DNA of 35,850 nt from a virus. The translations under genes and the position numbers were made by a program. The stretch's first letter is position 1. The number at the start of each line of letters is the position of its first letter. Location: positions 1-35,850 of the IMG/VR virus record IMGVR_UViG_3300020578_000228. The stretch is one strand, 5' to 3'. The notes beneath the pieces were generated by a model that was given only the letters and a program-made list of their open reading frames with translations, was not told the DNA's origin and ran no database searches. Below are positions 1-35,850 of this stretch, one piece after another.

Positions 1-154
1 ATGAAAATGTACTTACACCAGAAGTTGAATAAAAATTGACTCCACCAAGTTCTAATCCAGCAAGAGTTCCATCAGACCTATAAAAATTAATGTTATTACC
101 TTGAGAAGTAATACTTGTGATACCTGCGATACTATTTGGATTGATGATTGTCAT
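1..154 (-). CDS. Fibre-like structural protein, N-terminal part (cut by window edge)
   Basis: This reading frame starts at an ATG at 154 and stays open to the window edge, so only 51 codons are visible and the C-terminus is missing. It begins MTIINPNSIAGITSITSQG and continues with an INFYRSDGTLAGLEL-type stretch. That style (INPNSI..I.SIT, then NFY.SDG) is what I associate with N-termini of cyanophage fibre or virion proteins. It starts 12 bases after the stop codon of the upstream fibre gene. An AGAGGT ribosome binding site overlaps that stop region and sits about 6 bases before the ATG, so the two are probably translated from one late transcript. The receptor-binding part, if any, lies outside the window. 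The fibre assignment is inference from style and context. Confidence 0.6.
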   Translation of the reverse strand, partial: MTIINPNSIAGITSITSQGNNINFYRSDGTLAGLELGGVNFYSTSGVSTFS

Positions 155-166
155 TTTATTACCTCT

Positions 167-757
167 TCATACGACAACATAATTTCCGTCAATAGTCAGA
201 GATCCTTGAATTGTAACAGGCCCTGCCATCAAACCATTAAAATTGGTTCCAATATAATGATTTCCACTTAGAACATTATCTACAATAATCATTCCATTAC
301 CAATATAAAGGCCTTGGAATGAATTTCCAATTCCAGTCAAATCTGCATCGTCAAGATTTGTTGTATTGATTCCTACAGATCTTGATGTTGCAATTCCTGC
401 AGTATATATTGTAAAATCCTTGGGAATTCCCGTTAATCCACCACCATTTCCAGAAAATGATGTTGCTGTGATAACTCCGGAAACTTTTACATCTCCAACA
501 ACATCAAGTTTAGATGTAGGAAGAGTGGATGCAATACCTACATTTCCTTCTGTAAAATAAGCATTGTAAGTATCAGTGCCAACCCCAACGCTCCAAGGGT
601 TGACAGCAATTACGGTTGTTCCAATACCTACATTTTTAGAAGCGAATAACTTACCATCGTAAGTATTAAGAGCTAATTCGCCTAATGGAACTTGATCTGA
701 GGTTGGTATCTTACCCGCAACCGAGGATCGTTTAATTTTAATCTTAGGATCAGCCAT
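167..757 (-). CDS. Tail-fibre-like protein with Mtd-type N-terminus
   Basis: A 196-residue protein. Residues 1-40 (IKIKRSSVAGKIPTSDQVPL followed by GELALNTYDGKLF) match the short N-terminal pattern of phage fibres related to Mtd_N domains, in which a GE-L-A-NT-DG-L motif follows an arginine-rich strand. Residues 42-110 carry VGIGTT-type glycine/threonine motifs and SKLDVVGDVKVSGVITATSF, a stretch common in trimeric beta-fibre shafts of marine myoviruses. There is no intramolecular chaperone domain, and the protein ends with GSLTIDGNYVVV. At 196 residues it is short for a complete fibre, so it may be an adaptor or one segment of a fibre split over several genes. It has its own late promoter (812-819) and a leader hairpin (787-802). 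The ribosome binding site is weak (GAG at about -9). Confidence 0.72.
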   Translation of the reverse strand: MADPKIKIKRSSVAGKIPTSDQVPLGELALNTYDGKLFASKNVGIGTTVIAVNPWSVGVGTDTYNAYFTEGNVGIASTLPTSKLDVVGDVKVSGVITATSFSGNGGGLTGIPKDFTIYTAGIATSRSVGINTTNLDDADLTGIGNSFQGLYIGNGMIIVDNVLSGNHYIGTNFNGLMAGPVTIQGSLTIDGNYVVV

Positions 758-786
758 TGAATCTCATGTGTGGTATATACCGTGAC

Positions 787-802
787 CTCAGTATGTACTG
801 AG
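787..802 (-). other. Leader hairpin (7-bp stem, 2-nt loop)
   Basis: CTCAGTA and TACTGAG form a perfect inverted repeat around a two-base centre. It lies between the late promoter at 812-819 and the fibre start codon at 757, so it would be in the 5' leader of that mRNA. No T-run follows on the minus strand, which argues against a terminator. It could stabilise the mRNA, be an RNA-processing site, or bind a protein as a near-palindromic DNA site. Confidence 0.5.
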
Positions 803-811
803 CATTAAATT

Positions 812-819
812 TATTTATA
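812..819 (-). promoter_or_regulatory. T4-type late promoter, TATAAATA
   Basis: This is an exact copy of the T4 late promoter octamer, read on the minus strand just after the stop codon of the coiled-coil gene (821) and about 55 bases before the fibre start at 757. T4-like phages read this element with the gp55 sigma factor. Its placement between two virion genes fits that role. Confidence 0.75.
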
Positions 820-820
820 A

Positions 821-1006
821 TTAGAAGTCATCCGACTTTTGAATTCTTTTAGACTTTTGTGACAATTTTTCAACTTCACTTTGAAGTGTTGAAACTTTCT
901 TAGTCAGTTGTTCTATTTGGGTTTCAAGAACAATATTTTGAGTAAATAACTCAAATGTTTTTTGTTGATATTTAGACAGTACCAATTTCAAATCTTCTTC
1001 AGTCAT
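821..1006 (-). CDS. Small coiled-coil protein, unknown function
   Basis: The product is 61 residues if translation starts at the ATG at 1006 (MTEEDLKLVLSKYQQKTFEL). An in-frame ATG at 1030 would add eight residues. I prefer 1006 because the late-promoter motif at 1032-1039 would place the transcript start close to or beyond the 1030 codon, and because the extra residues lie inside a perfect hairpin that looks like a terminator. Most of the protein is predicted helix, with leucine/valine heptads in the second half (VLETQIEQLTKKVSTLQSEV), and the C-terminus is basic then acidic. It lies between two fibre genes, so it may be a fibre assembly or oligomerisation helper. I know no function for it. 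Neither start has a clear Shine-Dalgarno. Confidence 0.65.
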   Translation of the reverse strand: MTEEDLKLVLSKYQQKTFELFTQNIVLETQIEQLTKKVSTLQSEVEKLSQKSKRIQKSDDF

Positions 1007-1008
1007 AA

Positions 1009-1036
1009 AAATAGATGGAGATAACTCCATCTATTT
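1009..1036 (-). terminator. Perfect 12-bp hairpin with T-run, probable intrinsic terminator
   Basis: AAATAGATGGAG and CTCCATCTATTT are exact reverse complements around a 4-base loop. On the minus strand the second arm runs on into TTTTT, as in rho-independent terminators. It lies 17 bases after the stop of the repeat-bearing fibre gene (1054). The hairpin is nearly symmetrical and overlaps both a late-promoter-like TCTAAATA (1032-1039) and the alternative start codon of the downstream gene. Confidence 0.7.
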
Positions 1037-1039
1037 AGA
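1032..1039 (-). promoter_or_regulatory. Late-promoter-like TCTAAATA
   Basis: This matches the TAAATA core of the phage late promoter, with C replacing the usual A at the third position. It lies between the fibre gene and the coiled-coil gene and overlaps the 5' arm of the terminator hairpin. It is weaker than the other late promoters in the window. Confidence 0.4.
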
Positions 1040-1053
1040 GTATGCAAATAAAA

Positions 1054-2904
1054 TCAGAATGTTCCTGCATCAACAGTAATATTTTCAAGGAACCTTTCGC
1101 CATTAGTACAGGAAATAACTTGTGATGCACCAGCACAATCATTCACAAAGAGAGATGCAATCTCAATCGGTGCAAATGTTGTGACTGTAAGTTGTGGAGT
1201 ATTTACATTGCTACCATCAGTATCAGCAGCAAGAACACTTGCAAACTTAAATCTTGCATCTCCGTGTTCCCAAATAACTGCTGATTTCTTTGCAGTTGTT
1301 GCATGATAGTTGAAGAGAACACCAAGGTCCCAAGTGGTTGCAGATGTTGGTGCATTACCATCAACAACACCAAGTTCAATCGTTCTGTCTTCTACAGTAA
1401 TTGCAGCAGTATTGACTTGAGTTGTACTTCCATTTACATAGAGGTTTCCACTAATAGTCAGGTTTTGAGATGTATTGATGTTACCTGAGGCATCAATCGT
1501 TACAGATTGTGTGCCGTTACTGTGCTGAATGGTTGCAGTTTTTAGTGTTGGTGCGCTGAGTGCAGTACCAACATTAACTGCACCAGAGACTTCAATACTT
1601 GTTGCAGCTGCAGCACCCAAAACAGGAGTTACCAGAGTTGGACTTGTTGCAAATACTGCTGCACCAGAACCAGTTTCATCAGTCAGTGCAGCAGCTAAGT
1701 TTGCTGATGAAGGGGTCTCAAGGAATGTTGCAATGTTAGCACCAAGTCCCGATACACCAGTAGAAATAGGTAATCCAGTACAGCTAGTAAGTGTACCTGA
1801 TGATGGAGTACCGAGAGCAGGAGTTACCAGAGTTGGTGAGGTAGCAAATACCGCAGATCCAGAACCAGTTTCATCAGTTAAAGCAGCAGCTAAGTTTGCT
1901 GATGAAGGAGTTGTAAGCAATGTTGCAACGCCAGCACCAAGTCCCGATACACCAGTTGAGATTGGAAGATCAGTACAATTAGTTAATGTACCAGATGTAG
2001 GAGTTCCAAGAACAGGAGATACCAGTGTAGGAGTATTAGCGAATACTGCTGCACCAGAACCAGTTTCATCAGTTAAAGCAGCAGCTAAGTTTGCTGATGA
2101 AGGAGTTGTAAGCAATGTTGCAACGCCAGCACCAAGTCCCGATACACCAGTTGAGATTGGAAGATCGGTACAGTTAGTAAGTGTACCTGATGATGGAGTG
2201 CCAAGAACAGGAGTTACCAGTGTTGGACTTGTTGCAAATACTGCTGCACCAGAACCAGTTTCATCAGTCAGTGCAGCAGCTAAGTTTGCTGATGAAGGAG
2301 TTGTAAGCAATGTTGCAACGCCAGCACCAAGTCCCGATACACCAGTAGAAATAGGTAATCCAGTGCAGTTAGTCAGAGTACCAGATGTAGGAGTTCCAAG
2401 AACAGGAGATACCAGTGTAGGAGTATTAGCGAATACAAGTGCTCCAGTTCCTGTTTCATCAGTTACCGCAGCAGCTAAGTTTGCTGATGATGGAGTAACC
2501 AAGAAAGTTGTTACACCAGCACCAGCACCAGTGAGTGTTGCCGCACTGGTTGTAACAGTAGCAAAACTCAATACACCTGCACCATCAGTTACGATTGCTT
2601 GATTCGAAGAACCATCTGCACTAGGAAGTGTAAAAGTAACAATGCCCGCAAGAGTATCTGCAGACTTTAACTTAATACTATTTGTTCCATCTTTATCTAC
2701 TAAATTTAAAACCGCAGCTGTTGAACCATTTTCACGATTCCAATAACGCGAACTTCCAAAAAACTTTTGGTTGACAGAAGTTCCGTCTAAACCAATATAA
2801 AAATCATACTTGTCAGTGGTAAATCCAGGCTCGCCCGCCTTAAATGATGCAAGGCCAACATTAGATGCTAAACCTCTTTTTATCTGAAGTACCGGTGCAG
2901 GCAT
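1054..2904 (-). CDS. Tail fibre protein with 65-residue tandem repeats
   Basis: A 616-residue fibre. Residues 1-50 (LQIKRGLASNVGLASFKAGE, then FTTDKYDFYIGLDG) follow the Mtd_N-like pattern of fibre N-termini that attach to the virion. Residues 124-429 hold one partial and four full 65-residue repeats built on SGTLTNC..LPISTGVSGLG, TPSSANLAAA and TDETGSG..VF, a repeat known from many phage fibres. Residues 430-616 contain NLYVNGSTTQVNTAAITVED followed by a short WDLGVLFNYH stretch, typical of the C-terminal half of cyanophage structural proteins. It has its own late promoter in front (2927-2940) and a terminator behind (1009-1036), so it is probably a single-gene late unit. The repeat number could vary by recombination. 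The receptor is unknown. Confidence 0.8.
   Translation of the reverse strand: MPAPVLQIKRGLASNVGLASFKAGEPGFTTDKYDFYIGLDGTSVNQKFFGSSRYWNRENGSTAAVLNLVDKDGTNSIKLKSADTLAGIVTFTLPSADGSSNQAIVTDGAGVLSFATVTTSAATLTGAGAGVTTFLVTPSSANLAAAVTDETGTGALVFANTPTLVSPVLGTPTSGTLTNCTGLPISTGVSGLGAGVATLLTTPSSANLAAALTDETGSGAAVFATSPTLVTPVLGTPSSGTLTNCTDLPISTGVSGLGAGVATLLTTPSSANLAAALTDETGSGAAVFANTPTLVSPVLGTPTSGTLTNCTDLPISTGVSGLGAGVATLLTTPSSANLAAALTDETGSGSAVFATSPTLVTPALGTPSSGTLTSCTGLPISTGVSGLGANIATFLETPSSANLAAALTDETGSGAAVFATSPTLVTPVLGAAAATSIEVSGAVNVGTALSAPTLKTATIQHSNGTQSVTIDASGNINTSQNLTISGNLYVNGSTTQVNTAAITVEDRTIELGVVDGNAPTSATTWDLGVLFNYHATTAKKSAVIWEHGDARFKFASVLAADTDGSNVNTPQLTVTTFAPIEIASLFVNDCAGASQVISCTNGERFLENITVDAGTF
1618..2535 (-). 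repeat. 195-bp tandem repeat array inside the fibre gene
   Basis: The marker GATACACCAGT recurs at 1751, 1946, 2141 and 2336, an exact 195-bp spacing that equals 65 codons. There are four full units and one partial leading unit. Nucleotide similarity between units is very high, with long identical blocks, which points to recent duplication or ongoing homogenisation. Confidence 0.9.
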
Positions 2905-2926
2905 TTTTTTTACTCTATTTTTCTAT

Positions 2927-2940
2927 TATTTATTTATTTA
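2927..2940 (-). promoter_or_regulatory. Late promoter cluster, AATAAATA overlapping copies
   Basis: On the minus strand this reads TAAATAAATAAATAA and gives at least two overlapping AATAAATA octamers. It begins at the stop codon of the upstream 100-aa gene and lies about 25 bases before the repeat-fibre start at 2904. The leader that follows is A-rich. Confidence 0.65.
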
Positions 2941-3240
2941 AAATCCTCCTGCATCTAAATCAATTCTATCGTCTAAATCAACATCTAAAACCTCTTCAAA
3001 ATTTGCAGGAAGACCTGGTTGAATTGATTCAGTAACAGCAGCAGACGAAAGAACTTTATCAGGATTTACCAACTCATATTTTTGTGTTGTAGAATTATAC
3101 ATAATCACATATTGATCATGTTTATTGGTAGCATCAAAGTCCGCTAAATCTGAAAATTGTGCCGGCACCATAACCTCCTTTGTAGTTGTACGTTTAACTA
3201 AAAATTGGTTTCCTGAACCTAAAGTAACTTTATATGTCAT
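2938..3240 (-). CDS. Small conserved virion-type protein, unknown function
   Basis: A 100-residue protein beginning MTYKVTLGSGNQFLVKRTTT. Residues 20-60 contain an AQFSDLADFDATNKHDQYVI stretch followed by MYNSTTQKYELVNPDKVL. This 'dqyvlmYn..t.kye.v.pd.vL' pattern occurs in fibre and baseplate-decoration proteins of marine T4-like phages, where a short strand pair displays a coverslip-like phrase. The C-terminus is acidic (DVDLDDRIDLDAGGF). It overlaps the stop of the preceding gene by an ATGA, so the two are translationally coupled and probably made in matching amounts. No enzyme motif is visible. A structural role is inferred from context only. Confidence 0.7.
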   Translation of the reverse strand: MTYKVTLGSGNQFLVKRTTTKEVMVPAQFSDLADFDATNKHDQYVIMYNSTTQKYELVNPDKVLSSAAVTESIQPGLPANFEEVLDVDLDDRIDLDAGGF

Positions 3241-3572
3241 AATGAAACCGTGTCCGAAACGATAATTGATCCTTCAAAAACTTTTGTGACTTTATTAGTA
3301 CTATTATTTGTAACAATTACATCATAATAATTCCTACCTGCAGTCAAATCTGCTGTGACCGTTGCTCCCATAGAAATTTTAATTTCCCCTATTCCCGCTG
3401 TAATTGTGGCGGAGAATGATTTTGATGCAGTTGCCGTAGGATGTTTTTTAATTTTCGCAGTTGCAATGTGGTTGGCCAAATTAAAAACACTACCATCAGA
3501 ATTTTTGACAGCAAAAGTTGCTTCAAAACTTGTACTTTTATCTAGTGTTAAATTAATAGCAGGAACTGCCAT
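3237..3572 (-). CDS. Small beta-rich virion-type protein, unknown function
   Basis: A 111-residue protein, beta-rich, with the pattern LTLDKSTSFEATFAVKNSDG, FNLANHIATAKIKKHP, then GEIKISM..TVTADLTAGRN and YYDVIVTN. This layout of a short immunoglobulin-like sandwich (constant strand, DG-turn, 'YDV.vt', terminal 'EGSIIVSDTVSL') resembles phage proteins related to the BppU N-terminal domain, which anchors fibres to baseplates. That link is inference. A GATAAATA late promoter lies just upstream (3586-3593), and the gene is coupled by an ATGA overlap to the next. It probably starts the fibre-side late operon. Confidence 0.7.
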   Translation of the reverse strand: MAVPAINLTLDKSTSFEATFAVKNSDGSVFNLANHIATAKIKKHPTATASKSFSATITAGIGEIKISMGATVTADLTAGRNYYDVIVTNNSTNKVTKVFEGSIIVSDTVSL

Positions 3573-3584
3573 GACTTTTTTTAA

Positions 3585-4019
3585 TTATTTATCTTCAGGA
3601 TTAAGTCCATTTTTCAATAACTTAGATAGTTCTGCAGTTGAACCAACAAACAATGCATTAGTTACATTAGTTGGTCCTCTTGTAGTTTTGTCTTCATCAA
3701 TATCTTTAAGTTTTTTCTGAAGATCCATTAATTTATCAGTTGCATCGGCAACGTTTTTAATTAACTGTCCGGCAACTTCATAAGCCCTTGGCATTTCACT
3801 TTCTTGTGCCAATTCAAGAATTCCATTGATTGCTTCTTGACCTTTTTCTATAATTGAATATAAATTTCCTCTTGTATAATCGTAATCTTTTTTTATATCA
3901 TCTGAAATTTTTGATACTTTTTCAATTTTATCGTTAACAGATTCTATTTCTGAAGAAATAATTTCTCCAGGTATGTTAAAGGTTTCATTTAACTTGTCAA
4001 ATTTTTTAGTCATTTTCAT
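3585..4019 (-). CDS. gp16: Terminase small subunit (gp16-like)
   Basis: A 144-residue protein. T4 gp16 forms a ring that recognises DNA and stimulates the large terminase gp17 during packaging. Two parts match it: a central helical region (DYDYTRGNLYSIIEKGQEAI and AQESEMPRAYEVAGQLI) corresponding to the T4 coiled core with its 'SPR..EV...L' motif, and a C-terminal PTNVTNALFVGSTAELSKLL that parallels the T4 'NIQNATVFMGSPTELMDEI' segment. Length is a little under T4 gp16 (164 residues). It overlaps the gp15 stop by ATGA, keeping the T4 order 15-16. The expected next gene, gp17, is not adjacent: fibre-type genes follow. A second ATG two codons in could also serve as start. Confidence 0.86.
   Translation of the reverse strand: MKMTKKFDKLNETFNIPGEIISSEIESVNDKIEKVSKISDDIKKDYDYTRGNLYSIIEKGQEAINGILELAQESEMPRAYEVAGQLIKNVADATDKLMDLQKKLKDIDEDKTTRGPTNVTNALFVGSTAELSKLLKNGLNPEDK
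3586..3593 (-). promoter_or_regulatory. Late promoter GATAAATA overlapping gp16 stop
   Basis: GATAAATA fits the NATAAATA late-promoter consensus. It overlaps the last codons and stop of gp16 and lies 13 bases before the start codon at 3572, followed by an A-rich leader without a clear Shine-Dalgarno. Confidence 0.65.
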
Positions 4020-5002
4020 AAGTCACCATCAAACCCAAAATCATCTCCAGCAACAATAAGTGCATTATCAGCAGTAGTTATGAGTCCAACATTAGTTCCA
4101 GCTACGTGAGCAGTTGCAGTTGTATTGTCTGCACCTCTTGTAACTGTCAATGTATTGCCAGACTTACTCTTGACATACATTTCCTCCGAATTTAAGACAA
4201 TGTAAGATTTTGCTGGAATAGACGACGCATCATTAACAATTATATTTTTAGTAGTGGCAGTAATATCTAAAGATAAATTGGTAGTGACATCTCCTGAGTA
4301 ATTTTTAGTTGCTTTTGGTTCAACAGAATATGTAACATCTCTTCCACCTTCTCCACTGGCAACAAAACCAATCGAAACTTTTTTGATAACATCTTTGGAG
4401 ACATCCGAAACTGGTCCAAAAAGATATGTTTTAGCAGTAAATCTTAAAGTATAAATTAATGCTCTTCTTGTGTCATAACTTCCTTCATAATCATCTTGCA
4501 TAGTTATGCCTTCAAGAACAATAGGAACGTCTCTTTTTTCTCCAATAGAGTCCACTAAATTTATTGTTAGATTATAATTTGGTTGAAAATATGGCAAAAT
4601 TTGTTCAATAATTTGAAGCATATCATCATTCAATTTTGTAAAAATTGCCAATTCAAATTGCATATTATAAGGAACTGGCATATAGGATTTTCTAATTTGT
4701 TTTCCATCAGCGGCCAGTCCTGCTAAAAATGTTTGAGTTGTGGTAACTTTTCTTGATGGATCATAATTTAGTCCAGTAAATTCAAATGACATTCTTGGTA
4801 ATGTAATTTGAACTGGTTTATTGAGATTTGGAACTTGCTCTAATCGCGCCAAGAACTTTTGAGTGGGCCCATAAGCTAACGGAACTTTGATTAAACTTTC
4901 TGTTCCAACATCATGACTATGTTTGATTTCAATCTCATTGAATAATGATCCAAATCCAACAATTGTTTTTCTTAAAATTTCGTTATAAAAATATTCAAAC
5001 AT
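4016..5002 (-). CDS. gp15: Tail sheath stabiliser / tail terminator (gp15)
   Basis: A 328-residue protein. In T4, gp15 hexamers cap the finished tail and sheath and provide the surface that joins the head. The first 200 residues match closely: MFEYFYNEILRK at the start (T4 MFGYFYN), KVPLAYGPTQKFLARL, and above all MLQIIEQILPYFQPNYNLTI at 128-147 (T4 MFQIVEQILPYFQPHFNTTM). Residues 240-308 are an addition relative to T4: a compact module with IIVNDASSIP, SEEMYVKSKSGNTLTVTRGA and TAHVAGTNVG, also seen in the two giant proteins. A late promoter (5038-5045) precedes it, and the gene is coupled to gp16 by ATGA overlap. Confidence 0.94.
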   Translation of the reverse strand: MFEYFYNEILRKTIVGFGSLFNEIEIKHSHDVGTESLIKVPLAYGPTQKFLARLEQVPNLNKPVQITLPRMSFEFTGLNYDPSRKVTTTQTFLAGLAADGKQIRKSYMPVPYNMQFELAIFTKLNDDMLQIIEQILPYFQPNYNLTINLVDSIGEKRDVPIVLEGITMQDDYEGSYDTRRALIYTLRFTAKTYLFGPVSDVSKDVIKKVSIGFVASGEGGRDVTYSVEPKATKNYSGDVTTNLSLDITATTKNIIVNDASSIPAKSYIVLNSEEMYVKSKSGNTLTVTRGADNTTATAHVAGTNVGLITTADNALIVAGDDFGFDGDL

Positions 5003-5037
5003 ATTTTAAAACCTTATAACTGAACCTTTTAATTGAC

Positions 5038-5045
5038 TATTTATG
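5038..5045 (-). promoter_or_regulatory. Late promoter CATAAATA overlapping gp14 stop
   Basis: The octamer CATAAATA fits the late consensus, and its TAA is the stop codon of gp14. It lies about 35 bases before the gp15 start, with an AAGG ribosome-binding-like sequence about 10 bases before that ATG. Confidence 0.65.
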
Positions 5046-6420
5046 GATTTCCAAAAGGATTGCTTTCACTGAAATTTAAAATCAAATCCGCTTCATTTTC
5101 AATATCTTTATTTTGACCAAATTTATCATTTTGATTATAATCATCAATCATTCTAACTTTATATGTCGCTGAAGAAGCTGCGCCGACAATATTTTCATTA
5201 TTTACAAAAATGCCACGAATATTCGCAAGTTTTAATTCGTTTGTTATCATATCCCAAGATCTAACTTTTCCAGTTGCTCCACTTACACTTCCAGTTACAT
5301 CTTCATTGTATATGTATGTTCCAACTCCAACCATATAAGGAGATCCAATTGTGATTGTAGGTGCCACTGTGTATCCAAGACCTGCATTTGTAATTCGAAT
5401 TTGTGTAACAACACCCGATTCATTAATCACAACCCTTCCTATTGCCGTTGTTCCCGCACCAGGAGGAGAAGAAAATGTTACTGAAGGTGCAGTTGCGTAA
5501 CCAGAACCTCCATTGGAAACGGTAATGATGCCAACAATTCCATCTCCAATAACACTTGTTGCAGCTGCACCCGATCCGCCGCCGCCCACAAAAACAATAC
5601 TCGGCGCAACAGTATATCCATATCCAGGGTTAACGATTTCTACACCCTGAATTTTTTTGGAAATAGTCCCGTTACAATCAACAATTCCTTCAATTAAAGT
5701 TGCAATTCCAACTGCAGTTAAACCTCCAGCTGGGGCAGAAGAAATTGCCACTGTTGGAGCGGAAGTATATCCATTTCCTCTTTTTGTTACTGTGACATAT
5801 CTAACGCCACCATTTACAATTCCAGTTGTTGCCAAGGCGGTAACACCAGAACCAACCATCGTCAATGTTTGAATATATCCTTCATTCTCAATGTTATCAT
5901 CAATTTCTTCAACACTTGTATCAATAATCTCATCTTCATATCTAAAGAGTTCGCATTTGAGTTGATAGACATATGTTTTTTGAAGTTGATAAAAAGGTTG
6001 TTCATGCTCTACAAATTTGATTTCAAATAACCTATCTCCAAGAGGGAAATAAATCAAATCACCTTCTTTTGGTCTTGATGTAAGTTGAATATCTGGAATA
6101 TCCTTGATTAAAGGTGCGATATAATTTTCATATCTTTCTTTTGAAATGGTCAAAGTTAAATCATTTAATGGTTGAACACCAAACTTTGATAAAAGAGTCC
6201 CTTGACCTTCATATCCATCATAAGTTTCAATATAAGCTTCAATTGGATATGCATTGTTAAATTCGGATTCAACAACTTCTCTTATTACGGTTTTAGTTGT
6301 TAAATATTGCCTTGGAATATAATAAACCTCAACACCATACATACGAAGTTGCTCATTGATCAAATCTTGAACCAATGATTGCTCAGATGTTGAACCTTGA
6401 AGGAAAAATGGATTGAGCAT
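5041..6420 (-). CDS. gp14: Neck protein gp14 with large GxGY-repeat insertion
   Basis: A 459-residue protein. T4 gp14 (256 residues) forms the neck with gp13 after DNA packaging. The conserved part is residues 1-165: EQLRMYGVEVYYIPRQYL (T4 MRGVECYYVPREY), TYDGYEGQGTLLSKFGVQ (T4 FEGYEGAKSFFSNFGMQ), and RPKEGDLIYFPLGDRLFEI (T4 KEGDLIYFPMDNSLFEI). The C-terminus (ESNPFGNP) parallels the T4 'SSPFDND' end. Between them, residues about 205-360 hold four repeats of about 40-50 residues with GNGYTSAPTV, GYGYTVAPSI, GSGYATAPSV and GLGYTVAPTI. Residues 374-426 hold an SGA-type module (GATGKVRSWD). The insertion is glycine-rich and beta-like and could decorate the neck as whiskers do in T4. The start is one base after the gp13 stop. 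Confidence 0.93.
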   Translation of the reverse strand: MLNPFFLQGSTSEQSLVQDLINEQLRMYGVEVYYIPRQYLTTKTVIREVVESEFNNAYPIEAYIETYDGYEGQGTLLSKFGVQPLNDLTLTISKERYENYIAPLIKDIPDIQLTSRPKEGDLIYFPLGDRLFEIKFVEHEQPFYQLQKTYVYQLKCELFRYEDEIIDTSVEEIDDNIENEGYIQTLTMVGSGVTALATTGIVNGGVRYVTVTKRGNGYTSAPTVAISSAPAGGLTAVGIATLIEGIVDCNGTISKKIQGVEIVNPGYGYTVAPSIVFVGGGGSGAAATSVIGDGIVGIITVSNGGSGYATAPSVTFSSPPGAGTTAIGRVVINESGVVTQIRITNAGLGYTVAPTITIGSPYMVGVGTYIYNEDVTGSVSGATGKVRSWDMITNELKLANIRGIFVNNENIVGAASSATYKVRMIDDYNQNDKFGQNKDIENEADLILNFSESNPFGNP

Positions 6421-6421
6421 A

Positions 6422-7258
6422 TTATCCGATCATGTCTAATGGAGGTAATTCGTAAGTATTCGACATCTTTTCCATAATGATATCAATTTCTCTTTGTGCA
6501 TCCTCATAAAACTGTCTGCCATTGAGTTCAACTCCACCAGGCAGTTTTACTCCTTGGAATTTAATTAAATTTTGTCCCCACTGTCTCTTGATCAATGCAG
6601 TTAAGTATGGTTTTAAGAAAGAGTCGTTCCAAACTCTTGAATAGTCGTTAGGATCAAGAGTTCTAAAACAATCGATAACAAGATAAGTGCCCTCTTTAAC
6701 ACTTGCCCAATCGATATCAATATATAAACGATCCTGTCTCTTATTAAATCTAATTTGTTTTTGTGTCGTAAGTAAAAACTCAATATCCTCCAAGTAAGTT
6801 TTTACCATTGCATAAGTTAAAATTTCAGTGGAACCCCAATAATAAACATCATTTAAGAATAACTGATATTTGACACTAAACATATTATTGGTAATGCTAT
6901 TTACGCCATCAAAGTGAAAAATCTTATTTACTCCAATAACTGATGGTGGAACTGGTAAATAATTTCCAGTCTCATTATATGAGAATGATGTAGTTAAACC
7001 TACAGCTTCATTTACTGTTGTGGTAGTAATTCCAACTCCTCCAGTAACAGCCCTACCTCTATTAATATCATCTTGAGTGATTTTATATTTTAAATATGTT
7101 TGATAAACACCATCAAAATGTCTCTCTTGAAAAAATTGAACTGCATCATCTACAAGATCTTCAATTTGCTCATCTGCAACATTAATTTCCAAAACTGGAT
7201 ATCCCAGTTTTCTTTTGCAATAATCAATTAACTCTTGCCTTGTAGATGGTTGTGCCAT
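6422..7258 (-). CDS. gp13: Neck protein gp13
   Basis: A 278-residue protein. In T4, gp13 (309 residues) sits below the portal and, with gp14, forms the gateway for tail joining. The N-terminus RQELIDYCKRKLGYPVLEIN with ADEQIEDLVDDAVQFFQERH is the characteristic gp13 pattern (helix, LG.P...I, then D.Q..D.i..A..f..e.h). A conserved later part includes FNKRQDRLYIDIDWA and CFRTLDPNDYSRVWNDSFLK, followed by the LTALIKRQWGQNLIKF helix. There is no insertion of the kind found in gp14. The ATG overlaps the stop of the 54-aa gene (TAATG), and gp14 follows after one base, so the three are translationally coupled. Confidence 0.92.
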   Translation of the reverse strand: MAQPSTRQELIDYCKRKLGYPVLEINVADEQIEDLVDDAVQFFQERHFDGVYQTYLKYKITQDDINRGRAVTGGVGITTTTVNEAVGLTTSFSYNETGNYLPVPPSVIGVNKIFHFDGVNSITNNMFSVKYQLFLNDVYYWGSTEILTYAMVKTYLEDIEFLLTTQKQIRFNKRQDRLYIDIDWASVKEGTYLVIDCFRTLDPNDYSRVWNDSFLKPYLTALIKRQWGQNLIKFQGVKLPGGVELNGRQFYEDAQREIDIIMEKMSNTYELPPLDMIG

Positions 7259-7422
7259 TAGAGATTAACCAATACTTCTTGTTGTCTTAGATATAACTTA
7301 AAATAACACTTTGCAAAATCTCTCAAAGTGTTAGTATCATCTATACTATCTAGGTATCTTGAAAACTTTTCATATTCAAAAAGTTTATTTACATTTTCCA
7401 ACTCAATTGAATTAGGATTCAT
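7258..7422 (-). CDS. 54-aa conserved small protein, unknown function
   Basis: A short gene of 54 codons starting MNPNSIELENVNKLFEYEKF and ending in a helix with DFAKCYFKLYLRQQEVLVNL. I support it because its ATG lies within the last codons of the upstream 74-aa gene, its TAA shares an A with the gp13 ATG, and the space would otherwise be an unusual 150-base gap. The protein is mostly helical and amphipathic. I recall similar small genes in front of gp13 in related cyanophages, but I know no function. It could be an assembly factor for the neck. Confidence 0.78.
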   Translation of the reverse strand: MNPNSIELENVNKLFEYEKFSRYLDSIDDTNTLRDFAKCYFKLYLRQQEVLVNL

Positions 7423-7636
7423 TGATAAAATTTCTTAATAAATCTTTAATCTCATTCAAATCACTTTTAATTTCATTGACATCATTTTCTAAATTTTGAA
7501 TTTTGTGATTTTGATTGTAGATTCTTTTATAATTGTCAATATATGAATTGTAGCCTTGTTCATCAATATTGATAATTCCATTAGAATCCGTATCTCTTAC
7601 CAAGTCATTTTTGTCTTTAACTCTAATGTAAGTCAT
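7412..7636 (-). CDS. 74-aa protein with C-terminal coiled coil, unknown function
   Basis: Residues 1-35 carry the pattern YIRVKDKNDLVRDTDSNGII followed by N-Y-DNYKRI, a short motif repeatedly seen in small virion-associated genes of T4-like marine phages ('lvRD..S.aIlN.d...Y..Y'). Residues 44-70 form a strong coiled coil (NLENDVNEIKSDLNEIKDLL). It begins 3 bases after the DUF4815 giant, with AAAGG about 9 bases before the ATG, and overlaps the next gene by 11 bases. It may help oligomerise or cap a larger structural protein. The function is unknown. Confidence 0.78.
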   Translation of the reverse strand: MTYIRVKDKNDLVRDTDSNGIINIDEQGYNSYIDNYKRIYNQNHKIQNLENDVNEIKSDLNEIKDLLRNFINES

Positions 7637-7639
7637 ATT

Positions 7640-10600
7640 TTATACCTTTGGTTTAGTTGTAGCAATTGCACTTAAAGATCCAATGATGGGTGGATTTGCC
7701 TGATTTTTAGCAGCCATCACAACTTTAATTGAGAATGCATCAAAGTCGGGAAGATTTTCCACACTATAACTATATGATAGAGGTGAAAGGTCATCAGAAA
7801 CAATTGGTTTCAGATCAGGAGTTCCATCATTTAATGATGGATTAATGACTACTTTATTGCCAATTCCATCAATGGTCGAATTTGAATGTCCTGGGAATAA
7901 CTCGAAGTTTTGTGAAAGTTCTGGAGCATCAACTCTAAACAATCTGTAAAGAACTCTAAAGTCACTACTTGTAGATTTGCTTGCGGTCAGTACCACTGAA
8001 AGTGCATTCGCAGGAAGTTTCATTTTTACTGGTTTAGTCACAAGAACTGTTGAGTGTTTATCTTTAGTCAAACTTCTTACATTATTATCTAAAGCATAAC
8101 TTAACGGATTACTGAATTCAATTGGATTATTAATTAAATTGGATGCCAGTTGAACATAAGTTATATTTTCAGTGTCTATGAATGGAGACACGTTTGAATC
8201 ACTTGACGAAAACAACATTTGAACTGCTAAAGATCTGTTTCCGGGAACATTTGTTAAATAATTGCTAGCATTTATATTTGATGCGATCAATCTTGGAGTT
8301 TCAAAATATGTTACATCATTTAAATCCAAATCTATGAAACCTTGATCTTCAAACGAAACTTCATTTCCACCAATACTAGTTGCACTAAATGTTCTTAACT
8401 TTGCAGATAAATCGGTGTTTGGCACAACAAATCCATTAATATTTGGTTTGATACTTTCAAATTGAATGTTGTTTGAAACCTCCACGCCAGTTGATCCAGT
8501 TTGACCCGTCGCTGTAAAATACAAATCATTTGTTCTATCTGAACCAATGCCAACATTAGCAAAATCAGTTCCGTCAGCATCAACTTTAATGGAGTAACTG
8601 TTGAGATCAATTGGATGATTTGCGGTATCAACTTCACCAAAACTATGTACCTTATTGAGTCTTCTTAATGAGAATCCATTAAATTGGTATCTATAGACTT
8701 TGGTATTTACAGGATAAGTATTTGCTTGCGTTCCATCAATTGCTCTTGTGAGTCCAGTTAATGAATTGCCAGAAACTGTAGTATATCGAATAACCTCATT
8801 ACCAATGATCACAAATCCGGGATTTATTGCACTGACTGCAATACCTTCAAATAAATTAAATCCAGTTCCAGAGGCAAGTTCAATCGTTGTAGTTTCTGTA
8901 GCGGTCAATTCAGCAGTAAGTGTGCTATTCAAATCAGTATTTAATGGACGCATACCTTTAATTTCAACAAAGTTGGAAACAGAGTGCATTCCATGATTTG
9001 GTTGAATAATCTTCATGTGAAGACCATCATAATAGGGATCATTTGAAATTGAAGAAATAGTTACTCCTGCACCAAGAGCAGCAACTGCCCCAGACGAATC
9101 GACATAAGATAATGCAATACCTGCAGAAAATTGACCTTGAACACCATCAATAATAAACGTATTGTTAGTTGCTATTGATGTAACTGCAACTTGGCCTCCA
9201 AATCCAACATTTTGACCAATGTCTGGTATCTGTAAAGAATCGCCAATTACATATCCAATTCCTCCATTTGTAATTGTAACTGTGTTAATTTTATTTGCAG
9301 CAACTATAACTGTTGCTTGAGCACCTTGACCAACACCAGTTTCAGTTATTAAATTAACGTCGGTAAATGTTCCATTAGTGTAACCAACTCCAGAATTACT
9401 AACAGTAACGCCAGCGCCAACAGTAATTGATCCACCAATTCCTGCAAGTTTTCCTCTTGCACCACCTTGAGCCAAGGTGATGCCAGGAACGATAATTGTT
9501 GGACTGTATCCTGTGGATCCGAGTCCAACGGTAATTTTCTTAGATAGTGGAATTAAAGAGTTAGCTGGTAAGATTGGTTTTGTTTTATTTCCAATGTTCA
9601 GTTCTGGATTGAAGAATGTACATGTACCTTCTGTTATAAATTGTGCTTTGTAAAGCGTAAATTTAAGATCGTCTAATTGTGAAGGAGACCAAGTATAACC
9701 GTTCTGAGATTTAAACAGGCTTCCCAGCATGTTTTCATCTCCAGCCTTAACTGAGATTTTTGTATTTGTTTGTAAGTCGTTCTCTCCAAGTCTAGCAATA
9801 AAGACTTCATATTCTTTACTATTTGAAAGAAGAACAATCGAATATTCAGCAAAAGATTCGCTTCCCTTTTCGGCACCAACAATTACTTTTTCTTTTGGAC
9901 CATCAAGATAAACTGGTGAGGCAAAGGTAAATTTAGTTGCTACTGAACCATTAGTTGACAAATTAATTTTGTCTGGAGCAAGTGTGACCTCAGAATATGG
10001 AAGTGTTGTGCTAGTTGGACTTCCATTTTCAACTGTGCGAATTTGTAAAGTAACAGTATCAGCTGTTTGTGATGTAAAGTCTGGTTTAGTTTTGAAAAAT
10101 ACTTCAAGTGAGGTTAAGAATATGCCAGATTTTTCCGAAACAAAGAATGTTTGTGCAATTGGGTCATAAGGACATTTGGCAAGGCTGTCAGATGAGGTAA
10201 GTCCAATCTTAGGAAGTTGTCCTGAAATTTGATATTGATACGTTTGAGTATATTTTTCATAAAGTTGTTTTTGAATTGTAGTTACATTGACGTTTGTTTT
10301 TGTTGGTTGGAAAATAGTCTTTTTGAATGATGGAGTAATTGTTGGTGTGATTGTTGTGGTTGTAACTTTAGTTATTGTCTTTTGAATTGATGCACCAGTA
10401 TAAACTGCATCCGCAGTACTTTGATTTAAATAAGTTCCGCCAGCATTTAATGTACCTGGTGGAATACTTAGTAGAGGAACATCAGTTAAGAAGAATTTGT
10501 TTTCTCCAGCGGAGAATGCTGGATTTTCTGGTTTTTCTGGATTTGGAATGAATAAAGAACCTTGTAAAGTTCCAACACTATCCGAAATTAATCTGATATC

Positions 10601-13600
10601 TGTAATTTTTGCTTTAGCACCAGAAGTTTTTCCAGTTAAGGTCATATCTTTTGCAACATATCCTTTAAATTCTGGTGTATTTTTTTGATCCTGTAAAGCA
10701 AAAGTATCAATATATAAAACAGTCGAAGCTGTAGAATAAGTTGTTTCTGGTGGTTGTTGCGTATATGGAACTAATTTATAAGACTCTGTAGGAGCATTAT
10801 AAGGACCATTTTTATGTCCTGGCGTACACAATCTAAATTTAATATTTACATTGGTATTACCAAATACATCAGATTCAACAGTTTCTCCAACTTGGAACGC
10901 AGCGTTACCGCTCATCGTTACTTCAAGTAATTTTGGTATAACATACTTACCCATCTCAACAGTTGAGAGGAATGGATAATGTTGCGTTACTGGTTTTAAT
11001 CCATTAGTATCAAACTCAACGTTTCTGCTTACCAAGTATTTGTAATTACCTTCAGTTATTTCATCATTAGTTGTTGATTCTGATTCTTGTCCAAGTTTTT
11101 CTGGAAATTCTTGAATACTTAAAATTTCTTTGCCGGTAATAACTTCACCAGCCTTACTTGTTACCTTTACAGTTTGATCATATGTCTTCTCAACTTCTCC
11201 AGGAGTAAAGAAAAAATGGCCAGTGCCGCTCTTTTTCTTCTTAAGTGCTCCAACAAATTCTTCTATTTTATCTTGGGGCAAAAACTTTTGCAGGTCCTCC
11301 TTTGCCTTCTCTTCTCCATATTTCATCAAAGATTTTATAGTTATTTTAGTTTTTCCGTTTTTAGTAGTACCTGATAGGTAAGATCCATTATTTACTAATT
11401 TTGTTGTCGTCACCGGTTGACCCTTTACTTTTTTCGTTTTTTTGACTTCTTTTTTACCATAGTTAACAAGCGCCGCTTTCTTATAGTTGTAAGCATCTTT
11501 AAGATTCTGGGTATAATCTTTTGGAGTAGATGCCGTATAAACTGGAGCTGGTTCCTCGGAATAAACAACTTTATCTTGCGTATATTCTTTAGTAGTGGTA
11601 ATTGTTTCTTCTACATCGTCAGGTTTAGCTAACGTCTTAGTTGGATTGGTAACTGTTACCGATTTATCCGCACTAATGATAGGAGCATCTGATTTATCAA
11701 CTGTTGGTTGCAGTTTGAGAGTCCCCTGCCAGAATGAAATTAAGAATGCAGTGACATTTTCAGATCTTGATGCTAAAATTTGTTTTTTATATTCAACCTC
11801 GGTATAATCAAGGGTCACAAGATTTCCAGTTTTCTTCATACCAGGCCCAACTTTGGTTGCAAATTTTGCATCGGCGTTAGGAGAAAATGTATCAGTAAAT
11901 CCGGAAATTAATTCTGAACCAAGTTGAAGATCAATTTTTGTTGTAAATTGTGGCGGCCTTATTGTGCTTGTTGCAGAATCATGAGATATTTTACTTGCTT
12001 CATCGACAGAGTTTAAGTTTGTAAAACTATCAGCAAAAATTCCACACTTAAATTGATCTAATCCAGTAGCAGCATCTTTAACAGTCATCGCTGCCATTTT
12101 GCTTTCAAGTGCAGAAAGAGATGTGAATTCTTCTACTCTTCTAATTCTTTCTTCAAGCGAAGCAATATCTTGCATTTGATATCTTTTGTGTGCAATCAAA
12201 TCAACTTTTGCATTGACTACATTATGCAGATATCCAGGCATTCCAACAATAGCGACATCCAATGTTCCAGTTTTATTCAAAGGTGGTTCTGGTGTATCAC
12301 TTGGAGTTCCTTTGACAATTTGAAAATTGCCATCTGGATTTAAGATGATTCGGTCAACCCTTGGCAAATAGTATGAGAATGATGCTGTAAGGTTTTCTCC
12401 TGGAGCCAAGGTATATTCTGAATATTGTCCAGGAGAAGTGAAAGTGCGAGAAGCAAATTCAAATGGCGATTTTGAAGAAAGAGTATATACAGGGACTCTT
12501 GGGCGTATATCAACAAAATCTGTTAGTCTTGTATTATTGTATTCTGGAATATTATATTTAAAATCTTTGTCGGAATAACTTGTTGCTGTAATAAACTCGC
12601 CAGTATCGGAAGAATCGATCGTATAATATTGGTAAATAATTTTTAATTTACCTTTTGGTTCTTCTGCATTTTTATTTTTTACGAGTCGAGAATAATCGTA
12701 GAAAGAATCCCTCTGACCATCATCAAATCCAAATTTATTTGAAACATTTTGATCAGACAAAGTTATTGATACAATGTTTGCATTTATACTTGAATCCTTT
12801 CCAACAATTATCTCTCCAACATCAAAAGTTGAAGCATTTAAATAAACATACTCTAACTTATCAGTATCAACACGATTCACCACAAGAGCCATTGCTCCGG
12901 ATGATTTACCAAGGATGTGTTCTCCTATTACAAAATCTTGGTTGTTTGCAGTTGGCCCACTAAAAGAATTTAAAGTTAATCTTGGTAATTGTGGATCTGC
13001 AGTGCTTTGCGATTCAAATACTCCAAGAACTTTAACAACGTCTGGCACATTCAGACAGATTTCCTCGTCTTGAACTCTAACTCCATAAACCTGACTATAA
13101 GTCAATCCATCATTTAATGTTGTTGTTCCAATACCAGATGCAGTGTATTTTGAAAAATTTACAACTAAAGATCCAACGCTATTAAATTTTTTAATTTTTG
13201 AATTTGGTTTTAAATTTTTAACAGTTACAATAACATCAGCATTTCCACTCACTTTTGATAATCCATTAAATGTTAAAATTTTACCAGTTGCATCCAAAGT
13301 ATACTGAGTTTCATTTAATGGTTCAATACTACCGTCAGTATATGCAATTACGAATCTATCTTCATCAAATGCATCAAAGATAATATCCGCATCAGTAATC
13401 GTGAGGGTAAGAGAATTTGCTGCAAATGATTGATTTTGGAAAATTCTTCTTTGTGTAATAGATGAATTTGTAACATAAAATGATTTTACATTATTTCTAC
13501 TCAATTCAGTTAACAACGAGGAGTCTGGAGATCCTACTGATCCTCTTATAACTTTCAAATCATTGACAGAAATTTCAGATGTCGGCAATGAACCAACACA

Positions 13601-15529
13601 AACATTAGTGACGTTTGAAACTGCAGATACTGTAAAATTAGTTCCTCCAGCACTTACGGTTTCTACTTTATTAAATATGGCAAGCCCACCTAGACTTGGA
13701 TTTCCATACTTAATGATGTCTCCACTGAAAAGAAAGTTCGAAAAGTTTGTTCCTAAACCAGCAGAAATTGTGCTAATGCCCCCAGACGCCGCTGTGATTT
13801 TGAATGTTGTGCTTGGAGCAGCAAGGTTTGATTGCTTACTCAGTAACATATCAGCATTAAATGTTGCAACTCCAACTTTCGTTGCATGAATTGATTTGAT
13901 ATTTGAGATATCAAAATCCGTAATAGTTTTGATCAATCTACCGTTTTCAATTCCATTGATGATAATTTGTTCATTTGGTATAAATTGCCCATAGACATTA
14001 TAAAGTGTCATGGTATGAACACCACTTACACTATCCTTCAGATATGCGGCCGCTCCACTCTTTTTACCTTCAATATATGCAGGAGTAGATTGGGTTATTG
14101 TTGTTGTTAATCCAATCTTTGTAAAGGTTTGAAGATCAAATAATCTTAAATTGAGTTGACTTGAATCATCTACATAACCAACTGATGGAATAAAGTCGTA
14201 AATTCTTGCAAATCCAATTGTTGTTCCTGCCGCAACGCTTTTGTTGGTTCCAAGACGAGAATCCATTAAACTTACGAATGCAGTTGTTCCTAATCCAACA
14301 GAGGGAACTCCATAAACATTATTAACTAAGAATTGAGTTCCTGCATTAAAGGAAATTGCCTGGTTTTCTAAAGGTGCTAATGTCCTTGGTTTTTCAACAT
14401 CAACAAACTGTTGATTTACAGATTCTACTTCATATCCATTTACATATGCTTTTCCAGAGCCAATTTCAAAGGTCATTAAATCGTCAGATGGAGTATTTCC
14501 ATCAACAGTAATCTGGCCATCATAGTAAATACCAGTCGTATTTACTAATCTATCATTGAGAGTGTCTCTTGGATTGACTGTAAACGGTTTAACATAAAAA
14601 TCGCCAGATTGATCGGCAGTTCTTCTTGCCAATTCATCACGAATTACATTATATTGAGTTTTTGTAATTTTAAATTGTGGAACTCCATCAAAAATTGAAT
14701 ATAATGTAACAAAATTTTCCAGATCAGTTTCGTTAATTGATCTTTTATCTAATTTTAGTTCTAATTGAAATCTATCAGAACCTGAAGCTGCGTAGTTAGA
14801 AAATCCTTGTGCATTATCATATAATGACTCATCTTCATCCGCAGTGACGATTCTTTCAATAATGGTAAACCCAACTTTAAAAGATGGTGTAATTCCATAT
14901 TGATCAAGAATAATTCTTTGCTCTTGTGCCTTGGCAAAAATACCTCTTACAAAAAAAATGCCTTCTTTAATTGATATTGATGACCCAGAGGTTGATGCAT
15001 TAGTAGCAATGGCATTGCAGATTCCTTGACCTTGAGGAATTGTAAATCCATTACCATATGATATTGTTTCTTCTGCAAGTAAAGTTTCTCCATCAAGAAA
15101 ATTCTGAGAATTGAAATTAGATTCTCCATTAGAGATGTACTGCAAATATAAAGTATGAACTCCTCTTTCAGATTCTACACTATTCAGTGCATATCTAACA
15201 ATTGCAACAATACCACTTGTTTGGCCTTTAATTTTCTTATCTACTAACTGATTAAAATATAAAGATATTGGAAGACCATTATATTCCGACTCTACTTGAA
15301 TTGCTGGGAAAACGATATCATTTCCAATTTGACCATCTAAAACTGGAGACCCTTCTTTAAAGACGTGAGATCCGAATCTCTCAATTTGATTTTGAAGAAT
15401 TGACTGTAATGTTGTTAATTCACGAGCCTGCAGAGGAACACCTGGTTTGAATAAAACCTTGTGGTAACCTTTGTCCTCATCAAAGTCATCAAAATAAGGA
15501 GAAACGTTGAAGTTAGTCTGTTGAGGCAT
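7640..15529 (-). CDS. Giant DUF4815-type virion structural protein
   Basis: A 2629-residue protein. The N-terminus is diagnostic of the DUF4815-type family of myovirus structural proteins: FNVSPYFDDFDEDKGYHKVL, then GVPLQARELTTLQSILQNQI and ERFGSHVFKEGSPV. A second conserved block lies near residues 1080-1180 (YLPRVDRIILNPDGNFQIVK, KRYQMQDIASLEERIRRVEE, SALESKMAAM, TGLDQFKCGIFADSF). Around residues 1280-1500 the protein becomes lysine-rich and low in complexity. Residues about 2010-2110 hold GxGY repeats (NSGVGYTNG, NGGIGYVIGD), and about 2200-2280 a module ending in GLTRAIDGTQA that is also found in gp15 and gp7. It lies between gp8 and gp13, where T4 has baseplate pins, short fibres and whiskers (genes 9-12, wac), so a peripheral baseplate role is likely but not proven. 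Confidence 0.82.
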   Translation of the reverse strand: MPQQTNFNVSPYFDDFDEDKGYHKVLFKPGVPLQARELTTLQSILQNQIERFGSHVFKEGSPVLDGQIGNDIVFPAIQVESEYNGLPISLYFNQLVDKKIKGQTSGIVAIVRYALNSVESERGVHTLYLQYISNGESNFNSQNFLDGETLLAEETISYGNGFTIPQGQGICNAIATNASTSGSSISIKEGIFFVRGIFAKAQEQRIILDQYGITPSFKVGFTIIERIVTADEDESLYDNAQGFSNYAASGSDRFQLELKLDKRSINETDLENFVTLYSIFDGVPQFKITKTQYNVIRDELARRTADQSGDFYVKPFTVNPRDTLNDRLVNTTGIYYDGQITVDGNTPSDDLMTFEIGSGKAYVNGYEVESVNQQFVDVEKPRTLAPLENQAISFNAGTQFLVNNVYGVPSVGLGTTAFVSLMDSRLGTNKSVAAGTTIGFARIYDFIPSVGYVDDSSQLNLRLFDLQTFTKIGLTTTITQSTPAYIEGKKSGAAAYLKDSVSGVHTMTLYNVYGQFIPNEQIIINGIENGRLIKTITDFDISNIKSIHATKVGVATFNADMLLSKQSNLAAPSTTFKITAASGGISTISAGLGTNFSNFLFSGDIIKYGNPSLGGLAIFNKVETVSAGGTNFTVSAVSNVTNVCVGSLPTSEISVNDLKVIRGSVGSPDSSLLTELSRNNVKSFYVTNSSITQRRIFQNQSFAANSLTLTITDADIIFDAFDEDRFVIAYTDGSIEPLNETQYTLDATGKILTFNGLSKVSGNADVIVTVKNLKPNSKIKKFNSVGSLVVNFSKYTASGIGTTTLNDGLTYSQVYGVRVQDEEICLNVPDVVKVLGVFESQSTADPQLPRLTLNSFSGPTANNQDFVIGEHILGKSSGAMALVVNRVDTDKLEYVYLNASTFDVGEIIVGKDSSINANIVSITLSDQNVSNKFGFDDGQRDSFYDYSRLVKNKNAEEPKGKLKIIYQYYTIDSSDTGEFITATSYSDKDFKYNIPEYNNTRLTDFVDIRPRVPVYTLSSKSPFEFASRTFTSPGQYSEYTLAPGENLTASFSYYLPRVDRIILNPDGNFQIVKGTPSDTPEPPLNKTGTLDVAIVGMPGYLHNVVNAKVDLIAHKRYQMQDIASLEERIRRVEEFTSLSALESKMAAMTVKDAATGLDQFKCGIFADSFTNLNSVDEASKISHDSATSTIRPPQFTTKIDLQLGSELISGFTDTFSPNADAKFATKVGPGMKKTGNLVTLDYTEVEYKKQILASRSENVTAFLISFWQGTLKLQPTVDKSDAPIISADKSVTVTNPTKTLAKPDDVEETITTTKEYTQDKVVYSEEPAPVYTASTPKDYTQNLKDAYNYKKAALVNYGKKEVKKTKKVKGQPVTTTKLVNNGSYLSGTTKNGKTKITIKSLMKYGEEKAKEDLQKFLPQDKIEEFVGALKKKKSGTGHFFFTPGEVEKTYDQTVKVTSKAGEVITGKEILSIQEFPEKLGQESESTTNDEITEGNYKYLVSRNVEFDTNGLKPVTQHYPFLSTVEMGKYVIPKLLEVTMSGNAAFQVGETVESDVFGNTNVNIKFRLCTPGHKNGPYNAPTESYKLVPYTQQPPETTYSTASTVLYIDTFALQDQKNTPEFKGYVAKDMTLTGKTSGAKAKITDIRLISDSVGTLQGSLFIPNPEKPENPAFSAGENKFFLTDVPLLSIPPGTLNAGGTYLNQSTADAVYTGASIQKTITKVTTTTITPTITPSFKKTIFQPTKTNVNVTTIQKQLYEKYTQTYQYQISGQLPKIGLTSSDSLAKCPYDPIAQTFFVSEKSGIFLTSLEVFFKTKPDFTSQTADTVTLQIRTVENGSPTSTTLPYSEVTLAPDKINLSTNGSVATKFTFASPVYLDGPKEKVIVGAEKGSESFAEYSIVLLSNSKEYEVFIARLGENDLQTNTKISVKAGDENMLGSLFKSQNGYTWSPSQLDDLKFTLYKAQFITEGTCTFFNPELNIGNKTKPILPANSLIPLSKKITVGLGSTGYSPTIIVPGITLAQGGARGKLAGIGGSITVGAGVTVSNSGVGYTNGTFTDVNLITETGVGQGAQATVIVAANKINTVTITNGGIGYVIGDSLQIPDIGQNVGFGGQVAVTSIATNNTFIIDGVQGQFSAGIALSYVDSSGAVAALGAGVTISSISNDPYYDGLHMKIIQPNHGMHSVSNFVEIKGMRPLNTDLNSTLTAELTATETTTIELASGTGFNLFEGIAVSAINPGFVIIGNEVIRYTTVSGNSLTGLTRAIDGTQANTYPVNTKVYRYQFNGFSLRRLNKVHSFGEVDTANHPIDLNSYSIKVDADGTDFANVGIGSDRTNDLYFTATGQTGSTGVEVSNNIQFESIKPNINGFVVPNTDLSAKLRTFSATSIGGNEVSFEDQGFIDLDLNDVTYFETPRLIASNINASNYLTNVPGNRSLAVQMLFSSSDSNVSPFIDTENITYVQLASNLINNPIEFSNPLSYALDNNVRSLTKDKHSTVLVTKPVKMKLPANALSVVLTASKSTSSDFRVLYRLFRVDAPELSQNFELFPGHSNSTIDGIGNKVVINPSLNDGTPDLKPIVSDDLSPLSYSYSVENLPDFDAFSIKVVMAAKNQANPPIIGSLSAIATTKPKV

Positions 15530-15535
15530 GATTGT

Positions 15536-17089
15536 TTAGAATTGCAAAATTACTTTAATATCTTCTTTTTGATTTGCAGATCTTGTGATTGATGATCTGT
15601 TATCTACATAAATGATATTTCCAGAGTATTTTTTAACTTCTGGATTTCCAACGCCATTGGTCACTGACTGACCAAAGTAATATGTCCTACTATTTATTAC
15701 TGTACTGATACCCGTATATGTTGAGTGTATTTGTAAAGTAACACTACCTCCAACAATATTTAAATTACCTCCAGTGCCCGGACTGGAAGTAAACTCATGC
15801 AATTCAAATCCATAAGTTGGAGATGTATTTTGTGTGCCATCACTATTAAATCCAACAAGACTTTTATCTTGCCAATACTTCAATATTCCTGTTGTTTGAT
15901 CATATGAAACCACTCTTCCCACAGCTGTGGATCCAACACCTACAGTTTGAATAATTCTGATATCATCAGTGAATGTTGCAGTGCTATAACCAGCACCAAC
16001 CAATTTCAATGCATATACTGCGCTTGCTTTTGATTCTGTTAATATCATTGATGAATTATAAATCTGTGGATTTTCCACAATCCCAATTCTTGCAATTTGA
16101 TTTCCAGTAATAAAATCGGGGTTTAAATCATCATTTTCAATTCTAGAGTATATTAAGACATTAAATGCACCTAACTCACGATAAATATCTGCTCCATGAC
16201 CTCCTTTAGGCGGAACTATAACATCAAAAGTTGGTGCAGTTGTTCCTGTTGGCACACCACCACCAAGTAAATCTACAGTTCCGTAAGTATAATTAGATCC
16301 ACCTTTAGATATTGTAATTGATTCTACTTTAGAATCGTTGTTTATTACAATTGTAGCTTCAGCACCGTTACCATCACCTTTAATCGGAACATTTGTATAA
16401 GTTTGATTTCCATCTCCTAATCCAACTCCTCTGTTTGTGATAGTAACAATTTTAAGTTGGCCACTGGATGATGCATTGTTTCTGACTGCAGCATCATCCG
16501 TACCAGTTTCCCAATCAGAGGGAACTGGCATAAAATTGACAGAATCAAACTTTACAATATCAGCAGGATTGATAGAATAAAGATATTTCCAAATATATCC
16601 ATCGCCACTTGTTCCGGCAGATCTAGGTTCTAAATCTGTAAAATTAGGTTCATCCAATGATGGTCTACCATCTGGATAATCTGGACTGATTCCATTATGA
16701 AGGCAAATATAAACCTTATAATATTGATTTACCACATAATAATTTGATGCGTATAAACTGGACGATTGTGATGGTTTTGATCTATTAGTTCTACTAATAT
16801 CATGACGATACATGTCATAAGTAGCTCCAGATGTCCAAGTGTTTTTTCTAACAACTCTTTTTACATCTTGTGCTTGAATTTTTTTCAAAGCAATCATCGT
16901 ATCCCAATAATCATTTTCTTCACTAAAATTATCTTTGGGAGCTGGAGGAGTTACATTCCAGGTAGAACTATAATTAGTTGCATTGGGAAGACCGACAAAA
17001 GCATAATATGAATTTGTAGTAGAAGTTGCTGCAGAGACAAAGCTCTTAGCATTTAAAATTCTTAATTGATCAGTTATAATAGCAGACAT
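15536..17089 (-). CDS. gp8: Baseplate wedge subunit gp8
   Basis: A 517-residue protein against 334 in T4. gp8 dimers bind gp7 and gp6 in the baseplate wedge. Matches to T4 include the N-terminal ITDQLRILNAKSFVS region, AFVGLPNATNYSSTWNVTPP (T4 'GRSEPWSSNENEVGFAPP'), SGDGYIWKYLYSI at 161-173 (T4 GDGYVWEYLFEI) and the C-terminal DNRSSITRSANQKEDIKVIL ending in QF (T4 ENRPPIIMAMDQTEEINILF). The extra length includes residues about 210-275, which hold two GxGY-like repeats (TNRGVGLGDG, SKGGSNYTYG). A late promoter at 17107-17114 lies just upstream. The leader is A-rich with no strong Shine-Dalgarno. Confidence 0.93.
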   Translation of the reverse strand: MSAIITDQLRILNAKSFVSAATSTTNSYYAFVGLPNATNYSSTWNVTPPAPKDNFSEENDYWDTMIALKKIQAQDVKRVVRKNTWTSGATYDMYRHDISRTNRSKPSQSSSLYASNYYVVNQYYKVYICLHNGISPDYPDGRPSLDEPNFTDLEPRSAGTSGDGYIWKYLYSINPADIVKFDSVNFMPVPSDWETGTDDAAVRNNASSSGQLKIVTITNRGVGLGDGNQTYTNVPIKGDGNGAEATIVINNDSKVESITISKGGSNYTYGTVDLLGGGVPTGTTAPTFDVIVPPKGGHGADIYRELGAFNVLIYSRIENDDLNPDFITGNQIARIGIVENPQIYNSSMILTESKASAVYALKLVGAGYSTATFTDDIRIIQTVGVGSTAVGRVVSYDQTTGILKYWQDKSLVGFNSDGTQNTSPTYGFELHEFTSSPGTGGNLNIVGGSVTLQIHSTYTGISTVINSRTYYFGQSVTNGVGNPEVKKYSGNIIYVDNRSSITRSANQKEDIKVILQF

Positions 17090-17106
17090 TTTGTCGTTTT
17101 TTTATC

Positions 17107-17114
17107 TATTTATG
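17107..17114 (-). promoter_or_regulatory. Late promoter CATAAATA overlapping gp7 stop
   Basis: CATAAATA fits the late consensus, and its TAA is the stop codon of the 3986-aa gp7-like gene. It lies 17 bases before the gp8 ATG at 17089, implying a short A-rich leader. Confidence 0.65.
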
Positions 17115-20100
17115 TGGAGTAATTTCGATATTTAAGTGGATTATATCTTTGGACAATTGGAGACGTAGAAATTCCAGCCAAACCATTATTGTAAGCAGTA
17201 AATGCCTTTGGATTCAATCTGGTTCCTCCAGAAATTCTGCCCCAACTATATTCACCGTAGAAACTACTAAATCCAAATCCACTTATGCCATTTGTGCTTG
17301 CAACACTCACAACAACTCTAGTCACATAAGTGAGAGCAATACCAGCAGCACTAGTTTGTGCTATTGAGACTTGGGCAACTTTGTAAATATTATCTATGAA
17401 TGAAGTTCCAATTCCAACGATACCACTATTACTAGAAGCAAGCGAAGTTACTCCATTTCCAACATTTGAATTAAATACGGTGAAATAATCACCAGTTTGA
17501 ATACCACTAATCCCAGTTGTGGCAACTCCTACACTATTGATTCCAATGTTTCTTAAGAATGAATTTTGTGGAATAAACAAATCAAATACGAGTCCAGTGG
17601 TTGCTATTCCTACAATTGATGTTGTTGCGATGCCAGTAATAATACCAAAATCCCCATCATAGGTTACGTTACTTATTACTTCATATGTTAGATTTGGACT
17701 TTCTATCAGCACCACTGGTGGGTTTGTGGAGGTATATCCACTTCCAGGAGATGTTACACTAATTGTTGAAACAGCACCTCCACTAATTGTCGATGAACTT
17801 TGTGCTCTATAAGTTGTTCCAAGACCAACTGGGGTTGCAATTGTAACAACTGGATTTGTTGTGTATCCCTTTCCACCACTACTTAAAACAATTGATTGAA
17901 TTGTTCCTGCCGCAGAAACGATTGCAGTTGCTGCAGCTGCAATCAAAGTATCTTGAGAAATGATAGAAATTTTTCTTGGGTTCAAATCAATTGCAGGATA
18001 TTCTGAGTTATTATTGAAGAAGGTTTTTACATTTTCAACCCAAATGGTTGTGCTTGCAATTCCAACACTTTGAATGATATTTGTAGATGGATGAATAAGA
18101 GGTTCGTGAGAAATTCTATCTTTGGTTACATAACTTCCATCAATAACTACATCATTTCTCTGTTTACACCAAATCACTGGTCTAATTATGGTTGGATCTG
18201 TCGTAAGACCGGGACCATTATAGACATTGGTAAGAACTTCATCTATTGAGAGAACTTCCTTGACCAATCTTTCATTTTGCGATTCTTCAAAAGAAGAATC
18301 ATATATTTGAAGAGTGTCACCAGACTTAACAGTTTCTAGAATATCAATACTTTGAGTATCAATATCACCATTTCCTTTGTAGAATAGAATCTTAGAAGTA
18401 TCTCCCGGTTTTGGAGCTTCTGTAAATTGAACCAAACTTCCACTATTAAAGATATAACCATCTCCAGGAACTTGTAAGATATCATTTATAAAGATAAGTA
18501 AGTTTGCCTGTACGTCGATGAGAGATCCGGCTTTTGCTCTAACGGAAAATCTTACAGTATCAATTTCTAACGGAAAAACTTTTCTGACGCCATCAAATAA
18601 TAAATCTAGTGGATCAAGGACTTGCAAATCTCCAACAGACCATCCAGAAAATTTATCGGAGAAAGTATCATCTACAGTAATTTTAAATTCACTAAAAGAT
18701 AAAGAAGTATCTGTTGGAATTCCAGTAGTTCCTCCAATCGCTACAGTTAGAATTTCGCCAACTTTGTATGAATATCCATAGTTTTTAATTTCAAAAGATA
18801 TTATGCTTGATCCTTGACCAACCACAATATCAACAATGGCTTCGGTTCCAACACCAGCTGAAGAACTTGAACTATAAATTAAAGGAATATTACTATATGA
18901 CAGTGGATCATCAAAAATTACTAGTGGTGGATTTGTAGAGGTATATCCAGTACCAGGATTTGTAATTGCAACACTCACGATATTTCCACCACTAATAGCA
19001 GCTGTTCCAATAAACTCAATGTTTGGCGTTCCCAAACTTGTTGTAGCAACACCAACATTTACAACAGTTTGAATTCCGGAACGATATCCAGATCCACTAT
19101 TTCCAATACTAATTGCCGAAATAGCTCCTAATACAGATACAGTTGCCGTTCCACCGGCAGCCACTAAGGGTTGATAACCAAATCCTTCTGTAGATCCAAT
19201 TGAAACAATTACTCCACCTCTAGGAAAAGGTGAGACATTTGGATCATCATTTAAGGCTACTCCAGTACCAACAAAAGAAATTGTACTAATCCCTACAGAT
19301 TCAATTAAATCGTAATTGCCCTCAACGCTAACAAATGATCCAGATCTTGCTGGCAATTGGAAAATATTGTTTAGCAATACAATTGCCTTTGATGTGGAGA
19401 ATCCAGAAATATTGTTCAAATTGTTTGTGAGAGTAAAATCATTTTCAACACTATTAAATTTAGTCGATACAGTCCCATCAAAAACATAATTGTTATAATA
19501 TGGATCTAATGTTCCACCTGGTTCACCAGACTTCATGAACATTCTTCCGTTGAAAGTGGATGATACTTCAAGACCAATATAATCCTCTTCATCACCTCTC
19601 GCATTTGGATTTACAAAAGGAATTTGACCAAAAGGGGGAACAACAAAGTTAATTTGACTATCAATTATATTGTAATCGCCACCCAATCTACTAACTAAGC
19701 TTCCACTGTTGTGTGTTGAAATTCCAGAACCTACCCAACCTCTATTAACTGTAATTGAATTTGAAGTAAGAGATGATGAATTTACTAACATAATCTCATC
19801 ATTTATCTTTATCAAAGATCCTGCAATAATGCTTGAAATTCCCGATAAAGTAACCGTAGTATCATAATAACCAAGAGAATTTGTTAATGATGCGGTAACT
19901 CCATTCCCAATTACTGGAGACATGATTTGATTATCAACTGTCACAAGAAGTTTAGAATTTTGATTTTTTGCAGTGAATTTATGAAAAGTTCCAATTCCAG
20001 CACTTTCAAGGGTCAATACTGTTGGAATTTGTTTTAATGCATCGGAAGCAGATGCTGCAACTCTTACATCTAATTCATTTAATTTTACAATATAAACTGT

Positions 20101-23100
20101 GTTTGGAAGTTTATCTGTTGTTCCTATTCCTGTAATTGTTGTCGTTGCGATACCCACAGCGTTTGCTGTGCTTGATGTAGATTCTGGATATGTGTATACA
20201 ACTTCTTCACCAGTTACAAAATAATTTAATGGTATTCTAATTGTATTATCACTAACACTTACAATTCCCGCATTTGATGCATCAAAAGCTCTCTCAAAAA
20301 TTAAATCGCCATCATGAGTCAAATCAAATTGTTTTTTGATATCATTTTCAGTTCCTTCATAAGATCCGAAAGAACTTACGATATTAGTATTACCCAAATC
20401 TAATTCATCATCCAATGCGATATTATGAATATGACCTATAGTTTGTCTAAACAGTCTAACCTGAACATTAATATTTGGATTTGGTGTATAATTTAAACTT
20501 GTAGTGGAAGCAGTCCCAGAAACACTGAATGTTCCTAAAGAGGAATCAGTACGAATAATACCAAACTCAGATAAACCTGGTGTTGTTCCATCTGTTATAC
20601 AAACTAATTCAGAAACTTCATATTGATTATTCGTAGTGTCTTCAACACTTGCAAAATAATAAGCACCAACGTGCTCGACATTGAAGAAACTTGTTATTAA
20701 ATTAGCAGTTGGAGTCGGTGATGAAGGTATTGAAACTATTTTTGAATCTAATATTGTATCTTTTAAAACTATTGTTCCAATTCCACTTGAAGAAGTATCA
20801 CCAATCGAAACTCTAAGAGTAGTGACTGTATGTCCAACTCCCAAAGCCGAATTTGGAACAAAATCAATATTTACATTGGATCCAGAAATTGAAGGCACAT
20901 AAGTTCCAAGACCAACAGATCCAGAAACAAGAGGTGAATCTGTTGCTAATGGGAAGTATTCCAACAAATTGACATCGGATCCATTATGAAGAACGGTTAA
21001 TTCATTAAATTCATAATAAGAACCATCTGTTGCTCCAATTTGAACCAGTACTTTTGATGCTCTATAAGTAGATGCTATGCCAACAACCGTAGTAGCTGTA
21101 GATGTTCCTGCTGCTAGAGTCTTTGTTGATGCAGCAATGCTTACACAGTTTCCTAGTTGTGTCGTTCCAACTCCAATTGCAGTATCTTCAATATCAAATG
21201 AAATGAAAGTCAAATCATAATTATTAATTTTATATTTGAATGGATAGAATCTTAAATTTCCTTCTGTACCAGAAACACTGAAATCAAATGTTCCTAAGTC
21301 GTCTTGTGTATAAACTGCTCCATAGTGATTCAAATATCCAGTTTCATCATCGTGAATAAATCCAATTAGTCCAACCTGCCGTTCTGTATTATAAGATGTA
21401 TCTAATGCAGAATAGAAATATTTTTTAGAACGAGTAGATGTTAATAGGAAAGTATCTACTGATGTAAAAGGATTGGCTCTTGGATTGCTGTTGAATAATT
21501 CGCTAATGTCATCAAGAATAACAACTCTGTTTCCAATTGATTCTATATAGTCTGATAAGATTCGACTTGAAAATGATATTTTATTTGACTTAATATTACT
21601 ATCAATTTCAAAGTTACTTTCAGTTACCAAGTCAAAATCATAGTAACAATCCAAATCAATCTCATTTTGCAAATCTACTGTTATGGAGACATCAGTATCA
21701 TTTTGCGTTGTAGATAGTCCAACTTGATTTAATGTGGATTCAATAATTAAATCACCAAACTTTTTAAATCCTACAGTATGGACTAAACTATTTGTTGCCT
21801 CGTCCCAATCATCATAATCAACTTTAGATTTTAATGAATATGAGAAATATTGGTAATAATCATTATCGGAAATTTTTTGTAAACTGTCATTTAAGAATCC
21901 AACATTGTTTTGCCACGTTTTCTTGACAATTTCAGATTCTTTAACATCATAAATTCCTTCGTTTGTAATGATATCTACAATTTTTGCTTGAGATCCAGAT
22001 AATGTTTTAATAATATCTCCAATTTCATATATGTTATTTGATGATATTCTTAGGATGTCATTTACAGGATCCCAACTTTCAACTGTCCCATTAGGAATGA
22101 CACTTTCGTCTTTGAAGAAATTATTTTTTTCAAATTTAATATTAAAAATTGGAAAATGTGATTGTGAAATGATCCTTGCAAACGAAGAGTCTGCAGATTG
22201 CCATATTCCGGGAACTTTACCAATTGGCAAATGATCTGCAAGGCTATAAACCACAGTTGCACCAATACCACCAATGTTTGGAGTAGATGCTTTTACTGCA
22301 AATAAACTATAATCATAATTTTCAGAATTGTACCCGTATCCTGTAGAACCAACTCCAACGCTTACATTTTCAATTAAGAACTTAGATCCAACAGTAAATG
22401 GAAAATCTGAAAGATTGCTAAAACTTTTTGCTAATCCTACAGTTACTTCTTTTGTATTATTATTGTACGATATTGTACTTATGCCAGAACCATTTATGTT
22501 ATTAATTGGTATAATCGATGCAATAGAATCCGTGATTGATTTTGTATTTTCAATAATCGAAACAAAAGGATCGCCAAGATTGTAATTCAATTTGACATCT
22601 TCAATTAATTTGTTTGTCACTCCATCAATTAATATTAAATTGGGGGCAATTGTGTAATCCTTTCCAACTGAAGTTATTCCAATTGACTTTAATGTTGATG
22701 AATTTGAAATTTTTAATATATGGGCAAGGTTTGCTAATGGTCTTATTGATAGGTCAGAATAATAATCAAATCCAATGTCATCCAATTTTGTTTTTTTGGC
22801 AGTTCCAATATTAATTCCAGTCACATCTAAAATCGCATTAGTTCCCAGACCAGAATTGACTGAAACCACTTTTGGATATGACGAATAATTTACGCCATTA
22901 GTCTTTACGTTTATTTGATGTATAGAACCCAAAGCTGATAGAGATGTTGTATAATATTCAAATTGACCATCAGTAGATGAATAAGATGAATTTTCTGGAA
23001 CATCTACGGAATTGAAAGTAAAACTCGTAGTATCAATTCCTACCGTAACTGTATATATACCATTATACAAACTATCAACTTTGGTAATTTTATTGTAATT

Positions 23101-26100
23101 TAAAGTTTCTTCATCGACAATAATTTCGGTTTTAGTCAAAGAATTATTTTCTAAATCAATCGGTTCCAATCGGTAGTATAAAACATTTGGAATATAATCA
23201 TTAATCTTAATAGTTGTATGAGCATTTGCATCTACTCCGGGTTTTCCAGATTTGGAAATTTCAAAAGTTGAAGTATTTTTTGACGTTTTAAAAGGTTTTT
23301 TAAATTTAGAATCTTCATAAAAATTCAATTCAAATGCTGGGTAAGAATTTCCAGATTTTGTGAATGCTAAAGATGAATCGGACAAATCAAATTTGAATGA
23401 TACATTTCTGATAGCTTTAAGTGGAGGATTTATTGGTAAAATTGTGCCAAGAGATGCTGAGGTTATATCTATAGTTTCTACAGGAACTGCCAAAGTTGCA
23501 TCATAATATGAACTTGAAAGTTTAATTAAATTATCACTGATCACAACAACATAATAGATCGTTTCATTAGTCAATCCTCCACATGGAGATGATGAAGTAT
23601 GAATTATTTTTTGTCCATTATAAAGTCTATGATTTATTAATTGAATAGTATTATTTGGAACATTTATATCTGATGCTGTAAATGAAACTGGATTTATAGC
23701 CATTCTTCTGTTGAAATTATTATATCTCACAAAAACCGTAGTCGCAATTCCTGGTTTTGCATTTAAAGTTATATTATCACCATTTGTTAACCCATGAGTT
23801 GTTGCAGTAGATACTGTTACAATATTTTGATTAACGGCCCCGATAAAAATACCATCATAATCAGTTTTAAAACTATGAGTATTTCCAACTCCTAATGCAT
23901 GGAAATACACAGTATCTCCAGGAATTGTACCAAGACCGACAAAAACGCCTGTAGAACCAAGTCCAACTTTAACTGTAGAAATTCCTATGAGATCATTTGT
24001 TATTTTAGCTGCATATACAATAGAATTGTTTGTCAGTTGATAACTTGCAATTCCATTTGTAGATATTGAAATAGGAGTTCCGCCGTTTGAATTATAAATT
24101 AATCTTGTTCCAGTGTCAAGTTGATGATCCGGAATATAGATTGTTTTTGTTGGTATTGTAATTTGAGTTATTCCAACGCCAGGATTGCTAAAGAACAACG
24201 TCGATCCAATTCCAACACCTGCTGTGGTTCCTAAACCTACAGATTCCGCAGGATCAAAATATAATTCTTTATTTGCTTTTAAATCATAAGATGTTGAAAT
24301 TCCAAAAGACATTTGAAATTTTCTAGTTCTCTCTGTGAGGGCAATTCCTGATGAGTACGAAGTAACTCCAGATATTTGATTAATATTTCTAAGAACTCGA
24401 ATTCTGGATGACTTTTTATCAATATTAAGAACTTTTACTTTTTCATTGTTAATTTGATAAACATCGTTTTCTCTTATGTTAGGGAAATTCAAGTTTCCAG
24501 ATACTGAAAAATAAGTTACAAGTCCAGTGTTAGTTGTGGATGCAATACTTGTAATAGCAATAAGAGTGTTGTTAGTTACTACAATTGGATTTGTTTTTTT
24601 ATAATCATATTTTCCTGTAATAGTAACTACATCATTATTAACAAAATTATGCGGAAAACTTGAAAATCCAATAAAATTAAATCCTATATTGCTTGCAGAA
24701 AATTCAACATATGCAATAGAAGAACTGGCTGCACTAATTTGAGAAATGTTTTTGCCTCTGACCAAAGAAACATCAGCAGATAATCCTTGACCACCAGTTC
24801 CGGAGTTGTCAAATATAACTTTATCTCCAACCTTATAGTTTTCACCCCCAGTTTTAATACCAATCGAATTTATACTGCCAGCAGAAACTAAATTGATTGT
24901 CGAAACACTTTCTTTAATTTTATTTGGAAGTAGAAGATAATCGTAAAAACTTCTTAATTTTGTTAGGTTATATGGAGTAACATTTCTTAGCCACTTGGTA
25001 TCATTAATATTAATTTTATCTTGATTTGAGGTTTTTTCAAAATTGAATTTAATTGGTTTTGAATAGTATGAATTTCCAATTACATATGGGAATTGTGGTT
25101 TGAAGTAATTTTTAAATGGGCCTTGATTTTGAATTGCTGTCGTATCTAACGTGCAGAAATATGCATAAACACCATTTGGATATTCTGGAGTAATACAAAA
25201 TCTTCCATTATGTTCATCAAGATCGCCATTTTCGGTATATATATAATCTTCAATAAAAAATCCTAAAGGATATAAAGCAAGAGTTGGTCTGTTGCTTTTC
25301 AATATTAAGTCATATCCACTCCTTAGTGCTTTAACAGAACCTCCAGTTGCGGTAGAATATCCATATGGGCCATATATTGGGTTTCCATCATATGCCCATC
25401 CAATAATTGGCGAATGATCATTAGAAATAAGTTCTATGCCATTGAATATTTTTAAATCTTCATTATTTTTTTGGGAGACTACAGAACTTCTTAACTTTCT
25501 TGGTGCATATGCATGACTATATTGCAATCCAAAGTTTTCATAAAATGATTTAGATAAAAATCCATCATCATCGGTAATTTGATTTGCAAAAATTTCCCTT
25601 TCAACCAAATTAATTTGCCATGATTTAATCACAGCTTCAAATTTTGAATTTTTTCCTGGATTAGTAACAGATATTGTTGTATTATTTTCATATTCAGAAC
25701 CACCATTGATAATACGAACTTCGATTAAAGATCCATTAGCAATCACTGGCGTTAGGATGGCACCAGCTCCACTATTACTTACTTGATTTATTGTTAGATT
25801 TGGAATAGAATTGTATCCATAACCAGAATTATTGACAACAACTTTAACTATTTGTCCATTGTAAATTACGGGTGTTACTTGAGCGTTAGACCCTTCAGAA
25901 ATAGTAAATTGTGGTTGATTAAAATTGAGAATCTCTTGAGATCCAAATGAATTCCCACCATTTTCTATAAAAATGGAATCAATTTTTCCTCTAAAAATAG
26001 GTTGTATTTTTGCAGTAAAGTCTTGGCCTGCAAAAATTTCGACGCCAATAGTCCCCTCAACTGTTGCTGTAATTTGTGGATAATTGAAAATATGTGTACC

Positions 26101-29070
26101 ACTTCCAGTGGAGGTTAAATTTACGTACTGTTTTGTCTTGAAATAAAAATCATCACTTCCAGTACCAAGGCCAACGTTTCCTGGAGAAATTATGGATAAT
26201 TTAAAATTATCATCATCTACTTTTGTTACATAATATGATGTTTGACCTAATCCACCGATTACAGTTCCCGTGGTTGTATAAGATATAATTTCTCCCGTAT
26301 TATATCCATGATTTTCAATATTAATACTATCAGATGCTGTATTAATTTTAACAGGAGTTGTAGTTGTTTTTTTGGTTTGATAGTTATATCCAGAATTTTC
26401 AATTGTTATAGATCCTATTTTTTTCTTTTTCTGAACAGACTTGAGTAAATGAGTTCCTACTCCATATCCTGTCAAATTAACCGTATTGATTCCAGCAGTA
26501 ACTCCTTCAAGAGTATTATGAAGTTTAATTGTAGTAGCACTTTGCACAGAAACAAAATATTGAGCGTTTGTTGTTAAACCACCAACGGCACTACCACTTT
26601 GAGTATTATATATTACTTTTTCGCCATTTCTAAATTTATGGTGTGTTGAAAATCCAATAGTATCTGTTGTTAAATTAATCAATCCACTTTCAGCGGATGG
26701 TAATACAACTACTGAGTGATCAAATTGAATTAAATTAGGTTTTGCTAAAGCATTAACCCCATTTCCTCCTGTTATTTTAATAGTTGGAGTATCCAAATAA
26801 TCAAAACCAGGATCTAAAATTTCAATTCTATCGAGTTGTCCAATTACCGAGCAATAAACTGATGCTCCAGAACCAACCTGATCCGTTACATTTAATATTG
26901 GCGGATTAATAATATCATAGTCAGTTCCTCCATCAAGAACATTAATTTTTTCTACTGGCCCAAAATAAACAACATCTTTTGATTTATAATTTAAAACTTC
27001 AACACCGTTAATAAAAACTCCAGTATTACCAGTGGTAGTACTTTCTTTTACTAATGCATTTTCTGGACTTGAAATTTTTCTTATAATTTTTTGTGGTTCT
27101 AAAGTTCTTGTTTCAAAATTTGTATATGTGTAATCACTTATAATAAATTTATTATTTGATACTGTCGTTGAACCGATACTTACAAATTTTCCAGCATTAA
27201 TACTAGATAAACTAGTTGCAATTCTAATAGTAGTATCATTTACTTTTTTAACGTAATATATGCCTGTTGTAATTCCTAAAGTATTACTTGACCCCGATGG
27301 TTTATATACAATAGAATCTCCAGTGAATAATTTGTGATCACCAATTACCAGATCCATTCCACCGAAAAATCCTGAAAAAGTTATCGATTTATCAGAAACA
27401 TTTAATGGTTGATTCAGATAAGTTGGAATTGATGGAGATGCAATATAAAAAGAATCATTCAAATCAGTATAAACATTTTGAACGTTTGATGTATAATTTG
27501 AAAGATCTGGATAATTTGTGGAGTTTACTTTTAATAAATTTTTTTTTAAAGTATAAATTTGAGATGTATTTAATTCTCCTTGCCCACGAACTTTAAACCT
27601 TTTGTTTGTATCATAAGAAAGTATAAATCCAGTTGACTTTACACCAGTTGATGAAATAAAAGTCACAGAATCCCCTAATGACAACGAATGGGAATCATAT
27701 AATGTAACAAGATATGTAAAGTCTGTTACATCAAGCAGGAGTAAAGATTCAACATCGTATTTTACTGGTATATTAAAAAACCAATTATTTTCTTCTGGTT
27801 CTTTAGATTCGTATCCTAAATTCTTAATATAAACTCTATCTCCTTTTTCGTAAGGGCCAACTTGCTTTAAAACATTAAGATTGGATAAAACACCAGTAAC
27901 TCTAAATTTAACCAGACCAGAAGGTGTTGTACCATAAGCAAAAACATTTGCTCGAATAGAACTATTAGAAGTTAAATCAGTAACAATACCTGAGCAACCG
28001 AAAAATTGTGTTAATGACTTTTCTGTATAAGTAACAACCTGAGCGTCTCCAACCACCAATTCTCCAAAATTTGGGAATCCTACTGTAGAATCTACCGTGA
28101 GAACATCTGCACCTGCTGATATTTCTTCAATAAGTTGAGTTTTTGGATGAATTGTAAAAGATCCCTCTATAACTCCAGGAGTTGTAATACCTTTACTATC
28201 TTCAACACTCAACATATAGTACTCTTTATTTCCTCTGATAATTTTTTCAACTTTTGAAATTGCGGCACTTGCCGAATTAATATAATCATTTTTATCCTGA
28301 TAGATTGTCGTATTGACCAATTCCTCAATATTTCCAGATATTTTTTCAACGACTAAATTTCTATTAACTTCAAACTTAGAATCAGAAAGTTGAATGAGAT
28401 AGTCTTTTGGCCTGATAATTTGAACATCTTCGCCATACAGTGCTTTGAATAAAATTTTGATCGAAGAATCTGTGCCCTTAGAGGAATAAAAATCTTTTGA
28501 TTGTTTAATAAAAAGAGATTCATTTAATCCAGAGTAAAATTCTTTATCCTCAAATCCAGGAACAATTTGTTTTTTGACTTTTTTATAAAATTCTTTTAGG
28601 AAAAGAATACTTAAGTTTTTTACAATACTATTGTCCTCATGCTCTGCGGCTTGAGAAGTTGAAAACACTAATTTATCAGTAACTGTAGAGTCTTGATATG
28701 AACTGATGCCGCTAAATCCCCTTACACATCCAGTGAATGATGTTGATGTTTTGCCAGTGTATGTAATGATCTCAGAATCAATTTGAATCAGACCATAAGA
28801 ATCTGGAAACCCTGCGGTGGTTTCTACATTAATAGTTGTAGAGGTGGTTGTAATTTCAGCAGAAAGAGATGTAGAATCGACTAAGTTAGTTAAGTTGTCA
28901 ATTTTGACATAATTATCAATATTTTGAATAATGTCAGATGGGCCGCTTTGACTTTCAATTGCTGTATAGTATTGAGATAAAAACTCTTCTACTAGTGGAT
29001 ACTCTTCTCTAACGAACGAGGGAAGTTGTCCTTGAACGATTAAACTAACGTCGATTCTTGTTTCTGACAT
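17110..29070 (-). CDS. gp7: Giant gp7-like baseplate wedge protein
   Basis: A 3986-residue protein; T4 gp7 has 1032. Residues about 1-230 correspond to the C-terminal part of T4 gp7: LPSFVREEYPLVEEFLSQYY (T4 'EAFCEAYIQYL..GYG'), then KDFYSSKGTDSSIKILFKAL and YGEDVQII (T4 YDFYSTKGIEASYKFLFKVL, YNEEVEIEI). This region is interrupted at 62-135 by a GFPDSYGLIQIDSEIITYTG module. The remaining roughly 3600 residues are beta-rich modules: a YHYH-type domain near 1223-1310 (DGNPIYGPYGY, LDEHNGRF), at least a dozen GxGY..P repeats, six or more 'H..TG..I.Y' modules and three related domains near 2545-2880. It lies between gp6 and gp8, exactly the T4 position. It probably forms the wedge arm plus long host-facing appendages. 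No signal peptide or membrane segment is seen. Confidence 0.82.
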   Translation of the reverse strand: MSETRIDVSLIVQGQLPSFVREEYPLVEEFLSQYYTAIESQSGPSDIIQNIDNYVKIDNLTNLVDSTSLSAEITTTSTTINVETTAGFPDSYGLIQIDSEIITYTGKTSTSFTGCVRGFSGISSYQDSTVTDKLVFSTSQAAEHEDNSIVKNLSILFLKEFYKKVKKQIVPGFEDKEFYSGLNESLFIKQSKDFYSSKGTDSSIKILFKALYGEDVQIIRPKDYLIQLSDSKFEVNRNLVVEKISGNIEELVNTTIYQDKNDYINSASAAISKVEKIIRGNKEYYMLSVEDSKGITTPGVIEGSFTIHPKTQLIEEISAGADVLTVDSTVGFPNFGELVVGDAQVVTYTEKSLTQFFGCSGIVTDLTSNSSIRANVFAYGTTPSGLVKFRVTGVLSNLNVLKQVGPYEKGDRVYIKNLGYESKEPEENNWFFNIPVKYDVESLLLLDVTDFTYLVTLYDSHSLSLGDSVTFISSTGVKSTGFILSYDTNKRFKVRGQGELNTSQIYTLKKNLLKVNSTNYPDLSNYTSNVQNVYTDLNDSFYIASPSIPTYLNQPLNVSDKSITFSGFFGGMDLVIGDHKLFTGDSIVYKPSGSSNTLGITTGIYYVKKVNDTTIRIATSLSSINAGKFVSIGSTTVSNNKFIISDYTYTNFETRTLEPQKIIRKISSPENALVKESTTTGNTGVFINGVEVLNYKSKDVVYFGPVEKINVLDGGTDYDIINPPILNVTDQVGSGASVYCSVIGQLDRIEILDPGFDYLDTPTIKITGGNGVNALAKPNLIQFDHSVVVLPSAESGLINLTTDTIGFSTHHKFRNGEKVIYNTQSGSAVGGLTTNAQYFVSVQSATTIKLHNTLEGVTAGINTVNLTGYGVGTHLLKSVQKKKKIGSITIENSGYNYQTKKTTTTPVKINTASDSINIENHGYNTGEIISYTTTGTVIGGLGQTSYYVTKVDDDNFKLSIISPGNVGLGTGSDDFYFKTKQYVNLTSTGSGTHIFNYPQITATVEGTIGVEIFAGQDFTAKIQPIFRGKIDSIFIENGGNSFGSQEILNFNQPQFTISEGSNAQVTPVIYNGQIVKVVVNNSGYGYNSIPNLTINQVSNSGAGAILTPVIANGSLIEVRIINGGSEYENNTTISVTNPGKNSKFEAVIKSWQINLVEREIFANQITDDDGFLSKSFYENFGLQYSHAYAPRKLRSSVVSQKNNEDLKIFNGIELISNDHSPIIGWAYDGNPIYGPYGYSTATGGSVKALRSGYDLILKSNRPTLALYPLGFFIEDYIYTENGDLDEHNGRFCITPEYPNGVYAYFCTLDTTAIQNQGPFKNYFKPQFPYVIGNSYYSKPIKFNFEKTSNQDKININDTKWLRNVTPYNLTKLRSFYDYLLLPNKIKESVSTINLVSAGSINSIGIKTGGENYKVGDKVIFDNSGTGGQGLSADVSLVRGKNISQISAASSSIAYVEFSASNIGFNFIGFSSFPHNFVNNDVVTITGKYDYKKTNPIVVTNNTLIAITSIASTTNTGLVTYFSVSGNLNFPNIRENDVYQINNEKVKVLNIDKKSSRIRVLRNINQISGVTSYSSGIALTERTRKFQMSFGISTSYDLKANKELYFDPAESVGLGTTAGVGIGSTLFFSNPGVGITQITIPTKTIYIPDHQLDTGTRLIYNSNGGTPISISTNGIASYQLTNNSIVYAAKITNDLIGISTVKVGLGSTGVFVGLGTIPGDTVYFHALGVGNTHSFKTDYDGIFIGAVNQNIVTVSTATTHGLTNGDNITLNAKPGIATTVFVRYNNFNRRMAINPVSFTASDINVPNNTIQLINHRLYNGQKIIHTSSSPCGGLTNETIYYVVVISDNLIKLSSSYYDATLAVPVETIDITSASLGTILPINPPLKAIRNVSFKFDLSDSSLAFTKSGNSYPAFELNFYEDSKFKKPFKTSKNTSTFEISKSGKPGVDANAHTTIKINDYIPNVLYYRLEPIDLENNSLTKTEIIVDEETLNYNKITKVDSLYNGIYTVTVGIDTTSFTFNSVDVPENSSYSSTDGQFEYYTTSLSALGSIHQINVKTNGVNYSSYPKVVSVNSGLGTNAILDVTGINIGTAKKTKLDDIGFDYYSDLSIRPLANLAHILKISNSSTLKSIGITSVGKDYTIAPNLILIDGVTNKLIEDVKLNYNLGDPFVSIIENTKSITDSIASIIPINNINGSGISTISYNNNTKEVTVGLAKSFSNLSDFPFTVGSKFLIENVSVGVGSTGYGYNSENYDYSLFAVKASTPNIGGIGATVVYSLADHLPIGKVPGIWQSADSSFARIISQSHFPIFNIKFEKNNFFKDESVIPNGTVESWDPVNDILRISSNNIYEIGDIIKTLSGSQAKIVDIITNEGIYDVKESEIVKKTWQNNVGFLNDSLQKISDNDYYQYFSYSLKSKVDYDDWDEATNSLVHTVGFKKFGDLIIESTLNQVGLSTTQNDTDVSITVDLQNEIDLDCYYDFDLVTESNFEIDSNIKSNKISFSSRILSDYIESIGNRVVILDDISELFNSNPRANPFTSVDTFLLTSTRSKKYFYSALDTSYNTERQVGLIGFIHDDETGYLNHYGAVYTQDDLGTFDFSVSGTEGNLRFYPFKYKINNYDLTFISFDIEDTAIGVGTTQLGNCVSIAASTKTLAAGTSTATTVVGIASTYRASKVLVQIGATDGSYYEFNELTVLHNGSDVNLLEYFPLATDSPLVSGSVGLGTYVPSISGSNVNIDFVPNSALGVGHTVTTLRVSIGDTSSSGIGTIVLKDTILDSKIVSIPSSPTPTANLITSFFNVEHVGAYYFASVEDTTNNQYEVSELVCITDGTTPGLSEFGIIRTDSSLGTFSVSGTASTTSLNYTPNPNINVQVRLFRQTIGHIHNIALDDELDLGNTNIVSSFGSYEGTENDIKKQFDLTHDGDLIFERAFDASNAGIVSVSDNTIRIPLNYFVTGEEVVYTYPESTSSTANAVGIATTTITGIGTTDKLPNTVYIVKLNELDVRVAASASDALKQIPTVLTLESAGIGTFHKFTAKNQNSKLLVTVDNQIMSPVIGNGVTASLTNSLGYYDTTVTLSGISSIIAGSLIKINDEIMLVNSSSLTSNSITVNRGWVGSGISTHNSGSLVSRLGGDYNIIDSQINFVVPPFGQIPFVNPNARGDEEDYIGLEVSSTFNGRMFMKSGEPGGTLDPYYNNYVFDGTVSTKFNSVENDFTLTNNLNNISGFSTSKAIVLLNNIFQLPARSGSFVSVEGNYDLIESVGISTISFVGTGVALNDDPNVSPFPRGGVIVSIGSTEGFGYQPLVAAGGTATVSVLGAISAISIGNSGSGYRSGIQTVVNVGVATTSLGTPNIEFIGTAAISGGNIVSVAITNPGTGYTSTNPPLVIFDDPLSYSNIPLIYSSSSSAGVGTEAIVDIVVGQGSSIISFEIKNYGYSYKVGEILTVAIGGTTGIPTDTSLSFSEFKITVDDTFSDKFSGWSVGDLQVLDPLDLLFDGVRKVFPLEIDTVRFSVRAKAGSLIDVQANLLIFINDILQVPGDGYIFNSGSLVQFTEAPKPGDTSKILFYKGNGDIDTQSIDILETVKSGDTLQIYDSSFEESQNERLVKEVLSIDEVLTNVYNGPGLTTDPTIIRPVIWCKQRNDVVIDGSYVTKDRISHEPLIHPSTNIIQSVGIASTTIWVENVKTFFNNNSEYPAIDLNPRKISIISQDTLIAAAATAIVSAAGTIQSIVLSSGGKGYTTNPVVTIATPVGLGTTYRAQSSSTISGGAVSTISVTSPGSGYTSTNPPVVLIESPNLTYEVISNVTYDGDFGIITGIATTSIVGIATTGLVFDLFIPQNSFLRNIGINSVGVATTGISGIQTGDYFTVFNSNVGNGVTSLASSNSGIVGIGTSFIDNIYKVAQVSIAQTSAAGIALTYVTRVVVSVASTNGISGFGFSSFYGEYSWGRISGGTRLNPKAFTAYNNGLAGISTSPIVQRYNPLKYRNYST

Positions 29071-29074
29071 GTTT

Positions 29075-30985
29075 TTATAAAATTACGAGTGCTCCGTTTG
29101 CGTAACTTGATGTTACCGTATAAGTTGATCCTGATAAATTAGCACCTGATGAAATTTCATCAGATACAATATTTACAGAACTATTACTACTATCTATCTG
29201 CAAATATAAATCCTGCAATCCAATTACATCATTGGAGAAAGGAATTGCAGAAACTTTAATAATCGGGGCCCCAGATGTAGATTTTTCTGTGCTTATAATA
29301 TTTACTGGATTTAATCTGAGTTCTCCTTTCACATAATCAATCGTTCCAGCCTTAGATACAACGATGGATGGTTGTGTTGGTGATAACAATTTAAAGAAAA
29401 ATACCGATCCATTTTTACCCGTTGAATCTGGCAAATCTCCAAGATAGAGAGTATCTGCAAATCCAGATATATTAAACCCAGACGATTTAATATTATATCC
29501 ACTCATACTCTTCAAATAGAATTGATTGCCAAAACATATTTCATATTCAGCAAATTGGTTCAATGCAACCTGAATATCTCTACGCATATTAATTTTTGTG
29601 ATATTTGATGTTACAGAAATATCACTATCATCAATCAACTTTAAGAATTTACTGTATTTAAATCTTGCTCCATACTTATTCAATTCAGAAGATAATGAAT
29701 AAGATTGAATATGTTCAAGTATTTTAGTTTTTAACGAATCTGCATTTTGATTTAAATTGCTGTTATAATAGACCTTCGTATCATATTCAACATACAGATA
29801 CTTGAGATCAATAATTTCAGTTACAATTCCTGCGACTGTGTATTTCTTTAAATTATTTTTAATTTCTGCTTTGATTGATTGTGAGAGAAGTGAGCCGTTA
29901 ATTGGTTTAATTGCAATAAAGACTTTCCCATACTTAGGTGGATTTAATTGCTCTCCGCCAAATGCGGAAACAGATTCGGCATCGGGATATAGTGTTGGAA
30001 TGATTGATTCAAAATCAGATGCAGTTACAGCACGGTTTTGAGAAGAATAAATTCTTGTTGCATATTTCTTTATTGAATTTACGGATTCAATTTCAGAACC
30101 ATTTTGTGCGGGAGAGTTTGTAGTGATGGTAGATATTCCAGTTACTACTGCGGCTCCATTGTTATCAACAATTGAACCATTATATCTAAAAGCAAAAACG
30201 CCATTCGCAGATTCACCGGTACTTACCACATAAGAAACTGCAAGATAATTTAAATTGTCAAGTTTCTTTCCAAATACATCATCTCCAAAAATAAGTTCAT
30301 ATCTTTGATCTTCAATTTCTTGAATGAAAAATACTTTTGAACTTGACGTTACATCAATTAAATTATTTGCAAGAAGAAAATTTCTTATAACCGAACTTGC
30401 TTGTGTATTTCTTACAAGAACACGAATTGTTGATGTATCAATATTTGGATTCGGCAAAATAAACTTTTGATTTGGATTATTTACATCTACCGTAAAGTTT
30501 TGAGTTAAATAAGTTCCCTCATAAACAATAATATTATTAAAAGATGCAATTTTATCAACAACAGGAACGGTAATGTCATCTGCAATTGCAAAGGTATAAC
30601 TCTCTGCACCAAATGCCTGAGTTGTAGTGACAACAAGACCTTTTTTAAGAGTTAATGTAAGCGGATTAGTTCCGAAGTCAGTTGTATCAACAGTAAAAGA
30701 AATACTGGCCTTTGCAGATCTTCTTGATCTTGGAACATATCCAATTTGACGTGCTAATGAGACTACATTTTCTCTGAGTGTAGCACTATCAATGAATACC
30801 TCATTGCTAATCATATTAGCATTATATGAGGTGATGTAAGTATTATATGCTAAAACATCAATTAACATCGAAAGATTAGATCCTTCAAAATCATAATCAG
30901 TAAACTCCGAGTTAGATCTCAGATATTCCGTAATTGAAGTTTTGATTTGATCAAAATCTAAATTTGTAAAGTTAACTAATGCCAT
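29075..30985 (-). CDS. gp6: Baseplate wedge subunit gp6
   Basis: A 636-residue protein, close to T4 gp6 (660). gp6 forms the inner ring of the baseplate and is the core of each wedge. The N-terminal motif SEFTDYDFEGSNLSMLIDVL with AYNTY (T4 NEFLDYDFEGSRLNVLCDLL, AYNTL) is diagnostic. It is followed by LRENVVSLARQIGYVPRSRR (T4 LRSSVVQAAQDNGYLPTSKS) and, later, SSQNRAVTASDFESIIPTLY (T4 TQQRCVTATDYDTFV) with YGKVFIAIKPINGSLL. The ATG follows the gp25 stop with no gap (TAAATG), so translation is probably coupled. No insertion modules of the kind present in gp7 are evident. Confidence 0.95.
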   Translation of the reverse strand: MALVNFTNLDFDQIKTSITEYLRSNSEFTDYDFEGSNLSMLIDVLAYNTYITSYNANMISNEVFIDSATLRENVVSLARQIGYVPRSRRSAKASISFTVDTTDFGTNPLTLTLKKGLVVTTTQAFGAESYTFAIADDITVPVVDKIASFNNIIVYEGTYLTQNFTVDVNNPNQKFILPNPNIDTSTIRVLVRNTQASSVIRNFLLANNLIDVTSSSKVFFIQEIEDQRYELIFGDDVFGKKLDNLNYLAVSYVVSTGESANGVFAFRYNGSIVDNNGAAVVTGISTITTNSPAQNGSEIESVNSIKKYATRIYSSQNRAVTASDFESIIPTLYPDAESVSAFGGEQLNPPKYGKVFIAIKPINGSLLSQSIKAEIKNNLKKYTVAGIVTEIIDLKYLYVEYDTKVYYNSNLNQNADSLKTKILEHIQSYSLSSELNKYGARFKYSKFLKLIDDSDISVTSNITKINMRRDIQVALNQFAEYEICFGNQFYLKSMSGYNIKSSGFNISGFADTLYLGDLPDSTGKNGSVFFFKLLSPTQPSIVVSKAGTIDYVKGELRLNPVNIISTEKSTSGAPIIKVSAIPFSNDVIGLQDLYLQIDSSNSSVNIVSDEISSGANLSGSTYTVTSSYANGALVIL

Positions 30986-31387
30986 TTATCGAGTTTGTTG
31001 TAGTGCAAATGATAACTGTTGCGGCAATACATCAATCCCTACAATCTCATACTCAATTGTAACGTTAAATTCAAGAGTATCATAGTTTGGAGATACATTA
31101 ACGTTTAATAAATTAATTCTTGGTTCATAAGTATCGATTACATTTTGAATTTCATCACGAACTACAGATGCAGTAAAGTCATCAATGTTATCAAAAAGAA
31201 TACGATTGACTTTTGAACCAAGATTTTCGTTAAAAAAACGTTCGCCGGGAAGTGTAAGAACAAGATTTCTAATAGAACGGGCAATTGCGGTCTCATTTTT
31301 GATTGCCAGCAGGTCATAATTCAGGGGACTAATCTGAAATGACATGCTAAGATCTTTAAAGCCTTTACTTACCCGTTCTACAGGCAT
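30986..31387 (-). CDS. gp25: Baseplate wedge subunit gp25
   Basis: A 133-residue protein, almost the same length as T4 gp25 (132). gp25 binds gp6 and starts polymerisation of the contractile sheath. The family pattern is clear: FKDLSMSFQISPLNYDLLAI, the N-ETAIARSIRNLVLTLPGERF motif with FNENLGSKVNRILFDN (R..i.nll.t..GEr.f.p..Gs.l...lfe), and a C-terminal INLLNVNVSPNYDTLEFNVT strand pair. The old label 'lysozyme' for this family has no catalytic support. A late promoter lies upstream (31409-31416). The leader before the ATG is T-rich and has no Shine-Dalgarno, so initiation may depend on an unstructured leader. Confidence 0.95.
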   Translation of the reverse strand: MPVERVSKGFKDLSMSFQISPLNYDLLAIKNETAIARSIRNLVLTLPGERFFNENLGSKVNRILFDNIDDFTASVVRDEIQNVIDTYEPRINLLNVNVSPNYDTLEFNVTIEYEIVGIDVLPQQLSFALQQTR

Positions 31388-31408
31388 AAAAAAATAATAA
31401 ATCTATCT

Positions 31409-31416
31409 TATTTATC
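31409..31416 (-). promoter_or_regulatory. Late promoter GATAAATA upstream of gp25
   Basis: GATAAATA fits the NATAAATA consensus. It lies 21 bases before the gp25 start and just after the stop of the 81-aa gene, so it probably drives the whole gp25-gp6-gp7 late block. Confidence 0.7.
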
Positions 31417-31423
31417 AGGGTTT

Positions 31424-31669
31424 TTACATTCCATAGGTGGGTTCAGTGCCATATTCCCAGTCATCATAGTCTTCATGATTACGAATTTTCTCATGAATCT
31501 CTTTTTGATGATGAAAATCGTGTTTTTTGGGTGTCAGATCATCATGATTAATCTCACGAAGCATCTTTTTCTCTAAAATTTGATCTAGAACACCATAATC
31601 TGATGTTAAATTTGTTGTTCCCCACAGATCATACATGTAATTTTGATCTCGATCTACTGGTTTTCCCAT
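31424..31669 (-). CDS. 81-aa hydrophilic protein, unknown function
   Basis: An 81-residue protein beginning MGKPVDRDQNYMYDLWGTTN. It is very polar, with a histidine/acidic C-terminal half (KKHDFHHQKEIHEKIRNHED, then YDDWEYGTEPTYGM) and a predicted helix around VLDQILEKKMLREI. It has one of the best ribosome binding sites in the window (AGGAGA six bases before the ATG). The AGGAG lies at the edge of a small hairpin (31678-31694), which could modulate initiation. It comes just before gp25 but on the upstream side of the late promoter, so it may be expressed earlier. I do not recognise a family. Histidine clusters hint at metal binding, without more support. Confidence 0.72.
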   Translation of the reverse strand: MGKPVDRDQNYMYDLWGTTNLTSDYGVLDQILEKKMLREINHDDLTPKKHDFHHQKEIHEKIRNHEDYDDWEYGTEPTYGM

Positions 31670-31700
31670 TTTCTCTCCTGATTTTGGTAATCAGAACTTT

Positions 31701-32333
31701 TTACGGGGTTTCTATCCCGATTTCGTACATAAAATCGTCGGAAGTTTCTATTTTTCGAAGATTTTCAACAGAATATTCGGTTAAATCAATCTCATAACCT
31801 GGATTTTTTGTGATACGATTACGAATCCATGCATCATCATACCATAAAATCTTATTATTTGGATATGCATAGAAGTTTCCATTATCCATTTTGAAAAAAT
31901 GAGCACATTTATGCTCTGGTGTCTCACTGAAATTAGTATTTAAAGTTGATTTTGACTCCCATGACCAATCAAGAGTGAACATATAAATTCCTTCATTCTT
32001 TTCTCCCTTATAATTGATCATTTCTGCACGTAATCCAGCAAGACGTGAACGAACTTGAACATCAACATATGGAGAAAAGCAATCCCACCACATACATTCT
32101 TCAAGTTTAGGAACAGGTGCATCAGGCTTCCAACAAAATGCATGAATTGGTCTTCGAGTCCAATTGACCCCATTCTCTAGAAACGTCTCAAAGAGGGGTA
32201 CATGCTTCTCTAAGGATGCTACAGAATGCACATCACATAAAGTTACCTCTCCATGTCCTTTTTTATGATTGTAGAGAAATTCATTACGAATGTAACAAGT
32301 AAATGTCGGAAGATTGTGATTGAGATATGCCAT
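31701..32333 (-). CDS. Conserved phage protein, unknown function (210 aa)
   Basis: A 210-residue protein from the ATG at 32333; a TTG three codons upstream is less likely. It opens AYLNHNLPTFTCYIRNEFLY followed by NHKKGHGEVTLCDVHSV. This 'lPtF.CyvR.EfLy...kGHGe' pattern is a family I associate with T4-like cyanophages, with no known activity. Further conserved-looking parts are WWDCFSPYVDVQVRSRLAGL and YMFTLDWSWES, then CAHFFKMDNGNFYAYPNNKI with LWYDDAWI. The high tryptophan, histidine and cysteine content suggests a compact globular domain. The ribosome binding site is poor. A small terminator-like hairpin (32344-32361) lies directly before the start, so expression may be reduced or regulated. 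Confidence 0.78.
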   Translation of the reverse strand: MAYLNHNLPTFTCYIRNEFLYNHKKGHGEVTLCDVHSVASLEKHVPLFETFLENGVNWTRRPIHAFCWKPDAPVPKLEECMWWDCFSPYVDVQVRSRLAGLRAEMINYKGEKNEGIYMFTLDWSWESKSTLNTNFSETPEHKCAHFFKMDNGNFYAYPNNKILWYDDAWIRNRITKNPGYEIDLTEYSVENLRKIETSDDFMYEIGIETP

Positions 32334-32343
32334 AATGTTCAAT

Positions 32344-32361
32344 AAAAAAGCAAGGATTGCT
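32344..32361 (-). terminator. Small terminator-like hairpin before the 210-aa gene
   Basis: On the minus strand AGCAA-TCC-TTGCT is followed by TTTTT. The stem is only 5 bp (7 with two G-T pairs). It lies between the stop of the 46-aa gene (32378) and the start at 32333, so it may be a partial terminator. Confidence 0.4.
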
Positions 32362-32377
32362 CCCTGCTCTATCTATA

Positions 32378-32518
32378 TTAATTTCCTTGTCCGCGATACT
32401 TTTTTTTACGTCCATTACGAGATGTAGCCGAGAGTAACGTGCGAGAAGATTGGCCCTGACGAGTCTTCTTAGGCGGCCCTGGAGCCCAGAAGACTTTATT
32501 CATACTACCTTTTGCCAT
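32378..32518 (-). CDS. 46-aa highly basic protein, unknown function
   Basis: A short gene, 46 codons, with an excellent context: GGAGG lies eight bases before the ATG, inside the end of the previous gene, and the ATG follows that gene's TAA directly. The product is rich in arginine and lysine: MAKGSMNKVFWAPGPPKKTR at the start and TSRNGRKKKYRGQGN at the end. I recall a similar small basic protein (N-VFWAPG..KKTRQG) in T4-like cyanophages, but no function. The charge suggests binding to nucleic acid or to the host transcription or translation machinery. Confidence 0.8.
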   Translation of the reverse strand: MAKGSMNKVFWAPGPPKKTRQGQSSRTLLSATSRNGRKKKYRGQGN

Positions 32519-32671
32519 TTAGATTTCCTCCATTTCAATTAAAGTTGGATCAACTATCTCTCCATTATAATAAGAGATCGAGAGTTCGTCAAGAACCTCA
32601 GAACAATCTTCTGTAGTGAGGTTCATATAAATTTTACGTCCTTTATAAAGAATATTGTAAAGTTTGTCCAT
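32519..32671 (-). CDS. 50-aa small acidic protein, unknown function
   Basis: Fifty codons starting MDKLYNILYKGRKIYMNLTT and ending DPTLIEMEEI. The ATG shares its A with the TAA of the glycosyltransferase gene (TAATG), and its stop is followed immediately by the next ATG, so three genes are read as one coupled unit. The pattern of two short strands with a KGRKIYM turn and then a helix with ECSEVLDEL-like spacing (EDCSEVLDELSISYY) resembles small phage proteins that I cannot assign. It is acidic in its second half. Confidence 0.75.
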   Translation of the reverse strand: MDKLYNILYKGRKIYMNLTTEDCSEVLDELSISYYNGEIVDPTLIEMEEI

Positions 32672-33438
32672 TAGATCACACGAGTCTTTTCATGACCCAC
32701 ACGAATCCGAGGATCGCACCAGATCTCAAAACCTGCTTCCTTTGCATCCAGACAGAAGGAGACATCTTCTCCACACATATCTTGAACCGCACCGGACTCA
32801 AAGACTTGCATCTTTGGAGCAAACCAAGGATACTCAAGATTCTCAAAGACTCCCTTTTTAATCATAACCCAACCAAATCCCGTGTAATCCACTGTGAAAG
32901 GCTTACGACGCTTTGAGATGCTCTCCACAGTTTCGTGATTCATCACACCACCATTGCGGCGGAAATCATCTTCTTCCAACCAGTGAGCTACTGAAGTCGT
33001 GTGACCATCTTCTGTTGCATACCAACCAGCGACAACTTCTTTGTCTTTACCTTCTTTATTCAGAGCTAAATCACAAAGTTGCCAGAACTTTTCTGTGTTG
33101 AATACAATGTCACTATCAATCCAGAGTTGATAATCATAAGTTAATTTACCATCCCAAGGAATTTGCTTAGGCCCACGAAGAACATTTGCGCCTAAACATT
33201 TGCATCGTGCAAAGTTAACCATTGATGAGTAATCCTGAGAGATCTGAATGGCCATTCCATTTTGAACCATATCAAAACAAAGTTGTACAAATGCTTTCAG
33301 AAAAGTAAATGAACAACCTCTTCCAGGAAGACAGAAGACAATTGTTTTTCCTTGCATTCTTTCTTTAATTGCATCATAGTCCCATTCCTCTTTTGAGACT
33401 GTTGGTGCATTTGCTTTTACTGTAAATCCTTTTGCCAT
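32671..33438 (-). CDS. GT-A-type glycosyltransferase
   Basis: A 255-residue protein, the only clear enzyme in the window. Family hallmarks are KTIVFCLPGRGCSFTFLKAF (N-terminal strand and helix), SSMVNFARCKCLGANV with its N-AR motif, the metal/nucleotide-sugar DxD motif in YDYQLWIDSDIVF (D108, D110), TVDYTGFGWVMIKKGVFENL, and the GEDVSFC motif at 223-229 with a late His (VGHEK, H249). It should transfer a sugar from a nucleotide-sugar donor. The acceptor could be phage DNA, a virion protein or a host glycan, and is not evident from the sequence. There is no membrane segment. A near-consensus sigma70-type promoter lies directly upstream (33462-33490), so it is probably expressed early or in the middle of infection, unlike the late baseplate genes after it. 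Confidence 0.82.
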   Translation of the reverse strand: MAKGFTVKANAPTVSKEEWDYDAIKERMQGKTIVFCLPGRGCSFTFLKAFVQLCFDMVQNGMAIQISQDYSSMVNFARCKCLGANVLRGPKQIPWDGKLTYDYQLWIDSDIVFNTEKFWQLCDLALNKEGKDKEVVAGWYATEDGHTTSVAHWLEEDDFRRNGGVMNHETVESISKRRKPFTVDYTGFGWVMIKKGVFENLEYPWFAPKMQVFESGAVQDMCGEDVSFCLDAKEAGFEIWCDPRIRVGHEKTRVI

Positions 33439-33461
33439 AAGTTGAAATTTGCTTCAGTTCA

Positions 33462-33490
33462 ATTTTATCAGACTATATATGCTTTGTCAA
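33462..33490 (-). promoter_or_regulatory. Sigma70-type promoter TTGACA-17-TAAAAT
   Basis: The -35 box TTGACA (33485-33490) is perfect. After exactly 17 bases follows TAAAAT (33462-33467), five of six bases of the -10 consensus. The -35 overlaps the stop of the 61-aa gene. The predicted start lies near 33455, leaving a leader of about 17 bases before the glycosyltransferase ATG. Confidence 0.75.
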
Positions 33491-33672
33491 TAAGATGCTT
33501 CCAGTTCCTTATTGACTAACAGTTCCTCATAAGATAGATCCTCAATCTTATAATTCGTATTGACAATCGCAATCATATTTTGAGCGGTTCTCCATGCAGG
33601 CAAAAAGTCTTGCTCCTTCAGAGAGTGTATCAAACATTTATCCCCTGCGTATATGTGATAAATTTTTTCCAT
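33487..33672 (-). CDS. 61-aa small protein, unknown function
   Basis: I take the ATG at 33672. The frame is open further upstream to 33771, but that extension overlaps the 27-aa ORF in another frame and has lysine-rich, unconvincing sequence. The 61-residue product begins MEKIYHIYAGDKCLIHSLKE and ends with a helical LSYEELLVNKELEASY part. The pattern (M-EK-YHIYA-D-CL-HSL-E-F...W, then a short helix with DLSYEE) is one I associate with small genes near gp25 in cyanophages. The function is unknown. Its ribosome binding site is weak (GGA about 15 bases upstream). Confidence 0.7.
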   Translation of the reverse strand: MEKIYHIYAGDKCLIHSLKEQDFLPAWRTAQNMIAIVNTNYKIEDLSYEELLVNKELEASY

Positions 33673-33712
33673 AAAAAAATTTTGAGTTCCACTGTATATA
33701 TGGAGTCTCTTT

Positions 33713-33796
33713 TTATTTTTTCTTTCCGCCTTTTTTGGGAATTGTTCTCTTGTCGGGCCTTGAGTACCCATTACTGTGAATCCATTTGACGCCCAT
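33713..33796 (-). CDS. 27-aa basic microprotein with strong ribosome binding site
   Basis: A 28-codon ORF starting MGVKWIHSNGYSRPDKRTIP and ending GGKKK. The evidence is its start: GGAGG lies 7 bases before the ATG, one of the best Shine-Dalgarno sequences in the window, and no other start codon sits at that distance. A late-promoter-like CTAAATA (33831-33837) and a sigma70-type promoter (34003-34031) lie upstream. The product is strongly basic, with tryptophan, histidine and tyrosine near the N-terminus. I do not recognise it. The site could instead be a leader peptide controlling the 61-aa gene 40 bases downstream. Confidence 0.6.
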   Translation of the reverse strand: MGVKWIHSNGYSRPDKRTIPKKGGKKK

Positions 33797-33830
33797 TTTT
33801 TTCCTCCGGAATTTTTTTGTGTTTGTGATA

Positions 33831-33837
33831 TATTTAG
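33831..33837 (-). promoter_or_regulatory. Late-promoter-like CTAAATA
   Basis: CTAAATA shares the TAAATA core of the late promoter and lies 35 bases before the 27-aa ORF start. It is the only such element in the accessory part of the window, so it may add late expression to the early promoter upstream. Confidence 0.35.
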
Positions 33838-33879
33838 GTCGAATTGTCACCTCTGTAGGTTAGGGACTTATAGCTTTTT

Positions 33880-33987
33880 ATAACCGCCCCCATCACGCGC
33901 CCCGCCGCCCATAACCGCATCGGCACCACAACTGCCGAATCACGAATAACTGCCGAATAAGAGCTGAGGTGCCTCACGCATAACCGC
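33880..33987 (+). repeat. Five octamer repeats ATAACCGC and variants
   Basis: ATAACCGC occurs at 33880, 33911 and 33980. The variants ACAACTGC and ATAACTGC occur at 33928 and 33946, all in the same orientation and at spacings of about 17 or twice that. Three inverted copies lie further right (34460-34532). Confidence 0.7.
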
Positions 33988-34002
33988 AGAGCACCTCAGT
34001 AG

Positions 34003-34031
34003 ATTATAGCATCAGAACTCAATTACGTCAA
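34003..34031 (-). promoter_or_regulatory. Sigma70-type promoter TTGACG-17-TATAAT
   Basis: TATAAT (34003-34008) is a perfect -10 box and TTGACG (34026-34031) matches five of six -35 bases, at the ideal 17-base spacing. It overlaps the end of the 41-aa gene. It points toward the hairpin-rich island and the 27-aa ORF. Confidence 0.75.
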
Positions 34032-34137
34032 CAGTGGACTGCTCAGCTTCTTCGGTGGCGATGGCATCGAGAATGCTCAGAATCTCATTGCCATTGTTAC
34101 CTTGTGCGAGCAGGGAAAGTGCAATCGAACGGGTCAT
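34012..34137 (-). CDS. 41-aa small protein, unknown function
   Basis: A 42-codon gene starting MTRSIALSLLAQGNNGNEIL and continuing SILDAIATEEAEQ. This N-terminal pattern (MTRS.ALSLL.QG..G..IL.ILD.I) is one I recall from very small genes of cyanophages, which supports the call despite the length. It forms a short amphipathic helix with an LLAQG turn and an acidic tail. It has no Shine-Dalgarno. The leader CTAACACTTTATC resembles those of two other small genes in this window. It is flanked by octamer repeats and carries a promoter in its 3' end. Confidence 0.72.
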   Translation of the reverse strand: MTRSIALSLLAQGNNGNEILSILDAIATEEAEQSTVDVIEF

Positions 34138-34211
34138 GATAAAGTGTTAGAAACGGTGTATTGAGTGAGTGTCTATAAGGGCGCATCTCATTCCCTCTGA
34201 TCCTTATACTC

Positions 34212-34379
34212 TTACCACTCTACATCAAGTTCCTCCACATAAGCCTCAACAGTCTCATCACCATCGAGTTGGAATAACTTACGCCAATCAATCTGTCGGG
34301 CATTAAAGTCATTATACACGGAAAGATCCAGTGTCACACGCACATTCTTTTTCTGAGCTTGAAGATAAGAAACTGACAT
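34212..34379 (-). CDS. 55-aa small protein, unknown function
   Basis: I take the ATG at 34379, not the more distant in-frame start at 34520, because a near-perfect promoter (34411-34439) lies between them. The 55-residue product opens MSVSYLQAQKKNVRVTLDLS and contains VYNDFNARQIDWRKLFQLDG with an acidic end. The 'Y.dfd..qIDW.kLF.L.g.E.V.....e' pattern matches a family of tiny cyanophage proteins that I recall without a function. The DW-KLF motif suggests a small alpha/beta fold. It is the first gene after the promoter, and the 41-aa gene follows 74 bases later. Confidence 0.75.
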   Translation of the reverse strand: MSVSYLQAQKKNVRVTLDLSVYNDFNARQIDWRKLFQLDGDETVEAYVEELDVEW

Positions 34380-34410
34380 GGCTTTGGGGGCAGAGGACTT
34401 AACTGTGGCC

Positions 34411-34439
34411 AGTATAAGATGCAGAAGGGAAATTGTCAA
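34411..34439 (-). promoter_or_regulatory. Sigma70-type promoter TTGACA-17-TATACT
   Basis: A perfect -35 box (34434-34439), 17 bases, and TATACT (34411-34416), five of six -10 bases. The predicted start lies near 34404, about 25 bases before the 55-aa gene. It is a host-type promoter, probably for early transcription. Confidence 0.78.
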
Positions 34440-34459
34440 GACCTGTGGAGTATTTATCA

Positions 34460-34532
34460 GCGGTTGTGATATTTGGCGGGGTCTCTGTGCGGTTATGGTG
34501 ATACTGGGGGGCCTTGACATTTTCGCGGTTGT
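34460..34532 (-). repeat. Three inverted copies of the ATAACCGC octamer
   Basis: GCGGTTGT (34460-34467), GCGGTTAT (34489-34496) and GCGGTTGT (34525-34532) are, on the minus strand, ACAACCGC, ATAACCGC and ACAACCGC. They face the five copies at 33880-33987 across the two small genes. Confidence 0.65.
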
Positions 34533-34599
34533 GTGATAGAGTGCGGGCTAAGATCGCTATAATCGATGAGGTTTTTAAGACCATAAAAAGCACCACACA

Positions 34600-34648
34600 T
34601 TCTCAATAATGCCCCTAATTGCTTCTCAATAACAACACTTATTGAGAA
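34600..34648. repeat. Decamer TTCTCAATAA: two direct copies and one inverted
   Basis: TTCTCAATAA lies at 34600-34609 and 34623-34632. The exact reverse complement TTATTGAGAA lies at 34639-34648. The last two form a perfect 10-bp inverted repeat with a 6-base centre, a typical layout for a dimeric protein site or a hairpin. Confidence 0.75.
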
Positions 34649-34686
34649 TACATCAAACTACTCAGCTTAATTAAAAAAAGGCTTTT

Positions 34687-34884
34687 TCATTTATTTTTAA
34701 CCATTTTACGCTGAATATCACGCTCAATTTGATTCAATGCATGACGACAAGAGGGTGTAGCACTAGTGAAAATCTTCAGACCTGAGGGATGTGCCCAGAC
34801 CAAATGTTTCGAGGTCCGCTGTAACTGAAACTGGTATGATTCCATCAGGACAGTGAGTTCCTTCTTAAACGTTTTGCTGCTCAT
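34687..34884 (-). CDS. HicA-like small protein (65 aa)
   Basis: A 65-residue protein beginning MSSKTFKKELTVLMESYQFQ, then LQRTSKHLVWAHPSGLKIFT and SATPSCRHALNQIERDIQRK. The order helix, strand with 'R..kH.vw.HpsG', strand with 't...s', then a helix is that of HicA-type toxins (dsRBD-like mRNA interferases). The histidine of the K-H-L-V-W segment is in the position of the HicA catalytic His. The usual HicA glycine before the His is replaced by T-S-K, and no HicB-type antitoxin is seen. It overlaps the preceding gene by ATGA. It could degrade host mRNA or bind RNA without cutting. It is the last gene of the small-gene run. Confidence 0.7.
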   Translation of the reverse strand: MSSKTFKKELTVLMESYQFQLQRTSKHLVWAHPSGLKIFTSATPSCRHALNQIERDIQRKMVKNK

Positions 34885-35051
34885 TGTTCTACCTGAGTGG
34901 TGATAGCCTGAAGATCAGAGAGTGCTAAACTGATTGCTGCTTTGGCATAACCGAGACGCTCAAACTCATTCTCTTTGGATAATACAAACTCTAGAGCATT
35001 GGTAAGAGTGGAGATCGCAAGATCAATCTTATGAGATGTAAAGTCAGTCAT
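34881..35051 (-). CDS. 56-aa helical protein, unknown function
   Basis: A 56-residue protein starting MTDFTSHKIDLAISTLTNAL and continuing EFVLSKENEFERLGYAKAAI. It is almost entirely helical, with regular leucine/isoleucine spacing, and suits a small helical hairpin. It overlaps the gene before it by 8 bases and the HicA-like gene after it by 4 (ATGA), so it is translated together with the HicA-like protein. Such coupling is usual for toxin-antitoxin pairs, but nothing here resembles HicB. An antitoxin role is only a possibility. Confidence 0.72.
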   Translation of the reverse strand: MTDFTSHKIDLAISTLTNALEFVLSKENEFERLGYAKAAISLALSDLQAITTQVEQ

Positions 35052-35169
35052 TTACTGTGGATTGAATAGTGTTACCAATGAGATGAAACAATTCTCCTGT
35101 GTTATACCTTAAGGATGGGGAGAGCATAAAGAACAGAAGAAGAATAATGGGAAGGATTTGTTTCTTCAT
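35044..35169 (-). CDS. 41-aa single-pass membrane protein
   Basis: A 41-residue protein starting MKKQILPIILLLFFMLSPSL. The first 20 residues are a positively charged start followed by a strongly hydrophobic stretch, either a signal peptide or one membrane helix. The rest (RYNTGELFHLIGNTIQSTVN) is polar. It overlaps both neighbours (ATGA with the gene before, 8 bases with the gene after), which supports it as a real gene. It could insert into the host inner membrane early in infection, for example as an exclusion or spanin-like factor. No family is recognised. Confidence 0.65.
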   Translation of the reverse strand: MKKQILPIILLLFFMLSPSLRYNTGELFHLIGNTIQSTVND

Positions 35170-35303
35170 GCGAGGTAAGATTTGCTACCACAAGAAAGAT
35201 AAAACTCAACCATGCGTTCGGCTTCATCCAGAGTGCGAAAGAATTGTGATCTCCACTCTTGGTGATTGTAAGGAGTTTGGTAGCGAACTTCGTAGCGAAT
35301 CAT
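35166..35303 (-). CDS. 45-aa small protein, unknown function
   Basis: A 45-residue protein starting MIRYEVRYQTPYNHQEWRSQ and ending in a DEAERMVEFYLSCGSKSYLA helix. A beta-hairpin followed by the 'F.tl.EAErmv.f.ls.G' helix is a layout I recall from tiny cyanophage proteins without known function. It is preceded by a leader that is a near copy of the one before the 64-aa gene (see the 33-bp repeat), and no Shine-Dalgarno is visible. It overlaps the membrane-protein gene by ATGA. Confidence 0.75.
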   Translation of the reverse strand: MIRYEVRYQTPYNHQEWRSQFFRTLDEAERMVEFYLSCGSKSYLA

Positions 35304-35309
35304 GATGGT

Positions 35310-35342
35310 GAAAGTGTAGTGAAAAAAGGAGAAAGATTCAGT
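35310..35342 (-). repeat. 33-bp leader repeat, copy B
   Basis: This stretch covers the end of the 64-aa gene and the leader of the 45-aa gene. It is identical to 35542-35574 at 29 of 33 positions, including CTGAATCTTTC, CCTTTTTTC and ACACTTTC blocks on the minus strand. Confidence 0.75.
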
Positions 35343-35532
35343 CGCAAAGTGTGGTCTGATAATTCACTTCCATCTCATCAAACAACAGGTGAATCTTGCT
35401 ACGAATCGCATACACATCTGCAGAGTTAAAATCATCATTATCCAGAGCATTTCCGATGAAGTTGTAGATCAGATCCCACTGATCTTCAGTGAACAGATTG
35501 CGGTAGATGTTCTTGGTGAGTTGTGAAGTCAT
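35338..35532 (-). CDS. 64-aa small protein, unknown function
   Basis: I take the ATG at 35532. The frame is open further upstream, but that extension runs through the stop region and 33-bp leader and into the previous gene. The product begins MTSQLTKNIYRNLFTEDQWD and continues LIYNFIGNALDNDDFNSADV with a second helix (RSKIHLLFDEMEVNYQTTL). It looks like a small helical, acidic protein. The pattern 'LT...w..iy..l....d.......ir.KI..LF' recalls other tiny cyanophage genes of unknown function. It is flanked on both sides by copies of the leader repeat. Confidence 0.75.
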   Translation of the reverse strand: MTSQLTKNIYRNLFTEDQWDLIYNFIGNALDNDDFNSADVYAIRSKIHLLFDEMEVNYQTTLCD

Positions 35533-35541
35533 TAGAATTGA

Positions 35542-35574
35542 GAAAGTGTGAAGAAAAAAGGTGAAAGATTCAGT
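35542..35574 (-). repeat. 33-bp leader repeat, copy A
   Basis: This stretch covers the stop of the partial gene at the window edge and the leader of the 64-aa gene. It is the partner of 35310-35342, with four mismatches. Confidence 0.75.
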
Positions 35575-35850
35575 TGAGACGCATACCGTTGAAGAACGGA
35601 ATCGCACCACCGACTTGACTCACAAACCAGCAGAAGTTCTTGGCAAATACTTTCTCACCAGGCAAACCATGCTCGGCAAGAATAGCATTGAGGCGCGACT
35701 TTGTGGTGACAGATTGCCAACCACCATCAAACAGTTGCAGGAAGTCGTTACCTACAGAGGCAATGTGATTGCCGTGCAGATACACAAACGAAACGTCGCT
35801 GATGGTGACAACTTGAGTATTGCCAGATTTGAAATCTTTGCCAGCAGTGA
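35570..35850 (-). CDS. Conserved small protein, N-terminus outside window
   Basis: The frame is open from the window edge, so at least 93 residues belong to this gene and the start is not visible; a GTG at 35785 is probably internal. The sequence reads GKDFKSGNTQVVTISDVSFV, then YLHGNHIA, LFDGGWQSVTTKSRLNAILA and GEKVFAKNFCWFVSQ. The alternation of short strands (LHGN.IA) with a 'GGW.s.TT..RLNAIL' helix is a pattern I associate with a small family in cyanophages and cyanobacteria that has no known function. It precedes the 64-aa gene by a 37-base leader that carries the 33-bp repeat. Confidence 0.72.
   Translation of the reverse strand, partial: TAGKDFKSGNTQVVTISDVSFVYLHGNHIASVGNDFLQLFDGGWQSVTTKSRLNAILAEHGLPGEKVFAKNFCWFVSQVGGAIPFFNGMRLN

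Follow-up and report, generated by a model that had tools for sequence, protein, structure and literature searches.

T4-like phages hold several kinds of promoter-linked or noncoding DNA that resemble the locus described here. In T-even phages, intergenic DNA carries promoters joined to stem-loops of variable sequence, repeated cassettes that were reportedly named PeSL (promoter-early stem-loop) by Repoila et al. 1994. The T4-like late promoters (NATAAATA) also recur, and they need no upstream motif. The T4 origins oriF (ori uvsY) and oriG (ori 34) are short segments in which a promoter is followed by an A+T-rich stretch, and they lie close to baseplate genes within a late-gene region; T4 has several origins per genome, with no common motif among them. 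Among T4-like cyanophages, wcaG, manA, PhotoRC-II, CfrI and the glutamine riboswitch are conserved noncoding elements, and all of these except CfrI are counted here as structured RNA motifs with Rfam families. Marine T4-like cyanophages have a late promoter of the form NATAAATA, some of their genes have both early and late promoters, and they are without motA and asiA (PMC2984593).

The window analyzed here is a 35,850-nucleotide stretch of viral DNA (IMG/VR record IMGVR_UViG_3300020578_000228, positions 1 to 35,850). Genes adjoining the locus match marine T4-like cyanophages of the family Kyanoviridae, phages that count among the most abundant surface-ocean viruses. A first-pass annotation had singled out a strong promoter followed by a gene-free, hairpin-bearing stretch, and had read the pair as a small RNA or a regulatory leader. 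Judged by sequence comparison, this promoter and stretch represent, in the window, a noncoding DNA element with one copy per genome in nearly all sampled Kyanoviridae. The annotation was right that the spot is special and probably wrong in placing a structured RNA there: the element looks like a start site of transcription or of replication, rather than a folded small RNA.

The element shares features with each of the described systems and departs from each. As in PeSL cassettes, an intergenic promoter is combined with a stem-loop whose sequence varies, but the element is unique and its invariant core is without a PeSL counterpart. As with late promoters, a TATA-like CTAAATA (33837-33831) stands ahead of a late module, but here an invariant core lies at a fixed upstream distance, once per genome. 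Unlike the T4 origins it presents one conserved motif, and whereas oriF lies 3' of gene 25 with a primer running away, the element lies upstream of gp25 and points to it. Unlike the cyanophage RNA motifs, it has neither an Rfam match nor a conserved fold. The element is small and readily testable. Its single copy in nearly every genome examined, its constant geometry and its allele-like modules would make it a handle on the early-to-late transcription switch in phages without motA and asiA, and on the start of replication.

Promoter and leader in the window

The promoter is present and strong, with a score of 11/12, and its class is conserved in relatives (Table 1). It lies on the minus strand, so that the coordinates of the element run from right to left. 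Five such sites occur within 28000-35850, this one included; promoter-like sites in that region number 29 against 27 +/- 5 expected from shuffles, a count that taken alone is not exceptional. The region from 34003 to 33797 holds no clear gene, and its G+C content is locally higher (0.50-0.515 in 200-bp windows, compared with 0.34-0.40 immediately to the left), both as originally described.

The structures attributed to the RNA held up less well. The 9-bp hairpin said to begin the transcript exists as a palindrome, but the predicted +1 at about 33996, some seven bases after the -10 box, falls inside the first arm, and the RNA would therefore keep only 6 of the 9 bp. In relatives the same spot, about -115 from the core, is the -35 box inside an inverted repeat; in the window the loop of the repeat is without TTGACA and the promoter stands about 50 bp further upstream, as it does in the relative L110. 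The second hairpin, of 6 bp (UCGGCA..UGCCGA), is indeed predicted in the leader. Comparison with shuffles shows no excess of folding in the 228-nt leader as a whole: z is 0.19, and 115 of 200 shuffles did at least as well. The G-rich stretch suspected of forming a quadruplex offers no more than a weak, two-tetrad pattern in the window, and three-tetrad patterns are found on the sense strand of 0/132 relatives; a G-quadruplex is ruled out as a feature of the element, as it is not conserved.

The 27-aa open reading frame that such a leader might have regulated belongs to a recurring microprotein type, WIH-x-G-x-SRPDK. The gene following the element varies among relatives, and a leader serving this reading frame specifically is thus unlikely. 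A second strong minus-strand promoter (33462-33490, TTGACA-17-TAAAAT, extended -10) lies about 24 bp before the 255-aa phrog_1574 gene.

Table 1. Features of the element and its surroundings in the window
Feature	Position	Strand	Remarks
sigma70-type promoter TTGACG-17-TATAAT, extended -10 (TG)	34003..34031	-	TTGACG 34031-34026, TATAAT 34008-34003; class kept in 72/132 relatives
9-bp inverted repeat CTGAGGTGC...GCACCTCAG	33964..33999		arms 33964-33972 / 33991-33999; about -115 from core
two GGCAGTT motifs, 18 nt apart	33931..33952	-	CAGT at 33952-33949 and 33934-33931
G+C-rich block directly upstream of A tract	33886..33905	-	position conserved; sequence and strand bias variable
TTATAAAAA, with invariant AAAA at -14..-11	33875..33883	-	AAAA at -14 in 123/132
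core TAAGTCCCTAACCTACA, family-wide invariant part TAACCTACA	33854..33870	-	
allele-like module, here GAGGTGACAATTCGA; elsewhere ACGAACCAAA, AAAGTATCC, CTGTATGTCTTTTT	33839..33853	-	between core and TATA-like box
CTAAATATAT, late-promoter-like box	33828..33837	-	TAT exactly +35..+37 from core start; TAT at +35 in 102/132
27-aa ORF MGVKWIHSNGYSRPDKRTIPKKGGKKK	33713..33796	-	GGAGG Shine-Dalgarno 33803-33807; similar ORFs behind 14/132 elements
small phrog_2626 gene	33487..33771	-	first widely shared downstream gene; downstream of 56/88 elements
255-aa phrog_1574 protein, distantly glycosyltransferase-like (T4-like GC 102)	32671..33438	-	downstream, same strand
gp25-like baseplate wedge gene	30986..31387	-	phrog_261, 4e-49; fixed downstream landmark of element

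A conserved block of fixed geometry

A BLAST search with the noncoding part gave short matches in S-SCSM1, S-SM2, Bellamy, SynMITS9220M01, P-TIM68 and S-SSM7; several of these fall where no feature is annotated. These matches in named phages made us suspect a conserved block, and a 52-bp block that the first-pass annotation does not mention is found at 33879-33828 on the minus strand: AAAA, CCCTAACCTACA, CGA and TAT, in this order and at rigid spacing. Its core, TAAGTCCCTAACCTACA, is matched in at least 120 stretches of viral contigs, and the variant core YCCCTAACCTACAAAGGT in 56. A host origin of the core was rejected: the 17-mer has only two matches in 84,980 species genomes (one genome per species), neither of them cyanobacterial.

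The 132 nonredundant elements used for comparison were picked by core match, and the conservation of the core among them is by construction. Around the core, A occupies -4 in 96% and G occupies +25 in 91% of these elements, while mean G+C falls from 0.74 at -30..-21 to 0.12 in the adjoining A+T tract at -20..-11. Past the TAT come an A+T-rich stretch and then a small ORF that differs among phages. From core to TAT the sequence takes the form of allele-like modules (GAGGTGACAAAT, ACGAACCAAAAT, AAAGTATCC, AAGGTTCCC and CTGTATGTCTTTTT), and most members of each large module class keep the positions of AAAA and TAT; TAT stands at +35 in 6/7 CTGT modules despite the part before CGA being two bases longer. 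Comparison of the elements suggests that modules have been swapped by recombination. Four loci (L007, L019, L029 and L040) have closely similar leaders with different modules, GAGGTGACAAAT or CTGTATGTCTTTTT, at +12..+26.

Because these searches required the core, we made two tests that were independent of it. For the first, loci were taken through the 255-aa neighbor protein only, with a profile trained on other loci. The block lies upstream of the gp25/gp6 baseplate genes in 61 of the 67 loci so fetched, always in sense orientation and never twice, with TAACCTACA in 95-100%, AAAA (-14..-11) in 98-100% and TAT (+35..+37) in 95-98%. The six absences may stem from distance or from contig ends, IMG/VR contigs being fragments; one of the six, L059, does have the core in the larger set. 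For the second test, 11 complete cyanomyovirus genomes, along with portions of four more, were searched with a held-out profile, trained without the test genomes. A single sense match was observed in 10 of the 11 (Syn19, S-SM2, S-ShM2, P-SSM7, Syn9, S-SSM4, SynMITS9220M01, P-SSM4, P-TIM68 and P-SSM2) at E values of 1e-14 to 1e-5, with no second match at E <= 10, and each of the four partial genomes also gave one sense match. In Syn9 the element stands at about 53.5 kb, in P-SSM2 at about 69.1 kb and in S-SM2 at about 58.8 kb. In the complete genome of S-PM2 the same scan found no element. Upstream of gp25, S-PM2 (L395) has a repeated leader, GTAGGATAACTTCAGTTCAAACGAAACGACCCATGACC, before successive small high-G+C ORFs (at about 5231-5265, 5470-5507 and 5757-5795 of L395).

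The position of the element is constant as well. The gp25 gene lies downstream on the same strand in 81/88 long loci, and at 0.9-5.1 kb from the element, again on the same strand, in all 14 genomes that carry it; on the upstream side is a cluster of small genes. It is hardly credible, then, that the window holds ordinary intergenic sequence with a promoter and hairpins by chance. A regional promoter count equal to that of shuffles and the fold z-score of 0.19 would agree with chance, but the geometry conserved in independently fetched loci and in complete genomes refutes it.

GenBank gives most element sites no feature, or small hypothetical ORFs. Neither Rfam nor GenBank annotation gave a description of the element, nor did any of the papers searched; an earlier description is possible, the Syn9 transcriptome paper being outside that search. 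The latter (Doron et al. 2016) is said to report a new early regulatory element.

The outer promoter, its stem-loop and the CAGT motif

A sigma70 promoter scoring at least 10/12 precedes 72 of the 132 elements, compared with 3 in shuffled sequence and 5 on the antisense strand. The -35 and -10 hexamers are 16-18 bp apart and conserved in relatives, and the median position of the -35 box, counted from the core, is -117. An inverted repeat of at least 7 bp surrounds the -35 box in 42% of the 55 element promoters close to that position; the same measure gives 9.5% after shuffling of the flanks and 7.5% for all strong cyanophage promoters. In those element promoters the -35 box sits in or beside the loop, and the arms vary widely in sequence yet match each other (mean fold z -2.05). 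Stem-loop and promoter coincide in these relatives, as in PeSL; in the window, the promoter lies outside the inverted repeat.

Between promoter and core, a CAGT motif occurs in sense orientation in 82/132 elements, mostly at -75 to -61, and in antisense orientation in 0/132; the window has two copies. A general role of CAGT in cyanophage promoters was ruled out, as it stands behind 41 of 267 other strong promoters against a control of 38.

No conserved RNA fold

RNAalifold returned no consensus structure for the 132 aligned elements, and no conserved secondary structure with compensatory changes was found inside the transcript in this set. Compensatory change, which had been put forward as a check, does occur in the form of co-varying arms, but these arms flank the -35 box and lie outside the transcript, on its upstream side. 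Leader plus core gave a mean folding z of about -0.55 for the sense and -0.41 for the antisense strand, for both only a little better than random. A candidate hairpin in the conserved core (ACCUACARAGGU) was discarded, being broken in the ACGAACC, AAAGTATCC and CTGTATGTC modules. Rfam gave no match above gathering score in the window, only a chance match with an E value of 2.5.

These results bear on the original small RNA or leader reading, of which one half stands: a conserved, promoter-fed noncoding element exists in well over a hundred relatives. Its other half, a structured RNA, is left unsupported by the missing consensus fold. The element may still give rise to a small RNA that is unstructured, or to a leader RNA of a general kind. 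A functional RNA of this kind, a small RNA or 5' leader in which the single-stranded core CCCUAACCUACA would be active as a protein site or an antisense seed, agrees with the strong sense promoter, the sense-only CAGT motif, the single, family-wide copy and a weak excess of folding around CAGT (z -0.85, s.e. 0.14). We nevertheless regard it as improbable, given the similar folding of both strands, the absence of a consensus structure and of an Rfam match, a downstream gene that is not constant and the lack of a terminator-like site after the core.

A candidate composite promoter at the early/late boundary

Fixed spacing together with the lack of a conserved fold led us to put a DNA-level reading first. 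Short invariant words held at fixed spacing over about five helix turns would be what a protein complex on DNA needs. Our leading, still tentative, proposal is that the element serves Kyanoviridae as a composite promoter region, acting at the DNA level, present in single copy and placed where early genes meet late ones, ahead of a T4-like transcript-primed origin as its main rival and of a functional RNA in third place. The region would mark where the cluster of small early-type genes gives way to the late baseplate module (gp25-gp6). Its outer part would be a sigma70 promoter of the host type, in most cases linked with a stem-loop, which would insulate it from upstream transcription. Transcription from this promoter would run through a leader of about 55-140 nt, with the sense CAGT motif and the G+C-rich block, into the inner block, with its A tract (-14), CCCTAACCTACA core, 23-nt spacer and late-type TAT box (+35). 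We infer that a phage factor and RNA polymerase would bind the inner block as double-stranded DNA, and that transcription of the downstream module would start or switch there.

The presence of early and late promoters on cyanophage genes and the absence of motA and asiA fit a composite promoter. Late promoters recur in T4-like transcription, and a dedicated regulatory site with a single use in each genome is out of the ordinary there; this uniqueness suits an origin or an RNA gene equally well and is the weak point of the proposal. The TATA-like box also speaks against it, being often a poor match to NATAAATA: the window has CTAAATA, and the strict box is absent in 69/132 elements, while TAT is fixed at +35 in most. 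S-PM2, without the element, is a further difficulty.

A replication origin as the main rival

The same region could serve as the primary origin of replication, working as in T4. The promoter transcript would form an R-loop directly downstream, at a segment that melts easily, and would become a primer, with the core setting the place of initiation. We consider this unlikely, though it would fit a noncoding, phage-only element with one copy per genome throughout the family. The promoter is followed by an A+T-rich stretch. In duplex stability, +28..+78 ranks at the 8.5th percentile genome-wide; compared with other regions upstream of ribosome-binding sites it ranks at the 12th and is less striking. 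The T4 origins oriF and oriG require roughly 100 bp that include a promoter and an A+T-rich unwinding element; early synthesis in T4 begins mostly in late-gene regions (PMC3016281). For Syn9 a single theta origin has been predicted, its place not given (PMC2984593).

The GC skew argues against an origin: the local sign change in the window has no consistent counterpart in 9 complete genomes, where no origin-marking change is seen at the element. A nucleotide skew change occurs at some T4 origins, not all. Genes 25 and 6 also neighbor oriF and oriE in T4, but the primers of these origins are directed away from the two genes, unlike here. Positional homology with oriF was rejected on the T4 record: there uvsY flanks gene 25 on the opposite side, and the primer runs in a different direction. 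The missing element in S-PM2 weighs against an origin too. It is likewise doubtful that the element is the main origin, with its promoter transcript turned into a DNA primer beside the late-type promoter and the first replication round thereby tied to late expression; were this true, the exchangeable modules of 12-14 nt would give the initiation complex alternative specificities.

Other promoter arrangements

Hairpin loops also hold -35 boxes elsewhere in cyanophages, some of them followed by a T run. In terminator-promoter fusions the hairpin loop is the -35 box and the T run is the spacer, and a TATAAT-like -10 comes next; such sites occur in S-SM2 (167150 and 143549), P-SSM7 (177774), S-PM2 (124308), P-TIM68 (152764) and P-SSM2 (142800). 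An exact-match search with the 36-nt palindrome of the window gave no match. Divergent promoters are found in the window at 34411-34542, TTGACA-17-TATACT on the minus strand (34439-34411) and TTGACA-17-TAGAGT on the plus strand (34514-34542), and a 15-nt inverted repeat (34429-34443/34510-34524) spans both of their -35 regions. GCGGTTRTG repeats occur at 34460, 34489 and 34525 and, inverted, at 33910 and 33979, which makes five matches in the window against 0.14 expected.
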